A DNA stretch of 64,000 nucleotides from Halococcus salsus (GTDB lineage: Archaea > Halobacteriota > Halobacteria > Halobacteriales > Halococcaceae), in assembly GCF_009900715.1 (NCBI RefSeq), contig NZ_JAAAJC010000003.1, positions 248,001 to 312,000 of the forward strand, in the 5' to 3' direction. The notes beneath the pieces are model-generated. The model saw only the letters and a list, made by a program, of their open reading frames with translations. It did no database searches and had not been told where the DNA came from. Both the position numbers and the translations under genes were made by a program. Every line of letters begins with the position of its first letter. Positions within the stretch are counted from its first letter, which is position 1. This document shows, one piece after another, positions 1 to 64,000 of this stretch.

Positions 1-2
1 AG

Positions 3-680
3 GGCGACGTCACGGAGATAACGAACCAGGTCGCGCCCTTCTTCGGCAACACCACCTTCACGCAGGTCTACGACTGGCACGACTACCGCTACTACACGAT
101 GGAGGAGCTGTTGGGGAAGCTCGGTGCGGTGTTCGACCAGCGCGGACGCGCCGAGGCGTTCACCGAGGTGCTCGACGACGTCCACTCGACGGTCGAGAGC
201 GACCTTCCGAACGAGACCCCCTCGATCGCGCTGCTGTACCCCGCCGACGTCCCGCCGGAGTCGTTCTACCCCTACCTCGTGGGCGAGGGGACGACCTCGA
301 AGCAGTGGCGGACCCTCGGCGTCGAGGACGCGCTGGCGGCGAACGACGTGGCCGACGCCCAGGCGGGTGGGAGCGCGATCGACTTCGAGACGCTGCTCGA
401 GGTCGACCCGGACGTGCTCGCGGTGCGCCTCCAAGACGAGATCACCGACCAGTACTTCCAAGAGAACATCGTCACGCCCCTCGAAAACCACGAGGTGGCC
501 TCCCAGCTCAGCGCGGTCCAGAACGGTCGAGTGATCTACGCCGGGCTGACCTACCAGGGTCCGATCATCTACCTCCACCAGCTCGAACGCGCGGCCCAGG
601 GCGTCTACCCCGACGCGTTCGGCGGCAGTCAGCTCTTCGACCGCCAGCGCGTCGCGGACATCGTGACCGGGGACGGATGA
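3..680 (+). CDS. ABC transporter substrate-binding protein (iron-siderophore/cobalamin type), 5' end outside window
   Basis: The reading frame is open from base 3, so the gene begins left of the window; the Met at base 99 is internal. About 225 C-terminal residues are visible. Their character fits the second lobe of a periplasmic-binding-protein type III fold (PF01497, Fe3+-siderophore or B12 binding): a long linking helix (about residues 35-60), a segment on a ligand-facing loop (VGEGTTSKQWRTLG), a VDPDVLAVR strand, and a late NGRVIYAG strand followed by helices. Such proteins are lipid- or membrane-anchored outside the haloarchaeal cell and deliver ligand to a BtuCD/FecCD-type permease. The substrate cannot be told from this fragment. 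The signal peptide and first lobe are missing. A 28-codon frame overlaps the stop. Confidence 0.8.
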   Translation, partial: GDVTEITNQVAPFFGNTTFTQVYDWHDYRYYTMEELLGKLGAVFDQRGRAEAFTEVLDDVHSTVESDLPNETPSIALLYPADVPPESFYPYLVGEGTTSKQWRTLGVEDALAANDVADAQAGGSAIDFETLLEVDPDVLAVRLQDEITDQYFQENIVTPLENHEVASQLSAVQNGRVIYAGLTYQGPIIYLHQLERAAQGVYPDAFGGSQLFDRQRVADIVTGDG

Positions 681-763
681 CCGACCGCGACGTCGCCGGC
701 CCCGAACGGGTGCTCGATGCGCTCGACGACGACGCGATCCATGAGTATCTGGACGGGAGCTGA
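677..763 (+). CDS. Small acidic ORF (28 aa) overlapping the binding-protein stop
   Basis: An ATG overlaps the upstream TGA as ATGA and opens 28 codons (MTDRDVAGPERVLDALDDDA then IHEYLDGS). The peptide is acidic with an amphipathic helical pattern, as in real haloarchaeal proteins. It ends 3 bases before the convergent cyclodeaminase gene. It could be a small coupled protein, the remnant of a longer downstream gene, or chance. No family is recognised. Confidence 0.3.
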   Translation: MTDRDVAGPERVLDALDDDAIHEYLDGS

Positions 764-766
764 GGG

Positions 767-1771
767 TTACTCGCCAGTGAGGGCCTGGCTGCCCGGCGCG
801 AACGCGAGCTCGGTGCCGAGGCCCTCCTCACGGGCCTTCTCGTAGACCAGATAGCCCGCCGCGACGGTCTCGATACCGGTGCCACCGGAGTCGAAGACCG
901 TTATCTCGTCGTCGGACTCACGGCCGGGGGCCTCGCCCGCGACGACCGCGCCGAGTTCGGCGTGAATATCGTCCTCGGTCACGACGCCTTCCTCGACGGC
1001 GTTGATGAACGAGCCGGCGTCGTTCATGACCCGCTCGCGGAGGTCGGGGACGTACTTCGCGCGCTCGACGGTGGTCGCGTCGAGTTCGTGCTTTTCGGGG
1101 TGATACTGGCCCATCGCGGTGACGTGTGCGCCGTCCTCGAGGAGTTCGCCGTCGAAGACCGGTTCGGATGCACTCGTCGCGGTGATCACCACGTCCGCAC
1201 CCTCGACCGCGGCGTCGCTCGACGCCACGGCCGCGACCGCGGGGTTGAGCTGTTCGTTCATCTCGGCGGCGAATTTCTCCCGGTTCTCCGCGGTCGGCGA
1301 ATAGACGTTCACCGTCTCGAAGCTCCGAACGGTCGCACAGGCCTGAAGCTGACCGCGGGCCTGGGCACCGCTCCCGATGACCGCGAGCGTCGTCGCGTCC
1401 GTTCGCGCGAGCGCGTCGACGCCGACCGCACCCGCCGCGCCGGTCTTGAACGGGTTGAGGCTCGCGCCGTCGAGCAGGGCGATCAGGGCCCCCGACTCGG
1501 CGTCGAACACCGGCTGGACGAACTGGGCGTCGCGGTTGCCGAAGCCCGCGGCGTACATGTAGCCACCCATCGCGCCCGTCTCGGGCAGGATGGCGGTGTA
1601 GCCCGTGAGCATGCCCGGCGGCTCCTCGTTCGTGAGTTTCGTCCGCGGCGCGGCCGGCGCGCCCTCGCCGCGCTGGCGGTAGCCCTCGCGCACCGCCCGG
1701 ACGTACTCCTCGGGCGTCGCGAGCCCCGCACACTCCTCGCTGGTCAGAAACAGCGTTCCGTCGTCGGTCAT
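767..1771 (-). CDS. Ornithine cyclodeaminase / mu-crystallin family NAD(P)-dependent enzyme
   Basis: 334 residues, the usual length for this family. Members include ornithine cyclodeaminase, archaeal alanine dehydrogenase, ketimine reductases and tauropine-type dehydrogenases. Visible marks are the N-terminal substrate-binding half with R-T-K-L-T near residue 45, the glycine-rich dinucleotide motif VIGSGAQARGQ near residue 130, and ITATSASEPVFDG near 200. It is cytosolic. A TATA-like CATAAAGC (1793-1800) lies about 25 bases upstream of the ATG, which supports this start and a nearly leaderless mRNA. Whether the enzyme makes proline, alanine or reduces an imine cannot be decided from sequence. 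It is transcribed toward the binding-protein gene and follows the alpha/beta hydrolase on the same strand (43 bases apart). Confidence 0.85.
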   Translation of the reverse strand: MTDDGTLFLTSEECAGLATPEEYVRAVREGYRQRGEGAPAAPRTKLTNEEPPGMLTGYTAILPETGAMGGYMYAAGFGNRDAQFVQPVFDAESGALIALLDGASLNPFKTGAAGAVGVDALARTDATTLAVIGSGAQARGQLQACATVRSFETVNVYSPTAENREKFAAEMNEQLNPAVAAVASSDAAVEGADVVITATSASEPVFDGELLEDGAHVTAMGQYHPEKHELDATTVERAKYVPDLRERVMNDAGSFINAVEEGVVTEDDIHAELGAVVAGEAPGRESDDEITVFDSGGTGIETVAAGYLVYEKAREEGLGTELAFAPGSQALTGE

Positions 1772-1814
1772 ACGGGCACAAGGGCGAGCGAGGCTTTATG
1801 AGTGGTGGCTCAAG

Positions 1815-2663
1815 TCACCCCGTCGCTTCGGATTCGAGGAAGCCGCGAAGCGCGTGACACAGCTGCGACCGCCCCGCCGGGCCGAGGAAGTGCCGTTCGT
1901 CGGGGAGGGTGAGGACCTCCCGGCACTCCGGAAAGGTCGTCCGAATGCGGGGGCCGATCGTTCGAGCCGGGAAGAACGGGTCGTCGGCCGCGACCACGCC
2001 GAACACGGGTACCCCGACGGTTCGAAGCGCATCGCGCGTCGGGCCGGGGAACCCGGTCATGAGGTCGGCGGTTCGGAGCGCGGCCGCGATGGTGTCGCGG
2101 ACGACGGGCGGGAGCGATCCCGGTGGTTCGGTCGCCAGCGAGCCGAGTGCGCGGTCGAGCAACCAGCGCCGCGGGAGGGAGCGGTAGGCGAGCGACGGGA
2201 CCCCGACCCTCGCCAGCCCGGCCGGGGGGCCGACACCGAAGCCCGCCGGAACGACCAACGAGACCGACTCGAACCGGTCGGGGGCGCGGACGAGGGCTTC
2301 GAGGAGCACCCCCGCACCGTGGGAGAGACCGACCGCCGGAACCGCCTCGACCCCGAGCCCATCGAGGAGCGCCACGAGCCACCGGCCGTAGTCCGCCGTT
2401 CGGGCCGTCGTCTTTCCCGGCTGTCCGGGCGTATCGGGCGCGAGCAGCCGGTACTCGTCCGCGAGCGCCTCGACCCACGCGAGCGTGACCGGGGTCGTGA
2501 CGTTCCCGCCCTGGAGGACGAGCAGCGGTTTCGCGTCGGGGTCGCCGGCGAGCAGCAGGTGGGTCTCGCCAACGGCGGTCTCGATTCGCCGCTCCTCGAC
2601 CGGACCGTCGAGGAGTTCCGCGACGGCTCGGTCGTAGAGTGGTTCGAACGGTGTGGCGGTCAT
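1815..2663 (-). CDS. Alpha/beta hydrolase
   Basis: 282 residues with the alpha/beta-hydrolase order: an early LLVLQGGNVTTPVTLAWVEA strand and oxyanion region, LLAPDTPGQPGKT, the nucleophile elbow GLSHGAGVLLEA (Ser near residue 113), an acidic residue in the VFGVVAADDPFFPA loop near 220, and a C-terminal His in LPDERHFLGPAGRS near 255. These make a plausible Ser-Asp-His triad. The elbow G-L-S-H-G fits the G-x-S-x-G rule. Substrate is unknown; the family covers esterases, haloperoxidase-like and C-C hydrolases. It precedes the cyclodeaminase gene on the same strand and may be cotranscribed. Confidence 0.8.
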   Translation of the reverse strand: MTATPFEPLYDRAVAELLDGPVEERRIETAVGETHLLLAGDPDAKPLLVLQGGNVTTPVTLAWVEALADEYRLLAPDTPGQPGKTTARTADYGRWLVALLDGLGVEAVPAVGLSHGAGVLLEALVRAPDRFESVSLVVPAGFGVGPPAGLARVGVPSLAYRSLPRRWLLDRALGSLATEPPGSLPPVVRDTIAAALRTADLMTGFPGPTRDALRTVGVPVFGVVAADDPFFPARTIGPRIRTTFPECREVLTLPDERHFLGPAGRSQLCHALRGFLESEATG

Positions 2664-2758
2664 ACGGTGCCCTCCGTCGGGAACATGCTTGAGTCGAGCC
2701 GTGACCGAAACGCGTTGTAAAAGCAGTAGTCAGCAGAGAAGTCGAAGAGAGGGAGAAA

Positions 2759-2980
2759 TTATTCGGCCGAGTTGAGCGAGCCGCCGTTGGGCTGCGGGGC
2801 GGGCTGGGTGTCGGCACCCGGCGAGCGAACGAAGAGACCGTGACCGATGAGCGCGACCGCGACGGCCGCCGCGAGCGGGACAGCGAGCGTGAGTGAAACG
2901 CCGAGGGCGACGAGAAGGGTGGTGATACCGCCGAGCGCGAGCGGAATGAGTCCGAGGATGTAGTCGTAGTACTGAGCCAT
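2759..2980 (-). CDS. Small two-helix membrane protein, function unknown
   Basis: 73 residues beginning MAQYYDYILGLIPLALGGIT. Two hydrophobic segments (about residues 7-29 and 32-50) are followed by a polar Pro/Asn-rich tail (QPAPQPNGG). A promoter-like ACTTATGTG at 3006-3014 sits about 27-30 bases upstream of this Met, so the start is placed here rather than at a Met three codons earlier. Short haloarchaeal proteins of this type are common beside housekeeping genes and have no assigned role. Confidence 0.65.
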   Translation of the reverse strand: MAQYYDYILGLIPLALGGITTLLVALGVSLTLAVPLAAAVAVALIGHGLFVRSPGADTQPAPQPNGGSLNSAE

Positions 2981-3145
2981 TATACTCAATGATACGGGGG
3001 TGCGTCACATAAGTGTTTCCCATAGGTGGGTCGTGAGCGAGAGATATGAGTTGCTGAGATCACACGAGGGTTCTCTATAAGTTATGGGTTGGAGATCGTC
3101 GACGTGGATCGCTGAGGACCGAGCGGTGACAACGGGGATGGGGTC

Positions 3146-3571
3146 TCAGGAACGACCGACGAGCGCGGCGACGGCGACGCGCCACGGGACCAGGAGGACG
3201 AGCCCGACGCCGAGCGAAACGAGGACGAACGCGAGCGCGAAGTCCCCGTGGAAGAGGGCGGTCGCGCGGAGCGCCTGGCCGACGAGCGCCGCGCCGACCC
3301 ACGCGAGGGCCGTGCGGATGGCGGCCGAGCGGGGGGCGCGGTACACGGCGGGCGTGTAGACACCTGCGAGCACGGACGCGACGACCCAGCCGATGACGAA
3401 CGGGAGCGCGGTGCCGACGATCCGGCCGGGCTGGGCGGTGAGGCTGTAGCCGTGCTGGAGTTCGCCCGCGACGACGAACAGGCCGATCAGGACGAGGTCG
3501 CCGACCGCGAGCCCGAGGGTCGTCCCCGAGACGTCGATGCGGCCTCCGAGGGAACCGACGGCGTTGCTCAT
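3146..3571 (-). CDS. DUF3054-type integral membrane protein
   Basis: 141 residues with four predicted transmembrane helices (about 17-36, 48-66, 80-98, 110-130), rich in Ala, Val and Leu, ending LVGRS. Length and the pattern of charged residues between helices (ELQHGYSLTAQPGRIVGTA in loop 1) fit the DUF3054 family found in haloarchaea and actinobacteria. A TATA-like TTACATGCC near 3602 is about 27 bases from this ATG, which argues against the upstream in-frame Met. Function unknown. The methyltransferase gene on the same strand ends 46 bases upstream. Confidence 0.7.
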   Translation of the reverse strand: MSNAVGSLGGRIDVSGTTLGLAVGDLVLIGLFVVAGELQHGYSLTAQPGRIVGTALPFVIGWVVASVLAGVYTPAVYRAPRSAAIRTALAWVGAALVGQALRATALFHGDFALAFVLVSLGVGLVLLVPWRVAVAALVGRS

Positions 3572-3617
3572 GGGTCGGGCGAGGGGCGCGAGCGGCATGT
3601 AAGACTCGTTTTCGCGC

Positions 3618-4190
3618 TCAGCGCTTGACGCCGGCGACGGTGAAGCCGAAGCCGCGAACCGGGATCGCGGCGTCGAGCCCGACGCGTTCGACCGCGAACG
3701 CGAGCTCGTCGGGGGTGAAGAACTCGGAGTCGAAGCCGACGAGGCGCTCGCCCGTCGCGAGCAGGAGCCCGGGGAGGGTCGAGCGGTCGAACTCGCGACA
3801 GACCAGCACGCCGCCCGGTCGGAGGACGCGTTTGGCCTCCGCGAGCGCGCCCGTTTGGTCGGCGACGTGATGGAGCGCGTCCACGATGAGCACCGCGTCG
3901 ACGCTGGCGTCGGCGACGGGGAGTCGTGCCGCATCCCCGAGCACACAGCCAAGTCCCCGTCGGCGCGCCTCGGCGAGCATCCCGGGGGCGGCGTCGACCA
4001 CGACCCGTTCCGGGACCCCGAGCGCGCGCACCGCTCGACCCGTCCCGCCGCCGACGTCGAGCACGCGGTGGAGCTCGCGGTCGGCGAGCACGAGCCCCGC
4101 CCGTATCGGACCGACGTCGCTCGCGGGCATGAGTCGCTCGTAGTGGCGCGCGAACCGGTCGAATCGCGCGACGTCGCCCGGCGGCTGCAT
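3618..4190 (-). CDS. Class I SAM-dependent methyltransferase (UbiE/COQ5-like)
   Basis: 190 residues. Motif I VLDVGGGTGRAVRAL (near residue 43) binds S-adenosylmethionine. VVDAAPGMLAEA is the motif II acidic strand, GDAARLPVADASVDAVLIVD is the Methyltransf_11 core, and ALHHVADQTGALAEAKRVLRPGG is the post-core helix. The promoter-like ACTTAAGC (about 4214-4221) fits this ATG and not the Met five codons upstream. Family members methylate quinones, lipids or small molecules; the substrate here is unknown. It is divergent from the acetyltransferase gene and may share the same AT-rich promoter patch. Confidence 0.8.
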   Translation of the reverse strand: MQPPGDVARFDRFARHYERLMPASDVGPIRAGLVLADRELHRVLDVGGGTGRAVRALGVPERVVVDAAPGMLAEARRRGLGCVLGDAARLPVADASVDAVLIVDALHHVADQTGALAEAKRVLRPGGVLVCREFDRSTLPGLLLATGERLVGFDSEFFTPDELAFAVERVGLDAAIPVRGFGFTVAGVKR

Positions 4191-4263
4191 GACGCTCACT
4201 CGCACCGGCCGCCGCTTAAGTCGTGCGGCGAAGGAGGGATGGCGCTCGCGCCGAAGGAAACGT

Positions 4264-4791
4264 ATGGAGTACGCGTTCTGCGGGTGGCCCGAGGACGGGC
4301 CGACGCTCGACCTCGATTACCGGCAGTTCGCGTACGCCGGCAAGTTCGTGATGTCCTCGACCGGGAAGGCGGTCGTGCGCGAGGGGGACGAGGTCCTCGG
4401 CGCGGTCGCGTTCAACGAGGACCGCACCGATCCGACCACGCTCTGGCTCCGCTACATCACCGTGCGGGCCGACCGTCGTGGTGAGGGGTTGGGGGCACGC
4501 CTCGCGGCGTTCGCCGCCGATCGGGCGCTTACCCACGGGTACGGGCGCCTCCGGATCGCGGTCAACAACCCGTTCGCCTACGAGGCGCTCCACAAGGCCG
4601 GTTTCGGCTACACCGGCCGGGAGACCGGCCTCGCCGAACTCGTGCTCGAACGTCCGAGCGAGCGCTCGCACGCGGCCTACCAAGCGGGTCTCGACGTCTA
4701 CCGCGCCCGCGACCTCTCGGCGGACGAAAGCGAGTTTCTGGCGTCGCGAGTCGACCGGGATCCGCCGGCACGGCTCGATCCACCAACGTAG
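4264..4791 (+). CDS. GNAT family N-acetyltransferase
   Basis: 175 residues. The acetyl-CoA-binding motif A appears as RYITVRADRRGEGLGARLAA (about residues 60-80; R/Q-x-x-G-x-G/A reads R-R-G-E-G-L-G-A). It is preceded by strand TTLWLRYITV and followed by motif B-like RIAVNNPFAYEALHKAGFGY. The protein transfers an acetyl group from acetyl-CoA to an amine; the acceptor is unknown. The N-terminal 45 residues (EYAFCGWPEDGPTLDLDYRQ) are lineage-specific. The C-terminal 35 residues are acidic. Confidence 0.8.
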   Translation: MEYAFCGWPEDGPTLDLDYRQFAYAGKFVMSSTGKAVVREGDEVLGAVAFNEDRTDPTTLWLRYITVRADRRGEGLGARLAAFAADRALTHGYGRLRIAVNNPFAYEALHKAGFGYTGRETGLAELVLERPSERSHAAYQAGLDVYRARDLSADESEFLASRVDRDPPARLDPPT

Positions 4792-4857
4792 GAACGCGGT
4801 TCGTCGTCGGAGGGGAGTGCAACAGGGTTAACATCCGGTGGCGAGGTCGGGCTAACG

Positions 4858-5628
4858 ATGGTCGAAAACAGGACCGCTATCGTCACGGGATCGAGCAGGG
4901 GTATCGGGAAACAGGTCGCGGAGACGCTGGCCGCGGACGGCGCGAACGTCGTGGTCTGTTCGCGCTCGGTCGAGGATTCGGAGGAGGTCGCCGAGGGGAT
5001 CGAGGCGGACGGCGGGTCGGCGCTCGCCGTCGAGGTCGACGTGAGTCAGAAGGAGTCGGTCGAGCGGCTGGTCGAGCGGACCGTCGAGGAGTTCGGCCAG
5101 ATCGACGTCCTCGTGAACAACGCGGGGATCAACATTCGCGGGCCGGCCGAGGAGATCACGCCCGAGGACTGGCAGCAGGTACTGGACGTGAACCTCACTG
5201 GCCCCTTCTACTGCGCCCAGGCCGTCGGCAAGCGGATGATCGAGCAGGGCGACGGCGGCGACATCGTGAACATCTCGAGCATGATGGGCGAGATGGGCCA
5301 GCAGGATCGGACTCCCTACAACACCTCGAAGGGCGGCGTCAACAACCTCACGCGGTGTCTCGCCGTCGAGTGGGCCGAACACGACATCTACGTCAACGCG
5401 CTCGCGCCGGGCTACATCATGACCGACATGGCGGCGGAGGCCCAGGAGGAGGCCGACTTCACCGAACAGGACGTCCGCGACCGGACGCCACTGGACCGGT
5501 TCGGCACCCCGGAAGAGATCGCGAACTGCGTCTCGTTCCTCGCCTCCCACGACCACTACATGACCGGGGAAGTGCTCCACGCCGACGGCGGCTGGACCGC
5601 GTTCGGCTGGGGCGCGAAGGACCGGTAA
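4858..5628 (+). CDS. SDR family NAD(P)-dependent oxidoreductase
   Basis: 256 residues, the standard classical short-chain dehydrogenase length. The cofactor motif TGSSRGIGKQV is at residues 9-19, NNAG near 88, the catalytic Ser in the VNISSMMGEMG stretch near 140, and Y-N-T-S-K (YxxxK) near 155. The segment ALAPGYIMTDM follows as in gluconate 5-dehydrogenase, glucose 1-dehydrogenase and KduD relatives. GGTTAAC at 4826-4832 gives a leaderless start at this ATG. A sugar or polyol substrate is likely by family resemblance but not shown. No operon partner; a 70-residue membrane protein gene follows 61 bases later. Confidence 0.82.
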   Translation: MVENRTAIVTGSSRGIGKQVAETLAADGANVVVCSRSVEDSEEVAEGIEADGGSALAVEVDVSQKESVERLVERTVEEFGQIDVLVNNAGINIRGPAEEITPEDWQQVLDVNLTGPFYCAQAVGKRMIEQGDGGDIVNISSMMGEMGQQDRTPYNTSKGGVNNLTRCLAVEWAEHDIYVNALAPGYIMTDMAAEAQEEADFTEQDVRDRTPLDRFGTPEEIANCVSFLASHDHYMTGEVLHADGGWTAFGWGAKDR

Positions 5629-5689
5629 GGCGAGCCGATTTCTGCGGACGGGCGACAGTTTCATTCGCGACCGCGCCGAGTTCCGGGCG

Positions 5690-5902
5690 ATGGACAAAGC
5701 GGGGTTCGTGAAGCTCTCGTTCGTCGCGTTCGGGTTGATCCTCGTGAGCTTCGTGATCCTCGGGTTCTCGCGGTTGGTGCTTCCCTACCGGACCGCGCGC
5801 GTGCTCGCCGCGCCGACGACGCTCGCGGCCTTCGGGTTGATCTGCTATCTGCTCGTGCGGGCGACCCTCTCGAAGCTCGGGATCGCTACGATCCGGGAGT
5901 GA
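5690..5902 (+). CDS. Small membrane protein (70 aa), function unknown
   Basis: 70 residues with two hydrophobic helices (about 8-26 and 38-58) joined by a short basic loop (VLPYRTARV). The sequence AGFVKLSFVAFGLILVSFVI opens the first helix. CAGTTTCATT near 5660 lies at the expected TATA distance. It sits between the SDR gene and hisD on the same strand, 40 bases before hisD. No family recognised. Confidence 0.6.
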   Translation: MDKAGFVKLSFVAFGLILVSFVILGFSRLVLPYRTARVLAAPTTLAAFGLICYLLVRATLSKLGIATIRE

Positions 5903-5942
5903 GACACCGCAAGCCGTTTTGACGCCCGCGGTAAGGGGAGGT

Positions 5943-7250
5943 ATGGACGTGAGAGCCGTCGCCGACCTCTCGCCCGACGAGCGCCGTGCGGTGTTCGAGC
6001 GCGACGCGGGGATCGACGACATCGAGGGCGACGTCGCCGAGATCGTCGAGCGCGTTCGCACGGAGGGCGACGTCGCGCTCCGGGAGTTCGCCGAGGAGTT
6101 CGACGAGACGACCGTGGGATCGCTCGACGTGACCGACGCGGCCGAGCGCGCGTACGACGAGATCGACGCGGGTCTGCGGGAGGCCATCGAAACGGCAGCC
6201 GAGAACATCCGTGAGTTCCACGAGCGCCAGCTGCCCGAGGACTGGCGCGAGGACTTCGATGGCCGAGAACTCGGACGACGGTACCGACCGATCGACCGGG
6301 TCGGGGCGTACGTGCCGGGCGGGGCGGCGGCCTACCCCTCCAGCGCGCTGATGACGGTGATTCCGGCGAAGGTGGCTGGCGTCGAGACGGTCGCGGTGGC
6401 GACGCCGCCCGCCGACGAGATCAACCCCGCGACGCTCGCGGCGCTCCACGTCGCCGGTTCGGACGAGGTGTATCAGGTCGGCGGTGCGCAGGCGGTGGCG
6501 GCGCTGGCGTACGGGACGGAGTCGGTCTCGCGCGTGCAGAAGGTCGTCGGGCCGGGGAATCGGTGGGTGACGGCGGCGAAGGCCGCAATCCGAAACGACT
6601 GCGCGATCGACTTCCTCGCGGGGCCGAGCGAGGTCTGTGTGTTGGCCGACGGGACGGCGGACCCCGAGTTCGTGGCGGCGGACCTGATCGCGCAGGCCGA
6701 GCACGACGCGAACGCGTCCGCGGTGGCGGTGACGGCCGACGAGGAGCTCGCGGAGGCGGTCGCGGCGGCGGTCGAGGCGGGTATCGAGGGCGAGCGGGCG
6801 GAGACGATTCGGGAAGCGCTCGAAAGCGACGCCAGCGGGGTGTTCCTCGCGCGCTCGATGCCGGAGGCGGTGTTGTTCTGCGAGGAGTACGCCGCCGAGC
6901 ACCTCTCGATCCAGGCCGACGAGGACGAGGCGCTGCTCGACCGGATCAGTAGTGCCGGAAGTGCGTTTCTGGGGCCGTATTCGCCCGTGGCGGCGGGCGA
7001 TTACGCCGCCGGGCCGAACCACGTTCTGCCAACGGGTGGCGGCGCGCGGATCACAGGTGGGCTGTCGGTGGAGACCTTCCTGCGCTCGACGACGGTGCAG
7101 CGACTCTCGGCCGACGCGCTCGACGACATCGGTGAGACCGTCGAGACGCTCGCGCGGGCCGAAGGGTTGGATGCCCACGCCGAAAGCGTCGCCGTCAGAC
7201 TCCGCGAGCGCGAATCCGACGTGGAGGACGACGAGCGACTTCGGGAGTGA
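5943..7250 (+). CDS. hisD: Histidinol dehydrogenase
   Basis: 435 residues. It catalyses the last two steps of histidine synthesis, L-histidinol to L-histidine with two NAD+, as a cytosolic zinc enzyme. Family marks are RPIDRVGAYVPGGAAAYPSS (about 119-138), VQKVVGPGNRWVTAAK, DFLAGPSEVCVLAD, the metal-binding Q-A-E-H-D-A-N-A-S-A (near 250) and the catalytic Glu-His pair in EEYAAEHLSIQ (near 318), then GPYSPVAAGDYAAGPNHVLPTGG. CCGTTTTGAC near 5917 is the TATA position for a leaderless transcript starting at this ATG. No other his genes are nearby, which is usual in haloarchaea. Confidence 0.95.
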   Translation: MDVRAVADLSPDERRAVFERDAGIDDIEGDVAEIVERVRTEGDVALREFAEEFDETTVGSLDVTDAAERAYDEIDAGLREAIETAAENIREFHERQLPEDWREDFDGRELGRRYRPIDRVGAYVPGGAAAYPSSALMTVIPAKVAGVETVAVATPPADEINPATLAALHVAGSDEVYQVGGAQAVAALAYGTESVSRVQKVVGPGNRWVTAAKAAIRNDCAIDFLAGPSEVCVLADGTADPEFVAADLIAQAEHDANASAVAVTADEELAEAVAAAVEAGIEGERAETIREALESDASGVFLARSMPEAVLFCEEYAAEHLSIQADEDEALLDRISSAGSAFLGPYSPVAAGDYAAGPNHVLPTGGGARITGGLSVETFLRSTTVQRLSADALDDIGETVETLARAEGLDAHAESVAVRLRERESDVEDDERLRE

Positions 7251-7360
7251 GGGCTGGTGCGGTTCGGTAGTGCTGTCGGGGCGCGTTCGGAGGTGCGGTC
7301 GGAGCGGGTGCGGTCGGCGGTTGGAGCGGTTGGCGCGCGCTCGCGGTCGTGGGCGAACGG

Positions 7361-7418
7361 CGAGGTTCGAGCGAAGCGAGAACCTCGAATGCGAACGGGG
7401 AACGAAGTGACCCGTGAG
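7361..7418 (+). repeat. 58-base inverted repeat, left copy, with internal hairpin
   Basis: The reverse complement of this segment matches 8221-8278 at 56 of 58 positions; the two differences are both T/C. Inside it CGAGGTTC (7361-7368) pairs with GAACCTCG (7380-7387) around an 11-base loop made of GAGCGAAGCGA. It is non-coding on both strands. Confidence 0.9.
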
Positions 7419-7482
7419 CCACGGTGAGCGCGCGACCGCGGACACTGTGCGAGGTCTGCGCGAGTACTGCGAGCGCAGGCTC

Positions 7483-7501
7483 GTCAGAGCGGAGCTCTGA
7501 C
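7483..7501. repeat. Perfect 8-bp hairpin with GGA loop
   Basis: GTCAGAGC, loop GGA, GCTCTGAC. It lies 230 bases after the hisD stop in the GAGCG-rich spacer, too far and without a T-run to be a clear hisD terminator. Confidence 0.7.
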
Positions 7502-7742
7502 GGTGGATGAGTGGAGTGAGCGCAGCGAACGGAGCGAATCGGTTGGGGAGGCGTGTGGCGGTTGCGGGGCGGAAGCGGAGGGGGAGTCAGTAGTGACTGT
7601 ACCGCGAGCGAGGCCGGAGGCCGAGCGAGCGGCAGTTTTTAGTCCAGGTTTTTCAAGGAGTGGTGTCCGACCAGCGGAAGGCCACCCGACGCAGAAAAAA
7701 GTGGGGCGTCATGGTTAACTTTCTTCGGCGGATATGTGACGT

Positions 7743-8105
7743 ATGAGCACGGCTGGAACCGCCGACACCGCGACCGAGATCGACGTCTCGACGTCGGCCG
7801 CCGAACAGGCACTCGACCTCCTCGAAGGCGAGGGTATGGACACCGACGTCGCCGGGCTTCGGTTGTTCGTCCAGCAGGGCGGCTGTGCCGGGCTTTCCTA
7901 CGGCATGCGCTTCGACGGCGAGCCCGAGGAGGACGACCAGGTCTACGAACACCACGACCTCCGGATCTTCGTCGACCCCGCGAGCATGAACTACATCGGC
8001 GGCAGCGTCCTCGACTTCGAGGGCGGCCTCCAGGGCGCGGGCTTTCACGTCGAGAACCCGAACGTCGTGAGCGAGTGCGGCTGCGGGGAGAGTTTCCGGA
8101 CCTAA
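7743..8105 (+). CDS. HesB/IscA family iron-sulfur cluster assembly protein
   Basis: 120 residues, A-type Fe-S carrier. The three conserved cysteines are present: one in the QQGGCAGLSYGMRFD segment (near residue 44) and two in the C-terminal CGCGESF motif (near 113-115). The protein would bind a [2Fe-2S] or [4Fe-4S] cluster, or iron, and pass clusters to apo-proteins in the cytosol. The first 20 residues are an acidic Thr-rich extension. GGTTAAC near 7717 supports a leaderless start here. The gene stands alone between two non-coding arms holding a near-perfect inverted repeat. Confidence 0.9.
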   Translation: MSTAGTADTATEIDVSTSAAEQALDLLEGEGMDTDVAGLRLFVQQGGCAGLSYGMRFDGEPEEDDQVYEHHDLRIFVDPASMNYIGGSVLDFEGGLQGAGFHVENPNVVSECGCGESFRT

Positions 8106-8497
8106 GGCCCCCACCCACCTTTTGCTGCGGTCGCTCGCTAGCGCTCGCTCCCTGGCAAAATGTGGATCAAAAGCGCGTCGGGTTCCTTGCAGTCACCCTC
8201 GCGCCCGCTCGCTCGTTTCGCTCACGGGTCACTCCGTTCCCCGTTCGCATCCGAGGTTCTCGCTTCGCTCGAACCTCGCACCACTCGCTCGCGGTACAAC
8301 AACTACCCTCTCCGCAACCGCCCCGCACAGCACCGCTTCCGCCTCCGCCGAAGCCCTCGCGCCCGGAGGGCGCTCGCCCTTCATCCACCAGGAGAGCGGT
8401 GCTCTCTTGAGCCTCGGCTTGCTCCCGCTCGCCGAGACACCAGGCACCGCAACCGCCCGCCCCGCGGCGCTCGCGGGGCGCGCCCCGCTCGCGCACC
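8106..8497. other. Gene-free spacer with CGCTCGCT motifs and right repeat arm
   Basis: 392 bases between the HesB-like gene and the MBL hydrolase. It holds CTCGCT/CGCTCG runs (for example 8127-8150), the right copy of the 58-base inverted repeat (8221-8278) and further CGCTC-rich stretches to 8497. No convincing coding frame on either strand. It mirrors the composition of 7251-7742 in opposite orientation. Confidence 0.65.
8221..8278 (-). repeat. 58-base inverted repeat, right copy, with internal hairpin
   Basis: Matches the reverse complement of 7361-7418 at 56 of 58 bases. The internal stem is CGAGGTTC (8252-8259) with GAACCTCG (8271-8278) around an 11-base loop. It lies 116 bases after the HesB stop. 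Confidence 0.9.
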
Positions 8498-9481
8498 TCA
8501 CTCGCTCACGTCGGGGAAGAACTCGTCGAGGTCGGGGTCCGAATCGACGAGTCGATACCCGTCTTCCGTGGGCTCGGTGACACCGTGCGCCGAGAGGTGG
8601 TCGAGGTGCGCGTAGGCCTCGCCCGGCCCGTGGAGGATGTGGATGTTCGAGAGCTCACCAAATAAGTAACTGCTCACCGTCCACGCGTCCGCCGGGCCGT
8701 GTTCGCGGAGCACGTCGAGCACGTTCTCGGTGCGCTCGCGGTGGTGTGCGGCGATGTCGCGGGCGCGGCCTGCGGGGTCCTCGATGACGTCGCGGTGACC
8801 GGGCCACGCCCGGACGAATCCCGCGTCGATGATTCGAACCAACGTGTCGAGGTACTTCGCCAGCGGGCGCTCGACGCGAACGTCCGCCCCGCCGACGTTC
8901 GGGGTGTAGTGGGGCAGGAGCGCGTCGCCCGAGAGGAGTTCCCGACCGTCGTCGCCCTCGAAGACGAACCCCGAGAGCCCCGCGGCGTGGCCCGGAAGGT
9001 GGAGCGCTTCGAGGTCGCCCTCGGGGGTCGAAAACCGCTCGCCACCCTCGAACGGCTCGACCCTCGCCCGCCCCGAGAGGCCCTCGTAGCCGTCGAGGAA
9101 GACGAGGAGCTCCTCGCGTGGCTCCTCCGGTACCCCCCATTCGTCGAGAAGCGCACGCTGGCGGGCCTCCATCGCCTCCCACGCGTCCGTATCACCCGAG
9201 ACCAGCGGCGCGTCGGCGGCGTGGACCCGAACCACCGCGTCGCTTTCGTCCTGTATCTCGCTCGCGAACCCGGCGTGGTCCTCGTGCCAGTGGGTCAGGA
9301 GGACCTCGTCGATGTCGGCGAACTCGACCCCCAGATCGGCGAGACCTGTCGAGAGCTCCTCGCGGGTCTCGGGCGCGGCGGTCCCGGTGTCGACGAGGGT
9401 GGTGGCCCCGGCGTCCGCACCGAAGACGTAGACGTCGTTCAACCCCTCGAAGACGGCGTTCCCGAGCTGGATCCGGTTCAT
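8498..9481 (-). CDS. MBL-fold metallo-hydrolase
   Basis: 327 residues. The metallo-beta-lactamase metal motif H-x-H-x-D-H is seen as LLTHWHEDHAG (near residue 63-69), with further ligands in LEALHLPGHAAGLSGF (His near 160), LLSGDALL (Asp near 180) and AWPGHRD (His near 222). The C-terminal 90 residues form a helical, winged-helix-like segment (LDVLREHGPADAWTVSSYLF, then LDHLSAHGVTEP), as in LACTB2/YflN-type members. The likely activity is hydrolysis of a thioester, lactone or phosphodiester; the substrate is unknown. It is transcribed toward the repeat-rich spacer. Confidence 0.85.
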   Translation of the reverse strand: MNRIQLGNAVFEGLNDVYVFGADAGATTLVDTGTAAPETREELSTGLADLGVEFADIDEVLLTHWHEDHAGFASEIQDESDAVVRVHAADAPLVSGDTDAWEAMEARQRALLDEWGVPEEPREELLVFLDGYEGLSGRARVEPFEGGERFSTPEGDLEALHLPGHAAGLSGFVFEGDDGRELLSGDALLPHYTPNVGGADVRVERPLAKYLDTLVRIIDAGFVRAWPGHRDVIEDPAGRARDIAAHHRERTENVLDVLREHGPADAWTVSSYLFGELSNIHILHGPGEAYAHLDHLSAHGVTEPTEDGYRLVDSDPDLDEFFPDVSE

Positions 9482-9696
9482 CGGTTCGAACGCACCTCAC
9501 ACCCCGTCCACTCGACCGCGCGCCGCCGGATAGCCGTCTGCATATCGGGGCTACCGGTCGCCGGCTACATACCACCCGCGGTCGAACCCGAACACCGGCC
9601 ACACGGCGGCGCTCGTCGCCGGAGCCCGACGGTTTTAGCTCGTCGAACCCCGCTGGTCGGCGTGACCCGTGCGAAACGGCGACGGAGGACCGCGGG

Positions 9697-11220
9697 ATGA
9701 CCGTCTGGGTGCTCGGCGACCAGCTCACCCGCGAGGTCGGGCCGCTCTCGCGGGCCGACGACGAGCGCGTGCTGATGATCGAAGCTCGCGAGTTCGCCCG
9801 GAAGCTCCCGTTCCACCCCCACAAACTCGTCGCGATGTTCGCCGCGATGCGCCACTTTCGCGACGAACTTCGAGCAGATACTTATACCGTCGAGTACCAC
9901 ACGGTCGAGACGTTCGGGGAGGGTCTCGACGCCCACTTCGCCGACCACCCGGGAGACCGTCTCGAATGTATGCGCCCCGCGAGCCACGGTGCGGGCGAAC
10001 GTCTCACGGATCTCGTCGACGAGCGGGGCGGCGACCTCGCGCTCGTCGAGAACGAGCTGTTCCTCTGTGCGCCCGACGAGTTCGACGAGTGGGCCGGCGA
10101 GAGCTTCAAACAGGAGGAGTTCTACCGCATGATGCGGCGCGAGACGGGCTACCTGATGGACGACGACGACCCGGTCGGGGGCGAGTGGAACTACGATACC
10201 GAGAACCGCGAGTTCCCGGGGAGCGACTACGAACCGCCCGACGCGCCGTGGTTCGAGCCCGACGATCGCACCGAGATGGTGGTCGAGTGGGTCGACGAGG
10301 TGTTCTCGGGCGGCTACGACGAACCACCCTACGGCGGTGACTGGGCCGACCAGGAGAAATTCGGCTGGCCGGTCACGCGCGAAGCGAGCCTCGCGGCGCT
10401 CGACGCGTTCGTCGAGGACCGGCTCCCGGAGTTCGGTCCGTATCAGGACGCGATGCTCGCCGGGGAAACCACGATGCATCACGCCCTGCTGTCGGCCCCG
10501 CTGAACCTCGGCCTGCTGCATCCCCGGGAAGTCGTCGAGCGCGTGTTGGACGAGTACGAAGCGCGCGACCTCCCGCTCGCGAGCGTCGAGGGGTTCGTCC
10601 GGCAGGTGGTCGGCTGGCGGGAGTTCATGCGCCACGTCTACCGCCGTGAGATGCCCGAGCTGGCGAGCGCGAACCAACTCGACGCCGACCGGGCTCTTCC
10701 GGAGCTCTACTGGACCGGCGAGACCGAGATGAACTGTCTCGCGGAAGTCGTTGACGGCGTGCGAAAACGGGGCTATTCCCACCACATCGAGCGCCTGATG
10801 GTGCTCTCGAACTTCGCGACGAGTTTTGGTGTACGTCCCGCAGCACTCAACCGGTGGTTCCACGCGGGCTACGTCGACGCCTACCACTGGGTCACGACGC
10901 CGAACGTGGTGGGCATGGGCAGCTTCGGAACCGACGCGCTCTCGACGAAACCCTACGTCTCCTCGGCCAACTACATCGACGGCATGAGCGACTTCTGTGG
11001 GGACTGCGCCTACGCCAAGACGAAGACGGTGGGTGAAAACGCCTGTCCGTTCAACGCGCTCTACTGGGACTTCTTGGGAACCCACGAGGAGCGCCTTCGG
11101 GGGAACGGCCGGATGGGGTTGGTCTACTCCCACTGGGACGACAAGGACGAGGACGAGCGGGCGGCGATCCGCGAGCGCGCCGCGGCGATACGAACCCGCG
11201 CCGACCGCGGCGACCTCTGA
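9697..11220 (+). CDS. Cryptochrome/photolyase family protein, Fe-S (DPRP/CryB-PhrB) subgroup
   Basis: 507 residues starting MTVWVLGDQLTREVGPLSRA. This N-terminal form, with HPHKLVAMFAAMRHFRDELR, is typical of deoxyribodipyrimidine photolyase-related proteins (COG3046), which bind FAD and a [4Fe-4S] cluster and repair (6-4) photoproducts or act as light sensors. FAD-site features are HHALLSAPLNLGLLHPREVV (near 265), GFVRQVVGWREFMRHVYR and YWTGETEMNCLAEVVDGV. Cluster-type cysteines are the Cys of EMNCLAEV and those of GDCAYAKTKTVGENACPFNA. The ATG at 9697 is chosen because homology begins there; upstream sequence is Arg-rich and non-coding in character. Confidence 0.9.
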   Translation: MTVWVLGDQLTREVGPLSRADDERVLMIEAREFARKLPFHPHKLVAMFAAMRHFRDELRADTYTVEYHTVETFGEGLDAHFADHPGDRLECMRPASHGAGERLTDLVDERGGDLALVENELFLCAPDEFDEWAGESFKQEEFYRMMRRETGYLMDDDDPVGGEWNYDTENREFPGSDYEPPDAPWFEPDDRTEMVVEWVDEVFSGGYDEPPYGGDWADQEKFGWPVTREASLAALDAFVEDRLPEFGPYQDAMLAGETTMHHALLSAPLNLGLLHPREVVERVLDEYEARDLPLASVEGFVRQVVGWREFMRHVYRREMPELASANQLDADRALPELYWTGETEMNCLAEVVDGVRKRGYSHHIERLMVLSNFATSFGVRPAALNRWFHAGYVDAYHWVTTPNVVGMGSFGTDALSTKPYVSSANYIDGMSDFCGDCAYAKTKTVGENACPFNALYWDFLGTHEERLRGNGRMGLVYSHWDDKDEDERAAIRERAAAIRTRADRGDL

Positions 11221-11265
11221 GTCGTCTCCAGTGAGATTTATTCGCATCGAGGGACGAGCGGAGGT

Positions 11266-12246
11266 ATGACGCGTTCATCGGGCCACGAACCGACCGACGG
11301 ACCGCCCGGTCCGGACGCGAACCGACGGGTCATCGTGAACCCGAACAGCGGGGCGGGCGACCACCTGCCGACGATCCGCCGGCTCGCCGACCACTGGGGC
11401 TACTCGGTCGCCGAGACGGCGGCGGCGGGCGACGCGATCCACCTCGCCCGCGAGGCCGCCGCCGACGGCGTGGACGTGCTCGCGGCCTGTGGCGGTGACG
11501 GCACGGTCCACGAGGTCCTCTGCGGGCTCGTCGATGCCGACGCGCTCGGCGGGGTGCGGTTCGGGGTGGTTCCCGTGGGGACGGCGAACATCTTCGCGGA
11601 CGACATCGGGGTTCGCGGGATCGAACACGGCTTCGAACTCCTCGAAGAGGGCGAGGTTCGTCGAATAGACCTCGGGCTCGCCGACGGCGTGCCGTTCGTG
11701 AAGTCCTGCATCGCGGGGCTGACCGCCGACACCAGCGCGGCCACGACCTCGGACCTGAAGGCTCGGTTCGGCCCGCTCGCGTTCGTCATCACCGGCGTCC
11801 AGCAGGCCCGCGAGTTCGAGGCGCTCGACATCGAGGTCGACGCCGTCACCGACGAGGGCCCACGGACGTGGTCGGGCGAGGCGCTCTGTGTGCTCATCGG
11901 GAACGCCCGGCGGTTCGCGAAGCAGTTCGGCCAGGCGAACGTCGAGGACGGGCTGTTCGACGTCACCCTCATCGAGCGGATGCCCGCGGGCGAGGCAGTC
12001 GCCGAGGCCATCGCCCAGCAGCTCCTCCGCAGGGACACCGAGCACGTCACGCGCCTCCAGGCCGAACGCCTCACGGTCGAGAGTCGGTCGGGCGCGATCG
12101 ACTTCAGCCTCGACGGGGAGATCTACACCCGGAACCGTCTCGACCTCCGGGTTCGGTCGGGGGCGCTCTCGGTCTGTGTCGGGACCGACTACGAACCCAA
12201 CCCGACGACGGAGACCGACGAAGACCCGTTCGGTCGATACCTATAA
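11266..12246 (+). CDS. Diacylglycerol kinase family lipid kinase (YegS/DagK-like)
   Basis: 326 residues. RRVIVNPNSGAGDHLPTIRR (about 21-40) and CGGDGTVHEVLCGL (near 75) are the nucleotide-binding motifs of the DAGK catalytic domain, with GVVPVGTANIFADDIGV following. The C-terminal half is the beta-sandwich lid. The enzyme would phosphorylate a lipid or sphingosine-like alcohol at the membrane; in haloarchaea this may serve archaeol-type lipid metabolism. GATTTATTCG near 11240 is a TATA box for a leaderless start. A small hairpin follows the stop. Confidence 0.85.
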   Translation: MTRSSGHEPTDGPPGPDANRRVIVNPNSGAGDHLPTIRRLADHWGYSVAETAAAGDAIHLAREAAADGVDVLAACGGDGTVHEVLCGLVDADALGGVRFGVVPVGTANIFADDIGVRGIEHGFELLEEGEVRRIDLGLADGVPFVKSCIAGLTADTSAATTSDLKARFGPLAFVITGVQQAREFEALDIEVDAVTDEGPRTWSGEALCVLIGNARRFAKQFGQANVEDGLFDVTLIERMPAGEAVAEAIAQQLLRRDTEHVTRLQAERLTVESRSGAIDFSLDGEIYTRNRLDLRVRSGALSVCVGTDYEPNPTTETDEDPFGRYL

Positions 12247-12647
12247 ACTGCTGACCCGTGTGGGTCGATTCGAGACCCCGTATGATCTGCCTGGCTGCTC
12301 GACCGTTCATTCCTCTCGTCGCGGTAGTCGCGACCGTATAGCGACCGCCGCAGAGCAGCAGCACCCGGGTCGTCCCGTTCCGCTACGGGTTCCGTAGTCG
12401 CAGTTCCTCGACGATGAACATCGACACGAATGCAGACAGTCACCGGGTCCCCGGTCGACGGTGGCCGGACACCCACTCGAACGCGAACCGAATCGTACTC
12501 CGGATCGGCATCGGTCGGTAGACAGCCAGCGGTCGTCGCTCTCGTCACTCTCGACGCTGGGAGGGGCCGTCCCGGTCCCCCGGATCGTGGCGTTTCGTTC
12601 AGGGACGCCGGCGGTCGGACGACACGCGCTCCGTTCGAGGTGGAGAC
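12247..12647. other. 401-base spacer, no gene seen
   Basis: After the lipid-kinase stop there is a small hairpin, GACCC-GTGT-GGGTC (12253-12266), which could end that transcript. The rest has no coding-like frame and no repeat. The promoter of the MFS gene must lie here, but no clear TATA box is seen near 12620. Confidence 0.5.
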
Positions 12648-13961
12648 GTGAGCCAGCAGCAGGATGGAGCGGAGGCCACGAACGGGGACACGGCCTCGCT
12701 ACGGAACAACTGGAACTTCCGCCGCCTGCTGGTCGGGCGGTTCGTCACGAACGCCGGCGATAGCCTCTACACGGTCGCCGGGACGTGGCTGGTCTACGAC
12801 CTCACGGGGTCGAGTTTCTACACCGGGCTGGCGAGCGCGCTGCTCCTCCTGCCGCCGGCACTGCAGTTCGTCTCCGGACCGCTCGTCGACCGATGGCCGC
12901 TCGTCCGGACCCTCGTGTGGACGCAGCTCGTTCAGGCCGGCCTCGTCCTGTCGATCCCCATCGCGGCCGCCTTCGACCACCTCTCCATCGGGCTGGTTCT
13001 GGTCGTGATCCCAATCCTCTCGTTCCTGAACCAGTTCGTCTACCCCGCGCAGAACGCGGCGCTCCCCCGGATCGTCGTGGAGAGTCAGCTGACACGCGCC
13101 AATTCGGCGTTCTCGTTCGCCAACCGGGGGACCGACATGGTGTTCGACGCGCTCGGTGGCGTCCTCATCGCCGTGACCGGCGCGGTTTCGCTGTTCGTGC
13201 TCGATTCGATCACGTTCGTGGTCGCGACCCTCTCGTTCGTCGGTGTTCGGGTTCCCGAACGCGCCGAAACGGACGACCGAGCGACTGGAGTCGACGTTTC
13301 GGGCTATCCCTCCGACCTCCGTGAGGGCGTTCGATGGCTCCGAGGAACGGTGTTCGCCGAGATGATGCTCGCCACGGCGGTCACCAACTTCGGGACTGGG
13401 GTGATGCTCGCCGTGCTGCCGGGGTTCGCCGCGGTTCGTGGCGGCTCGATACTCTACGGAGCCCTGCTCGGCGCGATGGGCGCGGGAGGTCTCGTCGGGG
13501 CACTGGTCGCGTCCCGACTGACGCACATCGGGTACGGCACGATTCGAATCGTCGGGCTCGGGGTCGGGTTCGTCCTGTGGGTCGCCGCGGTCTACTCCCC
13601 GTGGCCGGCACTCTCGGTCGTTCTGTTCGCGATAACCGGGATACCGATCGGCATCACGAACGTGATGGGGCAGACGCTCGTTCAGACGGTGGCTCCGGAG
13701 GACCTGCTCGGGAGGGTCACGTCCGTCGACGCGAGCGTCTCCACGCTCACGGTACCGATCGGTTCGTTCCTCAGGGGGATCGTGGGCAGTCGAATCGGCG
13801 TCGTCACGACGATGGCCGTCGCTGCGGTAGGGTTCGCGTTCGTCAGCCTCTACTTCGCGATCCGTCCCCGCCTGCGCTCCCTTCCGGCGATGGACGATAT
13901 CGGCCAGGGTGAGTTCGGTGTTCGTGCCCGGTCGTCGTCAGCATCGGAGAATCGTGATTGA
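12648..13961 (+). CDS. MFS transporter (EntS/MFS_3-like)
   Basis: 437 residues with a GTG start; about 12 hydrophobic helices. The N-terminus (NNWNFRRLLVGRFVTNAGDS) and the motif-A-like loop GPLVDRWPLVRTL after helix 2 fit the MFS_3 group of bacterial and archaeal exporters (enterobactin exporter, macrolide efflux type). PAQNAALPRIVVESQLTRAN in the central part is a hallmark of this group (QNAALP..V....L..AN). It probably exports a small molecule across the cytoplasmic membrane; the substrate is unknown. The GTG start is chosen because nothing downstream fits better. The gene is monocistronic. Confidence 0.82.
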   Translation: MSQQQDGAEATNGDTASLRNNWNFRRLLVGRFVTNAGDSLYTVAGTWLVYDLTGSSFYTGLASALLLLPPALQFVSGPLVDRWPLVRTLVWTQLVQAGLVLSIPIAAAFDHLSIGLVLVVIPILSFLNQFVYPAQNAALPRIVVESQLTRANSAFSFANRGTDMVFDALGGVLIAVTGAVSLFVLDSITFVVATLSFVGVRVPERAETDDRATGVDVSGYPSDLREGVRWLRGTVFAEMMLATAVTNFGTGVMLAVLPGFAAVRGGSILYGALLGAMGAGGLVGALVASRLTHIGYGTIRIVGLGVGFVLWVAAVYSPWPALSVVLFAITGIPIGITNVMGQTLVQTVAPEDLLGRVTSVDASVSTLTVPIGSFLRGIVGSRIGVVTTMAVAAVGFAFVSLYFAIRPRLRSLPAMDDIGQGEFGVRARSSSASENRD

Positions 13962-14302
13962 GGTCGGTATGCTGCGCGTTTCCTCTCCCCCGACGAACAG
14001 GTGCAGACGAACGACGCCCACGAATAACCTCGTCCCCCACCGCCGAACCCATCCATACATCGTATGTTGCGATACTAAATCGGCGCGAAGCCCGACGACC
14101 GGCACCGATGTCGACTGTCGGTGACATCCGCTCAAACACTGCAGGCCTGTGAGGGGGTTCTCGGTGGAGCGACGTGGTCTACGGATGGCCGACAGCCGGT
14201 CCGGGGTCCGGATTCCGACTGGAGAACGTGGATCGGGAGCGAGTGATTCAGGGATCGTCAATTACGGTCGCTGTGTCGTCGATTCGTCCCAGTGAGTGAG
14301 GG
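13962..14302. other. 341-base spacer between convergent genes
   Basis: It lies between the MFS gene end and the convergent UspA gene end. There is a short AT-rich patch near 14050-14085 but no coding-like frame, no T-run terminator and no repeat. Confidence 0.5.
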
Positions 14303-14737
14303 TCACGACCCGGTCGTGACGGTGACCGGTCCGTCGAACTGGAGGATCACCTGCTGTGCGACGTCCCCGAAGACCGCCTTCCCGACCGCCGTTCGGCTCT
14401 GTGCGTCGATGAAGACGTGGTCGCAGTCGTGCTCGTCGGCCACCGCGAGTATCTCGTCGGCGCTGTCGTCGGCGATCCCGACCACGTCGTACTGGACGTC
14501 GTCGCCGAAGGTATCGGCGGCGATCTCGGCCGCGGCCGTCTCGGCGGCGTGTTGGTCTATCTCGCCGGCCTCCCGGCCGGCCCTGCTTCGGCGCTGGATG
14601 CTGTTCTGCCGGAAGCCCTCGGTGTTGACACAACACAGGACGACCCTCGATTCGGTGCCGGTGACGTGTCGGTCGGCCTCCGTCAGCAGGCTCTCGTTCG
14701 GCTCGTCGCTCGCGACGACGACCAGGATGGTCTCCAT
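14303..14737 (-). CDS. UspA-type universal stress protein domain
   Basis: 144 residues from METILVVVASDEPNESLLTE. It has the Usp fold order: an opening beta strand, a long middle helix (EIDQHAAETAAAEIAADTFG), the DDSADEILAVADEHDCDHVF strand-helix unit and a final GKAVFGDVAQQVILQFDGPV segment. That last segment corresponds to the ATP-loop region G-x2-G-x9-G(S/T), but only partly matches, so nucleotide binding is uncertain. Upstream in-frame Mets are rejected because the N-terminal extension is Ser/Arg-rich. Confidence 0.75.
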   Translation of the reverse strand: METILVVVASDEPNESLLTEADRHVTGTESRVVLCCVNTEGFRQNSIQRRSRAGREAGEIDQHAAETAAAEIAADTFGDDVQYDVVGIADDSADEILAVADEHDCDHVFIDAQSRTAVGKAVFGDVAQQVILQFDGPVTVTTGS

Positions 14738-14869
14738 GACGAGTACGTCGTTGTCGTCCACCACTAAAAAGCTATCCGACGAACGTTCGACGAGGCGCTG
14801 TTCGGTCGAGGGAGCGCGAAATCGTGCGAATCGCTCGTTCGAAGGCGAGGAAAATCGCCCGTCCCGCAC

Positions 14870-16237
14870 TCAGAACTGGAGCACCAGCACGGCCGCCAAC
14901 ATCACGAAGGTCGCGATCAGCGAGGCCCAGCCCAGGGCCTTCGCGGGCAGCGAGAACTGGAACTCGGGGTCGCGCTCGTCGTCCTTGTAGAGGATCCACA
15001 TCGCGGTGACGATCTCCGGGAAGAGCGCCATCGTGTTGATGAACCCGCCGAGGAAGAGGAGCGCGACGATCGAGCCCGTGACGGTCCCGCCCACCAGCCA
15101 GATGATCGGCGAGACGATGCCGACGAACAGCGCGACCCGGCGCATGTCGAGGTCCGAGAACCGCTCGGTCTGGTTGAGGATATCGGGCCAGACCTCGGTG
15201 AGGAGGTTGAGCTTCCCGAAGATGGTGGAGTAGAGTGCGAAGAACCCGCCGATGATCAGGATCCAGTAACCGAACGGTCCGAACAGCTCCTGATACGCGC
15301 CGGCGAGGTAGACGGCCAGCTGTGCGCCGTCGGGATAGTCCCCCGAGTTCGCGAGGATCGACGCCCCGATGATGAAAAACGAGGTCGTCACGAACGCCTC
15401 GAGGATCACGGTCAGGCCTACATCGGCCCCGAGCACGCGGAGCCAGCCCTGCATCCGGTCCTTCCAGCCCTCCGAGTCCCGCGGCCCGGCGAGCTTGCCG
15501 TAGCCCGCCTTGTTGACGAACAGCGCGTACCCGATGATCTCGCCGGTGCCGACGCCCGTGATACCGATGACGCCGAAGATGATGTAGAAGCCGCTGTCCG
15601 GGATGTCGAACGAGAGCCCGTAGGCGATGTCACCGGCCGAGAGCGCGAACGGCGAGAAAAAGGAGAGCGCCGCTGCGGCGACCGTCACGACGACCAGGAT
15701 CATCACGAGCACCGTCGAGAAGTCCTCGACGAAGTCGTACTCGCGGAGCGCCGGGATGGTTACCCCGACGAGGACGATCAACGTACAAAGGAGGATCGGG
15801 ATCGTCTGGCCACTCAGGTAGTGCAACAGCGTCGCGGCCCCGAAGAACACCCCCATGTACTGGATGTTGTCGGAGAAGAACCACTTGATCACGATGAACC
15901 AGTACGACCAGCTGTGGCCGAATATCTTCCCGGGGACCTCGTCGAAGATCCGATGGGGCGTCTTGTCCTCCAGCATCGCGTACTTCGCGATGATGTACTG
16001 GATCCCGACCTTGATGAAGAGACTAATGAGGAGGAACCAGAGCACGACGATCCCGACCTCCGCCCCCGTCGCGGTCGTTCCGATCAGTTCGCCGGAGCCG
16101 ATAACGATCGCGAGGGTCGCGAAGGACGGTCCGAGATACTTCAGTACGCCCCGCCAGGTTCGTGGCGGTTCGCGATACTCCGCCGTCGGGTCGTCCGACG
16201 GTCGAGACTCATCGTTCCCGCTGCTGTGTTCGCTCAT
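14870..16237 (-). CDS. Nramp-family-like divalent metal or substrate transporter
   Basis: 455 residues, about 11 transmembrane helices. The N-terminal LKYLGPSFATLAIVIGSGEL aligns with Nramp helix 1, but the DPGN metal-binding motif of true Nramp proteins is replaced by GSGELIGTT. Helix 6 lacks an obvious A/C-x-x-M motif. It is therefore a distant Nramp-superfamily (APC fold) member like those reported as NRAMP-related transporters of unknown or altered specificity. It precedes the sugar-acid catabolic genes on the same strand as the LDH2 gene (83 bases apart), so uptake of an organic acid is possible. Confidence 0.75.
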   Translation of the reverse strand: MSEHSSGNDESRPSDDPTAEYREPPRTWRGVLKYLGPSFATLAIVIGSGELIGTTATGAEVGIVVLWFLLISLFIKVGIQYIIAKYAMLEDKTPHRIFDEVPGKIFGHSWSYWFIVIKWFFSDNIQYMGVFFGAATLLHYLSGQTIPILLCTLIVLVGVTIPALREYDFVEDFSTVLVMILVVVTVAAAALSFFSPFALSAGDIAYGLSFDIPDSGFYIIFGVIGITGVGTGEIIGYALFVNKAGYGKLAGPRDSEGWKDRMQGWLRVLGADVGLTVILEAFVTTSFFIIGASILANSGDYPDGAQLAVYLAGAYQELFGPFGYWILIIGGFFALYSTIFGKLNLLTEVWPDILNQTERFSDLDMRRVALFVGIVSPIIWLVGGTVTGSIVALLFLGGFINTMALFPEIVTAMWILYKDDERDPEFQFSLPAKALGWASLIATFVMLAAVLVLQF

Positions 16238-16320
16238 ATCGGTTACACTCCATGCTGCACTGGTTTGCTAATAATTGTTACGATCAGACCGGCGAACGGG
16301 ACCGCGAAGAAACGCACGTC

Positions 16321-17370
16321 TCAGGCCAGTTCGAGGTCGTATCGGTCGGCGAGCGCCCGGAGGCTCTCCAGTAGACTCGCCGAGACCGGGATCCCGGCTT
16401 CGAGCCGGTCGGCCCTGGTTCGCGCCTCGGGTTCGCCGGGTAGGAGGACCTCCTCGACGTCCTCGGCGGTTCGAACGCCCTTGACGCCGGTCGCCAGCCG
16501 CCCCATCCGGTCGACGAACCCGTCGAGGTCGGTGAACGCGTCCACGTCGATGGCGCAGACGACATGACCCGCGCGCTGGGGCGCATCGAGGCTGTCGTAC
16601 ATCCCGGCGACCTCGTCGCCGAAATTGGCATCGAGCAGCACGCCACACATGGCGTCGACGAAGAAGGCCAGCCCGTAGCCCTTCGGCCCGCCCATCGGTC
16701 GCAGCGCGTGGAACGCCTCGGGGTCGGTGATCGGGTCGCCCGCCTCGTCGATCGCCCACTCGGGCGGGATCTCGCGACCCTCGTCCTCGGCGACCATGAC
16801 GCTCCCCTTCGCCGTCACGCTCGTCGCCATGTCGAGGGTGACCGGAAACGCGTCGTTCGGGAGGCTGAACGAGAGCGGGTTCGTGCCGAGGTAGGGGTCG
16901 GCCCCACCGAACGGCGCGACGCTCGGACCCGCGTGGGTCATCGCGATGGCGATGTAGCCCCGCTCGGCGGCGTGGTTGGTGTAGAACGACGCCGCACCGA
17001 AGTGGTTGCTGTTCCGGACCCCCACGAACGCGCTGCCCGCCTCCGCGGCGAGGTCCATCGCCGTCTCCATCCCGCGCATCGTCGTGACCTGACCCGGGCC
17101 GTCGTCGCCGTCCACGAGGGCGGCTCCCGCGCCCGATTCGGTCACCGAAATATTCGGATCGGGGTCGATGCCGCCGCGCTCGACCGCCTCGACGTAGGGG
17201 TCGAGCCGGACCACGCCGTGGGTGTCGATCCCGCGGAGGCTCGCGTCGACGACGCCCTCGGCGACGGTCGCCGCGTGGTCCTCCCGTAGCCCCGCTTCGC
17301 GGAGGACGGTCGCACTGAAGCGTTCCAGCTTGTCGTGGTCGAGACGCGTCGCCGGGTCCGATGATTCCAT
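16321..17370 (-). CDS. Malate/L-lactate (LDH2) family NAD(P)-dependent dehydrogenase
   Basis: 349 residues. Family marks are GIDTHGVVRLDPYVEAVERG near residue 45 (catalytic His), GVRNSNHFGAASFYTNHA near 115, ITHAGPSVAPFGG-type strand (here AMTHAGPSVAPFGG) and FSLPNDAFPVTLDMATSV. Relatives oxidise or reduce 2-hydroxy acids: malate, lactate, ureidoglycolate, sulfolactate, 2,3-diketogulonate and delta-1-piperideine-2-carboxylate. An in-frame GTG lies four codons upstream, but the ACATAAGC-type box at about 17393-17400 favours the ATG at 17370. It is placed with dehydratases of sugar acids, so a hydroxy-acid substrate in that route is likely by context. Confidence 0.85.
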   Translation of the reverse strand: MESSDPATRLDHDKLERFSATVLREAGLREDHAATVAEGVVDASLRGIDTHGVVRLDPYVEAVERGGIDPDPNISVTESGAGAALVDGDDGPGQVTTMRGMETAMDLAAEAGSAFVGVRNSNHFGAASFYTNHAAERGYIAIAMTHAGPSVAPFGGADPYLGTNPLSFSLPNDAFPVTLDMATSVTAKGSVMVAEDEGREIPPEWAIDEAGDPITDPEAFHALRPMGGPKGYGLAFFVDAMCGVLLDANFGDEVAGMYDSLDAPQRAGHVVCAIDVDAFTDLDGFVDRMGRLATGVKGVRTAEDVEEVLLPGEPEARTRADRLEAGIPVSASLLESLRALADRYDLELA

Positions 17371-17458
17371 CCGTCCACTCACCGCCGTCGGCGCTTATGT
17401 TTTGTGGGAGGCCGGTCGAAAAGCAGTGTGCGGACGGCAGAAACGGAGACGGAGACCG

Positions 17459-18577
17459 CTATCGGCTGTGGCTTTCGAGGGTCTCCTCGTCGAACGCGAC
17501 GCCGTGGCCCGGCGCGTCGGTGACCGTCACCTGGCCGTCCTCGACGACGTAGGGTTCCTCGCTGAGGTCGAGCAGGGCGTGGCTGCAGCACTCGACGTAG
17601 GTGACGTCGGGGAGCGCGAGACCGGCGTGGACCGCCATCGCGTCGGTGCCGTGGTCGGTGCTCATCGCGACGTCCGTGCCCGTGGGCTCGGCGAGCGTCG
17701 AGGCGTCACTGGCCGCCGAGAGACCCTGGAGGTTGAGGATGTCGACCGCGTCGGCGTCGAGCAGCCCGTGTTTGCCCTCGAAGCCGACGTACTCGCCGAC
17801 GGTGAGGTGCACGTCCGAAAGTCCCTCACGGACCCGCCGCATGCCGTCGAAGTCGTGGCGGAAGACCGGGTCCTCGATCCAGTAGAGGTCGAAGCCGACG
17901 TCCTGGATCGCTTCGACTTTTCGGAGGGTCTCCTTCGGGGCCCAGGCCTCGTTCGGGTCGATCATCAGGGTGTCGAGCCCGCCGAAGACGTCGTCGACGA
18001 GTTCGATCCGGTCGATGTCCTCGTCGACGGTGTCGTAGCCGACCTTCACCTTCGCGGCGTCGAACTCACCCACTTCGGCGAAGCCCTCGTAGACCTCGCG
18101 CGTGGTCGCGTCGTCGTTGCCGAACGAGAGCCCGCTGGCGTAGATCGGGGCCGAGTCGTCGGTGGCCCCCATGAACTCGGCGAGGGGCTGGTCGAAGAAC
18201 TTCGCCGCCGCGTCCCAGAGCGCCATGTTCAGCAGCACGCCGACGCCCGGACCGTAGGAGCCGCTGGAGTAGAAGTTGTGAGCGCCGCCACGGTGGCGGG
18301 TTCGCCGGTTGAGGAGGGCGAGCGGGTTCTCGCCGACGATCTCACCCACGACGTCGTCGACCCGACTACGAAGGGTCTCGGTCGACGGCCGTCCGGGGGC
18401 TCGAAGTTCGACGAGGTCGATCCCCAACCCGGTAACGTCGGCGTCGGTCTCGAGTTCGAGGGAGAGGTAATCGAGTTCGTCGGTCTCGAAGACGTGGGTC
18501 TGGGAGTCGCCGATCGTGCGTTCGGGGACTTCGAGAACCCGCGTCTCGTAGCCCGTGATCCGGAAGTCAGCCGTCAT
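17459..18577 (-). CDS. Mandelate racemase/muconate lactonizing enzyme (enolase superfamily) sugar-acid dehydratase candidate
   Basis: 372 residues. N-terminal capping domain is followed by a TIM barrel with the K-x-K catalytic pair in FDAAKVKVGYD (about residue 190), metal ligands Asp in MIDPNEAW, Glu in YWIEDPVF and Glu in TVGEYVGF, and a later STDHGTDAM that could supply the acid/base His-Asp. Members dehydrate gluconate, galactonate, xylonate, rhamnonate and similar acids, or racemise. The neighbours (mannonate dehydratase, DapA family) suggest a sugar acid. An ATGA overlap with a tiny upstream frame hints at coupled translation. Confidence 0.87.
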   Translation of the reverse strand: MTADFRITGYETRVLEVPERTIGDSQTHVFETDELDYLSLELETDADVTGLGIDLVELRAPGRPSTETLRSRVDDVVGEIVGENPLALLNRRTRHRGGAHNFYSSGSYGPGVGVLLNMALWDAAAKFFDQPLAEFMGATDDSAPIYASGLSFGNDDATTREVYEGFAEVGEFDAAKVKVGYDTVDEDIDRIELVDDVFGGLDTLMIDPNEAWAPKETLRKVEAIQDVGFDLYWIEDPVFRHDFDGMRRVREGLSDVHLTVGEYVGFEGKHGLLDADAVDILNLQGLSAASDASTLAEPTGTDVAMSTDHGTDAMAVHAGLALPDVTYVECCSHALLDLSEEPYVVEDGQVTVTDAPGHGVAFDEETLESHSR

Positions 18578-18660
18578 CGGTCGGCCTCCGGGGCGGCGTC
18601 GAGCGGGAATTCAGCGGGGCAGTCCGGACCGTCGTCTCGTACCGTCGCGTCGTGATTCAC
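18574..18660 (-). CDS. Possible leaderless small ORF (28 aa) coupled to the enolase-superfamily gene
   Basis: From a GTG at 18660 the frame reads MNHDATVRDDGPDCPAEFPL then DAAPEADR and stops at a TGA overlapping the next ATG (ATGA). An in-frame ATG also exists at 18672. The box GCATAAG at 18684-18690 is centred 27 bases from the GTG, as in leaderless haloarchaeal genes. The peptide is acidic with one Cys. It may be a leader peptide, or just the 5' region of the mRNA. Confidence 0.3.
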   Translation of the reverse strand: MNHDATVRDDGPDCPAEFPLDAAPEADR

Positions 18661-18683
18661 ACTGCGATCCATTACGAATGTGG

Positions 18684-18690
18684 GCATAAG
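18684..18690 (-). promoter_or_regulatory. TATA-type box (CTTATGC) for the enolase-superfamily gene
   Basis: On the minus strand this reads CTTATGC, centred at 18687. The expected start of transcription is near 18660. The same TTATGC core appears before the DapA-family gene and the IclR gene. Confidence 0.55.
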
Positions 18691-18767
18691 GATACCGGTC
18701 CGCCGGTTCGATCACGCGGACCGGTCGCATCCGCAGTCGTTTACTACCCGGGGGTCGAACGGCCGGT

Positions 18768-19838
18768 ATGGCTCGCCAGCCCACGCAGGAGACCGTGAAG
18801 CCGGGCGTTCGCGTCGGTGTACGAACCCGAAGCCTCTCGCCCGATCGTCTGGGGTTCATCCGCCAGCTCGGCGCGACGGACATCTTCGTCGACCACGCCG
18901 ACACCGAGGAGGAGCCCGACGACTTCAACGACCGCGACGGCACCGCCACCCTCGCGGTCGGCCGCGACGCAATTCCGACGGTCGAGGAACTCACCGCGGC
19001 GCGCGAGCGGATCGAGGACGCCGGGCTCCGATTCACCGGGATCCAGTCGCTCCCGTACTCGCTCTACGGCGACATCATGTTCGACCGCGACGGGAAGGAG
19101 GAGGCCCTCGACCAGATCACGACCCTCGTCGAAAACCTCGGCGAGGCCGGGATCCCGATCCTCGGCTATCAGTGGAACCCGCGAGGTGTGGTGCCGATGC
19201 GAACCGAGTCGGTCGAACTCCGCGGCGGGGCCGACGGCACGGGCTTCGACCTCGACGAGCTGGAGGGCTTCGACGATACGGATGGGTTGGCTCCCGGTCT
19301 CGATCGGGCCTACACCGAGGACGAGTTCTGGGAGAACTACGAGAACTTCCTCGAAACCGTGCTCCCCGTCGCGGAGGAGGCCGGCGTCCGCATGGCGCTC
19401 CACCCGGTCGACCCGCCCGTGATCGAGGAGCTCGGCGGGATTCCCCGACTCTTCCGCAACGTCGAGAACTTCGAGAAGGCGATGGAACTCGTTCCGAGCG
19501 ACAACCACGGCCTCAAACTCTGTCTCGGCTGCTTCTCACAGATGGGCGAGGACGTCACTGAGGTACTGCGACGGTTCGGAGAGGAGGACAACATCGTCTT
19601 CATCCACTTCCGGGACGTGGTCGGGACGGTCCCGCGCTTCCACGAGACGTTCGTCGACGAGGGCAACTTCGACACCGTCGAGGCGGTCCGCGTGCTCGAA
19701 GCGATCGGCTACGATGGCGTCGTCATCCCGGACCACGTTCCGATGATGACCGGCGACGACGACTGGCGACACCGCGCCCGGAGTTTCACGATCGGCTACC
19801 TCCGTGGGGTCGTCGACGCGGTCGAATCGGAAAGATAG
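18768..19838 (+). CDS. Mannonate dehydratase family protein
   Basis: 356 residues, TIM-barrel fold. The UxuA signature region is present: MALHPVDPPVIEELGGIPRL (about residues 208-227), LKLCLGCFSQMGEDV, IVFIHFRDVVGTVPRFHETF and VDEGNFDTVEAVRVLEAIGY with VIPDHVPMM near the end. UxuA uses Mn2+ or Fe2+ to convert D-mannonate to 2-keto-3-deoxy-D-gluconate. His and Cys ligands of the family are visible in HP, CLGC and DHVP. GTTTACTAC near 18743 gives a leaderless start. It lies divergent from the enolase-superfamily gene in the catabolic cluster. A related sugar acid could be the true substrate. Confidence 0.87.
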   Translation: MARQPTQETVKPGVRVGVRTRSLSPDRLGFIRQLGATDIFVDHADTEEEPDDFNDRDGTATLAVGRDAIPTVEELTAARERIEDAGLRFTGIQSLPYSLYGDIMFDRDGKEEALDQITTLVENLGEAGIPILGYQWNPRGVVPMRTESVELRGGADGTGFDLDELEGFDDTDGLAPGLDRAYTEDEFWENYENFLETVLPVAEEAGVRMALHPVDPPVIEELGGIPRLFRNVENFEKAMELVPSDNHGLKLCLGCFSQMGEDVTEVLRRFGEEDNIVFIHFRDVVGTVPRFHETFVDEGNFDTVEAVRVLEAIGYDGVVIPDHVPMMTGDDDWRHRARSFTIGYLRGVVDAVESER

Positions 19839-19869
19839 AACGTCTCGACCTGATTTCGACGGTGAACAG

Positions 19870-20808
19870 TTATCCGACGAGCCGGTCGATATCGTCGTCG
19901 AGTTGAGCGTAGAGCTCCTCCGCGCGCGCCTCGTCCTCGGCGGAGAGCGAGCGGATCGGGTCGCGGACGTTCCCGCCGTGGAGACCCGCGAGTTCGAGGC
20001 CCTTCTTCACCGCGGGCACGCTGATCGCGTCGGGAATCTCGTTGTTTTGCCCGGTTTCGGTCCGGAAGTTCTGGTAGGGCAGACACGCGTTCTTCAGCGC
20101 CCGCGCGCGGTCCCAGTCCTCCTCGGTGAGCGCGTCGAACAGCGCGAGCCCGATCTCGGGTCGGAAGTTGCTCACGCCAGCGGAGAAGCCCTCGGCCCCC
20201 TCGACCCAGAAGGAGAGCGCGTGGGGCTCGGCCAGCCCGTCGACCCAGACCACGTCGTCGGCCCCGGCCTCGACGCCCGCCCCGAGTTTGACGGCGTCGG
20301 GGATCGCGTACTTGATCCCCACGAGCCCGTCGACCCGGGCGAGGTCGTCGAGGTAGCTCACCGACGGCTCGAAACCACGAACGTAGGGCACGAGCGGCGT
20401 CTCCGTGTTCGCCGCGAGCTTCTCGTAGTACCGGAGCAGGCCCTGCTCGTGGATGTAGGTGAAGTCCGGCGGCATCACCATCAGCGCGTCGACGCCGATC
20501 CGGTCGTACGCCTCGACCAGTTCGTGGGCTTCGGTGAGGTTACCGCCGACACCGGCGAGCACGCAGGCCGAGGAGGGAAGCGCGTCGACGGCGGCTTCCG
20601 TCACGGCGATCCGTTCGTCCACCGAGAGGGTGTGGTACTCGCTGATGTTGGCCGCCGCGAGGAACACCCCGACCCCCGAATCGGAGAGGGATTCGACGTT
20701 CTCCGCTAGCTTCCCGAACTCGATCCCCTGGTCCGCGTCGAACGGCGTGAGCACGCCGGTCGCGACGCCGCGCAGGGACTCACGAACCTCGGTCGATGAG
20801 AGTGGCAT
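19870..20808 (-). CDS. Dihydrodipicolinate synthase (DapA) family aldolase/lyase
   Basis: 312 residues, class I aldolase TIM barrel. The Schiff-base Lys is in GLVGIKYAIPD (near 163) and the Tyr of LVPYVRGFE (near 140) matches the DapA proton-shuttle Tyr. The carboxylate-binding GTTGE motif is altered to AANISE (near 50). Family members cleave 2-keto-3-deoxy sugar acids, N-acetylneuraminate or 4-hydroxy-2-oxoglutarate, or dehydrate 5-keto-4-deoxyglucarate (KdgD). Here the neighbours suggest cleavage of a 2-keto-3-deoxy acid to pyruvate plus an aldehyde, or a KdgD-like step. TTTATGC at 20832-20838 fits a leaderless start at this ATG. Confidence 0.85.
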   Translation of the reverse strand: MPLSSTEVRESLRGVATGVLTPFDADQGIEFGKLAENVESLSDSGVGVFLAAANISEYHTLSVDERIAVTEAAVDALPSSACVLAGVGGNLTEAHELVEAYDRIGVDALMVMPPDFTYIHEQGLLRYYEKLAANTETPLVPYVRGFEPSVSYLDDLARVDGLVGIKYAIPDAVKLGAGVEAGADDVVWVDGLAEPHALSFWVEGAEGFSAGVSNFRPEIGLALFDALTEEDWDRARALKNACLPYQNFRTETGQNNEIPDAISVPAVKKGLELAGLHGGNVRDPIRSLSAEDEARAEELYAQLDDDIDRLVG

Positions 20809-20831
20809 ACATCTACTCTTCACCGTAGAAG

Positions 20832-20838
20832 GCATAAA
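20832..20838 (-). promoter_or_regulatory. TATA-type box (TTTATGC) for the DapA-family gene
   Basis: Centred about 27 bases upstream of the ATG at 20808, so the mRNA should be leaderless. It shares the TTATGC core with the boxes at 18684 and 21673. Confidence 0.6.
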
Positions 20839-20885
20839 ACCGTCGTTGGACGGCGATCGGTGGGTCGTTTCCGTGACGAGAACGG

Positions 20886-21650
20886 TCAGGCGAACTTGGT
20901 GTTGATCTCGATCACGTTGGTCGTACGCGTGAGCGCCTCGACCAGCTCCCCCTCGATCCGGTCGGCCGTCATCCGGCTCACGGGGCCCGAGAGGCTGACG
21001 GCACCGAAGACCTCGCCCGCCGCGTCGGTGACGGGCATCGCCATACAGCACAGCCCCTCGATGTTCTCCTCGTCGTCGAGCGCGTAGCCCCGCTCGCGGA
21101 TCCCGTCGAGATGGTCGAAGAACGCCGAGCGGTCGGTGATGGTGTTGGCGGTCTTCGCGGGCATCCCGTGGTCGTCGAGGATCGCGTCGACCCGCTCGTC
21201 GGCCATCCGGGCGAGCATGGTCTTGCCGAGCGAGGTCGAGTGCATGTACTCGCGTTTGCCCGCCGCCGACGCCGTCTGGACGTCGCTCTCGGCGTCGGCC
21301 TTGTAGACGTAGGTCACCCAACCGTGTTCCTCGGTCGCGAACTGAGCTATCTCTCCGGTTTCGCTCGCGAGGTGCTGGAGCTCGTCGGCGATGACGTCGT
21401 AGTTGCCAATCAGTTCCTTCACTCGATTCGCCGTGTCGAGGTAGCGGAGGCTGAGACGGTACTCACCCTCGTCGTTCACCACGTACTCGCACTCGTCGAG
21501 GGTGGTGAGATGACGGTGGACCGCCCCCTTCGCCATCCCGACTTCGTCGGCGATCTCGGTGACGCCCGCTCGGCCACGTGTTTGAAGGATATCGAGGATC
21601 TCACAGGTGGTTCGAACCGCCTCGACCGTTCGCCGCGTCTTCTTTGACAT
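20886..21650 (-). CDS. IclR family transcriptional regulator
   Basis: 254 residues. Residues 10-70 form the winged helix (EILDILQTRGRAGVTEIADE then VGMAKGAVHRHLTTL), and the rest is the IclR effector domain with the usual STSLGKTMLA and an acid-rich ERGYALDDEENIEGLCCMAM segment. In haloarchaea such regulators often control nearby sugar catabolism, as XacR does for pentoses. It sits in the middle of the sugar-acid cluster, 77 bases beyond the DapA-family gene start and on the same strand, and is the natural candidate for its control. CTTATGC at 21673-21679 gives a leaderless start. A Cys pair (CC) lies in the ligand domain. Confidence 0.88.
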   Translation of the reverse strand: MSKKTRRTVEAVRTTCEILDILQTRGRAGVTEIADEVGMAKGAVHRHLTTLDECEYVVNDEGEYRLSLRYLDTANRVKELIGNYDVIADELQHLASETGEIAQFATEEHGWVTYVYKADAESDVQTASAAGKREYMHSTSLGKTMLARMADERVDAILDDHGMPAKTANTITDRSAFFDHLDGIRERGYALDDEENIEGLCCMAMPVTDAAGEVFGAVSLSGPVSRMTADRIEGELVEALTRTTNVIEINTKFA

Positions 21651-21672
21651 ACCGGTATATCCGAGTGGGTCT

Positions 21673-21679
21673 GCATAAG
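21673..21679 (-). promoter_or_regulatory. TATA-type box (CTTATGC) for the IclR gene
   Basis: Centred 26 bases upstream of the IclR ATG. Same core as the boxes before the DapA-family and enolase-superfamily genes. Confidence 0.6.
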
Positions 21680-21859
21680 TCTTGTTCCCGATGTGAGAAC
21701 GGTAGTCGAGTTCGACTCGAAATAGTCGTCTCGGTTCTCAGCATTCCACGATCGTAACAGGCATACTACTGTGACAACAACGAAGGATCGAGCGGCTGAC
21801 CGTGGACGACCGCAGCCGTGAAACGACATCGATCCCGGCGTCGGTGTTCCCGTCGGTCG

Positions 21860-23524
21860 TCACTCGTCGGCCGAGAGCCACGACCCCGCCTGGGGTTCGT
21901 CCTGTGCGGTGGGAACTTCGATCAGGGTCGGTCCGTCGCGGTCGAGGGCGTCCTCGACGGCGGCGGTCAGCTCCGCGGTGGTCTCGACGCAGGTGGCGGC
22001 CATGCCGAGCGACTCGGCGACTCCCGAGAACGAGGCCGGCGAGCCGGCCCACGCGTACTCGTCGGCGGCGAGTTCGTACTCCCGGCCGGCCTCGGCGCTG
22101 ATGATCGCGTAGTCGTTGTTGTTCGCCACGACGACGACCACGGGGATCTCCTCGGCGACCGCGGTGTGGAGCTCGTGGAGACACATGAACAGCCCACCGT
22201 CGCCGATCAGCGAGACGACGGGTTTGTCGGGTTCGGCGACCTTCGCGCCGATCGCGGCCGGGAGTCCACAGCCCATCGAGGCCCACGAACCGTTGTGGAC
22301 GTACTCGCGGTGGTCGTAGGCCTCGAAGGCCACCGCGGCCCAAAGTCGAAACCCGCCCGAATCGCCGGTCGCGACGGTGTTTCGAGGGAGCGCCTCCCGG
22401 AGGGTTCCGAGCACGCTCGCGGAGGTGAAGGGCGCTTCGTCGACCGCGAGCGCGGCGATCCGGTCGGCCTTCGCCGCACGGACCGCGCCCGCGCGTTCGG
22501 CCCCCGATCGCCCGGTATCAGCCTGTTCAGGGTTCCCGGCATCGGCTTTCAACTCCTCGGCGAGCGCCGCGAGCGCCTTCTTCGCGTCGGCGAGCAGGGC
22601 GACCGAGGGCTCGTAGCCCGAGCCGAAGTCGCTCGGGTCCATCGTGACGTGGACGAGTTCGTCGGGGAGGTCGTACGACCAGTGCTGGGTGGTGACGGCG
22701 TCGAAGTCGGTGCCGACCGCGAGCGCGGCGTCCGACTCCTCGAAACACTCGGCCAGCGCCGCGCTCGACCCGCTCGACATGATGTCGGCGTAGAGGTCGT
22801 GATCCTCGGGGATCACGCCCTTCGCTTTGTAGGTCGAGGCGACGGGCGCGTCGAGCGACTCCGCGACCGTCAGAAGTTCGTCGGTCGCCTCGGCGGCGCG
22901 AACCCCGTTGCCGCCGATCACGACGGGGTTCGCGGCCGAACGGAGGCGGCCGGCGACGTCCTCGATCGCCGCCGGGCTGACCCCCGGCGGGTCGGCCGGT
23001 TCGTGCGAGCCGACCTCGGCCTGCGGGGCCTCCATTCGTAAGAAATTCTTCGGGATCCCAACCCGAACCGGCCCCTTGGGATGGGTGGTGGCGACCTCGA
23101 CGGCGCGTTCGACCTCGGCGGCGACCGATTCGGGGGTCTCGACCAGCACGTTCTCCTTCACGAGATTGTCGTAGGTGTCCGGCGGGGTCTCGTGGATGCC
23201 GCCCTTCCCCCGCACCTCGGGTTCGGTCTCGATCGAGAGGTGGACCATCGGGGTGCAGTCGTTGAGCGCGTTCCGGAGGCCGTTCGCGGCGTGGAGGTCG
23301 CCCGGTCCGGGGATCACGACGGTCGCAGCGGGCGTACCGGAAGCCTCGGCGTAGCCCCAGGCCTCGTGGGTGACGGCGGTCTCGTGACGGGCGCAGACGA
23401 ACCGGAGGTCGTCCCGTCGGTCGACCACCTCGTTGAGCGGGAGCGTCTGGGTCCCCGGGACGCCGAAGAACGTATCGACGCCACGCGCGAGCAGCCGGTC
23501 GACGAGTACCTCGCTGACGGTCAT
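21860..23524 (-). CDS. Thiamine-pyrophosphate-dependent enzyme (acetolactate synthase/benzoylformate decarboxylase-like)
   Basis: 554 residues with the three TPP-enzyme domains: N-terminal PYR domain with the catalytic Glu in CARHETAVTHEAWGYAEASG (near 50), a central cofactor-type domain, and a C-terminal PP domain with the GDG...NN motif spanning GDGGLFMCLHELHTAV to VVVANNNDYAI (near 460-490). It would act on a 2-keto acid by decarboxylation or carboligation. No regulatory subunit is adjacent, so it is probably not the biosynthetic acetolactate synthase. GCTTAACTCC near 23552 supports this ATG rather than one 13 codons upstream. Its place in the sugar-acid cluster suggests catabolic use, but the substrate is open. 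Confidence 0.83.
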   Translation of the reverse strand: MTVSEVLVDRLLARGVDTFFGVPGTQTLPLNEVVDRRDDLRFVCARHETAVTHEAWGYAEASGTPAATVVIPGPGDLHAANGLRNALNDCTPMVHLSIETEPEVRGKGGIHETPPDTYDNLVKENVLVETPESVAAEVERAVEVATTHPKGPVRVGIPKNFLRMEAPQAEVGSHEPADPPGVSPAAIEDVAGRLRSAANPVVIGGNGVRAAEATDELLTVAESLDAPVASTYKAKGVIPEDHDLYADIMSSGSSAALAECFEESDAALAVGTDFDAVTTQHWSYDLPDELVHVTMDPSDFGSGYEPSVALLADAKKALAALAEELKADAGNPEQADTGRSGAERAGAVRAAKADRIAALAVDEAPFTSASVLGTLREALPRNTVATGDSGGFRLWAAVAFEAYDHREYVHNGSWASMGCGLPAAIGAKVAEPDKPVVSLIGDGGLFMCLHELHTAVAEEIPVVVVVANNNDYAIISAEAGREYELAADEYAWAGSPASFSGVAESLGMAATCVETTAELTAAVEDALDRDGPTLIEVPTAQDEPQAGSWLSADE

Positions 23525-24112
23525 GTGCGCACGTTTTGCGGTACGGGAGTTAAGCGTATTCATCACCCCGCTCGCGAACCGTCGTCCCCGTCCACGGTGT
23601 TCTCCACGCCCGAGGAAGGCCGCCACCCGGTCGTCTCGGTCCCGGTCGCCCGCCGTCGGTACCGGCCGCTGACCACGCGATCGAGATGGAATTTACCCGA
23701 GATATTAGACTGAGATCATTGATCCTCTCCGGTCGGTACGGTATCCAGCCCCATCCGGTAGTACGCGTCGTTCTTCCGTCCACGACCGATCTGGAACCCC
23801 TCGGTGCTTTTTTCGAACGCTATCGACGATTCGCCCCCGATACGGGTTCGAAGTTCGATTTCTGTCGTGTGCCCGATTCGATATCGAAAGTCGCAGGGCA
23901 CGACGGTTCGAGCCGGCCGAGGTTGTCTCAATTAATTCAGTCTGATACCGATCGTTTTCCGGACTCGCTACACTACATCGAACGGTGTCGCCGGAGTCGT
24001 TTCGCCGAGTGCCGGCGGGTCGACGTCACGCGCGACTGGTCGCGACTCGGGAGCGGGTCGTCGGGTGTCTCGGGGTTACTATATACCTGCGCGCCGTCGT
24101 CGGCCGTACTCC
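23525..24112. other. 588-base divergent intergenic region
   Basis: It separates the TPP enzyme from the glycerate kinase. Both ends carry promoter boxes (GCTTAACT near 23552 on the minus strand; ACTATATAC at 24079-24087 on the plus strand, 26-34 bases from the kinase ATG). The middle has AT-rich spots (GAGATATTAGACTGAG near 23699; CTCAATTAATTCAG near 23930) but no convincing gene. It is long for a promoter region and may hold regulator sites. Confidence 0.5.
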
Positions 24113-25426
24113 ATGACCACTACTTCACCGAACGCGCGGCGGCGGCTCGCCCGCGAGTGCGTCACGGCGGGTATCGAGGCGGCCCACCCGGAGCGGGTGG
24201 TTCACGATGCCGTGACGCTCGACGGCGACACGCTCCGGATTCGGGAGACGACGTTCGACCTCGCGACCTACGACTCCGTGACGCTCCTCGGTGGCGGGAA
24301 CGCCGCCTCGCAGGTCGCCGCCGCGGTCGAGGACGTGCTGGGCGAGCGGCTCGACGGGGGCATCGTGGTCACCGACGACCCCGCGGAGACCGACCGCGTC
24401 GAGGTGCTGCGGGGGGACCATCCGGTCCCGAGCGAGCGCGGTGTCGAGGCCACCCGACGGCTGCTCGACGCCGCCGATGCCGCGGGCGAGGACGACCTGG
24501 TTCTCGCGGTCGTCACCGGCGGTGCGAGCGCGCTCCTCACCGCCCCCGCGGGCGAGCTCTCGCTCGACGACCTTCAGGCGACCACCGACGGGCTCCTCGC
24601 GAGCGGCGCGCCGATCGGCGAGACTAACGCCGTCCGGAAGCACCTCTCGGACCTCAAGGGTGGACGGCTCGCCCGCCGGCTCGCACCCGCGCGGGTGGCG
24701 ACGCTCGTCTTCAGCGACGTCGCCGGCGACGACCTCTCGGTCGTCGGGAGCGGCCCCGTCGTGCCGGATCCATCGAGCTACGATGACGCACGCTCGGTGC
24801 TCGACGACTACGGGGTCGAGGTGCCGAACGCGGTCCACGACCATCTGGAGCGGGGCGTCGACGGCACGGACGACGACACCCCGGGGACCGACGACGCGGC
24901 GTTCGACCGGGTTGGAACCCACCTGCTCGCGACCAACCGGACGGCGGTCGACGCCGCGAGGGACGTCGCCGCCGACGCGGGCTACGAGCCGCTCGTGCTC
25001 TCGACGACCGTTGTCGGGGAGGCCCGCGAGGCCGCGAAGACCCACGTCGCGGTCGCCGAGGAAGCCCTGACGACCGGCGACCCGGTCGAGCCACCCTGTG
25101 TGGTGCTCTCCGGCGGGGAGTGTACCGTCACCGTCGCGGGCGACGGGACCGGTGGACCGAACCTCGAGTTCGCGCTGTCGGCGGCGTTCGACCTCCCGCC
25201 CGGCGCGACGCTGTGCGCGGTCGACACCGACGGACGCGACGGCGCGACCGACGCGGCGGGTGCGGTCGTCGACGCCGAGACCGTTTCCGACCGTCGGGCC
25301 GCGGCGCGTGCGCTCCGCGAGAACGACGCCTACCCCGTCCTCGAATCCCGCGACGCGCTCGTCGAGACCGGGGCGACGGGAACGAACGTCAACGACCTGC
25401 GGGTGCTCGTCGTCGGTTCGGAATAA
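24113..25426 (+). CDS. Glycerate 2-kinase (GckA/TtuD, MOFRL family)
   Basis: 437 residues. The N-terminal DUF4147 domain shows LLGGGNAASQVAAAVED (near 60), GIVVTDDP, LRGDHPVPSERGVEATRRLL and VVTGGASALLTAPAGELSL. The C-terminal MOFRL domain shows VVLSGGECTVTVAGDGTGGP then NLEFALSAA and VDTDGRDGATDAAGAVVD. These enzymes phosphorylate D-glycerate to 2-phosphoglycerate. In haloarchaea they link glyceraldehyde or glycerate from 2-keto-3-deoxy acid cleavage to lower glycolysis, so the context fits well. A TATA box ACTATATAC lies just upstream. The FAH-family gene follows 64 bases later. Confidence 0.92.
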   Translation: MTTTSPNARRRLARECVTAGIEAAHPERVVHDAVTLDGDTLRIRETTFDLATYDSVTLLGGGNAASQVAAAVEDVLGERLDGGIVVTDDPAETDRVEVLRGDHPVPSERGVEATRRLLDAADAAGEDDLVLAVVTGGASALLTAPAGELSLDDLQATTDGLLASGAPIGETNAVRKHLSDLKGGRLARRLAPARVATLVFSDVAGDDLSVVGSGPVVPDPSSYDDARSVLDDYGVEVPNAVHDHLERGVDGTDDDTPGTDDAAFDRVGTHLLATNRTAVDAARDVAADAGYEPLVLSTTVVGEAREAAKTHVAVAEEALTTGDPVEPPCVVLSGGECTVTVAGDGTGGPNLEFALSAAFDLPPGATLCAVDTDGRDGATDAAGAVVDAETVSDRRAAARALRENDAYPVLESRDALVETGATGTNVNDLRVLVVGSE

Positions 25427-25490
25427 CCGTTCGCACGGTCGATCCGACCGGGATGGGAAGGGCTATGTGTCGGGCCCCGTATCCGCCTGC

Positions 25491-26219
25491 ATGGCAACGA
25501 TGCGCTTTCGCGACCCGGCCGGTTCGATTCGCACGGGTACGCCGACCGACGACGGCGTCGAGTTCGGTGGCGAGCACTATGGCCTCGACGAGGTCGACGT
25601 CCTCGCACCGTGTGACCCCTCGAAGATCATCTGTGTCGGCCTCAACTACGAGGACCACGCCGAGGAGGAGGGCATGGACCTCCCCGAGCGCCCGCTGCTC
25701 TTCCTGAAGCCGCCGAACGCGGTCTCGGGCCACGGCGACACCGTCACCCTCCCCGAAGGAAAGGAAAAGGTCGAACACGAGGCCGAACTCGCCGTCGTGA
25801 TCGGCGAGCAGTGTAAGAACGTCGCGGCCGAGGACGCCATGGACGTCGTCGCTGGGTTTACCTGCGCCGACGACGTCTCGAACCGCGACGACCAGCGCGT
25901 CGAGCAGAACTGGGTTCGCGGCAAGGCCTTCGACAATTCCTGTCCGCTCGGCCCGGTGCTCGCCGACCCCGAGGACGTCCCGGACGACGCGAGCGTCGAA
26001 CTCCGGCTCAACGGCGAGACCGTCCAGTCCTCCTCGCGCGCGGAGTTCGTCTTCTCGGTGCCCGAACTCATCGAGGAGATCACCCAGTACATGACGCTCG
26101 AAGCGGGCGACGTTATCATCACCGGCACGCCCGCCGGCGTCGGCGAACTCGAAGACGGCGACGAGGTCGAAGTCGAGGTCGAGGGTGTCGGCACCCTCGA
26201 ACACACCGTCGCGCGATAG
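25491..26219 (+). CDS. Fumarylacetoacetate hydrolase family protein
   Basis: 242 residues. FAH core features: KIICVGLNYEDHAEEEGMD (near 45), PLLFLKPPNAVSGHGDTV, the metal-binding Glu cluster in VEHEAELAVVIGE (E-x-E near 95), and GDVIITGTPAGVGELEDGD near 210. Members hydrolyse acylpyruvates, decarboxylate or dehydrate; in Haloferax the FAH-family XacE dehydrates 2-keto-3-deoxypentonates. Downstream of a glycerate kinase and near sugar-acid dehydratases, a role on a keto-acid intermediate is plausible. A second in-frame Met is at codon 4. Confidence 0.88.
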   Translation: MATMRFRDPAGSIRTGTPTDDGVEFGGEHYGLDEVDVLAPCDPSKIICVGLNYEDHAEEEGMDLPERPLLFLKPPNAVSGHGDTVTLPEGKEKVEHEAELAVVIGEQCKNVAAEDAMDVVAGFTCADDVSNRDDQRVEQNWVRGKAFDNSCPLGPVLADPEDVPDDASVELRLNGETVQSSSRAEFVFSVPELIEEITQYMTLEAGDVIITGTPAGVGELEDGDEVEVEVEGVGTLEHTVAR

Positions 26220-26543
26220 CCGGCACCGTTTCGAACGAACCCGGTGCGGACGGGCGTTCGCTCGGACCGAAGTGGACCGTCGTAGCTGGAGGACATCGCG
26301 GGAGCGGCCGGCGTGCACGGACGAACTCGACCGCGAGCAGCGTCCGGCGGAGACGAACGGTCTTGTCGATCCGCCGATACATCAGCCACCACTTATGTTC
26401 ACGAATTAAATGTTTCGTGACTATTTCAAATATGTGGTGCTTGGGTCGAGGCTGGAACATCGATCGTCGCACGCCTCCGTCGATCGGCGGGGCGGTGAAC
26501 CCGAATCGGCGTGTCGGCTTCCCACGACCGGCCCCCCTCGATC
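26220..26543. other. Spacer between convergent genes with an AT-rich inverted repeat
   Basis: 324 bases between the FAH gene and the metal-chaperone gene, whose 3' ends face each other. No good coding frame. An AT-rich island (about 26390-26440) holds a 7-bp inverted repeat at 26399-26420. Confidence 0.55.
26399..26420. repeat. Inverted repeat TCACGAA-N8-TTCGTGA
   Basis: Both arms match at 7 of 7 bases around the spacer TTAAATGT. It lies in an AT-rich island between two converging genes, so it may be a bidirectional terminator or an operator for an unrecognised transcript. Confidence 0.6.
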
Positions 26544-26762
26544 CTATTCCGATTCGTGTCCCGTGACCTCGTAGCCGAGGTCGTTGACGGCCTGTTCGAC
26601 GTAGCTACCGGTGGTCGTATCGTCGGTCGCGAACGCAACGAGCCCCGTCTCGTGGTCGGCAGTGACGTCCGTGACGTCGTCGATGGCCTCGATCTCGCGT
26701 GTGAGAACGGCTTCGCAACCCCGGCAGGTCATCCCGTCGATGGAGAGTCGGTGACGCACCAT
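26544..26762 (-). CDS. Heavy-metal-associated domain protein (CopZ-like metallochaperone)
   Basis: 72 residues forming one HMA domain. The metal-binding motif is IDGMTCRGCEAVL (M-x-C-x-x-C; Cys near residues 12 and 15), followed by the beta-alpha-beta pattern ending NDLGYEVTG. It should bind Cu(I) or a similar soft metal in the cytosol and hand it to a P-type ATPase or sensor; no ATPase is adjacent. The start is fixed by ACATATATGT at 26785-26794, 27 bases upstream, making the mRNA leaderless; an upstream in-frame Met would precede the predicted transcription start. Confidence 0.88.
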   Translation of the reverse strand: MVRHRLSIDGMTCRGCEAVLTREIEAIDDVTDVTADHETGLVAFATDDTTTGSYVEQAVNDLGYEVTGHESE

Positions 26763-26784
26763 ACCCACCGTACGTATCAACTCC

Positions 26785-26819
26785 ACATATATGTTCGAGA
26801 TATTGTAGTTCGACGAACT
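26785..26819 (-). promoter_or_regulatory. CopZ-like gene promoter with adjacent perfect palindrome
   Basis: TATA box ACATATATGT (26785-26794), itself palindromic. Twelve bases further upstream is AGTTCG-A-CGAACT (26807-26819), a perfect 6+1+6 palindrome near -51, in the position of an activator or repressor site. Confidence 0.6.
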
Positions 26820-26889
26820 GGTCCCGTGGATCGTTCCGCCGGTCGTCGACGTGGCGAAGCGTGGTCGGGGCCCGAACCGAAGCCGAGTC

Positions 26890-27696
26890 TCACTCGATCG
26901 CCTCGCCGCAGTGGGGACACCGCGACGGCTCCGTGTCGTCGTGGATGAACCCCGAGGCGAGGATGCTCGCGGGGAGCGCGACCAGGCCGGTGCCGAGCAC
27001 GGCGACCAGCCCGCCGAGGAGCTTCCCGAGCGGCGTCACCGGGTAGACGTCGCCGTAGCCGACCGTCGTGAGCGTGACGACGCCCCACCAGAGCGCCGCC
27101 GGAATGCTGGAGAACGCCTCGGGCTGGGCCTCGTGTTCGACGAAGTACAGCAGGCTCGACGAACAGACGACGAGCAGTGTTGTCCCGCCGAGCGCCACGA
27201 CCAGGTCGTCGGTCTTGCGACGCAACACGCGCTCGAACCGGGCGACCGAGTCGGAGTAGCGCACGAGCTTGGCCAACCGGAAGAACCGGACCAGTCGAAA
27301 CCCCCGGAGGAGACGGCCGTCGCCGCCGAACAGCGTGATCCCGACGTAGAACGGGGCGATCGCGAGGAGGTCGACGAGACACTCGGGGCGGGCCATGAAG
27401 CGGAGCCGGCCGAAGACCGGGTGGTCGTAGCCGTCGGCGGCCGTCGCCGACCAGACCCGGAGGCCGTACTCGACGGTGAACACCCCGACCGAAACCGCGT
27501 TGAACCGGTAGAGGAGTCCTCGATACCGGTCGAACACCGGGTCGACCGTTCCGAGCGCGACGGCGACGAGGTTCGCGACGATCAGCCCTGCGATGAAGAC
27601 GTCGACTGCTCCCGCCACTCGGCCGCCCTTCCCGACCGTCAGGAGCCGGTGAGTCGTGCGTTTGGCCGCTCGGTAGCCGGAGGCGATCCGAACCAC
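26890..27696 (-). CDS. Voltage-gated-type potassium channel
   Basis: 268 residues with six transmembrane helices. The S4 voltage sensor shows regularly spaced Arg in LRGFRLVRFFRLAKLVRY (near 130-147). The pore helix and selectivity filter are WWGVVTLTTVGYGDVYPVTP (near 205-224), containing T-V-G-Y-G-D. The C-terminus ends with CPHCGEAIE, a two-Cys zinc-ribbon-like tail with an His between. It should conduct K+ across the cytoplasmic membrane. It is the last gene of an operon running from the PadR regulator, 6 bases after the 104-residue protein. Confidence 0.92.
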   Translation of the reverse strand: MVRIASGYRAAKRTTHRLLTVGKGGRVAGAVDVFIAGLIVANLVAVALGTVDPVFDRYRGLLYRFNAVSVGVFTVEYGLRVWSATAADGYDHPVFGRLRFMARPECLVDLLAIAPFYVGITLFGGDGRLLRGFRLVRFFRLAKLVRYSDSVARFERVLRRKTDDLVVALGGTTLLVVCSSSLLYFVEHEAQPEAFSSIPAALWWGVVTLTTVGYGDVYPVTPLGKLLGGLVAVLGTGLVALPASILASGFIHDDTEPSRCPHCGEAIE

Positions 27697-27702
27697 TGGA
27701 GG

Positions 27703-28017
27703 CTACGGCCCGTGGTTGGCCTTGTGCTCACGGTAGAGCACGCCGGTGAACAGCGCGAACGGCACCAGCCCGGCCACCGCCAGCCCCATGCCGACCACGA
27801 GGATCAGTGGGAGATCCGCGTGGATGATGAAGTAGCCGAGCACGCTGACGCCGGCCCCGATGAACGCGACGACGCTCCCCAGCGCGAGCCCGAAGCTCCA
27901 CTTCCGAACCCCCCATTCGAGGTTCTCGGAGTTCCGGAGCATCTGGATCAGGACGGCGATCGGCGGGATCGTCAGCGCCACCAGCTGCAGGAGTTTGAGC
28001 GCGATGTTGGTGTTCAT
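27703..28017 (-). CDS. Three-helix membrane protein (104 aa), function unknown
   Basis: 104 residues, three hydrophobic helices (about 7-24, 41-63, 70-92) and a basic/histidine C-terminus LYREHKANHGP. NSENLEWGVRKWSFG links helices 1 and 2. It lies in the operon between the cytosolic beta-propeller and the K+ channel, suggesting a partner role at the membrane. No family recognised. Confidence 0.65.
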   Translation of the reverse strand: MNTNIALKLLQLVALTIPPIAVLIQMLRNSENLEWGVRKWSFGLALGSVVAFIGAGVSVLGYFIIHADLPLILVVGMGLAVAGLVPFALFTGVLYREHKANHGP

Positions 28018-28064
28018 TGGCGGTGCTCCGTGGTCGTCGGTCGTGTGAAGTAGGTCGTCATTGG

Positions 28065-28955
28065 TCAGCGTTCGATGATGGTTCCGTCCGCCCCGACGGC
28101 GACGTCGGTCGTGCCGCAGGCGACGGCGAGCAGGTCGGCTTCGACCGGGGAGTCGAGCCGACACCAGCCCCGGTCCGGGGTTCGTTCGTGGATCGTACCG
28201 CCCGCACCGACCGCGACCGCACCGTCGTCCGACCCCGCGGGCCGGGCGAGCCCGTGAACCGTCGCCTCGCCGACCGCGACGGGCGTCCAGTTCCGACACG
28301 GTCGGTCGTAGCGGTAGAGCCGCCCGTCGCCGCCGGCGACCAGCAGCGACCCGCCGGCGGCGGACAGGTCGAAGAAGTTCACCTCGGCGTTCTCGATCCC
28401 GATGCGATGCCAGCTCCCGTCGACCCGTTCGAGCACGGTGCCGCTCGTATCGGCTGCGTAGAGCGACGACCCGTCGGCGGCGAGCGCCGCGATCGTCGAG
28501 CCGCCGGCGGGCTTGGTGACGTCGCCGTACGAGGGACAGCCATGGTCGTCGCACTCGATCGGGAGCACCTCGCCAGAGCCGTTCGCGACCGAGAGGCGCT
28601 CCGTGTCGGTTCCGGCGACCGCGAGCGCCTCCCAGGTGCTGGTCTTCCCCATCGGGGCACTGAAATCCTCCTTTCGACCGGTTTCGGTGTCGTAGCGCCC
28701 GAGCGCGCCGCTGTCGCCCGCGAACCAGACCCGGTTCCGGTCGGCCGTGGCCGCGGCGCAGGTGAGTCGGTTCCCCCGGGTCGCGGGGCCTGACTCGACG
28801 AGGGGGTGCCAGCCCGACTCGTCGCGTGCGAGCACGAGACCGCCCTCGCCGACCGCGACGGGGCCGGCGGCGGTCTCGGTGACGGCCAGTAGTGTTCTGT
28901 CGGTCGGGGACTCGACCGCCCGCCACTCCCCCCGATTGGTCGTGGGATCGCTCAC
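28065..28955 (-). CDS. Cytosolic beta-propeller (WD40/YVTN/BNR-like) protein, paralogue of the gene at 34726
   Basis: 296 residues with no signal peptide or membrane helix. About six repeats share the pattern V-A-V-G-x-G-G-x-(V/I)-x-x-R, for example GPVAVGEGGLVLARDES (near 30), VWFAGDSGALGRYDTETG, SSLYAADTSGTVLERVDGSW, VAVGAGGTIHERTPDRGW and a final VAVGADGTIIER. The segment SAPMGKTSTWEALAVAGTDT and GSGEVLPIE are shared almost unchanged with the lipoprotein propeller at 34726-35700. No catalytic motif is seen, so it is likely a binding or scaffold protein. Four Cys are scattered late. Its operon encodes membrane proteins and a K+ channel. Confidence 0.72.
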   Translation of the reverse strand: MSDPTTNRGEWRAVESPTDRTLLAVTETAAGPVAVGEGGLVLARDESGWHPLVESGPATRGNRLTCAAATADRNRVWFAGDSGALGRYDTETGRKEDFSAPMGKTSTWEALAVAGTDTERLSVANGSGEVLPIECDDHGCPSYGDVTKPAGGSTIAALAADGSSLYAADTSGTVLERVDGSWHRIGIENAEVNFFDLSAAGGSLLVAGGDGRLYRYDRPCRNWTPVAVGEATVHGLARPAGSDDGAVAVGAGGTIHERTPDRGWCRLDSPVEADLLAVACGTTDVAVGADGTIIER

Positions 28956-28995
28956 GACGACCCTCCACCGAGGAGTACGGACCGGTCGACGGGAG

Positions 28996-29343
28996 TCACT
29001 GCGGTCCCCCGAACAGGATCGTGCCGAAGCCGGCTGCCACGACGGCCGTCACCGCCCACGCGACCAGGCCGACGCCGACCGCCGTCGGTGGGTTCGCCCC
29101 CGTTCGGTGGCCGACGACGCCGATCCAGGCCGCGGGCGAGAGCAGCGGCCCGACGACCGGGATCCAGCCGAACAGGAGCGTGAGGAGCGCCGAGAGGGCC
29201 GCCCCGATCCCGGCGGTGGCGAACGCCGCTCGCAGACCTGGTTTCGCGCGGGTCGCGCCGAGCGGGACCCCGAGGTAGACCGCGACGCCGCCGACCCCGA
29301 CGCCGACGACGAGGCTCACGACCGCGCCGAGGAGGCCGTTCAT
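28996..29343 (-). CDS. Membrane protein (115 aa), function unknown
   Basis: 115 residues, four hydrophobic segments (about 3-25, 38-60, 63-78, 90-112) with glycine-rich packing (VVGVGVGGVAVYLGVPLGAT). The ATG overlaps the PadR stop as ATGA, so the two are translated together. It resembles no family I can name; it may be small-molecule or ion related by operon context with a K+ channel. Confidence 0.62.
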   Translation of the reverse strand: MNGLLGAVVSLVVGVGVGGVAVYLGVPLGATRAKPGLRAAFATAGIGAALSALLTLLFGWIPVVGPLLSPAAWIGVVGHRTGANPPTAVGVGLVAWAVTAVVAAGFGTILFGGPQ

Positions 29344-29723
29344 CCCCCGTCACGTCCGGTTCCCTCGGTTTCGAGCGCGAGGAGGCAGCACTCCCCCCAC
29401 GCGGTGTGGGATTCGAGCCGGTCGCGCGCGGCCGGGCTCACCCGGTAGGCGTTCGTCCGGCCGTCGACCGGGCGCTTCTCGACGAGACCGTCGTCCACAA
29501 GGTCGCGGAGGTTCTGGTAGAGACGGCCGTGGTTGATCGCCTCGCCGTAGGTCTCCCGGAGGTGCCGTTTGACGTCGGTGCCGCTCGGGTTCGACCCGTC
29601 GAGGCTGATCAGCACGAACAGGATGTCGCGCTGGAAGCCCGTGAGATCGACGAGCGGCCGCGGGCCGTCCGGGGTGTCGAGCATCGATTCGTCGCCGGTG
29701 TCGCCGTAGTCGTTCACTGACAT
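29340..29723 (-). CDS. PadR family winged-helix transcriptional regulator
   Basis: 127 residues. LTGFQRDILFVLISLDGSNP then SGTDVKRHLRETYG and INHGRLYQNLRDLVDDGLVE form the PadR winged helix, followed by VDGRTNAYRVSPAARDRLES. Archaeal PadR proteins with this core bind promoters of nearby membrane or stress genes. A Met three codons upstream is possible. It opens the operon to the 115-residue protein, propeller, 104-residue protein and K+ channel, and probably autoregulates it. It starts 64 bases after the oxidase subunit gene ends. Confidence 0.82.
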   Translation of the reverse strand: MSVNDYGDTGDESMLDTPDGPRPLVDLTGFQRDILFVLISLDGSNPSGTDVKRHLRETYGEAINHGRLYQNLRDLVDDGLVEKRPVDGRTNAYRVSPAARDRLESHTAWGECCLLALETEGTGRDGG

Positions 29724-29787
29724 AGTGGTCACGACGGCTGGTGCCGTCGACGGCGCGCCCGGGGCTCGAACCCGGTCGCCGGCCTGG

Positions 29788-31422
29788 TTACCGGTCGCGG
29801 TGGGTGGGGCGGTCGGCGGGGTCGTCCTCGGCGTCGGTGTCGGGGGCCTCGGCCGCCAATCGTCGCTCGAACGCCCGCCACTCGCGTGTCAGCCCGCCGT
29901 TCTCGCGGAGGTCCCAGACGTCGGCCGACTCGACGACGGGACCCGCACGCCACGAGGCGACCACGTTCCAGACCCAGAGCACCTGCGCGAAGCCGATGAG
30001 GAACGCGCCGAGGGTGATCACCTGGTGGAAGCCGGCGAAGCGGACGGGATAGGTCGCCATCCGGCGCGGGAGCCCCGCCGCCCCGAGCGCCAGCATCGTG
30101 AGGAAGGTGACCGCGACGCCGACCGTCGTCAGCCAGAAGTGCGCCCGTGCGAGGGTCGGATCGAACAGCCGCCCGGTGAAGAGCGGGAACCAGAAGTAAC
30201 ACGCCGCGAACAGCGCGAACACCACCATCCCGACGAGAACGAGGTGAAAGTGGCCCACGACGTAGTAGGTGCCGTGGTAGACGAGGTCCACCGGAACCGC
30301 CGCGAGGAAGACGCCGGTGACGCCGCCGAGAACGAAGTTACCGATCGCCCCGACGCAGAACAGCATCGGGACGGTGAGCCTGATGTTCCCGCCCCACATC
30401 GTGGCGAGCCAGTTGAAGACCTTGACCGCGCTCGGGAGCGCGATCGCGAGCGTGACGGCCATGAAACTCGCCCGGATCCGGGGGTCGATGCCCGTCGTGA
30501 ACATGTGGTGGGCCCAGACCCCGAAGGAGAGCACCGCGATCGCGAGCGTCGAGTAGACGATGTACTCGTAGCCGAACAGCTCTCTCCCGCTGAACTTCGG
30601 GATCAGGTGGCTCAGGATCCCCATCGGCGGGAGCGCGAGGATGTAGACCTCGGGGTGGCCGAAGAACCAGAAGAGGTGCTGCCAGAGCAGCGGCCCGCCG
30701 CCCTCGACGGCGAAGAAGGTGGTTCCCAGGTTCCGGTCGGCGAGCAGGCAGACCAAGGCAGTTCCGAGCACGGGGAAGGCGACGAGCACGAGGCCGCTCG
30801 TGGCGAGCATCGTCCACGAGAAGACGTCGAGGCGGTGCCAGCCGACCTCGCGTTCGGCGACGACCGTGACGGCGAGGTTCGCCGCGCCGAGCATCGTGGC
30901 GACCCCGCTCAGGTGGAGCCCGAGCAGCGTGCAATCGAGGCCGACGTTGGTCGAGACCGTCGAGAGCGGCGGGTAGAACGTCCAGCCGGTCGCCGGCGGG
31001 GTGATCGAACCGACCCCGAACACGTCGGCGACCGTCCCGGCACGCACCAGGAGGAAGGCCGGCGGGAGGAGCCAGAATGCGACGGCGTTGAGCCGTGGGA
31101 AGGCCATCTCGCGGGCCCCGACCAGCGATGGCACCACTCGGTTCGCCAGCCCGAACGTCACCGGCGTGACGAACAGGAACAGCATCGTCAGGCCGTGGGT
31201 GGTGAACAGCTCGTCGTAGGTTCCCGCCTCCCAGACGTCGGCGGCCGGGGTGAGCAGCCCGGTCCGGAGCAGGAGCGCGTCGAGGCCGCCGAGCAGCCCC
31301 GCCGCGACCCCGAAGACGACGTACAGCACGCCGATGTCCCGGTGGTCGAGGGTGGTGAGCCACCCGAACGCGCCGGGAAGCGTGCGACGGTCCACGTCGG
31401 TCGGCGATTCTTCGCGGGTCAT
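29788..31422 (-). CDS. Heme-copper oxidase subunit I (A-type)
   Basis: 544 residues, about 12 transmembrane helices. Heme a His in FTTHGLTM (His76), the CuB His plus cross-linked Tyr in FFGHPEVY, CuB His pair in WAHHMFTTG, and heme ligands in VVGHFHLVLVG are all present. The K-channel Lys is in SAVKVFNWLATMW. The D-channel entry region reads GAREMAFPR where most A-type enzymes have an Asp, here Glu. The enzyme reduces O2 to water and pumps protons. No subunit II (CuA) or III gene is adjacent, which is unusual; partners must be elsewhere or a quinol-type use is possible. Confidence 0.9.
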   Translation of the reverse strand: MTREESPTDVDRRTLPGAFGWLTTLDHRDIGVLYVVFGVAAGLLGGLDALLLRTGLLTPAADVWEAGTYDELFTTHGLTMLFLFVTPVTFGLANRVVPSLVGAREMAFPRLNAVAFWLLPPAFLLVRAGTVADVFGVGSITPPATGWTFYPPLSTVSTNVGLDCTLLGLHLSGVATMLGAANLAVTVVAEREVGWHRLDVFSWTMLATSGLVLVAFPVLGTALVCLLADRNLGTTFFAVEGGGPLLWQHLFWFFGHPEVYILALPPMGILSHLIPKFSGRELFGYEYIVYSTLAIAVLSFGVWAHHMFTTGIDPRIRASFMAVTLAIALPSAVKVFNWLATMWGGNIRLTVPMLFCVGAIGNFVLGGVTGVFLAAVPVDLVYHGTYYVVGHFHLVLVGMVVFALFAACYFWFPLFTGRLFDPTLARAHFWLTTVGVAVTFLTMLALGAAGLPRRMATYPVRFAGFHQVITLGAFLIGFAQVLWVWNVVASWRAGPVVESADVWDLRENGGLTREWRAFERRLAAEAPDTDAEDDPADRPTHRDR

Positions 31423-31428
31423 CGGTCG

Positions 31429-32706
31429 TCAGGTCGACTCCACGGGCCAGGTGGCCCCCACGAGGAACTCGCGCACCCCGACCGCGCCGACCACGGTCGC
31501 GAGGCCGAACGCGAGCGTCGGGCTCGCGGCGTAGACCACCCCGCCGATCAGGGCGGTTGGAACGCGAACCGCCGCCCGGAGCAGTCGGTAGCGGTCGACA
31601 TCGTCGGCGTCGAGGGTCGATTCGACGGCGCGCCGACCGAGCGGGAGCCCGGCGTGGTAGAGGCCGAACGCCGCGAACAGCGCCGCGACGACCGCGGGGT
31701 TCGCGGGCGCGGCGACCAGTGCGACCGGGAACAGCGCCGCGACGAGGAGCAGTGCCGTCGCGACGCGCTCACGGCCGAGCCGGTCGGCGAGGTGGTCGAG
31801 CGGGCGGGGGGCGACGAGCGCGACCAGGGTCTCGGCCAGCAGGCAGAGCCCGAAGAACGCGTCGGGCCGGAACCGAAAGCCGAGCAGTACGATGTCGATC
31901 CGGAGCACGCTCGTCACGGTGATGACGAGGAACACCGACACCATCCCGACCGCGAGCGCGACCAGGGTCTCGCCGAGGGCGAGCTGGCGCGACGCGCGCG
32001 GCAGCGAGCGGAACGCGGCGAGCGCCCCACGGAGCCGCCTGCGGCGAGCGGTCGACGGCTCGCCGGACGTGCTGGACAGCACCCCGGTCGTGGAGTCGTC
32101 ACGGACCGCGAGGAACACGGCGGTCGTCAGCCCGAGCCCGGCCGCGAGCCCGAGCACGACCTGGATCGCGGCGCGCGCCGGCGAGACCTCGACCAGCACC
32201 CAGACCAGGGCCAGGAGGCCGAGCAGGATGGCGGCGTACCGCGAGGCCCGGTCGTGTCGCAACGCGTGCGGAACGCGTTCGGCGACGTGCCGTGGCACGA
32301 CCGCGTCGAGGCCGATACCGAGGTCGAAGGCGGGCCACAGCCCGACGAGGAACAGCCCAACGAACACCAGTGTCGTGGGTCGGCCCGCCCCGACCTGTGG
32401 GACGAGGAGCCAGCAGACCAGGCCGAACGAGGCGAGCCCCGCGAGCACCGGACCGGCCAGCGAACCGAGCCGGTCCAGTCCCGCATCGAGCGCGGGGTAC
32501 ACCAGCCCGGCCAGGGCCGCGAGGCTGCCGAAGAGACCGATGAACAGCGGGCCGTTGCCGAGCAGCCGGAGGTACTCCGGGGCGTACCGGAGCGCCGCGA
32601 AGACCGCGACGTCGAAGCCGACGACCGCCGCCGCGGCCGCAGTGCGACCGGTCACGATATCGAGGTGGTCGGGATCGGTGCGGCGGCGGGTGCTGTCGGG
32701 TGTCAT
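31429..32706 (-). CDS. MFS-type multi-helix membrane protein
   Basis: 425 residues, about 12 hydrophobic helices in two halves separated by a polar loop (about 205-235, STSGEPSTARRRRLRGALAA). The motif-A-like RPLDHLADRLGRERVATALL follows a helix in the second half. It fits a major facilitator superfamily transporter of unknown substrate. It ends 6 bases before the oxidase subunit I gene, so the two are probably cotranscribed, suggesting a link to oxidase assembly or to a cofactor such as copper or heme; that is inference only. Confidence 0.75.
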   Translation of the reverse strand: MTPDSTRRRTDPDHLDIVTGRTAAAAAVVGFDVAVFAALRYAPEYLRLLGNGPLFIGLFGSLAALAGLVYPALDAGLDRLGSLAGPVLAGLASFGLVCWLLVPQVGAGRPTTLVFVGLFLVGLWPAFDLGIGLDAVVPRHVAERVPHALRHDRASRYAAILLGLLALVWVLVEVSPARAAIQVVLGLAAGLGLTTAVFLAVRDDSTTGVLSSTSGEPSTARRRRLRGALAAFRSLPRASRQLALGETLVALAVGMVSVFLVITVTSVLRIDIVLLGFRFRPDAFFGLCLLAETLVALVAPRPLDHLADRLGRERVATALLLVAALFPVALVAAPANPAVVAALFAAFGLYHAGLPLGRRAVESTLDADDVDRYRLLRAAVRVPTALIGGVVYAASPTLAFGLATVVGAVGVREFLVGATWPVEST

Positions 32707-32777
32707 CGAGTGAGGTCAAAACGGCGTCGTCGTGTCGGTCGGAAACGGTTCGGCGAGCGGCGATACCGGACCGAGGG

Positions 32778-32876
32778 TCAGTCGGTCCGGTCGAGCGCGC
32801 GCTTGCAGCGCTCGACCGCGTCGGTGATGGTCTCACGGAGCTGTGCAGCCGTCGAACGAAGTGGGTTCTCTTGCAT
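32778..32876 (-). CDS. Small amphipathic protein (32 aa)
   Basis: An ATG at 32876 opens MQENPLRSTAAQLRETITDA then VERCKRALDRTD and TGA. The peptide has even charge and a clear helical heptad-like pattern, typical of real short haloarchaeal proteins, with one Cys. It lies on the same strand between the permease and the MFS gene. No family recognised. Confidence 0.42.
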   Translation of the reverse strand: MQENPLRSTAAQLRETITDAVERCKRALDRTD

Positions 32877-32981
32877 GGGTTCAGGAGTCGTCGGATTCTC
32901 GTCAGTCGGTCAGCGATTCGATTCTCGGTCGGTTTCCGGTCGATACTCGGTCGTCGTCGGGTCGACGACGGCCGCGGGCAG

Positions 32982-34433
32982 CTACCGGAGCTCCCGCCCG
33001 GCCGTGTAGAGCGCGGCGCAGGCGTCGTAGACGGCGACGAGCGCCAACCGAACCGCGCCGGCGATGGTCGCGACGCCGCCGCCGACCGACCGCGCGCCGT
33101 CCCCGAAGGTACGGCCCGCGGTCGCGAGGTCGGCACCGAACGCGCGGCTGATCCGGGCGAGGAGGCCCCCGGCGTCGAGCGCGGTCTCGCCCGCCCGCCA
33201 CACGGCGAACGGCAGCGACCGCACCGCCGCCTCCAGTCGCTCGGGGCCGTAGGTCATGTAGAGCTGCCAGACGAACACCGGCGTGAACACGAGGTTCAGG
33301 ATGGTGGTGTACTCGCCCGACAGCGTGCCGCCGACGGCGGACTGAGTAGGGATCAATCCGAGCCCGCCCATCAGGTAGTGGACCGCGATACCCGCCACGA
33401 CCGCCGCGAGCGCCAGCGACCCGAACAGCACCACCGCCATCCGGGTTCCGTAGTAGCGCCGGTAGGTCCTCGCCAGCGGCGGGATGATGAGGTCGGCGTA
33501 GATGAACGAGAGCACGCTCCCGAACGGGAGGCCGTTGGTCCAGAGCACCAGCGCGAAGGGGACGTTCCCGACCGAGCACATGAACGTCACCACGCCGATC
33601 CCCACCGCGAGCAGCGTCGCGACCACGACGGACGCGAAACCGTGCTCGGCCCCGAACAGCGTGCCCCACCACGCGCTCGGAACGAACGCGCCGATGACCC
33701 CCGCGAGGACGAACCCGAGCGCGATGTCCGTCCAGAGCATCTCCCACTCCTTGACGGTCTTCGCGCACGCGGCGTCCCAGCCGTCGATGGTGAGGAGCTT
33801 CCGGCTCCAGGGGACGTCGTCGCCGTCGACGTCGTCGTGCTGGCTCTCGTAGGCCCGCCGGCAGCCGCCACAGCAGAAGTACCTCGTTCCGCCGGTGGTT
33901 TCGAGGGTCGCGGTGTCGTCGTCGGTAGGGTCGGCCGCCATCCCGCAGGCCGCACAGGTCGTCTCCTCCACCTCGTGGAGGTGTTCGCGCGCGGCCTCGA
34001 ACCAGCTCGCCGGGACGACGTGCCGAAAGAGCGTGACGAGGACCGCGATGGCGATGATCCCGCCGAGGTACTCCCCGACGACGAACTGCCAGCCGAGCAG
34101 CACCCAGAGGACTAACCCGAGTTCGATCACGAGGTCGGTGCTCGCGAACATGAACGCGCCGAGGCTCGCGGTTCCGGACGCGCCCTTCTTGAACAGCGAC
34201 TTCGCGGTGCCGACCGCGGAGTACGAACAGCTCGAGGAGGCCGCGCCGAACAGCGAACCCAGCGCGACCTCGCGTCGGCCGTCGCCGCCGAGGAGCTCGG
34301 TCATCCGCTGCTCGCTCACGAACACCTCGACGACCCCGGAGATGGTGAACCCGAGCACGAGCGCCCACCACGTCTCCCAGGTCATCCCGGCGATGCGACT
34401 CAACGCGTCGACGACGGTGGCAGTGACTGACAT
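32982..34433 (-). CDS. Permease (ArsP/SO_0444 family) with a YHS/TRASH-type metal-binding insert
   Basis: 483 residues. The permease family signature GSLFGAASSSCSYSAVGTAK (near 60) and its second-half counterpart FMCSVGNVPFALVLW are present, with about eight or nine helices. Between helices, near residues 155-195, lies a soluble metal-binding module with CAACGM and later FCCGGCRRAY, matching a YHS/TRASH-type Cys cluster. Related permeases export arsenic species, Cu or Zn. The C-terminal 80 residues are amphipathic and glycine/alanine-rich. The insert could sense or load the transported metal. An AT-rich promoter (GTTTTATTAC near 34680) implies a leader of about 220 bases. Confidence 0.85.
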   Translation of the reverse strand: MSVTATVVDALSRIAGMTWETWWALVLGFTISGVVEVFVSEQRMTELLGGDGRREVALGSLFGAASSSCSYSAVGTAKSLFKKGASGTASLGAFMFASTDLVIELGLVLWVLLGWQFVVGEYLGGIIAIAVLVTLFRHVVPASWFEAAREHLHEVEETTCAACGMAADPTDDDTATLETTGGTRYFCCGGCRRAYESQHDDVDGDDVPWSRKLLTIDGWDAACAKTVKEWEMLWTDIALGFVLAGVIGAFVPSAWWGTLFGAEHGFASVVVATLLAVGIGVVTFMCSVGNVPFALVLWTNGLPFGSVLSFIYADLIIPPLARTYRRYYGTRMAVVLFGSLALAAVVAGIAVHYLMGGLGLIPTQSAVGGTLSGEYTTILNLVFTPVFVWQLYMTYGPERLEAAVRSLPFAVWRAGETALDAGGLLARISRAFGADLATAGRTFGDGARSVGGGVATIAGAVRLALVAVYDACAALYTAGRELR

Positions 34434-34725
34434 CAGTGGCGCTCGGGGAATAGGTCGACCCGCCCGGGGCGAGTCGTCGGTTTCGAATCGGTTCGGTAGC
34501 TGTCTCGCGATCCACGCCCATCGGTTCGCGTCGAACGGGGTCCGCGGTCGCGGGACTTCCGATCGAATCGGGATCGCAGAAATCGCTGGATAGCGGCCCG
34601 CGAGTCATCCGCGTTCGGCGGCTCGAACGCGTCGTCTCGGGTGGGCGTGCATCGTTGCGTAGATTCTCGGGTGTAATAAAACGTTGCGATCGTCGATATT
34701 TTCGTCACGTCGGCGCGGGCCGTCC

Positions 34726-35700
34726 TCACGCGAAGTTCTCCAGAACGGTTCCATCGGCACCGACGGCGACGTCGGCGTACTCGACGGTCCCGAGCGCGAC
34801 GCCGTGGAGTGTCGTCGAGACCGGTGTCTCGGACGTCGTCCACTCGGTGCCGTCGGCCGCCACGACCGTGCCACCGGGGCCGACGGCGACGCCGCGACCG
34901 CCACGGCGGTCGACCGCGTGGAGCGCGTTCCCGACCGAGGCGACCGCGAGCCAGTCGTACCCATCGTAAACGAACACCGAGCCGTCGTCGCCGACGGTCG
35001 TGACCGTCTCCGCGTCGAGCATGGCGACGTCGTGCAGGGTCGTGCTCACGTCGTCGATGCCCACCGACCGCCACTGGCCGTTCGCGGAGCCGCGGTAGAC
35101 GCTCCCGGTCGAGTCACAGAGGTAGCTCGCCCGCGGGCGGGCGGCGATGGCGTCGGCGCTGTCCCCGCCGGAGGGTTTCGTGACGGTGCCCCACCGAACG
35201 GACTCCCCGGAGACGCGGCCGGGGAGGAGCTCGCCGGAGCCGTTGAGGAGGAGAACGCGCTCGTCGCCCGCGCGGCCGACGACCGCGACGTCCGCCCACG
35301 AACTCGTCTTCCCCTTCGGGGCGGAGTGGTCGGTGATCGCCTTGCTCCGGACGTCGTAGCGCCCGACCGCACCGCTGTCGCCGCAGACCCAGACCCGCTC
35401 GCCGTCGCCCGTCGTAGCCGCGCCGGTGAGGCCGTTGCTCGCGTTCCCGGGTCCGCGCTCGACGACCGTCTCCCAGTCGTCGTCGGTGCGGGCGAGCACG
35501 CGACCGCCCTCGCCGGCCGCGACCGGGCCGCGGCCGGTGAACACCACGTCGCGGAGCGCTTTCCTCGTCGGGGAGGAGACCCGTTGCCAGCCGTGGGTGG
35601 TGGTCGAACCGCCCAGACAGCCCGCGAGACCGACCGTGACGCCGCCCGCGAGCGCGAGCGCCGCCCGGCGCGTGTAGCCGTGAGCGGTGTCGGGACTCAT
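34726..35700 (-). CDS. Tat-type lipoprotein beta-propeller, paralogue of the gene at 28065
   Basis: 324 residues. The N-terminus YTRRAALALAGGVTVGLAGC is a twin-arginine signal with a lipobox Cys (near 30), so the protein is exported folded and lipid-anchored outside the cell. The body is a propeller of about six blades with GPVAAGEGGRVLARTDDDW, VWVCGDSGAVGRYDVRSK, SAPKGKTSSWADVAVVGRAG, GSGELLPGR and a final VAVGADGTVLENF. It shares these landmarks with the cytosolic propeller. No enzyme motif. The ATG overlaps the stop of the 410-residue membrane protein gene (ATGA). Confidence 0.75.
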   Translation of the reverse strand: MSPDTAHGYTRRAALALAGGVTVGLAGCLGGSTTTHGWQRVSSPTRKALRDVVFTGRGPVAAGEGGRVLARTDDDWETVVERGPGNASNGLTGAATTGDGERVWVCGDSGAVGRYDVRSKAITDHSAPKGKTSSWADVAVVGRAGDERVLLLNGSGELLPGRVSGESVRWGTVTKPSGGDSADAIAARPRASYLCDSTGSVYRGSANGQWRSVGIDDVSTTLHDVAMLDAETVTTVGDDGSVFVYDGYDWLAVASVGNALHAVDRRGGRGVAVGPGGTVVAADGTEWTTSETPVSTTLHGVALGTVEYADVAVGADGTVLENFA

Positions 35701-36929
35701 GGGCGCTCCCGCGAGGAGTCCCGGAGGGCCTCGATGTAGTCCGGGGTCTCGCCGCGCGGCGTGAACGCGCCCGGCGCGGCGGTGCGTTTCGCGATGGTGG
35801 CGATCCGGACGATGAAGGCGAAGAAGACCGCGAAGGGGAGCGAGGCCACCCCGAGCGCGGCACTCACGACGAACAGCATCCCGGTGCCGTAGCCGCCCGC
35901 CGGAACCCCGTTGGCGAACAGCAGGACCAGGAACAGCGAGACGAGGAACGCGGCCATTCCCGTGTACGCGATCAGCCGCGAGAGCCGCGCGAGCTCCTGT
36001 TTGATGTAGAGCGCCTTGAAGTACTGCCGGATGACGTCCATCGAGACGAAGAGGTCGCGGAGGTCGGCGAGGAGGTCGTCGGCGCGCTCGGGGAGCTCGT
36101 ACTCGGTCTGGATCCGGCGCGCCTCGTTGACGTTCTCGGAGTAGCCGTCGCCCATCATCGGCAACAGGACCTCCATCAGCCGGAGGCGGTCGCCGTCGAG
36201 GCGGCCTTCGAGCCGCGTGGTCGCGGTGATGACCCGCCGGGCGTAGCGCTCGATACGGATTTCGAGCGCCTCGTCGCCGATATCCGTGCAGGCGCGTTCG
36301 AGTTCGGCGGCCCGCTTCGAGAGCACGCCGTTGGCGAGCGCCGCGAATCGCCCGGGGTCGGTGGGGCTCACCGCGGTGCCGGGGAGGCGGTCCTCGATGG
36401 TGGCGCGAAAGGCCGCGATGCCGTGGATCTGTTCGCGGAGGTCGTCGGGCGTCCCGAAGAGCTGGGAAATCGTGAGCTGGTTGACCGCGATGATGATCGG
36501 GACGAACGAGAACAGCCCCGCGATCACGGTGGTGAAGATGCTCGTCACGAAGTCGCTCCGGTCGATCCCGAACACCCCCGTGAGGCTCAGCCCGAACGCG
36601 ACGACCACGATGCCGCCAACCAGCCCGCCGACGATCGTCCAGCGTCTGCCTTCGAGCAGGAACCACCGCTGAGCACGGATCCGTCGCTCGCGTTCGGTGA
36701 GGAACGAGACCGCGAGCCGCCCGCCTATTATCACTAGTCGCCCCGCAAGCCAGAGGAGCTCGACGAGGAGCGTCGTGACCACCCGAACGACGGGGTAGAG
36801 CGATTCGAAAGTGAAGCGGTTCGGTTCGTCGGTGTCGGTCGTGTCGTTCGCGTCGCTGTGCGTCGGTTCGGTCGGTCCGGTCGAACTCGTCCCGTTCGTC
36901 GAGTCCGCTGGTTGGATGTCGTCGGTCAT
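35697..36929 (-). CDS. Membrane protein (410 aa) with acidic Thr-rich N-terminus, function unknown
   Basis: 410 residues. Residues 1-40 are acidic and Thr/Asp-rich. Hydrophobic pairs lie near 45-75 and 90-150 (VGGLVGGIVVVAFGLSLTGV, then VIAGLFSFVPIIIAVNQLTI) and near 315-380. The middle 160 residues are a soluble helical domain (ADDLLADLRDLFVSMDVIRQ). It is translated with the DUF389 protein before it and the lipoprotein propeller after it (two 4-base ATGA overlaps). No family is certain. Confidence 0.68.
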   Translation of the reverse strand: MTDDIQPADSTNGTSSTGPTEPTHSDANDTTDTDEPNRFTFESLYPVVRVVTTLLVELLWLAGRLVIIGGRLAVSFLTERERRIRAQRWFLLEGRRWTIVGGLVGGIVVVAFGLSLTGVFGIDRSDFVTSIFTTVIAGLFSFVPIIIAVNQLTISQLFGTPDDLREQIHGIAAFRATIEDRLPGTAVSPTDPGRFAALANGVLSKRAAELERACTDIGDEALEIRIERYARRVITATTRLEGRLDGDRLRLMEVLLPMMGDGYSENVNEARRIQTEYELPERADDLLADLRDLFVSMDVIRQYFKALYIKQELARLSRLIAYTGMAAFLVSLFLVLLFANGVPAGGYGTGMLFVVSAALGVASLPFAVFFAFIVRIATIAKRTAAPGAFTPRGETPDYIEALRDSSRERP

Positions 36930-37987
36930 AGGTAGGGAACTATCGCGATGAGGTCCGCGAGGCTGCCGGTCGCGAGGTGGGCGAGGAAGGTCACCAGCGC
37001 CACCACCGCCGCCGCGAGCACGACCGCGCGGCGCAGCATCGTGCTCCGGGCCTTCCGGAGTTCGGACCAGCTCCGTGGGTGGTAGCCGAGATACCAGAGA
37101 CAGATGATCGCCGCGAGGTTGATCGAGAGCACGTTCAGGAGGACCACCGCCATGGAGCCGACGACGGCGGTGGGTCGACCCCACGCGATACCGACGCCGA
37201 CCACGCCGAGCGGCGGGATCATCGCGGCGGCGATCATCACGCCGACCAGCCCGATGTTGGCGGAGGTCGAGAGGCTGATCGCGCCCGCGAAGCCCGCGCT
37301 CAGCGCCACCACGACGAGCAGGAAGCTCGACGCGGTGTAGTTGCTGAGGCCGAGCACCGCTTCGAGGTCGATGCCGGTGGGGACGAGATGCGTGGTTCTG
37401 ACGACCAGCGCGAACCCGACCGCGCTCGCGACCGCGACGGCCGCGCCGAGCGCCTGGAACTTCAGGCTCCGGACGAAGAGCTTCTGGTCGTCGATCACGG
37501 TCGCCACGGAGGTCGCCATCGGCGGGCCGATCAGCGGCGCGATCACCATCGCGCCGACGAGCACGGAGACCGATTCGAGCATCACGCCGCCCGTGGCGAC
37601 CACCGCGCTCACCGCCGTCAGAAGCGAGTAGATCGCCGGGTCGGGGATCAGGTCGGCGGCCTTCGAGTGGAGTTCGCCGCGCGAGATCCCCTGGTGGCCC
37701 AGCCCCTCGACCTGCTCGAAGCGGTCGTCCGAGGGCCCAAGTCGCTCTGAGGTGACGGTCTCGGGTTCGACGACCACCGTGTACATGTCCGCACCGAGGT
37801 CGAGGTTCGCGAGTTCGGTCTGGATCGGTTCGACGGCGTTCGCCGGCACCGGAAACGAGACCGTCGCGGAGGTCTCCGGGTCGTCGGTTCGGTCGGAGAC
37901 GGTGTAGTCCAGGTCGTTGTCGTCGAGTACCTCCATCACGGTCTCGCGGGTCGAGCGCGACATCGTGATCACCTCGACGAGCCGCAT
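36926..37987 (-). CDS. TIGR00341/DUF389 family membrane protein
   Basis: 353 residues starting MRLVEVITMSRSTRETVMEV, the usual start of this family. The first 125 residues are a soluble ferredoxin-like part. Then DPAIYSLLTAVSAVVATGGV, VLVGAMVIAPLIGPPMATSV, the gap-forming SLSTSANIGLVGVMIAAAMI and PPLGVVGVGIA follow, in about seven helices. The role of DUF389 proteins is unknown; a transport or polymer-related function has been suggested. The long upstream extension in the frame is polar and not included. It heads the operon DUF389, 410-residue protein, lipoprotein propeller. Confidence 0.85.
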   Translation of the reverse strand: MRLVEVITMSRSTRETVMEVLDDNDLDYTVSDRTDDPETSATVSFPVPANAVEPIQTELANLDLGADMYTVVVEPETVTSERLGPSDDRFEQVEGLGHQGISRGELHSKAADLIPDPAIYSLLTAVSAVVATGGVMLESVSVLVGAMVIAPLIGPPMATSVATVIDDQKLFVRSLKFQALGAAVAVASAVGFALVVRTTHLVPTGIDLEAVLGLSNYTASSFLLVVVALSAGFAGAISLSTSANIGLVGVMIAAAMIPPLGVVGVGIAWGRPTAVVGSMAVVLLNVLSINLAAIICLWYLGYHPRSWSELRKARSTMLRRAVVLAAAVVALVTFLAHLATGSLADLIAIVPYL

Positions 37988-38141
37988 GTCCTTGCGCGCC
38001 ACCGGGCTCACACCCCCCGGCCGCGCGCCCGTCGGTCGGGGGCGCACGGCCGTCGTGTCGCGTGATTCGTTTCGATCGTCGTGACTTGTCGTTGTAGTGA
38101 TGTATGCATGCATCGGGGAGAACATCGTGCCGCGCCCGCCG

Positions 38142-38342
38142 TCATCGGGCGGGCGTGGCGTCCGGGTCGTCGGCGTCGTCCGGGTCGGAGCCGTCGAGCT
38201 CCGATCCGTCGGTCGTTCGTCGTCGATACAGCAGGTAGAGTGCGAGTAACAGGCTCACCATCGGTCGAAATGCGTCACCGGTCGGTGGGTCACCCGGGCG
38301 GTCATCCGCAGCCGCTGCGTCGGCCCGGTCCGTAACGCCCAT
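38142..38342 (-). CDS. Small single-helix protein (66 aa)
   Basis: 66 residues: acidic N-terminus, one hydrophobic segment (FRPMVSLLLALYLLYRRR, about 26-43), then a very acidic tail (SELDGSDPDDADDPDATPAR). It lies 154 bases before the DUF389 start on the same strand. It may be a small partner of the membrane operon. No family recognised. Confidence 0.5.
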   Translation of the reverse strand: MGVTDRADAAAADDRPGDPPTGDAFRPMVSLLLALYLLYRRRTTDGSELDGSDPDDADDPDATPAR

Positions 38343-38435
38343 CGACGGCGGGGGCTGAAAAACACCGTCGGCCGTCCGCCGCGACAGTCAGTCCCGCCGG
38401 ACGGAACACCGGTTCTCGTGCGAGGTCGCGGGCTC

Positions 38436-38690
38436 TCAGGGCTCCCGGTCGGACTCCATCTCGATCTCCGTGACGCCGTCGGAAGCGGGCTCGACGGGTT
38501 CGAGCAGCGACTTCACGGCTTCGAGGGTTTCGAGGCGGTCGCCCACCTCGGCGAGGAGAGCTGCGCGGCGCGCGCGAAAGCGGGCCTCGGTGTAGCCTTC
38601 GGGGTCGTCGGGTTCGTCGAGCAGGTCGACCAGCTCCGTGAACAGCTCGCGCTCGGACAGCCGCTCCGGCGGCGTCTCGGGTGGGTTCAT
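38436..38690 (-). CDS. Small acidic helical protein (84 aa), function unknown
   Basis: 84 residues, strongly acidic, two predicted helices with ERELFTELVDLLDEPDDPEG and ARFRARRAALLAEVGDRLET. No Cys. A GCCATAAAA-type box near 38731 could drive it with a leader of about 14 bases. Typical of haloarchaeal cytosolic proteins; no family recognised. Confidence 0.6.
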   Translation of the reverse strand: MNPPETPPERLSERELFTELVDLLDEPDDPEGYTEARFRARRAALLAEVGDRLETLEAVKSLLEPVEPASDGVTEIEMESDREP

Positions 38691-38805
38691 GGTCGATTTT
38701 ACGCACGAATCCCGACGACTTCGGTTTTATGGCATCGGCAGTGCAACTATCGACACCGTATCGGGGAGCAACGGCCCGGTCGTCGTCCGGTGAGAGGGAC
38801 GCGGC

Positions 38806-39363
38806 TCAGAACTGGACGAACGCGTCCGGGTCGACCGCGTCGTCGAACGCGCGGCCGTAGAGGGCGGCGACCGTCTCGCGGATGGCGGGGAGCTGGTCGG
38901 CCCCGTCGTCGCAGCCTCTCACGCACCGGGCGGTGATGCCGGTCTCGTACTGTTCGTACCGAAGCCGCCCGTGACACCGCGGACACCGGGGCTCGACGTG
39001 GGCGTGCATCCAGTCGACGTCGTAGCCGGCGGTCGCGAGCCGGCGTCGGAGCGCGTACCAGACGTGGACGTCCCAGGACTCGGCCCCCTCGCCCACCCGT
39101 TTGAGGCGTGCGAGCGCCAGCGCCGCCTTTCGGTAGAGCCGGTCGTCGGCGGGCCGGTGACGGTCGTGGCAGTCACGGAACCGGTTGAACAGCGCGGCCT
39201 TCGAGGACCGGACCGCGCCGGTCGTGAACTCGCCCGCGGCCTGGGCCGCGAGCGAGCGCTCGTCCGCGGTGACGACCCGCTTCGGTCGCCCGGTCTCGTC
39301 GTAGTATCGTTCGTCGGAAAGCGATGCACCCGTCTTGGGACAGAAAGCGTCTTCTCCTATCAT
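38806..39363 (-). CDS. Zinc-ribbon-like protein (185 aa), function unknown
   Basis: 185 residues. Begins MIGEDAFCPKTGASLSDERY with a lone Cys-x-x-x-G pattern. A helical middle (ALFNRFRDCHDRHRPADDRL) is followed by a zinc-type cluster PRCPRCHGRLRYEQ (C-x-x-C) and ARCVRGC near residues 128-153, then an acidic helix. It could bind zinc and nucleic acid. Upstream sequence to 39600 in the same frame is Pro/Arg-rich and is not included. No family recognised. Confidence 0.6.
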   Translation of the reverse strand: MIGEDAFCPKTGASLSDERYYDETGRPKRVVTADERSLAAQAAGEFTTGAVRSSKAALFNRFRDCHDRHRPADDRLYRKAALALARLKRVGEGAESWDVHVWYALRRRLATAGYDVDWMHAHVEPRCPRCHGRLRYEQYETGITARCVRGCDDGADQLPAIRETVAALYGRAFDDAVDPDAFVQF

Positions 39364-39687
39364 TGTTCGTCCTCCCGGTCGGGATGTCCGGAGCCGTTCC
39401 ACGGCCCGGCGAGAGGAGCCGTGGCAGCGCGGGGACTGGTCACCCGTCCGGTCGATGCCGCGGGGGATGGCCCCCCTCGGGGGAGTGGCGAGAGAAGTCG
39501 CCGGTCGGTGGTGGCCACTCCCGATCGGCGGCACGACCGCTGCACTGGGCCATGGGACGTCATCCGCGCAGGAGTGCGCGTCATCCGGTCCGATCCTGTG
39601 ATAAACCAAATTCAATCCTTTCGTAAAAAACGTTTCGTCGGTATAGAACGATGGGCTATTGTGGGAAAGCGGTGGCCGACGCGGAGC
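39364..39687. other. 324-base spacer with AT-rich promoter region
   Basis: Between the zinc-ribbon protein start and the DUF2182 gene end. The AT-rich stretch near 39598-39640 (GTTTATCAC and TTTTTTACG on the minus strand) looks like a promoter with a leader of about 200 bases, or the transcription end of DUF2182. No gene seen. Confidence 0.5.
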
Positions 39688-40524
39688 CTACATCCCGAAG
39701 GCGATCGGGAGCGGAGGCTGGACGAGGAGTACCGCGAGGCCGGCGAGGAACGCCGCGAGTCCCGTCGCGGTCGCGACCTCGCGGCCCCAGTCGGGGAGGC
39801 GTTCGAGCGCGACCACGCCGGTCAGAACCACCATCCAGACGAGGTTCATCTCGCCGAAGAACGGCATGAGGAGGAAGAAGGGCCCGAAGCAGACCAGCAC
39901 ACAGCTGCCCCCGTGGACCAGCCCGTTGGCGAAGCCGGCACCGAGGCCGTTGGTGTGGGCGTCGACGGACGCACAGCACGTCCGCAGCCGGGACTGCTTG
40001 AACGACGAGAGCTGGTAGAGCCCACAGCAGACGAGGGCACCACCGACGACGAGGGCGGTGTGGGCACGCGTGACCCCGTAGATACCACCCGGCAACGCCG
40101 CGTCGAGCCCGAGCGGGAGCACGCCGGAGCCCAGCCAGACGAGGGAGTAGCCACCGAGAAAACCCGTGACGGCGGTCGTGACCGCGAGCGCCGACCCCTC
40201 GTGGGCGGCGGCGTACTCCCGGACGAACCGGGTCATCGCGGGCTGCATCATCGCCCACATCATCACCCCCCACATCACGAGGTAGCCCGCGACCGCGCCG
40301 AGCGTGCCGACGTGGAACACCCCGCGTTCCATCGCCCCCGGTGCGGCCATCGGGATTCCCGCCTCCATCAGCCACATCATCCCCGGCATCGGGAGGTGGC
40401 CGTCGGCCACCAGCAGCCACCAGACCACGTCGAGGAGGACCATCGCCGCCACGGCCGCGGTCGTCCGGTCGAACGAGACGTCGAACCGGGCGGCGAGCCA
40501 CGACCCGGTACCCTGGTCCGTCAT
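39688..40524 (-). CDS. DUF2182 integral membrane protein, predicted metal-binding
   Basis: 278 residues, about seven helices. Methionine-rich segments characteristic of DUF2182 (PF09948) are visible: HLPMPGMMWLMEAGIPMA (near 44) and YLVMWGVMMWAMMQPAMTRF (near 83), with CCGLYQLSSFKQSRLRTCCA near 165-185 and GGSCVLVCFGPFFLLMPFFG later. Met and Cys clusters inside the membrane suggest a copper-type metal. It is divergent from a DtxR-type regulator. DUF2182 proteins often sit with metal-response genes; the exact role is unknown. Confidence 0.85.
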   Translation of the reverse strand: MTDQGTGSWLAARFDVSFDRTTAAVAAMVLLDVVWWLLVADGHLPMPGMMWLMEAGIPMAAPGAMERGVFHVGTLGAVAGYLVMWGVMMWAMMQPAMTRFVREYAAAHEGSALAVTTAVTGFLGGYSLVWLGSGVLPLGLDAALPGGIYGVTRAHTALVVGGALVCCGLYQLSSFKQSRLRTCCASVDAHTNGLGAGFANGLVHGGSCVLVCFGPFFLLMPFFGEMNLVWMVVLTGVVALERLPDWGREVATATGLAAFLAGLAVLLVQPPLPIAFGM

Positions 40525-40964
40525 CGGCCACCCACCGGCCGCTCGGGCGGTCGTCCACCGCCAGTCGGTTCGCGTTCGTCGTGTCGGCCGGAACGCGAGA
40601 CTGAGCGATCGTTTTCGGTCCATCTCGCACGGTCCGCGAGGGGCTTCGTTCCCATCTCCGTTCGTGAACGCGCTCGATCCCGGATTAAAGTGTAAACATA
40701 CTGTTGTGAAATGCTCCGTTCGAGCGAGTGGTCGGGAGTCGGCACCGTCGAGTTCGCCGTGACCGGGGAACCGGAACGGTTAACAGTTTTTAGGTTTGCC
40801 TAAAGATATGTCGCGCGACGGCACGAAACCAGCGAGGTCACGGCGGGGGGCAGTCCCGTGACCGAGCTCGGCGGGACCCGGCCGTGCATCGACGGTTCGC
40901 GAACCCCTCCGATCGGTTCGGGAGGGGGTCCGGGGACGAGCGAGCGCCGACCCGTCGAACGCCG
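40525..40964. other. 440-base divergent region with the metalloregulator operator
   Basis: It lies between the DUF2182 gene and the DtxR-type regulator. An AT-rich patch at 40683-40710 (GGATTAAAGTGTAAACATAC) could be the DUF2182 promoter. The palindrome TTTAGG-TTTG-CCTAAA is at 40789-40804. Two tiny frames (ATG at 40808; GTG at 40858 ending as ATGA at the regulator start) are possible leaders but weakly supported. Confidence 0.5.
40789..40804. promoter_or_regulatory. Probable DtxR/SirR-type operator palindrome
   Basis: Perfect inverted repeat TTTAGG-TTTG-CCTAAA. It resembles bacterial DtxR boxes (TTAGG...CCTAA) and archaeal iron/manganese regulator sites. It lies 161 bases upstream of the regulator start, at a promoter-like TA-rich spot. 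Confidence 0.75.
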
Positions 40965-41342
40965 ATGAGCGGAACGGCGCAGTACCTGCTGGCGGTCTAC
41001 ATCCTCGCACAGCGGGGGGAGCCACCGGTCGCGCCGGGTGCCATCGGCGACCTCCTCGGGAAGTCGCCGGCGACGGTCACCGAGATGCTCCAGCGGCTCG
41101 AAAGCGAGGGGTCGGTGACCTACGAGCCGTATCACGGAGCGACGCTGACGGAATCGGGCCGCGAACGCGCGGCGACGCTCCACGAGACCTACGTCACCGT
41201 CTCGTGGTTCTTCCGGAGCGTCCTCGAACTCGACGAACACGAGGCGGAGGCGATGGAGATGGCCGGACTGGTGAGTCCGTCGGTCGCGAGGCGGCTCGCG
41301 GCGACGCTCCCCTACGACGACCCGGTCGCGGACCGTTCGTGA
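40965..41342 (+). CDS. DtxR/SirR-type metal-dependent transcriptional regulator
   Basis: 125 residues starting MSGTAQYLLAVYILAQRGEP. The winged helix with GAIGDLLGKSPATVTEMLQR (about 24-43) and EGSVTYEPYHGATLTESGRE fits Fe_dep_repress, and the dimerisation/metal part follows with SVLELDEHEAEAMEMAGLVS. The C-terminal SH3-like domain of long DtxR proteins is absent. It likely senses Fe2+ or Mn2+. An upstream in-frame ATG at 40884 would add an Arg-rich stretch and is rejected. The perfect palindrome upstream is a likely autoregulatory site. Its 3' end overlaps the convergent P450 gene by 31 bases. Confidence 0.85.
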   Translation: MSGTAQYLLAVYILAQRGEPPVAPGAIGDLLGKSPATVTEMLQRLESEGSVTYEPYHGATLTESGRERAATLHETYVTVSWFFRSVLELDEHEAEAMEMAGLVSPSVARRLAATLPYDDPVADRS

Positions 41343-42670
41343 ACCACCATCGAGACGGGTTCCTTCGGTCGGGAGGTCACCGTCGGGACCACCTCGAGGT
41401 TCCGGTCGGAGGCGAGTTCGAGGTGGTAGTCCTGGTAGACCGTCGCCAGCAGCAGGCGGGCTTCGAGCATCGCGAACCGGTCGCCGATACACCGGCGCGG
41501 GCCGGCCGAGAACGGGAAGTACGCGAGGTGTGGCAGCGACTTCTCGAACGCCCGCGTCCAGCGGTCGGGGTCGAACGCAAGCGGGTCGTCGTACCAGCGG
41601 GCGTCGCGATGAACCACCCACTGATTCATGAAAACCTTCGCGCCGGCCGGGACCGGGTAGCCGCCGAGTTCGTCGGCCGCCTCGGCCTCCCGGACGATCC
41701 CGGGGACGGGCGGGAAGAGCCGCATGGACTCCTTCACGACCCGTTCGGTGTAGGTGAGGTCGGGGAGGTCGGCCATCGTCGGGCGCTCGCCGTCGAGGAC
41801 CGAGTCGAGCTCCGCGACGAGTTTCGTCTCGGCCTCCGGGTGCTGGGCGAGGAGGTAGGTGGTGTACGTGAGTGAAACCGCCGTCGTCTCGTGGCCCGCC
41901 GTGATGAGGGTGATCGCCTCGTCGCGGATCTGTTCGTCCGAGAGGGGGTCACCGTCGTCGTCGCGGGCGGCGAGCAGCATCGAGATCACGTCGTGTTCGC
42001 CGGGGTCGGCGCGCTTCTCACGGATGATCTCGTCCACCACGCCGTCGAGGGTCTCGCGGGCGCGAGCCATCTTTCGGCGGGAGGGCAGGGGAACCGCCTC
42101 CGGGAGCAGGAGGTTCGGGAGGCTCGAGGTCGCCGGCAGGAAGGCGTTGACGGCGCGTTCGATGTCGTCGACGTACCGGTCGATGTCGACGCCGAACAGC
42201 GCCTGTGAGACGATCCGGAGGGTGAGTTCCATCATGTCCTCGTGGATCGCGCGCGTCTCGCCGTCCTGCCAGTCCGCGAGCATCGTATCGGTGAACTCGG
42301 TCATCATGTCGGCGTAGACCTGGATCCGCTTCGGGTGGAAGGACGGCTGGACGAGGTGGCGGTTGCGACGCCACGCCTCGCCCTCGCTGTTGAGGATGCC
42401 GTTGCCGGTGAGCGGACCGAGCACGCGCTGGAACTGCTGGCCCTTCACGTAGTTGGTGTTGTTGTGGACCAGCACGTGCTCGATGTCGTCCGGGTGGTTG
42501 AGCTGGTAGACCGGTCCCTGTGGGCTCTCCCAGTGGACGACGTCGCCGTACTCGTTCGCCATCCGCTCCCTGAACGCCAGCCCTTCGAGGACCGACCTGG
42601 GCATCGACCCGACCACGGGAAGCCCCGACGGGCCGGGCGGGTACTCGACGTCCGCTGTATCGTTACTCAT
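41312..42670 (-). CDS. Cytochrome P450
   Basis: 452 residues. P450 marks: AGHETTAVSL in the I helix (near 253), the E-x-x-R of KESMRLFPPVPG (near 310), and the heme-thiolate loop FPFSAGPRRCIGDRFAMLEA with the Cys near 391. N-terminal PPGPSGLPVVGSM is a proline-rich hinge without a membrane anchor, so the protein is soluble. It monooxygenates an unknown substrate with electrons from a ferredoxin. Haloarchaeal P450s of this length (for example the CYP174 type) are known; the assignment to a family is not proved. It is divergent from the HTH_10 regulator. Confidence 0.93.
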   Translation of the reverse strand: MSNDTADVEYPPGPSGLPVVGSMPRSVLEGLAFRERMANEYGDVVHWESPQGPVYQLNHPDDIEHVLVHNNTNYVKGQQFQRVLGPLTGNGILNSEGEAWRRNRHLVQPSFHPKRIQVYADMMTEFTDTMLADWQDGETRAIHEDMMELTLRIVSQALFGVDIDRYVDDIERAVNAFLPATSSLPNLLLPEAVPLPSRRKMARARETLDGVVDEIIREKRADPGEHDVISMLLAARDDDGDPLSDEQIRDEAITLITAGHETTAVSLTYTTYLLAQHPEAETKLVAELDSVLDGERPTMADLPDLTYTERVVKESMRLFPPVPGIVREAEAADELGGYPVPAGAKVFMNQWVVHRDARWYDDPLAFDPDRWTRAFEKSLPHLAYFPFSAGPRRCIGDRFAMLEARLLLATVYQDYHLELASDRNLEVVPTVTSRPKEPVSMVVHERSATGSS

Positions 42671-42796
42671 ACAGATCCCCCTACACGGGCGGCAGGGTTG
42701 GGAGTTCCCCCTAGCATGATGGAACCCATTATACGATCACCGAACCGGCGCGACCCGAAGCCGAGGAGCTACCGGGGTGGGTCCCGAAGCGGTGGC

Positions 42797-43465
42797 ATGG
42801 CCGCCGAGACCCTCCGTTCCGCGACGGTGTCGTTGACCGGGATGGCAGCGGACCCCGTCGTCGCCCGGTTCGACCGGTCGGAGACGGTGTCGATCGAATC
42901 GACCCGGTACCTCGGGCCGGTCGACGACGGGCGGTACGTCGGGCTCTCCGACCTCCGGGGCGACCTCGACGTCGCGCGGGAACTCCTCGCGGCGAGCGAC
43001 CGGGTCGAACGCTACGACGTCGCCGGCACCGGCGAGCACGGCATCGTCTACGCCCACTACCGGAGCGCGGGCCTCATCGGCGACCTGCTCTCGATCCTGT
43101 ATCGGAACGACATCGTGGTCGACTGGCCGATCGACCACCGACCCGCCGACGAACCGCGGACCCAGCTCACGGTGGTCGGCACCGCCATCGGCATCCGGCG
43201 GGCGGTGGCGGCACTGCCCGAGCGGGTCTCGCTGTCGGTCGAGCGGGTGGGGCAGTTCGATCCGGCTGGAGACGACGCCCTCCTCACCGAGCGCCAGGCG
43301 GCGCTGCTCGACCTGGCGGTCCGGGAGGGGTACTACGAGGTGCCGCGCGGGACGACCCACCGCGCGCTCGCCGAGCGGCTCGACCTCGCGCCGGGCACCG
43401 TGAGCGACCGGCTCCAACGGGTCGAACGCCGGGTCATGACCGCCTACGCCGCCGACGGGTTCTGA
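42797..43465 (+). CDS. HTH_10 (bacterio-opsin activator-like) DNA-binding protein
   Basis: 222 residues. The C-terminal 60 residues are the HTH_10 domain: LLTERQAALLDLAVREGYYE, then VPRGTTHRALAERLDLAPGT with VSDRLQRVERR. The N-terminal part is a mixed alpha/beta sensor-like domain of unknown ligand. ATTATACG near 42729 puts the transcription start near 42755, downstream of two ATG codons at 42716 and 42719, so the start at 42797 is preferred. It is divergent from the P450 gene by 126 bases and may control it. Confidence 0.85.
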   Translation: MAAETLRSATVSLTGMAADPVVARFDRSETVSIESTRYLGPVDDGRYVGLSDLRGDLDVARELLAASDRVERYDVAGTGEHGIVYAHYRSAGLIGDLLSILYRNDIVVDWPIDHRPADEPRTQLTVVGTAIGIRRAVAALPERVSLSVERVGQFDPAGDDALLTERQAALLDLAVREGYYEVPRGTTHRALAERLDLAPGTVSDRLQRVERRVMTAYAADGF

Positions 43466-43513
43466 GGGAGGAGAAAGGAACCCCGGCCGGTGGATTTATT
43501 ACGGGAGTCGGGG

Positions 43514-43678
43514 ATGGGTTGTGGCGTGATACCGATACTCGACGTGTTCGGACTCCCGACGACGACCTTCGTGATGGCGGTCGCGACGGTTCTCGCGGGA
43601 AGCCTCGGCGCGATCCACTACGTGGTGGTCCACACCATCATGGGCAAGCCGTTCCCCGGCGAGGAGGCCGCCGAATAG
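43514..43678 (+). CDS. Small membrane partner (54 aa) of the sodium symporter
   Basis: 54 residues with one or two hydrophobic segments (LPTTTFVMAVATVLAGSLGA, then IHYVVVHTIMGKPFPGEE). Its TAG stop touches the ATG of the sodium:solute symporter gene, so the two are translated together. Small membrane companions are known for some bacterial solute:sodium symporters, such as YhdT with PanF and YjcH with ActP. An in-frame GTG lies 8 codons upstream. Confidence 0.6.
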   Translation: MGCGVIPILDVFGLPTTTFVMAVATVLAGSLGAIHYVVVHTIMGKPFPGEEAAE

Positions 43679-45103
43679 ATGGTCAATCAGGTCTACCTCG
43701 GCGCGTTCATCGTCTACCTCCTCCTCGTGCTCGGGATCGGGCTGTGGGGCTACACCAGGACGAAGACCAAGGACGACTTCTGGGTCTACGGCAGAAATCT
43801 CGGGAAGTGGCTCGCGACGTGGTCGCTGGTGGCGAACTTCTTCAGCGCCGTCGCCGCCATTGGCGTCATCGGCGAGACCTCGCAGGTGGGCTACGCGATC
43901 CTCGTCGGCGTCAACTTCGGGCTGGCGCTCGGTATTAGTGGACTGTACTTCGTCTCCCACAAGGTCAGAGCGCTCGACAAGGTCACCCTCTCGGATATCG
44001 TCGCCAACGTGACGGGCCGGGAGTACGCCCGTCCCGTGACCGGCGCGATCCTGTTCGGCAACGCCTGGGTCTACCTCATCATCCAGCTCGTCGGCGCGAG
44101 CGTGCTCGTCACCGCCATCACGGGGGTTCCCTACGAGTACATGGTCTGGGTCATCGGGATCGTCTTCATCGCCTACACGGTGCTCGGCGGGCTCGTGAGC
44201 GTGGCCTGGACCGACCTGCTCCAGGGGACGGTGATGGTGGCGCTGATGACCCTCACAGCAGCCTACCTCGTCGTCGACTTGGGTGGATTCACCGCGACGA
44301 ACACCCAGTTCGCCGCCATCGACCCACAGAACGTCACCCCGCTCGGCGGCCAGTACACCCTGATCACGATCGTGAGTTCGATCCTCGGCTTCTTCGGGAC
44401 GATTTTTACTGGACAGAACGTCATCATCCGGATCAACGCCACGAAGGACGTCGAGACCACGAAGTTCCACCTCGCGGCCGGCGGGGTGATCATCGGGAGC
44501 TTCCTCGTCGTCACAACAGTTTTGGGTGCTGCAACGGGTGTCACGCTCGACAACGCGGGGGTCACGGTCACCAACACCGACCGGGCGTTCCCGATACTGA
44601 TCACCGAGTACATGCCGACGCTGATCGGGACGGTGGTCATCCTCGGGATCATGAGCGCCATCCTCTCGACCACCGACACCCGTCTCCACGCGCTCGGGGT
44701 GACGGTGAGCCGGGACATCTACGACTACTTCCGGCCGAACACCTCGGACGAACACCAACTCAAGGTCTCGCGGTACGCCACGGTGGTCTTCGGGCTGCTC
44801 GCGACCGCCATCAGCGCGAACCCGCCGGGAACGATCTTCGACCTCTACAGCTTCCGGGCGGTGTTGCTCACCACTGGCCTTCTTCTACCCGTCTACGTCG
44901 CGCTCTACTGGCGCGGGTTCGACGGCCGGGTCATCCTCGCCTCGATGGTGCTCGGCGGGGTGGTCGGCGTCGGCACCGCGCTCGCGGGCGGAGCCCTGTT
45001 CGGCGTGCCCGCGACGCTGCTCGGTGTCGGCGTCGGTGCGCTCGTCCTCCTGGTCGGTCGCGTAGTGCTCTATCAGGTCCCGACGTCACAGTCGACGTCC
45101 TGA
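43679..45103 (+). CDS. Sodium:solute symporter (SSS) family protein
   Basis: 474 residues, about 13 helices. SSS features are FWVYGRNLGKWLATWSLVAN (near 35), YTVLGGLVSVAWTDLLQGTV (near 175) and IMSAILSTTDTRLHALGVTV (near 325), the last being the core-helix sodium-site region with S-T-T-D. It would import an organic solute with Na+. The substrate (carboxylate, amino acid or sugar) is not clear. It lies just before the fructose PTS locus, but with a 199-base gap and its own small partner gene. Confidence 0.88.
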   Translation: MVNQVYLGAFIVYLLLVLGIGLWGYTRTKTKDDFWVYGRNLGKWLATWSLVANFFSAVAAIGVIGETSQVGYAILVGVNFGLALGISGLYFVSHKVRALDKVTLSDIVANVTGREYARPVTGAILFGNAWVYLIIQLVGASVLVTAITGVPYEYMVWVIGIVFIAYTVLGGLVSVAWTDLLQGTVMVALMTLTAAYLVVDLGGFTATNTQFAAIDPQNVTPLGGQYTLITIVSSILGFFGTIFTGQNVIIRINATKDVETTKFHLAAGGVIIGSFLVVTTVLGAATGVTLDNAGVTVTNTDRAFPILITEYMPTLIGTVVILGIMSAILSTTDTRLHALGVTVSRDIYDYFRPNTSDEHQLKVSRYATVVFGLLATAISANPPGTIFDLYSFRAVLLTTGLLLPVYVALYWRGFDGRVILASMVLGGVVGVGTALAGGALFGVPATLLGVGVGALVLLVGRVVLYQVPTSQSTS

Positions 45104-45236
45104 CGCACGCGAACGCAGCTGACCGCTCGTGATTGGCCACTCCGCCCCCGGGAGGACGCGACCGAAGGCGCGGGAAGAGCTGTCGAAGAGACTGGCGACG
45201 GTCGGCGACGCGAGAACGACGTTCGTACGCTATATT

Positions 45237-45250
45237 TCGATCGGAAACGA
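45237..45250 (+). promoter_or_regulatory. Candidate GlpR operator, glpR-pfkB copy
   Basis: TCGATCGGAAACGA, identical over 14 bases to 46998-47011. It begins 66 bases upstream of the glpR ATG, just upstream of a TATA-like ACTAAGA (45262-45268). The half TTTCGATCGGAAA is nearly self-complementary. Confidence 0.6.
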
Positions 45251-45302
45251 ACGGGAAAACGACTAAGATTGCAGAAACGAAAACGGTAGCCGACGACCAT
45301 TC

Positions 45303-46064
45303 ATGCTACCCGCCACGCGGAGACGGACGGTCATCGAGCTGGTGTCCGAGAACGGGGGCTGTTCGGTGAACGAGCTCGCCACGGAACTCGAGGTCTCGAA
45401 GGCGACCGTTCGTCGCGACCTCGGCGCGCTCGCGGACGAGGGCCTGGTCGAACGCACCCACGGCGGCGCGGTGCCGGTGACGAGCGTGGGCCGCGAACGG
45501 AGCCACCAGCAAAAGGGGATCCGGAACCTCACCGAGAAGGCGACGATCGCCGAGCGCGCGGCCGCGGAGATGGTCGGCGAGCAGGTGGTGTTCTTCGACG
45601 CGGGGACGACCACGATGGAGGTCGCGAAGCGGCTATCGACCGACGAGGCCGCCCTGGCGGTCACGAACTCGCCGCTGGTCGCGCTCGAACTCGCCGCCGA
45701 GGACCGCGACGTGAAGCTCACCGGCGGAACGCTGCGCGGCAGAACGCGGGCCCTGGTGGGCCCGACCGCCGAGGGGTTCATGGAACGGATGCGCTTCGAC
45801 CTCCTCGTGCTCGGGACGAACGCGGTCGACGCCGACGGGCTGATGACGCCGAACGAGGCGGAGGCCCGGATGAAGGAGCTCATGATCGAGCGCTCGAAGC
45901 GGGTCGTACTGGTCGCCGACCACACCAAACTCGGCGAACGCAGCGTGGTCCGGTTCGCCGACCTCGCGGCCATCGACACGTTCGTCACGGACCGACCGCC
46001 CGGCGAGACCGAACGCAAGTCGCTCGAGAACGCCGACGTCCGAATGCTGGTGGGTGAATCGTGA
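45303..46064 (+). CDS. glpR: DeoR-family sugar metabolism regulator GlpR
   Basis: 253 residues. N-terminal DeoR winged helix: IELVSENGGCSVNELATELE, then VSKATVRRDLGALADEGLVE with RTHGGAVP. The C-terminal DeoRC sugar-phosphate-binding domain has VFFDAGTTTMEVAKRL (near 95) and FDLLVLGTNAVDADGLMTPN. In Haloferax, GlpR represses fructose genes when fructose is absent. Here it is followed by pfkB (4-base GTGA overlap) as in Haloferax volcanii, then the PTS operon. It probably binds the shared 14-base motif upstream. Confidence 0.93.
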   Translation: MLPATRRRTVIELVSENGGCSVNELATELEVSKATVRRDLGALADEGLVERTHGGAVPVTSVGRERSHQQKGIRNLTEKATIAERAAAEMVGEQVVFFDAGTTTMEVAKRLSTDEAALAVTNSPLVALELAAEDRDVKLTGGTLRGRTRALVGPTAEGFMERMRFDLLVLGTNAVDADGLMTPNEAEARMKELMIERSKRVVLVADHTKLGERSVVRFADLAAIDTFVTDRPPGETERKSLENADVRMLVGES

Positions 46065-46942
46065 TCCTGACGGTGACGTTGAACCCCGCCGTCGACCACA
46101 CGGTTCGCCTCGACGAAGCCCTGGAAGCCGGACGCGTCCAGCGCGCGAGCGAGGCGCGGTTCGACGCCGGTGGGAAGGGGATCAACGTCGCGAAGTACCT
46201 CGACGGGCTCGGTGCCGAGACGCTGGCTACAGGAGTTTTGGGTGGCTTCCTCGGGGAGTTCGTGGCGAGGCGGCTGACGGCCGACGGGATCCCACACGAT
46301 TTCGTCGAGACCGACGGCCGAACCCGGCTGAACACCACCGTCCTCACCGACACGGAGTACAAGGTCAACCACCGCGGCCCGTCGGTCGATGGGGCGGTCG
46401 TCGACAGGGTGATCGACCGGATCGAGGCGCACGACCCCGAGACGGTCGTCGTGGCGGGGAGCCTGCCCCCGAGCCTCGGGATCGAGGCCATCGACCGGAT
46501 CGCGGCCTCGACGGACCGGGAGACGGTCGTCGACGTCGGCGGCGAGCAGCTCGACCGGCTCACGGGGAGCTACACGCTCTGCAAACCGAACCGGGCGGAG
46601 CTGGCGGCGGCGACGGGCGCGCCGACCGCGACCGTCGAGGAGTGCGCCCGGGCCGCGGAGACGCTTCGGGCGACCGGCTTCGAGCGGGTCGTCGCCTCGC
46701 TGGGTGCTGACGGCGCGCTCGTCGCCACGCGGTCCGGGACCGTCCACGTTCCGGCCCCCGAAACCGAGGTGGTCGATACGGTCGGGGCGGGCGACGCGCT
46801 GCTCGCGGGCGTGCTGGCGGCGCTCGCCAACGGGGAGACCGGCGAGGACGCGCTCCGGCGCGGGGTCACCGTCGCGTCCCGCGTCGTCGGCGTCCCCGGC
46901 ACCACGATCCCCGCTCGGTCGTCCGTCGGTGACGTGGGCTGA
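46061..46942 (+). CDS. pfkB: 1-phosphofructokinase
   Basis: 293 residues with GTG start overlapping the glpR stop (GTGA). PfkB/ribokinase-type carbohydrate kinase: N-terminal NPAVDHTVRLDEALEAGRVQ, GGKGINVAKYLDGLG near 38, and C-terminal DTVGAGDALLAGVLAAL with catalytic Asp near 245. It converts fructose 1-phosphate, the product of the PTS, to fructose 1,6-bisphosphate. Gene order matches the haloarchaeal fructose locus. Confidence 0.94.
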   Translation: MILTVTLNPAVDHTVRLDEALEAGRVQRASEARFDAGGKGINVAKYLDGLGAETLATGVLGGFLGEFVARRLTADGIPHDFVETDGRTRLNTTVLTDTEYKVNHRGPSVDGAVVDRVIDRIEAHDPETVVVAGSLPPSLGIEAIDRIAASTDRETVVDVGGEQLDRLTGSYTLCKPNRAELAAATGAPTATVEECARAAETLRATGFERVVASLGADGALVATRSGTVHVPAPETEVVDTVGAGDALLAGVLAALANGETGEDALRRGVTVASRVVGVPGTTIPARSSVGDVG

Positions 46943-46997
46943 GCCCGGGACCGGGACGGATCGACCGTTTGCACGGTTTCCCGTCGTTCGCGGGATC

Positions 46998-47011
46998 TCG
47001 ATCGGAAACGA
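46998..47011 (+). promoter_or_regulatory. Candidate GlpR operator, ptfC copy
   Basis: TCGATCGGAAACGA, identical to 45237-45250, beginning 65 bases upstream of the ptfC ATG. A TATA box TATTTA is at 47025-47030. Confidence 0.6.
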
Positions 47012-47062
47012 TCACGTTCGGTAGTATTTAGGCGATATAGGACGATCGTCGAGGAGAGTTCC

Positions 47063-48235
47063 ATGGCCACCAGCGATTCGATGGAGGCGGCGATCAGGTC
47101 GTATCTCACGTCGGTGAAGGAGGACCTGATGACCGGCGTATCGCACATGATCCCGTTCGTCACGATCGGCGGGATCTTCCTCGCGCTGGCCTACGCGTCG
47201 GCGTCGGTCTTCGGCGACGTCAGGTCGGTGTTCGACGCGACGGGGACCCTCGGCTGGTTCCTCGCGCAGGTCGGCAACGCGGGGTTGACGATCATGGTCC
47301 CGATCCTCGGGGCTTACATCGCGTACGCGATCGCCGACAGACCCGGGCTCGCCCCCGGGTTCCTCCTGTCGTACATCATCCAGCAGGGTGAGGTGCTCAA
47401 GGCGGCCGGCGACGTCGTCGGGCTCTCGGGCGGTGAGGCGGGGGCGGGCTACCTCGGCGCGCTCGTCGCCGGGCTGCTCGCGGGCTACGTCGCGCGCTGG
47501 TTCAAGCGGCGCTCGGTCCCCGAATTCATCAAGCCGATGATGCCCGTGCTGATCGTCCCGGTCCTGACGATGGTGATCCTCTCGCCGATCGTGATCTTCG
47601 TACTCGGCGTGCCGGTGGCCATCGCGAACGCCGGGCTCACGAGCTTCCTGAGTGGGATGCAGGGGAGCCAGGCGCTCCTCGTCGGTGCGATCCTCGGCGG
47701 GATGATGGCGCTCGACATGGGTGGGCCGATCAACAAGGTCGCCTACGTCTTCTCGGTGGGCCTCATCACCGAGCAGATCTACGCGCCGATGGCGGCGGTG
47801 ATGATCGGCGGGATGATCCCCCCGCTGGGGCTCGCGCTCTCGAACTTCGTCGCGCCGCAGAAGTACACCGCGGAGATGTACGAGAACGCCAAGAGCGCCG
47901 TCCCGCTCGGGCTCTCGTTCATCACCGAGGGGGCGATCCCCTACGGCGCGGCCGACCCGCTCCGCGTCATCCCCGCGATCGTCGCCGGGAGCGCGGTCGG
48001 CGGCGCGACGTCGATGGGGCTCGGGGTCACGATGCCGGCCCCGCACGGCGGGATCTTCGTGGTCCCGCTCTCGAACCAGCCGTTCGCCTTCCTCGGGTGT
48101 ATCGTCCTCGGAACGCTCGTGACGGCCGTGATCGCGACGCTCCTCAAGCCCGACTTCGAGGTCACCGTCGCGGACCTCGAACGCGGGAGCGGGACGACCG
48201 GGGCGGCGGAGACACCGCGGTCGGCGGACGACTAA
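47063..48235 (+). CDS. ptfC: Fructose PTS permease, EIIC component
   Basis: 390 residues, about ten helices. EIIC-Fru features: VKEDLMTGVSHMIPFVTIGG at the N-terminus (near 14), MMALDMGGPINKVAYVFS (near 214) and FITEGAIPYGAADPLRVIPA (near 290), which carry the substrate-site residues of the fructose family. It imports and phosphorylates fructose at C1 together with EIIA and EIIB. It heads the operon ptfC-ptfA-ptsH-ptsI-ptfB, with a promoter carrying the 14-base motif. Confidence 0.95.
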   Translation: MATSDSMEAAIRSYLTSVKEDLMTGVSHMIPFVTIGGIFLALAYASASVFGDVRSVFDATGTLGWFLAQVGNAGLTIMVPILGAYIAYAIADRPGLAPGFLLSYIIQQGEVLKAAGDVVGLSGGEAGAGYLGALVAGLLAGYVARWFKRRSVPEFIKPMMPVLIVPVLTMVILSPIVIFVLGVPVAIANAGLTSFLSGMQGSQALLVGAILGGMMALDMGGPINKVAYVFSVGLITEQIYAPMAAVMIGGMIPPLGLALSNFVAPQKYTAEMYENAKSAVPLGLSFITEGAIPYGAADPLRVIPAIVAGSAVGGATSMGLGVTMPAPHGGIFVVPLSNQPFAFLGCIVLGTLVTAVIATLLKPDFEVTVADLERGSGTTGAAETPRSADD

Positions 48236-48274
48236 CGCCACGATCGAACACAACACACATCATATAGCCACGAG

Positions 48275-48754
48275 ATGGAACATGCAATGCTCTACGACAT
48301 CGACCAACTGATGCCGACCGACCTGATCACGCTCGACGAGCCACCCGCCGAGAAGGAGGCCGCGATCGAGTCCCTCCTCGACGTGGTGGTCGACGCCGGG
48401 CGCGTCGACGACCGCGAGGCGGCGCTCGCGGCGCTCCTCGAACGCGAAGAGGAGACCACCACCGGCGTCGGCAAGGGGATCGCGATCCCCCACGCGCAGA
48501 CGGACGCCATCGACCAGGCTTCGGTGGCCTTCTGCCGGTCGTCGGCGGGCCTCGACTTCGACTCGATGGACGACGAACCCGCCCACCTGGTCTTCATGAT
48601 CCTGGTCCCCGAGGGCGGCAGCGACGAACACCTCGGGATCCTCGCGTCGCTCTCGCGCTCGCTGATGCACGACGACGTTCGCGAGTCGCTCTACGAAGCG
48701 GAGACCGCCGAGGACGTGCAGGCCACGATGGAGGCGGCGATAGACGATGACTGA
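48275..48754 (+). CDS. ptfA: Fructose PTS EIIA component
   Basis: 159 residues, PTS_EIIA_2 domain. The phosphorylated His is in KGIAIPHAQTDAID (His73 from this start; an in-frame ATG is at codon 5). Later LVFMILVPEGGSDEHLGILA is the domain core strand. It takes phosphate from HPr and passes it to EIIB. It overlaps ptsH by 8 bases. Confidence 0.95.
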   Translation: MEHAMLYDIDQLMPTDLITLDEPPAEKEAAIESLLDVVVDAGRVDDREAALAALLEREEETTTGVGKGIAIPHAQTDAIDQASVAFCRSSAGLDFDSMDDEPAHLVFMILVPEGGSDEHLGILASLSRSLMHDDVRESLYEAETAEDVQATMEAAIDDD

Positions 48755-49016
48755 ACGCACGGTGACGGTGGTCCCCGAGGCCGGCCTCCACGCCCGGCCC
48801 GCCTCCGAGTTCGTCCAGACCGCGAACGAGTACGACTGTGACATCGAGGTCGGACCCGTCGACGGCGACCTCGTGGACGCGCGGAGCATGCTCGCCGTCA
48901 CGAGCCTCGGCGTCGGCCACGACGAGGAGGTACGATTGGTTGCCGAGGGCGAGGACGAGGAGGCCGCGCTCGACGCACTCGAAACCGTGCTCTCGACGCC
49001 GGAGGGCGAGGAGTAA
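48747..49016 (+). CDS. ptsH: Phosphocarrier protein HPr
   Basis: 89 residues. The active His15 lies in PEAGLHARPASEFVQTANEY, followed by the Ser-containing VDARSMLAVTSLGVGHDEEV. It moves phosphate from EI to EIIA. Haloarchaeal acidic composition. It starts 8 bases inside ptfA and is followed by ptsI after 10 bases. Confidence 0.95.
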   Translation: MTERTVTVVPEAGLHARPASEFVQTANEYDCDIEVGPVDGDLVDARSMLAVTSLGVGHDEEVRLVAEGEDEEAALDALETVLSTPEGEE

Positions 49017-49026
49017 TCACCGTCCC

Positions 49027-50742
49027 ATGACCGAACGAACCCTGCGTGGTATCGGTGCGACACCGCTCTCGGCCGTCGGTAGCGTCGTCTGGTATCAGCC
49101 CGACGAGGCCGTCGACCTCCCGGACCCGCCGGCAAGCGAGACGGTCGACTCGGATACGGAGCGCGAACGGTTCGAGTCGGCGCGGGAGCGGGCGCGAGAG
49201 GAGTTGGAGACCGAACGCGACCGGGCGGCCGAGCGCGTCGGGAGCGACGAGGCCGCGGTGTTCGACGCCCACATCCAGTTTCTCGACGACCCGCAGATCG
49301 AGGGTGAGGTCGAGAACGGGATCGATAGCGGGCTGCCGGCCGAACACGCCGTCAAGGAGGGGTTCGCGAGCGGTATCGAGCAGTTCGAGGGAATGGAGGG
49401 CCGGATGGCCGAACGCGCCGACGACCTCCGGGACGTCCGCGACCGCTTCGTGCGGCTCCTCGTCGGCGCGGAGCGGCTGGACCTCTCGGGGCTGCCCGAC
49501 GGAACGGTTGTATTCGCCGAGCGGCTCACCCCGAGCGACACCGCCCAGTTGGATCCCGATTCGGTGGCGGGGTTCGTCACCGCCACGGGCGGGCGGACCT
49601 CTCACGCCGCGATCTTCGCGCGGTCGCTCGCGCTGCCCGCCGTCGTCGGCGTCGGTGACGACCTCCTCGGGATCGAGGACGATACCACAGTAGTCGTGGA
49701 CGGTGAGGCGGGCGAGGTGGTCGTCGAACCAAACGAGGGAACCCGCAAGCGGGCGGCCGAGACCGACCGTGCCGAGGTCCGCCACGAGCCGGTGACGACG
49801 GCGGATGGGAAGGCGATCGAGGTGGCCGCGAACGTCGGCCAGCCGGTCGAGATCGAGGGCGCGACCGAACGCGGGGCCGACGGCGTGGGGCTGTATCGGA
49901 CGGAATTCCTCTTCCTCGATCGAGAGGAACCTCCCAATGAAGAGGAGCAGTACGAGGCCTACCGCGAGGCGCTCGCGGCGTTCCCCGACGGTCGCGTGGT
50001 GGTCCGCACCCTCGACATCGGGGGCGACAAGCCGATCCCCTACCTCAATTTGCCTGCGGAGGAGAACCCGTTCCTCGGCGAGCGCGGGATCCGGCGGTCG
50101 CTCGGCGTCGATGATGAACTGTTCGAGACCCAGCTCCGGGCGCTGGTCCGTGCCGCGGGCGAGGCTGAAGGGGATTTGGCCATCATGTTCCCGCTGGTCG
50201 CCACGGTCGAGGAGTTCGAGGCCGGGCGCGAGCGGGTCGAGGAAGTGGTCGCGGAGCTCGAATCGGCGGGCGAGCCCGTCGCACGATCCGAGATCGGGAC
50301 GATGATAGAGACGCCGGCGACGGCGTTTCTGGCACCCGACCTCGCCGCCCGTGCGGACTTCCTCTCGGTCGGCACGAACGACCTCACGCAGTACGTGATG
50401 GCCGCCGACCGGGGGAACGAGCGCGTCGCCGACCTCCACGATCCCTGTCAGCCCGCCGTGGTGCGCGCGCTCCGGCAGGTCGTCGCGGCCACCGAGGGTA
50501 CCGACACGTGGGTCGGGATGTGCGGCGAGATGGCGGGCGACCCCGCGCTGACCGAGCTCCTCGTCGGCCTCGGGTTCGACGAGCTGAGCATGAGCGCCGT
50601 CACCCTCCCCGAGGTCAAAACCCGGATCGAGGCGATCGATTCGACCGAGGCCGAACGCCTCGCCGAGCGCGCGCTCGACGCGAGCACGAAAGGAGAAGTG
50701 TACGAACTGCTCACAGAAGCCAACGGAGACCGAGACCAATGA
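49027..50742 (+). CDS. ptsI: PTS enzyme I (phosphoenolpyruvate-protein phosphotransferase)
   Basis: 571 residues. The phospho-His is in TGGRTSHAAIFARS (near 192). The PEP-binding barrel follows with TEFLFLDREEPPNEEEQYEA, RTLDIGGDKPIPYLNLP (near 325), EIGTMIETPATAF (near 425), DFLSVGTNDLTQY and WVGMCGEMAGDPALTELLVG with the catalytic Cys near 499. It uses PEP to phosphorylate HPr. Overlaps ptfB by 4 bases (ATGA). Confidence 0.96.
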   Translation: MTERTLRGIGATPLSAVGSVVWYQPDEAVDLPDPPASETVDSDTERERFESARERAREELETERDRAAERVGSDEAAVFDAHIQFLDDPQIEGEVENGIDSGLPAEHAVKEGFASGIEQFEGMEGRMAERADDLRDVRDRFVRLLVGAERLDLSGLPDGTVVFAERLTPSDTAQLDPDSVAGFVTATGGRTSHAAIFARSLALPAVVGVGDDLLGIEDDTTVVVDGEAGEVVVEPNEGTRKRAAETDRAEVRHEPVTTADGKAIEVAANVGQPVEIEGATERGADGVGLYRTEFLFLDREEPPNEEEQYEAYREALAAFPDGRVVVRTLDIGGDKPIPYLNLPAEENPFLGERGIRRSLGVDDELFETQLRALVRAAGEAEGDLAIMFPLVATVEEFEAGRERVEEVVAELESAGEPVARSEIGTMIETPATAFLAPDLAARADFLSVGTNDLTQYVMAADRGNERVADLHDPCQPAVVRALRQVVAATEGTDTWVGMCGEMAGDPALTELLVGLGFDELSMSAVTLPEVKTRIEAIDSTEAERLAERALDASTKGEVYELLTEANGDRDQ

Positions 50743-51233
50743 AACTCGTCGCAGTCACGTCCTGTCCGACCGGTATCGCACACAGTCAGATGGCCGCCGA
50801 GAGCCTCGAACAGACCGCGGACCGGCTGGGTCACGAGATTCAGGTCGAGATCCAGGGGGCGATGGGGGCCGAGAACGAACTCGACAAGGCAACGATCGCC
50901 GACGCGGACGCGGCGATCATCGCCGCCGACACCGCGGTCTCGCGCGACCGGTTCGAGGCCGCGGCCGTCCCCGTCGTCAAGGCCACCGTGAAGGCCGCGA
51001 TCAACGACACCGAGTCGCTGTTCGAGCGCGCCGAGGAGACCGGCGGGGGAGCGAAAGCGAGCGACACGGCCGAGACGGAAACGACGGAGACCGAACCCGC
51101 CGAGTCGAGCGTGGACGAGAACGACGAGGCCGACGCGAGCGCGCAGACGGGCTACGACGACCTCAGCCCGGACCAGATCGGCGGCGACCCGCGGAAGGGG
51201 CTGTTCGCCCGGATGAAACGTCGGTTCTCGTAG
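50739..51233 (+). CDS. ptfB: Fructose PTS EIIB component
   Basis: 164 residues. The PTS_IIB_fruc domain has the phospho-Cys9 in VAVTSCPTGIAHSQMAAESL, and ends near residue 105. A long acidic Thr/Glu linker (TAETETTETEPAESSVDEND) and a C-terminal basic patch GLFARMKRRFS follow. That tail could bind the membrane next to EIIC. It is the last gene of the operon; gene order matches Haloferax except that ptfB lies at the 3' end, as there. Confidence 0.94.
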   Translation: MKLVAVTSCPTGIAHSQMAAESLEQTADRLGHEIQVEIQGAMGAENELDKATIADADAAIIAADTAVSRDRFEAAAVPVVKATVKAAINDTESLFERAEETGGGAKASDTAETETTETEPAESSVDENDEADASAQTGYDDLSPDQIGGDPRKGLFARMKRRFS

Positions 51234-51279
51234 CGACGACAGTCGGAGTGTTTCCGACCGACGAAGGCGAGGTGACGCC

Positions 51280-52116
51280 TTAGTAGCCGAGTCGGTCGAG
51301 GGTCCGGTCGAGCGCGTCGTGATAGCGGCCGCCGAACAGCGAGACGTGAATCAGGAGCGGGTAGAGCCGGTAGACGTAGCGCCGGCGCTCGAAGAATTCG
51401 GGCTCGATCCCGCGATGTTCCCGATAGCGCTCGAAGAACGCCTCGCCGAAGGTGCCGGTCCAGTCGATATACGCGAGTTCGACCTCGGGGTGGGCGTAGT
51501 AGACCGCGGGGTCGAGGAACGCGGTGACGCGGCCGTCGCGCGAGAGGACGTTCGTGGTCCAGACGTCGCCGTGGATCAGGGATGGGGAGTCCGGTTCGGC
51601 GAGGAGGTCGTCGAGGTCGGCACAGACGGACTCGACCCGTTCGCCGATCTCCGGGGCGAACGACCGAGCCGAGAGGACCTGGCGGAGGCGGTGGTCGCAG
51701 TAGAACTCCACCCAGGAATCGGTCCACGGGTTCGGCTGGTGAACCGGCCCGACGACCGTGTCGCGTTCGAAGCCGTAGCTCGAAGCCTGCCGGTCGTGGA
51801 GCGCGGCGAGGTGGTCGGCCGCGTCCCTCGCGACGGCCGCGTCGTGGCTCGTTTCGCCCTCGACGTACTCGATGACCAGCAGGTCCGACGAGGCGTGGTG
51901 GACGGCGGGAACCGGCAGGTCGCTGTGGCTGGCGAGGAATCGAAGCATCCGGCCTTCGAGGTCGAGCGGCGTTTCGCCGACCTTCGCGACGACCCGTCGA
52001 CCGTCGGCGAGGCGCGCGCGATAGACCGTGCCGATCTGTCCGCCCGAGAGCGCCGTGAACGAGACGGGAGCCGAGCCGAGGGCCGCGTCGACTTCGGCTT
52101 CGGGGGGAGTCGTCAT
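51280..52116 (-). CDS. Fructosamine kinase family protein
   Basis: 278 residues, aminoglycoside-phosphotransferase fold. GGQIGTVYRARLADGRRVVA (near 26) is the P-loop-like start with Lys in VVAKVGETP; the catalytic loop is SLIHGDVWTTNVLSRDGRVT (His-Gly-Asp near 190) and the metal Asp in AFLDPAVYYAHPEVELAYID. Family members phosphorylate ketosamines formed by glycation at C3. It is convergent with the PTS operon (46-base gap). A substrate link to fructose-derived glycation is possible but unproven. Confidence 0.88.
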   Translation of the reverse strand: MTTPPEAEVDAALGSAPVSFTALSGGQIGTVYRARLADGRRVVAKVGETPLDLEGRMLRFLASHSDLPVPAVHHASSDLLVIEYVEGETSHDAAVARDAADHLAALHDRQASSYGFERDTVVGPVHQPNPWTDSWVEFYCDHRLRQVLSARSFAPEIGERVESVCADLDDLLAEPDSPSLIHGDVWTTNVLSRDGRVTAFLDPAVYYAHPEVELAYIDWTGTFGEAFFERYREHRGIEPEFFERRRYVYRLYPLLIHVSLFGGRYHDALDRTLDRLGY

Positions 52117-52249
52117 CCGAGGGGAGTCCGGTCCGTGTAGGGATGAACGTGGTCCATCGCGGTCGCCGGTCGGACGGCGCGTCGTCGCGTGGATTGTGAC
52201 GCGAGTGGGTTCGGCGACACGGCTCGGTAAGGTGATCCGCGAACCCGGA

Positions 52250-52822
52250 TCAGCTGGACGGGTCGCGGCCGAGGGTGTGGAACGCCTCGTTCGGGCGGAT
52301 GTCGGCGAACGTCGACATCCGGTTCGAGAGGTTGAAGAAGGCGGTGACGCTCGCGATGTCCCAGACCGCCTTCTCCGAAAAGCCCGCCTCGCGGAGGCGC
52401 TGGACGTCCGCCGAGTCGACTTTGCCCGGTGAGTCGGGGAGTTTCACCGCCACGTCGAGCATCGTGCGATGGGGTTCGGCGAGGTCGGCGGAGCGGTGGT
52501 TGGCGGCGAGCTGGTCGGCGAGCAGCGGGTCGTCGCCGTAGATCCGGAGGAGTGCGCCGTGGGCGACGACACAGTAATAGCAGTCGTTCGCGCCGCTGAC
52601 TGCCACGATTATCATCTCGATCTCCTCGCGTTCGAGCGCGGTGTGTTCGACCAGCGCGTCGTGGTAGGCGAAGAAGGCCCGGAAGTGCGAGGGACGGTAG
52701 GCGAACGCCGAGAAGACGTTCGGCGTGAACCCCGCGTCCTCGGTCTCGCGCTCGATGCGCTCGCGGACGTCGTCCGGAAGTGTCTCAGGATCGGGAACGG
52801 GAAACTCGCCCATTGGTTCCAT
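52250..52822 (-). CDS. AhpD-like peroxidase-related protein (carboxymuconolactone decarboxylase family)
   Basis: 190 residues. The redox motif is SGANDCYYCVVAHGALLRIY (C-x-x-C-x-x-x-H, near 82), typical of AhpD-like alkylhydroperoxidases. The N-terminal PDDVRERIERETEDAGFTPN and later FNLSNRMSTFADIRPNEAFH fit the TIGR01926-type peroxidase-related enzymes. It probably removes organic peroxides. A second Met is at codon 4. Stand-alone gene. Confidence 0.85.
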   Translation of the reverse strand: MEPMGEFPVPDPETLPDDVRERIERETEDAGFTPNVFSAFAYRPSHFRAFFAYHDALVEHTALEREEIEMIIVAVSGANDCYYCVVAHGALLRIYGDDPLLADQLAANHRSADLAEPHRTMLDVAVKLPDSPGKVDSADVQRLREAGFSEKAVWDIASVTAFFNLSNRMSTFADIRPNEAFHTLGRDPSS

Positions 52823-52864
52823 ATCCGACCGACGACGGTCGGTGTGGGCTTCAAGCTTCGGGGC

Positions 52865-53017
52865 TCAGCGGTACGAATCCAGCCACCGGCTGAGCACGAA
52901 CAGCACGCCGTAGCCGATCAACCCGAGAACGAACACCGTCGCGGGGATGACGAACGGCCCGAACGTCCGGAACAGCGTATCGACGACCGTCTCGAACGCC
53001 ATCGCCAACCCCGTCAT
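52865..53017 (-). CDS. Small single-helix membrane protein (50 aa)
   Basis: 50 residues: MTGLAMAFETVVDTLFRTFG, then a hydrophobic helix (FVIPATVFVLGLIGYGVLFV) and a charged end (SRWLDSYR). Similar small membrane proteins occur in many haloarchaeal genomes. It lies between the AhpD-like gene and the MTH865-like gene. An in-frame ATG also lies at codon 6. Confidence 0.55.
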   Translation of the reverse strand: MTGLAMAFETVVDTLFRTFGPFVIPATVFVLGLIGYGVLFVLSRWLDSYR

Positions 53018-53082
53018 AGTCGGGTCTCGGCAGCCGCGGGCTTAACTCTTTGACTCCGACGCGACGAACCTCGAACCCCGAT

Positions 53083-53334
53083 TCAGAGCTCGTCCTGGGC
53101 CTTGAGCTGCTCGATGACGTCGTCGACGAAGTTCTCGGGGCTCTCGTAGGGGAAGTTCCCACCGGAGAGCTTGGTGTTGAGCTCCATCGCGGTCATCGAG
53201 AAGTCGCCCGACTCGAACTTCGTCGACGGCCCGTTCGGGAGCGCCGGCACGAGGTCCATCGGGCTCGAGATCGGGTAGTCGGCACCTTCGAACGCGTCGA
53301 TCATCTGGGATCTGAGTTCGTCTTCGTCTGCCAT
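53083..53334 (-). CDS. MTH865-like family protein
   Basis: 83 residues. ELRSQMIDAFEGADYPISSP, DLVPALPNGPSTKFESGDFS and YESPENFVDDVIEQLKAQ match the small helical MTH865 family (EF-hand-like fold without calcium loop). The function is unknown. The ATG at 53334 is chosen; another Met lies three codons upstream. Confidence 0.8.
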   Translation of the reverse strand: MADEDELRSQMIDAFEGADYPISSPMDLVPALPNGPSTKFESGDFSMTAMELNTKLSGGNFPYESPENFVDDVIEQLKAQDEL

Positions 53335-53406
53335 AGCACCCACGGGTTTGCCGAGTGTCAGTAAAAACGTTCGGGAACCCCGAGTCCGTTGGTCGGAATT
53401 GTCGGG

Positions 53407-54195
53407 CTACCGGAGCGCGTCGAGCACCGAACCGATCTCCCCAAGATTCTCGATCACGTGGTCGGGCTCGACCGAGGTCGTGGCGAGCGTGGTCCCGTCG
53501 GTGACGCCCGAGCGAACCAGGACGGTCGTCAGCCCGCCGCGCTCGCCGAGCGCGATGTCGGTGTCGAGCCGGTCGCCGACCACGAGGCACTCCTCGGGGT
53601 GAGAGAGAGCCGCGAGCGCCGCGTCGAGCGCCTCTTGGGAGGGTTTGCCGACCACGATGTCGGGCTCGCGTTCGGCGACGCCCGCCACCGCGTTGATGAT
53701 GGCCCCCGACCCCGGCACCGACTTCCCATCAGCGGTGGGGATCGTGACGTCGGGGTCGGTACCGACGAACGCCGCGCCGGCTTCGAGCGCCCGGAGCCCC
53801 GCGGTCATGTCGTCGTAGGTGAACCCCCGGTCGTAGGAGGCCACCAGCACGTCACAGGTCTCGGGGGCCTCGACCAGCGCCAGCCCCGCCTCCTCGAACA
53901 GGGAGCGGAGCCCCGACGAACCGATGAGGAAGACCCGCTCGTCGGCGTGTTCGCGCGTGAGGTAGTCGGTCGTCACCGTGGCGGCCGACCGGATGCGTTC
54001 GGGATCGACATCGAAGCCCATCCCCGCGAGCCGGTCGGCGAACCCCGCGGCCGATCTGGTCGGGTTGTTCGAGAAGAAACAGGGGGTGTAGCCGGCGTCC
54101 CGGAGGGCGTCGATGCCGCGCCGCGCCCCCGGAACCGGCGTCTCGCCCCGGTAGACCGTGCCGTCGAGGTCGATTATCGCGCCACGGGTGGTCAT
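53407..54195 (-). CDS. HAD-IIA family hydrolase (NagD/phosphoglycolate phosphatase-like)
   Basis: 262 residues. HAD motif I is IIDLDGTVYRGETPVPGARR (nucleophile Asp near 9), the type IIA cap follows RDAGYTPCFFSNNPTRSAAG (motif II), motif III Lys is in VVGKPSQEALDAAL near 190, and motif IV VVGDRLDTDIALGERGG near 210. It dephosphorylates a small phosphate ester, perhaps 4-nitrophenyl phosphate in vitro, phosphoglycolate or sugar phosphates. It stands beside the sugar-nucleotide epimerase on the same strand. Confidence 0.9.
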   Translation of the reverse strand: MTTRGAIIDLDGTVYRGETPVPGARRGIDALRDAGYTPCFFSNNPTRSAAGFADRLAGMGFDVDPERIRSAATVTTDYLTREHADERVFLIGSSGLRSLFEEAGLALVEAPETCDVLVASYDRGFTYDDMTAGLRALEAGAAFVGTDPDVTIPTADGKSVPGSGAIINAVAGVAEREPDIVVGKPSQEALDAALAALSHPEECLVVGDRLDTDIALGERGGLTTVLVRSGVTDGTTLATTSVEPDHVIENLGEIGSVLDALR

Positions 54196-54251
54196 GGGAA
54201 CGCTTGGGGGGCGAAGCGGCTAAATCCTGGCGTTTCAGCCCGACAACGGAC

Positions 54252-55235
54252 TCACGACGAGCGAACGAGCGGTTCGTACCACTCCCGGTTGTCCTGGTAC
54301 CAGTCGATGAACCGCTCGACGCCGCTCCGGATGTCCTCGGTCGGTTCGTAGCCGATCAGTTCCCCGGCCTTCGAGACGTCGGCGTGGGTGTGTTCGGCGT
54401 CGCCGGCCTGTCGCTCGCCGTACTCGATCTCGAGCTCGGGCGCGATGGCATCCCGGACGGTCGTCGCGAGCGTCTCGATCGAGACGTTGTCGGTGCTCCC
54501 GATGTTCATGGTCTCGCCATCGGCGGCATCCGTTTCGAGCAGTTTCGCGTTCGCGCGGACGATGTCCGCGACGTAGGTGAAGTCCCGTGTCTGAGAGCCG
54601 TCCCCGTAGACGACGGGTGGTTCGTCGTTCGTACACCGCGAGACGAAGTTCGAGATGGCCATGTTGGGTCGCATTCGCGGGCCGTAGACCGTGAAGTAGC
54701 GGAGTGCGACGGTCGGGATGTCGTAGAGGTCGCCGTAGACCCGGACGTAGTTCTCGGCGGCGAGCTTCGAGACCCCGTAGGGACTCACCGGCGTCGTCGG
54801 CTGGTCCTCCTGGTAGGGCAAGGAGACAGGTTTACCGTACACCGACGACGAACTCGCGAACACCAGACGCTCGACCCCCGACTCGCGGGCCGCGTCGAGC
54901 ACGTTGAGCGTCCCTTCGACGTTGATGTCGTCGACCTTCCGGGGGTTCTCGACGCTCGTACGGACCCCCGCCTGTGCGGCCTGGTGGAACACGTACTCGG
55001 CGTCCACGACGAGGTCGTGGACCGTCTCGGCGTCACGGACGTCGCCCTCGACGAACTCGTAGCTCCCGCCACCCTCCTCGGCCGCGGTGCGCGCGGCGTC
55101 GATGGTCCGTCGTTTGATGCCGACGTCGTAGAACGGTTCGAGGTTGTCGAGCGCGACCACGTCGTGGCCCTCGCGGGCGAACGTCTCGGCGAGGTGACCG
55201 CCGATGAACCCCGCGCCGCCCGTGACTAGGATCAT
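54252..55235 (-). CDS. NAD-dependent sugar-nucleotide epimerase/dehydratase (GalE-like)
   Basis: 327 residues, extended SDR. MILVTGGAGFIGGHLAETFA is the NAD-binding start; FASSSSVYGKPVSLPYQEDQ (catalytic Ser) and SPYGVSKLAAENYVRVYGD (YxxxK near 144) are present, then RYFTVYGPRMRPNMAISNFV. Closest in style to UDP-glucose/UDP-glucuronate 4-epimerases. It provides an activated sugar, probably for the glycan genes that follow divergently. The ATG is at the exact start of the Rossmann strand. Confidence 0.9.
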   Translation of the reverse strand: MILVTGGAGFIGGHLAETFAREGHDVVALDNLEPFYDVGIKRRTIDAARTAAEEGGGSYEFVEGDVRDAETVHDLVVDAEYVFHQAAQAGVRTSVENPRKVDDINVEGTLNVLDAARESGVERLVFASSSSVYGKPVSLPYQEDQPTTPVSPYGVSKLAAENYVRVYGDLYDIPTVALRYFTVYGPRMRPNMAISNFVSRCTNDEPPVVYGDGSQTRDFTYVADIVRANAKLLETDAADGETMNIGSTDNVSIETLATTVRDAIAPELEIEYGERQAGDAEHTHADVSKAGELIGYEPTEDIRSGVERFIDWYQDNREWYEPLVRSS

Positions 55236-55366
55236 TTTCGGATGGGAGAAAGCCAGGCGCATAAAACCTACCGAATGTCGCTCGGCCGGACCTCGGGGAC
55301 CGTCATCGCCACACGCACCGGCCACGTATCGAACCGTTTTTGCCCCGCCTGCGTTTCGAACGACCG

Positions 55367-56506
55367 ATGCGAATCCTCCGAGTCGCACAGAAAGTCTATC
55401 CGGACGTCGTCGGCGGCGGCCCCTACCACGTCCACGCGCTCAGCCGCGACCAGGCCGCGATGGGCCACGACGTGACGGTGCTCACGATCGGCGAGGACGG
55501 CCCGCGCCGCGAGGAGCGCGACGGCTACACCGTGGTCCGTCGGCCGGCGACCGCCGAACTCCTCGGCAACGACATCTCGGTCGGGGTCGCACGGTTCCTC
55601 CGGCAGGCCGACAACTACGACGTCGTCCACGCCCACTCACACCTCTACTTCTCGACGAACCTCGCGGCGCTGAAACGCCGACTCGACACGACCCCGCTCG
55701 CGATCACGAACCACGGCCTCTACTCCCAGTCCGCCCCCGAGTGGGTGTTCCGGCTGTACCTCCGGAGCCTCGGCCGGGCGACGTTCAACACCGCCGACGC
55801 GGCGTTCTGTTACACCGTCGAGGACGCCTCGCGCCTCCGGGAGGTCGGCGTCCGGACCGACATCAACGTGGTTTCGAACGGCATCGACGAGACGCGGTTC
55901 TCGCCGGACGGCCCGGCGCGCTCGGGGATCGGCGGCGACCCCGCGGTGGTGTTCGTCGGTCGCCTCGTCGAGGGGAAACGACCCGGCGACGCGCTGGCGG
56001 CCATCGAGCACGTCCGCGAGACGCACCCGAACGCGCGGCTCTGGTTCGTCGGGACCGGGCCGCTCCGGGCGGATCTCGAGGACCGTGTCGCCGAGCGTGG
56101 ACTCGACGAGGCGGTGGGGTTCCTCGGCGAGGTCGACTACGAGGCGATGCCGGCGGTCTACCGCGCCGCCGATCTCTTCGTGCTCCCCAGCCGCGCCGAG
56201 GGACTCCCGCGGACGGTGCTCGAAGCGCTCTCGACGGGTACGCCGGTCGTGACGAGCGACCTCACCCAGATACGGTCCGTGGTCGACGGTGCCGGCGTCA
56301 CCGTCCCCGTCGGGGACCAAGAGGGCTTCGCGAGCGCGATCGCCGACCTCGCGGGCGACGAGGAGCGGTACGCACGCTACAGCGAGCAGGGTCGCGAGCG
56401 GATCGCCGAGGAGTACTCGTGGTCGGCGACCGCGAGGAAGACGACGGAGCATCTGGCAGCGCTCTGCGACGCTGACCCGCGAACCGGCGAGCCGAACTCG
56501 CGTTGA
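55367..56506 (+). CDS. Glycosyltransferase family 4 (GT-B)
   Basis: 379 residues. N-terminal GT4 domain YPDVVGGGPYHVHALSRDQA (GGG glycine loop near 15) and HAHSHLYFSTNLAAL; C-terminal GT1-type domain with VVFVGRLVEGKRPGDALAAI, LWFVGTGPLRADLED and the nucleotide-sugar E-x7-E-like LFVLPSRAEGLPRTVLEALS (near 275). Donor and acceptor unknown. It is divergent from the epimerase and faces the sulfatase-like gene. Confidence 0.9.
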   Translation: MRILRVAQKVYPDVVGGGPYHVHALSRDQAAMGHDVTVLTIGEDGPRREERDGYTVVRRPATAELLGNDISVGVARFLRQADNYDVVHAHSHLYFSTNLAALKRRLDTTPLAITNHGLYSQSAPEWVFRLYLRSLGRATFNTADAAFCYTVEDASRLREVGVRTDINVVSNGIDETRFSPDGPARSGIGGDPAVVFVGRLVEGKRPGDALAAIEHVRETHPNARLWFVGTGPLRADLEDRVAERGLDEAVGFLGEVDYEAMPAVYRAADLFVLPSRAEGLPRTVLEALSTGTPVVTSDLTQIRSVVDGAGVTVPVGDQEGFASAIADLAGDEERYARYSEQGRERIAEEYSWSATARKTTEHLAALCDADPRTGEPNSR

Positions 56507-56525
56507 ACGTGCTCGTCGTAGAATT

Positions 56526-57992
56526 TTAGAGATAGCCGAGGTCTTCGAGGCGGTCCTGTGCCGCGTCGGTCATCGACACCGACCCCGAGGCGTCGCTGTG
56601 CTCGAACGAATCCAACCAGTCGTCGAGAACGGTTTCGAGTTCGTCCACCCGGTCGGGAGTCTCGGCGGCGAGGTCGGTCGATTCCTCCGGGTCGGCATCG
56701 ACCGCGTAGCGTTCTCGGCTGCCGTCCGACCCGCGGATCAGTTTGTCGTCGGCGGTCCGAACCGCTCGGAGCGACCGGTCGAACGGGAACCCGTCGGGCA
56801 GGGGACCGACCTGCTCGCGGAGCGCGTCCATCGAGGGTTGTGGGGCCATGTACTCGGCGATGGCGTGGGTTCGAGGCTCGGTGGTCGTGGCTGGGTGGAA
56901 CGACCGACCCTGGATGGACTCGCGCATCGCTGGTGCGTCGATGTCGGCCGCGTCGAGCAGCGTCGGCGCGAGGTCGGTGAGCTGGACGAGGTCGTCGACC
57001 GTCCCACCGCCGTCGAACGCGCCACCGGCCACGACGAGCGGGACGTGGAGGAGGCTGTCGTAGAGGCAGTACTGGTGGTCCATCAGGTCGTGATCGCCGA
57101 CGTTCTCACCGTGGTCGCCCGTCACCACGAGGATCGTGTCCTCCCACTCGCCGGTGGCTTCGAGATGGCCACGGAGGTCGCCGATACGACGGTCGAGGTA
57201 AGCTATCTCGGCGTTGTAGAGCCCGTGGAGGACCTCGAACTCCGCCTCGGTGTGCGATTCGTGACCCGTGATGTAGGCCCACGCGTCCTGCGAGACCGTC
57301 ATCGCCTCGTCGTAGGTCACGCCGTTCGGGAGGTACTGTTCGGCGAGGGCACGTGGCGGGCGATATTCGAGGTGGGGTTCGAGGTAGTTGACGAACGTGA
57401 AGAACGGTCTTTCCGTAGTGCGGTCGGCGAGCCAGCCCCGAAGCCACTCGTTGGTTCGCCTCGCGCCATCGTCGGTTCGTTTCCTGAAGAACTGGCCGTA
57501 GACCGCGTTCGCGGCGTTGATGGCCGGATTACCGTCGAGCAGCCGTGCGGCGAGCGCTCGAACCATCTCCTTCCCGCGTTTCGTTCGTGCCACCTCGCCG
57601 AGGTCGGTGTCGGTCTGGACGTACTGCCAGGTCTTGTAGAGCGTTTCGAACCCGCGCGCGAACCCGAACTCCTCCGAGATCCAGGTGTTGTTCGAGACGG
57701 CCACCGTCTCGTAACCGTTCGATTGAAAGGCCTCGGCGAGCGTCGGAAGGTCGTCGTCGAGGTGTTTGTGTCCCGCGTGTGCGCCGTGTTTCGAGGAGTA
57801 GGTCCCGGTGAACAGCCCGGCGTGGGAGGGCAGCGTCCACGGCGCGCTGGCGAACGCGTTGGTGTACTCGGTGCCCTCGCTCGCGAGGCGGTCGATGGCC
57901 GGAAGCCGTGTCTCACGGTGCGCGGACCGGACGACGTCCCGTGCGCGCGCGGTGTCCATCACGACGAGCACGACGTTGGGGCGGGAGACCAT
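56526..57992 (-). CDS. Sulfatase-like (alkaline-phosphatase superfamily) protein with altered nucleophile site
   Basis: 488 residues. Opening VVLVVMDTARARDVVRSA carries the first metal Asp (near 12). Later VTGDHGENVGDHDLMDHQYC carries metal Asp and His, and PLVVAGG follows. Where sulfatases have C/S-x-P-x-R for formylglycine, the sequence reads SAPWTLPSHAGLFTG: the aligned residue is Thr and the Arg is His. So a formylglycine sulfatase is unlikely; a Thr-nucleophile transferase or phosphatase of the same superfamily is more likely. Its place among glycosyltransferases suggests modification of surface glycans. No signal peptide or membrane helix is visible. Confidence 0.82.
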   Translation of the reverse strand: MVSRPNVVLVVMDTARARDVVRSAHRETRLPAIDRLASEGTEYTNAFASAPWTLPSHAGLFTGTYSSKHGAHAGHKHLDDDLPTLAEAFQSNGYETVAVSNNTWISEEFGFARGFETLYKTWQYVQTDTDLGEVARTKRGKEMVRALAARLLDGNPAINAANAVYGQFFRKRTDDGARRTNEWLRGWLADRTTERPFFTFVNYLEPHLEYRPPRALAEQYLPNGVTYDEAMTVSQDAWAYITGHESHTEAEFEVLHGLYNAEIAYLDRRIGDLRGHLEATGEWEDTILVVTGDHGENVGDHDLMDHQYCLYDSLLHVPLVVAGGAFDGGGTVDDLVQLTDLAPTLLDAADIDAPAMRESIQGRSFHPATTTEPRTHAIAEYMAPQPSMDALREQVGPLPDGFPFDRSLRAVRTADDKLIRGSDGSRERYAVDADPEESTDLAAETPDRVDELETVLDDWLDSFEHSDASGSVSMTDAAQDRLEDLGYL

Positions 57993-58036
57993 CGATCGGA
58001 TAGAACAAAGCGGGACGCGCCGGCCTAAATAGATTT

Positions 58037-59182
58037 TCAGTCGCGCCGAACCTCACTCGGTTCCGGGGTGATGCCACACAGTTCCCGGTAGAGCTCGATG
58101 TACGAGGTGGTCGTAGTCCGGATGTCGAATTCGGTCGCCGCACGTTCGTAGCCGTTCTCCCCGAACGGTTCGTCCGTCCGCAGGGCTTCGACGACCGCCT
58201 CGGCGAGGCGCTTGGGGTCGTTCGGCGGTACCAGTAGACCGGTCCGGCCGTGGTCGACGACCTCCGGGATCCCCTGTACGTCGGTCGCCACGACTGGCAG
58301 TTTCGCTGCCATCGCCTCCAGGAGCACGATACCGAACGATTCCCGGACCGACGAGAGCACGAACGCGTCCGAGAGCCGGTAGTAGGGGTGGATCGGCGAT
58401 CCACGACCGGTGACGTGGACGGTTCCGTCGAGGCCGTGTTTCCGAACCGCATCGCGGAGGTCGTCCTCCAGTTCGCCCCAGCCGACGATGAGCAACTGAG
58501 CGTCGGGGACGGTATCGACGACGTGAGGCATGGCTTCGATGAGCGTGTGCTGTGATTTCCCCGCGAAATACCGCCCGACGTTCAACAGAATCGGGCCATC
58601 ACCGAGGTCCCACTTCCGTCGGAGAGGATCTGTCTCGGCCGCCCGGACGGTCGCGCCGAACGCCGCCGTGTCGAGGCCGTTGTAGATCGTACACCACTGT
58701 CGTGTCTGTCCCGGTTCGTACGCACGGGCCGCACCCGTGAACAGTCGCTCGACGGCTTTCGAGACGGCGACCGTACGCGAATCGAGCGGTCGTGTGAGCC
58801 GTTCGAGGAAGCGCGTGACCGGGTGGTAGTTGTTCGGAGCGCTGTGCTGGGTACTCACGACGGCGTCGAGACCGCCGAGTCGCCCGAGCACACGACCCAC
58901 CGTCTGGGAGTACGGGAGGTGGGCGTGGAGCACGTCGAACTCCTCGCGTCGGAAGAACCGGGCCATCCGAGCGAGCGCGCGCGGGTCGAACTTGAACTCG
59001 GCACCGAAATCCACGACCCGCGCCCCGGCGGTTTCGAACGCCGGAACCAGCGTATCGTCGCCTTCGATGAAACAGACCGTGTACTCGACATCAGCCGCTG
59101 AATCGGTGTGCCGCACGATATCGAGCAGTAGCGTCGGCGCGCCGCCAGGAGCGAGCTGGTTGATCAGAAAACAGACGTTCAT
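58037..59182 (-). CDS. Glycosyltransferase family 4
   Basis: 381 residues. MNVCFLINQLAPGGAPTLLL (glycine loop), HAHLPYSQTVGRVLGRLGGL in the N-domain; ILLNVGRYFAGKSQHTLIEA and LLIVGWGELEDDLRD in the C-domain, with DAFVLSSVRESFGIVLLEAM supplying the E-x7-E motif (near 285). It would transfer a sugar from a nucleotide donor to a surface glycan. It lies 44 bases before the sulfatase-like gene on the same strand, probably one operon. Confidence 0.9.
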   Translation of the reverse strand: MNVCFLINQLAPGGAPTLLLDIVRHTDSAADVEYTVCFIEGDDTLVPAFETAGARVVDFGAEFKFDPRALARMARFFRREEFDVLHAHLPYSQTVGRVLGRLGGLDAVVSTQHSAPNNYHPVTRFLERLTRPLDSRTVAVSKAVERLFTGAARAYEPGQTRQWCTIYNGLDTAAFGATVRAAETDPLRRKWDLGDGPILLNVGRYFAGKSQHTLIEAMPHVVDTVPDAQLLIVGWGELEDDLRDAVRKHGLDGTVHVTGRGSPIHPYYRLSDAFVLSSVRESFGIVLLEAMAAKLPVVATDVQGIPEVVDHGRTGLLVPPNDPKRLAEAVVEALRTDEPFGENGYERAATEFDIRTTTTSYIELYRELCGITPEPSEVRRD

Positions 59183-59391
59183 TGGAGTCTATGCAACCGG
59201 AGGACGAGTGCAGCGGCTGAAAAACCATTCGATGAGACCGGTGTTTTTGGATCCGGGAGCCGGTTCGGTTGGATAGACGAGCGACCAGCCAGAGGGATTT
59301 AGCCGTCCATAGAAACCAAGAAGTACCCCAAGTCAATGACCGCGGACCAACACCGACGAATCTATTGGACTCGTCGTAGTTTCTTCACACG

Positions 59392-60630
59392 ATGGATCGC
59401 AGCGCCGCACTCGATGTGATACTTCTCCTCTGTCTTTTGGCCGCTGTTCTGTCGGCCGCGACGCCGGTTCCCCAACGAATCGGATACCTCCTCGCGACCG
59501 GCACGTACGCCGTGGTCCTCGCGATCTCGTTCGTTCGAGGGAGACTCGCCGTTCGGTTCGACCGGGTCGTGCTCGTCCCGGTCGTTGCTCTCTGGGCGGT
59601 CTTCCTCGTCGAATACTGGCTTCATCCGGATGGCACCACGCTTCGGACCGGCACGTACATCGTGTTCTCGGCGCTGAACCTGTTCGTCGTCCCCGCAACG
59701 TTCCCACGCGAGGCGTTCATCGACGCACTCGCGGTGGTTTCGGCGGTAGTCGCTGGGATCGCGTTGCCGCTCGTCTGGTTCGACGTGATGTACAACGGCG
59801 GTCTGCTTGGGGTGTGGCATAGCTCCAAGTATCTCGATTCGGTTCTCACGAACCCCAACAAACTCTCGGCGTTGTCGGCGTTCGGGTTCGTCGCGATGTT
59901 CGGCGTTGCCCGCTCAAGGCGTCGAAAGTGGGTGGCGGTCGTCGGCGGGGGTTGCTGCCTCGTCGGGCTCGCGGTCTCACAAGGTCGGGCTGCGGCCCTC
60001 GGTGTGGTCGGTGCGGTCGTACTCCTCGGCGTGTATCGATTGTTTGGAACGCGCGCGGTCGTTGGCGTGACCGTCATCGGCATCGCAGGCGCTGCCGTGC
60101 TGTTTCGACTCGCGCTGGGACCGATCGGCGGGATCGAGGCCACACGGAGTGTGGGTGAGGCGTTCAACACCCGTGGTGGACTGTGGAGCGCGGCAATCCG
60201 GGCGATACTCGACCGGCCGGCGCTCGGATACGGGTTGGTCGACGATGGCCCGATCCTCGCTGCCCATGGGGGACCGACACCCGCCGGGAACGTGTACAGC
60301 GTACACAACAGCTACCTCCGGATGTTCCTGATGACCGGGGTCATCGGGGGTGTCCTGTACCTTCTCGTCTGTCTCGCTGCTCTCGTGCGGTCCTTGGAGG
60401 CGATGGCTCGCAGTACGGCTCTCGACACCGCACACGTGTTTCTCCCGCTGCTCGGGGTCGTCCTCGTCATCGAACTGTTCGGCAACTCCCCGATATTCGG
60501 TCTGAGCTTCGTTTCGGTCTACGGCGCGCTCGTCTTCGGGTATAGCCAGCAGGGGAAACGCCTCCCCTTGCGTGCAGAACGGGTCACCACGTGGATAAGC
60601 GAACGAACACGCGACGAGGAGACCGGTTAG
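59392..60630 (+). CDS. O-antigen ligase/polymerase-like membrane protein
   Basis: 412 residues, about 11 hydrophobic helices. The Wzy_C-like core comes late: IRAILDRPALGYGLVDDGPI with a following VHNSYLRMFLMTGVIGGVLY segment, the usual large loop carrying H-N-x-x-L. Such proteins join glycan units on a lipid or polymerise them outside the membrane. Context with GT4 enzymes fits surface polysaccharide or S-layer glycan assembly. A 9-bp inverted repeat follows 7 bases after the stop. Confidence 0.82.
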   Translation: MDRSAALDVILLLCLLAAVLSAATPVPQRIGYLLATGTYAVVLAISFVRGRLAVRFDRVVLVPVVALWAVFLVEYWLHPDGTTLRTGTYIVFSALNLFVVPATFPREAFIDALAVVSAVVAGIALPLVWFDVMYNGGLLGVWHSSKYLDSVLTNPNKLSALSAFGFVAMFGVARSRRRKWVAVVGGGCCLVGLAVSQGRAAALGVVGAVVLLGVYRLFGTRAVVGVTVIGIAGAAVLFRLALGPIGGIEATRSVGEAFNTRGGLWSAAIRAILDRPALGYGLVDDGPILAAHGGPTPAGNVYSVHNSYLRMFLMTGVIGGVLYLLVCLAALVRSLEAMARSTALDTAHVFLPLLGVVLVIELFGNSPIFGLSFVSVYGALVFGYSQQGKRLPLRAERVTTWISERTRDEETG

Positions 60631-60636
60631 TGTATT

Positions 60637-60667
60637 TTCACGGGACCGGGGGAACGGTTCCCGTGAA
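60637..60667. repeat. Inverted repeat TTCACGGGA-N13-TCCCGTGAA after the ligase-like gene
   Basis: Nine of nine paired bases around a 13-base G-rich spacer. It follows the membrane protein stop by 6 bases and could be a transcription terminator or an end of a degraded element. Confidence 0.6.
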
Positions 60668-60670
60668 GCT

Positions 60671-60867
60671 CGCTGCTTCGGAGGTGTCCCGTCCTGCGGA
60701 CTCAAGGACGAACTCGTGGCGGTAGCGTGGCTGATCCACGAGAACGGCCCGTGGCGCGAGGTCACCGCGAGTGACGAATCGACGATCGACACCCCAAAGG
60801 CCGGGTCGGTTCACCCAACGAGTATGAGTCGACCGGATTCACGGGCCATCGTTCGGGCAGATCGACC
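60671..60867 (+). other. Spacer with a possible gene remnant
   Basis: One plus-strand frame (about 60680-60867, no start codon) reads through GLKDELVAVAWLIHENGPWR and EVTASDESTIDTPKAGSVHP, which looks more protein-like than random haloarchaeal spacer. No family is recognised. It could be the remains of a truncated gene. It ends near the start of the next glycosyltransferase. Confidence 0.25.
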
Positions 60868-62118
60868 ATGAACACTGCGTTCGTCCACCCGAGCTACCCG
60901 CGTGGCGAGGGAACCGGGGCCGCCCACAGCGCCTCCCGGATCGTCACCGGGCTGGTCGAGCGTGGTCACGACGTCACCGTCTACTGTACCGAACGACCGC
61001 CGTCGGGGCTCGACGTCCCCGACGGAATGGAACTCGTTTCCCTCGACCTCTCCGGCTATCCGTACCATTCGGGCCACCAGCTGAACCGCGCGCTCCGCGA
61101 CCGGATGGAGGAGTTCGACACCTACGACCTCACCCACAGCTACCTCATGGGAGCGATCCCGGCGATGGGGGATATCGCGACCGAGACGTCGAGCGCGACG
61201 GTGGTCACCCTCAACGCCTACGGCGGGGTCTGCCCGAAGAACGACCTCCGCTATCTCGACCGGGAGCCGTGTACCAGCAACGGTCTCGCGAAGTGTACGG
61301 TGTGCTCGCTCGCCACCAGCCCCGGCCACGACGAGTTCGGCACCGCCTACCGCGCGGTGAGCCGGCTGGGCGACCTGAAACTGGTCCGCGAGGGCGAGCG
61401 CAAGAGCCACGACATCGACGGCTACCACGCCCTCTCCCCCCACGTCGAGTCGACCTACGCCGACTTCGGCTTCCCCGAGGAGCGGATCACGACGATACCG
61501 AACGTCCTCGACGAACGGTTCTGCCGCCCGCACGGGAGCGACTTCGAGCCCCCCTACGACCTCCTCTACGTGGGATCACTCGACGAGCACAAGGGGGTCG
61601 ACCAGCTCGTCCCGATCCTCGCCCGCCTGAATCGCCGGTCGGCGGACGCGTTCCGGTTGACGGTCGTCGGGGACGGTGGGCTCCGCTCCGAGCTCGAAGC
61701 CCAGACGCGATCCCACGGACTGGAATCGGCCGTCACGTTCGCCGGCCGAGTCCCGAACGACGACCTCCCCGAAACCTACGCCGCCCACGACGTCTTTTGC
61801 TATCCGGGGCGGTGGGACGAACCGTTCGGACGGGTCTTCCTCGAAGCCCTCGCGACCGGCACCCCGACCGTCGCCAGCGACGTCGGGAGCGTCGGCGACA
61901 TCGTCGGCGACGGCGGCCGAATCACCGATGGAACGCCGGATGGGTTCGTCGACGCGATACTGGACCTCGTCCGCGCTGGCGAGCTTCGGACCGTCTCCGA
62001 GGCCGCGAGGGAGAAGGTCGAGGAGTACCGGGCCGAGACGGTCGTACCGCGGTTCGTGGCGCTCTACGAACGGTCGATCGACGGGTCGGGTCAGGACCCG
62101 ACGTCGACGACCTCGTAG
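60868..62118 (+). CDS. Glycosyltransferase family 4
   Basis: 416 residues. N-domain: FVHPSYPRGEGTGAAHSASR glycine loop; a Cys-rich piece RYLDREPCTSNGLAKCTVCS (near 130-150) is typical of GT4 enzymes that bind a metal or cofactor through cysteines. C-domain: YDLLYVGSLDEHKGVDQLVP and LTVVGDGGLRSELEAQ, then YPGRWDEPFGRVFLEALATG with the E-x7-E motif (near 315). The 3' end overlaps the convergent regulator gene by 28 bases. It may have joined the cluster separately, as it lies beyond a 237-base gap. Confidence 0.9.
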   Translation: MNTAFVHPSYPRGEGTGAAHSASRIVTGLVERGHDVTVYCTERPPSGLDVPDGMELVSLDLSGYPYHSGHQLNRALRDRMEEFDTYDLTHSYLMGAIPAMGDIATETSSATVVTLNAYGGVCPKNDLRYLDREPCTSNGLAKCTVCSLATSPGHDEFGTAYRAVSRLGDLKLVREGERKSHDIDGYHALSPHVESTYADFGFPEERITTIPNVLDERFCRPHGSDFEPPYDLLYVGSLDEHKGVDQLVPILARLNRRSADAFRLTVVGDGGLRSELEAQTRSHGLESAVTFAGRVPNDDLPETYAAHDVFCYPGRWDEPFGRVFLEALATGTPTVASDVGSVGDIVGDGGRITDGTPDGFVDAILDLVRAGELRTVSEAAREKVEEYRAETVVPRFVALYERSIDGSGQDPTSTTS

Positions 62119-62903
62119 CCGATGCCGCCCTGACGGAGCTCGTCGGTGTGGGCCGAGAGCAGGTCCGCCGTCGCGAGCACCAGCACGTCGAGCCCCTTCG
62201 TGGCCGCCTCGCGAACCGCGGGCGCGGTGGCGAACCGGATGTCGACGTCGACCCCCGCCGCACGAGCGGTCGCGAGGGCCTCGGTACCGGCGGTCGCCAC
62301 GAGGTCGTGGTCCTCGGCGAGGTCGGTCACGGTCGTCGGGTCGACCGCCGAACTGCCGCCGCGCTGGACGCCGGGGACCGAGACCGCGGTCACCGACCCG
62401 ACCTCGTGTTCGACGAGCCCCTCGAACTCCGTGACACCGACGTCCTGGCCGGGCTCGGCGTCGGTGATGGCGACCGCGGTGGCGCTCCCGGCCTCGCCCG
62501 CCGTCGCCGACAGCACCCCGTCACGCATCGCGAGCGAGACCGTCTCGTCCGCGGCGATCTCGGTGGTTGCGACCGCGGTCTCGACCTCGACGCGACCGAC
62601 GACGTCCTCGGTGACGTGCCGGATGAACCCCCGGAGGTCGTCGGTCTGGCTCAGGAGCCAGTCGACGCCCTCCTTCGTGACCTCGTACCGGCCGCGACCG
62701 TGCTTCGCGACGTAGCCCTCCTCGGCGAGCCCCCCGAGGTACTCGCTCACGGCCTGAGCGGTGACGCCGATGGCGTCGGCGATCTCGCGCTGGCTCACCG
62801 CGGGCTGGCGGTCGGCGACCTCGACCAGGATCTGATAGCGCGTGGCGTTTCGCTTGCTCTCGAGAACGCCCGCACGACTGGCCTCGTCCGCGTTCGTCGG
62901 CAT
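62091..62903 (-). CDS. Winged-helix (MarR/TrmB-like) transcriptional regulator with C-terminal sensor domain
   Basis: 270 residues. LVEVADRQPAVSQREIADAI then GVTAQAVSEYLGGLAEEGYV and KHGRGRYEVTKEGVDWLL form the winged helix (about 25-90). The rest is a large alpha/beta domain with Val/Ala-rich strands (ALATARAAGVDVDIRFATAP) and no Cys; it may bind a small effector. It is the type of two-part regulator common in haloarchaea. Target unknown; it is divergent from the Hsp20 gene. Confidence 0.78.
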   Translation of the reverse strand: MPTNADEASRAGVLESKRNATRYQILVEVADRQPAVSQREIADAIGVTAQAVSEYLGGLAEEGYVAKHGRGRYEVTKEGVDWLLSQTDDLRGFIRHVTEDVVGRVEVETAVATTEIAADETVSLAMRDGVLSATAGEAGSATAVAITDAEPGQDVGVTEFEGLVEHEVGSVTAVSVPGVQRGGSSAVDPTTVTDLAEDHDLVATAGTEALATARAAGVDVDIRFATAPAVREAATKGLDVLVLATADLLSAHTDELRQGGIGYEVVDVGS

Positions 62904-63022
62904 ACCTGCCCCTCGACACCCATCCAGCAAGTAGTTTGGCGTCCACCGACCGGCACCCACCGGCCACTGGAAGACACCACGCGCCGCCGAAGCGGCCGAT
63001 TGCTACCACACATCTCAGCCAT

Positions 63023-63047
63023 TTTATATAGTCAGAAGTCGTATATA
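63023..63047 (+). promoter_or_regulatory. Hsp20 promoter (TATA boxes)
   Basis: TTTATATA at 63023-63030 lies 37 bases upstream of the ATG, giving a leader of about 10 bases. A second TATA-like GTATATA follows at 63041-63047. This strong AT signal suits a stress-inducible gene. Confidence 0.65.
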
Positions 63048-63062
63048 GGGGTGGAGATTCAC

Positions 63063-63527
63063 ATGAGCTACAAAGACACTCCCTTCGAACGCATGGACCG
63101 GATGATGGACGAGATGAACCGCCGCTTCGCCACGATGAACTGGGGTGATTGGCAGGACGCGGACTGGCGAATGCCCGCGCTGGAGAGCGGTTCCGACGGC
63201 CGCTGGGACCACAGCGAGTGGGACACCACCCTGAACGTCGAGCGCGATGCGGAGGGGTTCACGGTGCTCGCCGACACCCCCGGCTTCGAACGCGACGAAC
63301 TCGACGTCCGGTTCCACGACGGGACCCTCCACATCGACGGCGCGCACGAAGACGACCACGAGGGCTTCCACAGCCGCCGGTTCAGCCGCGAGGTCAGCCT
63401 CGACGGCGACGTCCTCGAAGACGAGATCACCGCCCACTACCGCAACGGGATGCTCGAAATCCGGGTGCCCACCGAGGACACGCCCGAGGTCATCGACGAG
63501 GGCCGTCGGATCGAGATCGAGGACTGA
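63063..63527 (+). CDS. Hsp20/alpha-crystallin family small heat-shock protein
   Basis: 154 residues. The N-terminal arm is Met/Trp-rich (ERMDRMMDEMNRRFATMNWG), and the alpha-crystallin domain runs from about residue 55 (TTLNVERDAEGFTVLADTPG) to GMLEIRVPTEDTPEVID, with the G-x-L-type motif GMLEI near 139. It forms oligomers that bind unfolding proteins. The strong TATA box suggests heat induction. A T-rich tract CTCTTTTTCTTAT after the stop (63539-63551) is a likely terminator. Confidence 0.93.
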   Translation: MSYKDTPFERMDRMMDEMNRRFATMNWGDWQDADWRMPALESGSDGRWDHSEWDTTLNVERDAEGFTVLADTPGFERDELDVRFHDGTLHIDGAHEDDHEGFHSRRFSREVSLDGDVLEDEITAHYRNGMLEIRVPTEDTPEVIDEGRRIEIED

Positions 63528-63751
63528 GCCTCGAATACTCTTTTTCTTATACTTTCAGGATCTGTTCTGAACACTGTTATTTTAGGACGGAACGAGCGTG
63601 TGAGCGGAGACGGCAAGTGCGTTTACGGATCCGTCGTGTCTCTGACGGCACCGCTTTGTCGGTGTTTCGTATATCGACAGTCGATTTACGGGACGATGGA
63701 TCTACCGACGGTGCGTTTTCGGAGGTCGGGCGAAAGCTGGAGCCTCCGTCC
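63528..63751. other. 224-base spacer between convergent genes
   Basis: It begins with the Hsp20 terminator-like T tract near 63539-63551. The rest shows no gene, repeat or promoter that can be supported. Confidence 0.5.
63539..63551 (+). terminator. T-rich terminator after Hsp20
   Basis: CTCTTTTTCTTAT, 12 bases after the stop codon. Archaeal RNA polymerase stops at such T runs. Confidence 0.5.
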
Positions 63752-64000
63752 TTAGGAGACCGGGTCGGTGAGTCCGGCCGCCTCGAACGCTTCCTCGCGC
63801 TCGATACACGCCGGACACTCCCCACAGGGCTCTCCGTCCACGTCGTTGTAGCAACTGAAGGTGAGTTCCCAGTCGACCCCGAGACGTTCACCGAGGTGGA
63901 GGACGTCCGCTTTCGAGCGGTCGATGATCGGCGTCCGGATCCGGATCGAGTGCTGGTCGGTCGAGCGGTCGACCGCGCTCTGGGCGGCCTCGATGAAGCT
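63752..64000 (-). CDS. queC: 7-cyano-7-deazaguanine synthase QueC, 5' end outside window
   Basis: The last 82 residues of the gene are visible; it begins beyond base 64000. The C-terminal QueC zinc site appears as FSCYNDVDGEPCGECPACIE, giving the four cysteines (C, C-x-x-C-x-x-C), and IRIRTPIIDRSKADVLHLGE precedes it. The enzyme makes preQ0 from 7-carboxy-7-deazaguanine, the precursor of archaeosine in tRNA of archaea. The stop is TAA at 63752-63754. Confidence 0.9.
   Translation of the reverse strand, partial: SFIEAAQSAVDRSTDQHSIRIRTPIIDRSKADVLHLGERLGVDWELTFSCYNDVDGEPCGECPACIEREEAFEAAGLTDPVS

Follow-up and report, generated by a model that had tools for sequence, protein, structure and literature searches.

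Why should a gene for an A-type Fe-S carrier stand between two nearly identical copies of a short sequence in opposite orientation? This is the arrangement found around a hesB (IscA-type) gene (7743..8105, + strand; Pfam PF01521 Fe-S_biosyn, E 8.3e-17) in the window, the whole stretch of 64,000 nucleotides of the Halococcus salsus genome that was analysed, and two answers had been offered in a first-pass annotation: either a cassette, mobile or invertible, with the Fe-S gene as its cargo, or repeat elements that landed twice. The reading that we favour, with a probability of roughly two in three, is that the 60-base repeat belongs to a haloarchaea-wide family of mobile double hairpins that spreads by insertion into hairpin tips, and that hesB is a bystander. 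It draws on the observed dispersal of the repeat, the paired changes in its stems, its presence and absence at orthologous sites, the loop register of its insertions, the exchange of hairpin tips and an orientation that is neutral with respect to genes.

The repeat itself is real. Its arms, at 7360..7419 (left copy, + strand) and 8220..8279 (right copy, inverted, - strand), are 60 nt long, 800 nt apart and complementary at 58/60 positions (97%), which extends by one base on each side the 58-base inverted repeat, matching at 56/58, that had been annotated; a 25-base probe from the unit finds, with up to 3 mismatches, 2 places in the window, namely, the two arms, and 0 in 100 dinucleotide shuffles. 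The annotated 8-bp stem with an 11-base loop is found in both arms (hairpin 1, 7361-7387 and 8252-8278), and each arm contains a second hairpin (hairpin 2, 7391-7419 and 8220-8248) in which ACGGG and CCCGT enclose an 11-base loop within an outer GC / GC clamp. The unit thus delimited comprises 60 bp with two internal hairpins on one strand, and its ends read GCGAGG ... GTGAGC. Hairpin 1 follows the plan CGAGGTTC-GA-NN-GNA-N'N'-GA-GAACCTCG and hairpin 2 the plan GC-GA-ACGGG-GA-NN-GNA-N'N'-GA-CCCGT-GA-GC, each being capped by GA-NN-GNA-N'N'-GA, that is, a GNA triloop, two base pairs and tandem G.A mismatches. An RNA folding model returns the two-hairpin plan for both window copies on the GA strand, and a DNA folding model returns the same structure except for the last 2-bp step of hairpin 2. 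A permissive search of Rfam with positions 7000-8700 yielded no match.

The mirror-like composition of the flanks, also pointed out earlier, reaches beyond the unit: 7469-7612 aligns, inverted, with 8284-8422 (68%, E 3e-7), because two composite hairpin islands in opposite orientation flank hesB, with one unit in each. The left island (7251..7742, + strand) lies in the hisD-hesB gap and includes a module C hairpin (7602..7632, + strand), in which base pairs alternate with tandem GA mismatches around a GGA triloop, as well as the module D T-tracts TTTTTAGTCCAGGTTTTT (7636..7653, + strand). The right island (8106..8497, - strand) occupies the gap between hesB and a convergent gene with the metallo-beta-lactamase fold; its module D (8113..8174, - strand; CTTTTGATCCACATTTTGCCAG ... 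GCAGCAAAAGGTGGG) ends just 3' of the hesB stop.

To what extent is the two-hairpin plan a property of the unit at large? Unit matches covering at least 50 of the 60 query bases, taken with 40-base flanks and with identical strings of flank plus unit counted once, make up a set of 51 copies; column counts come from the 33/51 that are exactly 60 bases long (29 of them distinct), and the covariation set is 28 of these 29, the remaining copy having been left out because one inserted base shifts its register. Among these 28 distinct units, 97.6% of 532 stem cells are paired vs 89.9% in shuffles, 9/19 stem pairs have changed on both sides (4.4 in shuffles) and the covariation score is 0.234 (0.093 in shuffles); none of 500 shuffles reaches any of the three values, scores of the covariation type being inflated by kinship among copies. 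When partners are slid by 1-3 columns, only 25-41% of the cells pair. Non-standard cells are, in our count, few (7 G-T and 4 A-C among 493), and such rarity of one-sided intermediates is what would be expected if both arms of a stem changed in a single event.

The sequence GCGAAGC is present, exact, within the first loop of each window copy, and C-GNA-G caps predominate in a sample of 464 kb made up of the window and 20 stretches of 20 kb. In the portions of the two sources that we draw upon, GCGAAGC is entered as a solved hairpin (PMC5430850), a hairpin with a 2-bp stem is tabulated as melting at 76.5 C (PMC10527192), and C-GNA-G caps are unusually stable DNA mini-hairpins (PMC5430850, PMC10527192). 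The d(GCGAAGC) mini-hairpins share the cap motif of the unit and are known physico-chemically, not as a genomic repeat family. We take the 76.5 C hairpin and the GCGAAGC hairpin to be the same molecule.

In the genome to which the window belongs (G000; 3.52 Mb, 30 contigs), matches to the 60-base unit number 24 at E<=1 and 22 at E<=1e-3, and the unit is found in 10/10 Halococcus genomes, with 4 to 24 copies each when at most 40 candidates per genome are scored, as opposed to the hundreds that the first-pass annotation had named as the mark of ordinary intergenic sequence. At E<=1e-5, the unit is recognized in 84/190 genomes of the order, from 35/66 genera (Halococcus included), in a search that scored about 4 candidates per genome, so that its per-genome counts are lower bounds. 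The contexts examined in other genera share the two-hairpin plan and differ in their tips; three genomes contain tandem arrays of the unit (L205 in G154, L206 in G089 and L207 in G072), and that of G154 has 5.4 repeats of 70 bp, 99% alike. Each window copy has the other as its best match in G000 (97%), the next best being 93% in G000 and 95% in G002, the closest relative (HesB 98%); judging from these sequences, one copy may have been derived from the other, or both from a common recent source.

Shorter signatures of the family are more widespread still in some cases. The fixed word GCGAACGNAGTGAGC occurs in 181/195 genomes of the order vs 20/195 for its backward control (23 places, counted by hand), and in the 10 Halococcus genomes it occupies 466 places vs 9 for the control (again a hand count); in six genomes of another family, 20/20 sampled places of this word are noncoding. 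The T-tract word of module D is present in 16/117 genomes; the 9 Halococcus genomes included in that search have 18-28 copies apiece. Across 78 loci, mostly from other genera, the difference in loop complementarity is modest and counts against the favoured reading, 17/123 noncoding vs 47/659 coding, with 3 of the 17 noncoding matches supplied by L054, apparently the same contig as G008. The exact pattern GAGCGAAGCGAG was found at 34 places, a count for which the backward control is uninformative because the word reads the same backwards.

The surroundings of the hairpins were examined in the 464 kb sample, where a codon-based gene caller left 387 intergenic gaps. The motif GA-NN-GNA-NN-GA has complementary NN in 79/150 intergenic vs 21/324 coding occurrences, and all stems of at least 5 but one belong to the intergenic complementary class. 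Gaps with one or more such hairpins, counting stems of at least 2, number 32/387 and are long (143-1183 bp); all hairpins are on one strand in 18/20 multi-hairpin gaps, and most hairpin gaps, read in the orientation of their hairpins, represent one modular element. Fuzzy search over the 32 gaps recovers modules B and C in 23 gaps each and module D in 19, and wherever all three are present (15/15 gaps) their order is B, C, D. In L144 and L151, the modules run opposite to the strand assigned from the hairpins, so this assignment is approximate for gaps with few hairpins.

Is the unit, then, an optional part of these islands? In G002, which keeps the hisD-hesB-MBL gene order, the right copy is cleanly missing from inside the loop of its host hairpin (8205..8294 in the window, - strand; CCGC-GA-GC-GA-GT-G ... 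A-AC-GA-GC-GA-GCGG): the sequence CCGCGAGCGAGT ... GAAGCGAGCGAGCGGG runs uninterrupted in G002, whereas in the window the unit divides it and its second half reads GAAACGAG. The left unit is missing in G002 as well, amid ~170 bp of differing sequence, and for this reason its site does not provide a clean empty-site test. The earlier suggestion of repeat elements that landed twice is thereby upheld, in that the unit is dispersed (the 22 matches in G000) and the right copy, at least, is lacking at the orthologous site. A unit of G000 stands at C3:190k, where G002 carries another hairpin; at C3:201k, G002 has the unit and G000 a different hairpin; and at C3:199k, the G002 sequence is unrelated to that of G000. 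An empty match that spans the joined flanks exists for 26 of the 51 distinct Halococcus copies, and these 26 alignments contain no consistent target duplication.

The insertions favour one position. If the register is defined by flanks that pair with exactly 3 unpaired bases on the left side and either 3 or 1 on the other, a geometry in which the unit separates the G from the A in a host GNA triloop, 20/51 copies are in register, against a mean of 0.4 and a maximum of 3 in 200 shuffles; 31/51 copies are outside it, some with hosts that could not be paired. The flanks pair over 4.3 bp on average vs 2.6 with shuffled right flanks and 3.3 with the right flank reverse-complemented, and since the latter control exceeds the shuffle, base composition explains part of the pairing. 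In L014, L015 and L168, the unit is opposite in orientation to the host module, as judged by eye from the flanks.

The tips of the hairpins are exchanged, too. Five orthologous pairs of islands in G000 and G002 show 74-79% identity over all aligned columns, with backbone segments that align well, and in 4/5 pairs the module C hairpins have different tips, complementary in both versions (e.g. GGCC-GGA-GGCC vs GCGC-GAA-GCGC); the fifth pair is where the right unit is inserted. Among 29 distinct tips between the fixed stems of this module C host hairpin, 19 close fully, 16 of these on a GNA triloop, as against 0.28% of shuffled tips, and the open real tips include several long unrelated matches.

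How might such a unit move? The hairpins would take shape in cruciform or single-stranded DNA, a setting in which the C-GNA-G cap would be unusually stable; a tip would be opened by a structure-specific nuclease, our guess being Mre11-Rad50, or by stalled replication; and repair of the opened tip would take another hairpin of like design as its template, that is, proceed by template switching. One type of event could in this way produce either a swap of tips or the insertion of a whole double hairpin. In its most general form, the scheme would imply an order-wide kind of mobile DNA whose defining feature is shape and not sequence, with GNA-capped, GA-stacked hairpins of single-stranded DNA copying into one another's tips, having no transposase of their own and always restoring complementarity; this generalization we put forward tentatively, with the odds against it. 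If a mobile double-hairpin family is indeed involved, it would be a natural repeat family built on an unusually stable GNA mini-hairpin, its structure kept while the sequence turns over; loop tips would be insertion targets, making for a testable case of palindromic repeats that move without a transposase; and recombination hot spots would be predicted at haloarchaeal intergenic islands, with which the clade-varying gene beyond the hesB island may be compared.

But is a mobile element needed at all? Template switching and gene conversion that take place passively during replication, at microhomologies like GAGCG shared by many similar short hairpins, would agree with the presence of GAGCG / GAAGCGAG words at the boundaries of many hairpins, with the wholesale exchange of tips between orthologs, with the tandem unit arrays and with the lack of a consistent target duplication in the empty-site alignments. 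However, the unit is recognizable across those 35/66 genera, its two-hairpin composition and its ends are kept where contexts were read, which a patchwork would not obviously preserve, and the insertions are concentrated in one loop register, so that we consider this passive process unlikely, albeit deserving of serious attention.

Could selection act on the hairpins as RNA instead, keeping the stems paired because they serve as terminators or as elements of 3'-end processing or stability? As RNA, the GA strand of the unit has a far more stable fold than its complement (-28.8 vs -21.8 kcal/mol), and in the energy model it folds better as RNA than as DNA; the islands contain T-tracts, and a T-run stands just after hesB in several species; and hairpins are found upstream of Haloferax termination sites in the part of PMC7237163 on which we rely. 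Yet the orientation of the hairpins is independent of the neighbouring genes, with 15 sense and 21 antisense in same-direction gaps and hairpin-bearing gaps of all four types (-+ 10, ++ 8, +- 5, -- 9), and G-U cells are rare in the stems, barely above A-C (7 vs 4 of 493). Because hairpin orientation ignores genes, the terminator reading is weakened, and the hairpins do not fit the intrinsic terminator proper, for which a fixed orientation 3' of genes would be expected; a role in RNA of any of these kinds appears quite improbable.

Returning to a mobile double-hairpin family, the unit is best read, by analogy, as akin in behaviour to the SMR-A of Haloquadratum walsbyi and to fungal mitochondrial double-hairpin elements. 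In the passages of PMC3119063 that concern them, SMR-A comprise three families (HqIRS42, 43 and 55) of ~110 bp with terminal inverted repeats, which insert into palindromes near the ends of PATEs and of IS605-type transposons, with no target duplication and by a mechanism given as unknown. The unit resembles SMR-A, as described in those passages, in being short, transposase-free, haloarchaeal and present in tens of copies, in the absence of target duplication and in its insertion within the palindromes of other repeats, seen here as the 20/51 copies in loop register; it is set apart by its 60 bp, by two internal hairpins in place of a terminal inverted repeat, and by its targets, which are GNA-capped hairpins of composite islands, those of SMR-A being PATEs or IS605 ends. 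Without the terminal repeats and the size of SMR-A, it is not classed as one, and it bears on the question left open for the Haloquadratum SMRs, namely, how transposase-free palindromic repeats move. The Allomyces elements of Paquin and coworkers (from the year 2000) reportedly consist of two adjacent GC-rich hairpins, and we know of no loop design, host-loop targeting or order-wide sharing among them. Two adjacent hairpins that are optional at orthologous sites are found in the unit, too. The double-hairpin elements of Allomyces mitochondrial DNA are reported to be mobile in the section of PMC7218506 that mentions them and, going by that section, are the closest in form to the unit, but they are mitochondrial and fungal. 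Common descent being implausible, the likeness is one of analogy.

REPs need a RAYT Y1 transposase and a GTAG-type tetranucleotide, and Y1 transposases recognize DNA hairpins. Might such an enzyme, IS200/IS605- or RAYT-like, move the units in trans as non-autonomous elements, in the manner of PATEs or REPs? One Y1_Tnp gene is present in G000, and haloarchaeal PATEs are derived from IS605 according to the same passages of PMC3119063; however, Y1_Tnp is absent from 3/10 Halococcus genomes, two of them 97-99% complete, that nevertheless carry 7-23 units, the counts of units and of Y1_Tnp have a Spearman correlation of -0.61 (p 0.06, n=10), and insertion is within the loop, with no fixed flanking tetranucleotide among the flanks inspected. 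Given that the phyletic pattern disagrees, we allow this mechanism only a slim chance. As dispersed intergenic palindromes in composite mosaics, the units do resemble REP, BIME and REPIN elements (PMC12306157; see also PMC3116915 and PMC2817692); they differ from REPs in being present in 10/10 genomes vs Y1_Tnp in 7/10 and in a stem sequence that varies within a constant loop frame. Two assignments do not fit, a REP / RAYT system, given the lack of a linked Y1 transposase and the negative correlation of counts, and a MITE, given the lack of a terminal inverted repeat and of a consistent target duplication in the 26 empty-site alignments. We found no description of the unit or the islands in the literature on haloarchaeal or Halococcus intergenic hairpin families, subscription papers being outside the scope of this search. 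Short palindromic mobile repeats are known as a kind; it is the conserved shape together with the targeting of loops that distinguishes this unit.

What remains of the Fe-S gene as cargo? The gene, whose protein has its nearest named relatives in Halococcus morrhuae and H. thailandensis (88%), has hisD (+) and the metallo-beta-lactamase-fold gene (-) as neighbours and is single in 10/10 Halococcus genomes; hisD adjoins it in the same orientation in 5/5 species where the two are neighbours, and 10/10 Halococcus genomes have, 3' of hesB, an island whose hairpins are on the strand opposite the gene (L052 and L053 apparently being records of G003 and G009). Among the Halococcus genomes compared, units are found beside hesB in G000 alone. 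Site-specific or homologous flipping of hesB between the arms is extremely improbable, for although near-identical inverted arms 800 bp apart could in principle be used by homologous recombination, hesB has the same orientation in all comparable relatives, no unit was seen at hesB in other species, the arms are members of a genome-wide family, and no recombinase is encoded in or beside the segment, where hesB alone lies between the arms. The comparison of the locus in relatives that the first-pass annotation had proposed thus reveals no flip, and its cassette has to be abandoned; as far as genome sequences can be compared, hesB is neither carried nor flipped by the repeat and is a bystander.

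Two further features of this locus deserve mention. In several species, the end of the island supplies a short T-run close behind the hesB stop (TTTT in the window genome; window 8106-8130 and equivalents), which may act as a hesB terminator. The gene beyond the 3' island differs among clades, with four kinds observed (L132-L141) next to an island of constant presence and polarity, as if islands marked the breakpoints of rearrangements.

Other arrangements of hairpins were encountered in the same material. A second type of double-hairpin insert, TGGTTCGAAA (hairpin) TTTCGTCATCACGAGA (hairpin) TCTCGAACGA, has freely varying stems and is nested in the loop of another hairpin (L161:18569-19122, L154:17620-18802, L052:5660-5860). 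Behind some tRNA-like genes, their own 3' ends are repeated several times with hairpins in between, e.g. GTTCAAATCGGGGAGAGCGGA three times, as seen by eye (L143:12743-13737 on the - strand, L154:12127-12577, L154:17620-18802), and in other genera (L218, L219, L223) units were likewise noticed by eye just 3' of tRNA-like ends.

Follow-up and report, generated by a model that had tools for sequence, protein, structure and literature searches.

Gene Organization of the Locus

The window analyzed here is a stretch of 64,000 nucleotides from Halococcus salsus. Two genes for beta-propeller proteins, denoted propeller A and propeller B, are found within a single co-directional block that extends from 26544 to 40524, with every gene on the (-) strand (Table 1). 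The original prediction for this DNA had placed both propeller genes correctly, and the gene orders that it gave (PadR, 115-residue protein, propeller, 104-residue protein, and K+ channel for one group; DUF389, 410-residue protein, and propeller for the other) were found to hold. The assignment of these groups to two different membrane-protein operons was not sustained, as both are parts of one conserved block around COX1. The middle and the flanks of this block, namely COX1, the MFS-like transporter, the permease, and the HMA, zinc-finger-like, and PpoB2 proteins, had been omitted from that description.

The two 4-base overlaps noted previously, between DUF389 and TM410 and between TM410 and propeller B, are real, and a third joins PadR and TM115. 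The genes for the MFS-like transporter, COX1, PadR, TM115, propeller A, TM104, and the K+ channel are joined by gaps of -4 to 64 bases, and the permease is set off from its neighbors by gaps of 275 and 292 bases. The structural model of TM410 is all-helical and of low confidence (pLDDT 66, pTM 0.52). A scan of the window for tRNAs and Rfam RNAs found none.

Table 1. Genes of the Oxidase-Propeller Cluster in the Window
Feature	Position	Strand	Properties
HMA copper-chaperone-like protein, MxCxxC	26544..26762	(-)	PF00403, E 1e-10; M, C, and C conserved in 15 sequences
K+ channel, TVGYGD filter	26890..27696	(-)	Ion_trans PF00520, E 1.2e-27
TM104, 104-aa membrane protein, cluster marker	27703..28017	(-)	66% mean column identity, 20 sequences
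Propeller A	28065..28955	(-)	predicted cytosolic seven-bladed propeller, 296 aa, GTG start
TM115, small membrane protein	28996..29343	(-)	no Pfam match
PadR-like regulator	29340..29723	(-)	PF03551, E 8e-9; conserved C-terminal W-x3-CL
COX1, heme-copper oxidase subunit I	29788..31422	(-)	PF00115, E 2e-142
MFS-like transporter	31429..32706	(-)	weak MFS_1 match, under curated cutoff
ArsP/SO_0444-type metal permease	32982..34433	(-)	PF03773, E 2e-69; TRASH-like CxxC and CCxxC conserved
Propeller B	34726..35700	(-)	predicted Tat-exported lipoprotein propeller, 324 aa; RR motif and LAGC lipobox
TM410 membrane protein	35697..36929	(-)	no family assigned; 4-base overlap with both neighbors
DUF389 membrane protein	36926..37987	(-)	PF04087, E 1e-29; alternative in-frame start 38002
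84-aa protein, mostly Halococcus-specific	38436..38690	(-)	no Pfam match; 4 of 35 clusters
ZnR185, small zinc-finger-like protein	38806..39363	(-)	conserved Cys/His positions
PpoB2-type membrane copper chaperone (formerly DUF2182)	39688..40524	(-)	PF09948, E 1e-34

Conservation of the Cluster

The linkage of the propellers to their neighbors was determined without circularity by searching 391 haloarchaeal genomes with TM104 alone, a query that contains no propeller sequence. Matches were found in 37 of the 391 genomes, and 35 strong loci were obtained from 16 genera and six families. Approximately 20 kb was fetched for each locus, and the genes were called with a codon-usage model that recovered all of the genes reported here.

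COX1, the permease, and propeller B are each present in all 35 loci, the value for propeller B having been reached after a truncated locus had been lengthened and a gap in the gene calls, where the match was split over two frames, had been checked. Propeller A is found in 32 of the 35, and the remaining three have B only. The other members of the cluster were found in 34 (MFS), 33 (PadR), 32 (TM410), 28 (DUF389), 27 (ZnR), 25 (PpoB2), 13 (HMA), and 12 (TM115) of these loci, with some counts being lower bounds because retrieved regions terminate within the cluster. The order DUF389-TM410-propeller B is widely conserved. The K+ channel was located in 5 of the 35 loci, and these are the five loci from Halococcus; monovalent-cation transport is a recurrent, optional companion of the cluster. 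A channel is also found near the cluster in one genome of Saliphagus, and a cation antiporter with a TrkA-C gene occurs in a few other loci.

The distribution of the cluster is patchy and some copies reside on plasmids, and the propellers have been retained through several rearrangements of its genes. At least one member of the propeller family was found in 210 of the 391 genomes, with four members in this genome. Propellers occur in 35 of the 35 TM104 genomes vs 175 of the 356 others (Fisher p ~1e-10, a value that ignores relatedness). A search of the genome contigs with A and B alone gave no matches, and a 25-sequence profile was successful. COX1 is encoded at three further loci in this genome, and no propeller lies near any of them. 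An account of this cluster was not found in the open-access literature, which is weak evidence of its novelty.

Propellers A and B

Propellers A and B are paralogues, with an amino acid sequence identity of 41% over their full length (BLASTP E 2e-56). The Smith-Waterman score for the pair is 513, and the best of 300 shuffles scored no higher than 84. The segments that had been recognized previously as shared landmarks (GDSGA-GRYD, SAP-GKTS-W, NGSGE-LP, and VAVGADGT) are in register in the alignment of A with B.

It had also been noticed that one propeller has no signal and that the other carries an RR motif and a lipobox cysteine, and this difference is general. The N-terminus of B (MSPDTAHGYTRRAALALAGGVTVGLAGC) contains a Tat motif followed by a lipobox, and no signal sequence was found in propeller A. 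When the proteins were assigned as A-type or B-type by their gene neighbors, a Tat-lipobox N-terminus was identified in 33 of the 33 B-type proteins with an intact N-terminus, one of these being a loose fit, and in 0 of the 32 A-type proteins. The predicted locations, with A inside and B outside, are thus perfectly split, and the split is conserved in 16 genera. An acidic N-terminal stretch, probably disordered, is found in several A proteins.

In a tree constructed by a quick method, A groups with the cytosolic paralogues and B with the exported ones, and the deepest split has an SH-aLRT value of 99. The branching order is less certain within the two sides, and B is perhaps not one clade. Besides cytosolic paralogues, the wider family comprises Tat-exported multi-propellers and proteins in which two membrane helices at the N-terminus are accompanied by an acidic linker. 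A pair of cysteines in A (Cys140 and Cys220) is retained in 30 of 31 A-type proteins, with the single exception lacking both, and is absent from B. Both are also present in two near relatives of A from outside the sampled clusters.

The structure prediction called for by the original prediction was conducted for propeller A. The AlphaFold2 model, obtained with an alignment of 65 rows, is a seven-bladed propeller with a mean pLDDT of 95.2 and a pTM of 0.92. Its strand list comprises seven four-stranded blades, the last of which is closed by the first short strand, and places Cys140 and Cys220 in c-d loops, in blades 3 and 5. Propeller B is predicted to be seven-bladed from its 41% identity to A. 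A Foldseek search with the model of A returned generic WD40 and other seven-bladed propellers, with Ycf48 at ranks 9, 15, and 21, and a VIA-align search with the same model likewise matched generic WD40 and other seven-bladed propellers, with Ycf48 absent from the 50 rows listed. The fold alone therefore singles out no family, and WD40 proteins are structurally as similar to the model of A as Ycf48 is.

Ycf48/HCF136 proteins are the sole relatives in the PDB at E <1e-4, with 8am5 as the best match. Profiles matched 8am5 with E values of 1.7e-15 and 6.6e-16 in blade-sized pieces, and this denotes a shared type of repeat, not orthology.

The Oxidase and Its Copper-Handling Neighbors

The COX1 encoded in the cluster matches mycobacterial and mitochondrial COX1 over the full length. 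The histidine ligands of heme a, heme a3, and CuB, the cross-link tyrosine, and the K-channel lysine are intact in the enzymes from all 35 loci, and the glutamate of the HPEVY motif is replaced in 17 of the 35. COX2 is absent from the window, and two COX2 genes are found elsewhere in the genome. COX2 is present in 2 of the 35 fetched TM104 loci and in a few named ones, and it adjoins propeller B in a few genomes.

Conserved Cys, His, and Met residues are numerous in the TRASH-containing permease, HMA, PpoB2, and ZnR. PpoB2 is known to hand copper specifically to the tyrosinase that is encoded in its own operon (PMC2855505), and by analogy the occurrence of a PpoB2-type gene near COX1 suggests a dedicated supply of copper to this oxidase.

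Proposed Function of the Propellers

We propose that propellers A and B function as assembly or metallation factors on the two faces of the membrane for the oxidase of the cluster and, less likely, as its lasting subunits. This reading comes from sequence comparisons and gene neighborhoods, and its probability is estimated to be about 45%. It is favored because COX1, the permease, and B accompany TM104 in every locus, and A in 32 of the 35, with a query that was independent of the propellers. It is further favored by the strict split in location between A and B, the pair of cysteines specific to A, the intact ligands of COX1, and the lack of a nearby propeller at the remaining three COX1 loci in the genome.

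The proposal was shaped by what is known of Ycf48. This seven-bladed propeller carries a lipid anchor, occupies the future ligands of the manganese cluster on D1, blocks premature binding of metal, and departs before the complex becomes active (PMC10403576, PMC8038367). Propeller B shares with Ycf48 the type of fold, the anchor, and the redox-enzyme neighbor, and we thus propose that A and B are biogenesis factors. Propeller B, held by its lipid anchor, would sit against the external side of newly made COX1 (or COX1 together with COX2) and would shield or shape it until metal is inserted, as Ycf48 does with D1 before the manganese cluster. Propeller A would play the corresponding part on the cytosolic side, perhaps by means of its conserved cysteine pair. 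Copper would be brought by the HMA and PpoB2 proteins, excess metal would be moved by the TRASH permease, and the expression of the cluster may be controlled by PadR. A more specific version, in which the cysteine-bearing cytosolic A and the lipoprotein B form a two-sided clamp that holds the oxidase subunit while the chaperones load it with copper, is offered as a rather doubtful extension.

There are several points against assembly factors. The propeller is a generic binding fold, few of the clusters include COX2, and A is missing from three loci. The arginine patch of Ycf48 (Arg180, 196, 215, 219, 220, and 237) is not evident in the aligned columns, where the register of the blades is ambiguous. 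We also know of no link between either DUF389 or TM410 and an oxidase.

The gene neighborhood fits an assembly factor and a stable subunit alike, and A and B could instead be permanent components, as structural subunits or scaffolding, of a supercomplex in which the oxidase subunit COX1 is joined to DUF389, TM410, and TM104. The fixed linkage is explained equally well by such an arrangement, and propellers generally serve as binding platforms. However, we know of no heme-copper oxidases with subunits of this kind, and Ycf48, the nearest characterized sequence relative, is missing from finished photosystem II (PMC10403576). We regard permanent subunits as unlikely.

It is somewhat less likely still that the cluster is devoted mainly to copper or heavy-metal homeostasis, with the propellers binding or sensing metal and COX1 being one of several copper-dependent parts. 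The Cys/His/Met-rich permease, HMA, PpoB2, and ZnR proteins, the cysteine pair of A, the restriction of the cluster to 37 of 391 genomes, and the plasmid copies would all be in keeping with this function. The retention of COX1 with its catalytic ligands in 35 of 35 loci exceeds what would be anticipated for a cluster that serves chiefly in metal resistance.

The original prediction was of a sensing or gating module, in which inside and outside propellers are coupled to the K+ channel or to DUF389 transporters. The inside/outside pair and the tie to membrane proteins have been borne out, and the neighborhood search recovered propeller-DUF389 pairs in 28 of the 35 loci, with DUF389 and TM410 adjoining B in most of them. 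The coupling to the channel was not, since the channel is confined to one genus and missing from 30 of the 35 loci, and DUF389 is less constant (28 of 35) than COX1 (35 of 35). The presence of the channel in all five Halococcus loci, and of the antiporter with TrkA-C in some others, is in favor of gating, which on balance is regarded as an improbable function of the propellers. It is most improbable of all that the propellers are passengers of a mobile block with no functional connection to the oxidase; the cluster is accessory and at times plasmid-borne, and propeller paralogues are common elsewhere, but B in 35 and A in 32 of 35 loci, the strict localization, the A-specific residues, and persistence through 16 genera and several rearrangements argue against it.

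The assembly and metallation of heme-copper oxidases in archaea are, to our knowledge, largely unstudied. The terminal oxidases of haloarchaea are highly diverse, and the path of electrons is unresolved in approximately one third of these organisms, those without complex III (PMC8305020). The conserved cluster supplies candidate partners of an oxidase on both faces of the membrane, and this makes oxidase assembly in archaea testable.

Comparison with Known Systems

Propeller A scores 39.9 bits in a protein scan against PF23366 (Beta-prop_HVO_0234), for which the cutoff is 27 bits, and B has no match. The identification of A as HVO_0234 was rejected; the close member in this genome is another gene, on contig 2 (62342-63085) and scores 253 bits.

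The cluster COX1 resembles subunit I of the A-type (aa3) oxidases in possessing all of the heme and CuB ligands, but unlike at aa3 loci it is usually not accompanied by COX2 or COX3. The permease has the core of the SO_0444 family of Cu/Zn efflux permeases (NF033936, E 3e-23, under the curated cutoff) and differs from that family by an inserted TRASH-like region. In the PpoB1/PpoB2 tyrosinase operon of Marinomonas, a PF09948 chaperone is likewise encoded beside the copper oxidase that it possibly serves (PMC2855505), whereas the oxidase here is a heme-copper COX1 and the propellers are additional.

The closest parallel is with Ycf48/HCF136, which shares the seven-bladed propeller and YCF48-type repeats with both A and B. 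Propeller B has the further similarities of being a predicted outward lipoprotein and of being encoded beside a membrane redox complex, and one orthologue of B is named "YCF48-related protein" by NCBI. Propeller A differs from Ycf48 in having neither a predicted lipid anchor nor a predicted export signal, and the propellers described here differ in being linked to COX1 and in occurring as an inside/outside pair. We know of no photosystem, including photosystem II, in haloarchaea. If the proposed function is correct, the principle exemplified by Ycf48, in which a propeller guards a metal site in a membrane-bound redox enzyme, would extend beyond photosynthesis to respiration.

Glutamate Replacement in the Cluster COX1

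Among the 35 cluster-encoded heme-copper oxidase subunit I (COX1) proteins compared, the glutamate of the HPEVY motif was found to be replaced by leucine in 16 and by glutamine in one. In the A1 oxidases, this residue is the D-pathway glutamate. The replacements occur at the haloarchaeal loci L166-L180, L182, and L183, and nearly all of these proteins come from a single family, f4. The COX1 of the window retains the glutamate, with residue 258 at the equivalent position. The proton pathway may differ in the cluster COX1 proteins that lack the glutamate.

Coordinates of the features discussed
Feature	Locus	Coordinates	Strand
COX1	window	29788-31422	-
PadR-like regulator	window	29340-29723	-
Glu/Leu/Phe/Val dehydrogenase-like gene (example)	L101	6433-7737	
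Propeller B, divided between two frames	L206	886-2048	

Other Genes of the Cluster

The PadR-like regulator carries a C-terminal W-x3-CL motif that is kept across clusters and is perhaps a site for metal or redox sensing. A Glu/Leu/Phe/Val dehydrogenase-like gene is found in 20 of the 35 loci, and in most of these it immediately precedes propeller A. At the place of the Halococcus K+ channel, loci L098, L188, L189, and L195 contain a cation/proton antiporter (PF00999); at L098 and L188, at least, a TrkA-C protein accompanies it. The division of propeller B in L206 is a frameshift or a sequencing error.

The entire cluster is carried by a large plasmid in Haloprofundus salinisoli (NZ_CP083664.1, L209) and in Natrinema zhouii (NZ_CP084883.1, L210). 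The gene for the membrane protein TM410 on the latter plasmid is labeled by NCBI as "cbb3-type cytochrome c oxidase subunit I", which is probably a misannotation.

Other Propeller Architectures

Propeller paralogues in which the propeller is combined with a pair of N-terminal membrane helices and a long acidic linker were found at L032, L042, L044-L049, and L148-L164; those in Halococcus adjoin helicase and RNase Z-like genes. Loci L038-L040 and L121-L134 encode exported proteins in which two to four copies of this propeller stand in tandem. The C-terminus of the tandem-propeller proteins from Halococcus resembles, as judged by eye, an EF-hand/dockerin repeat.
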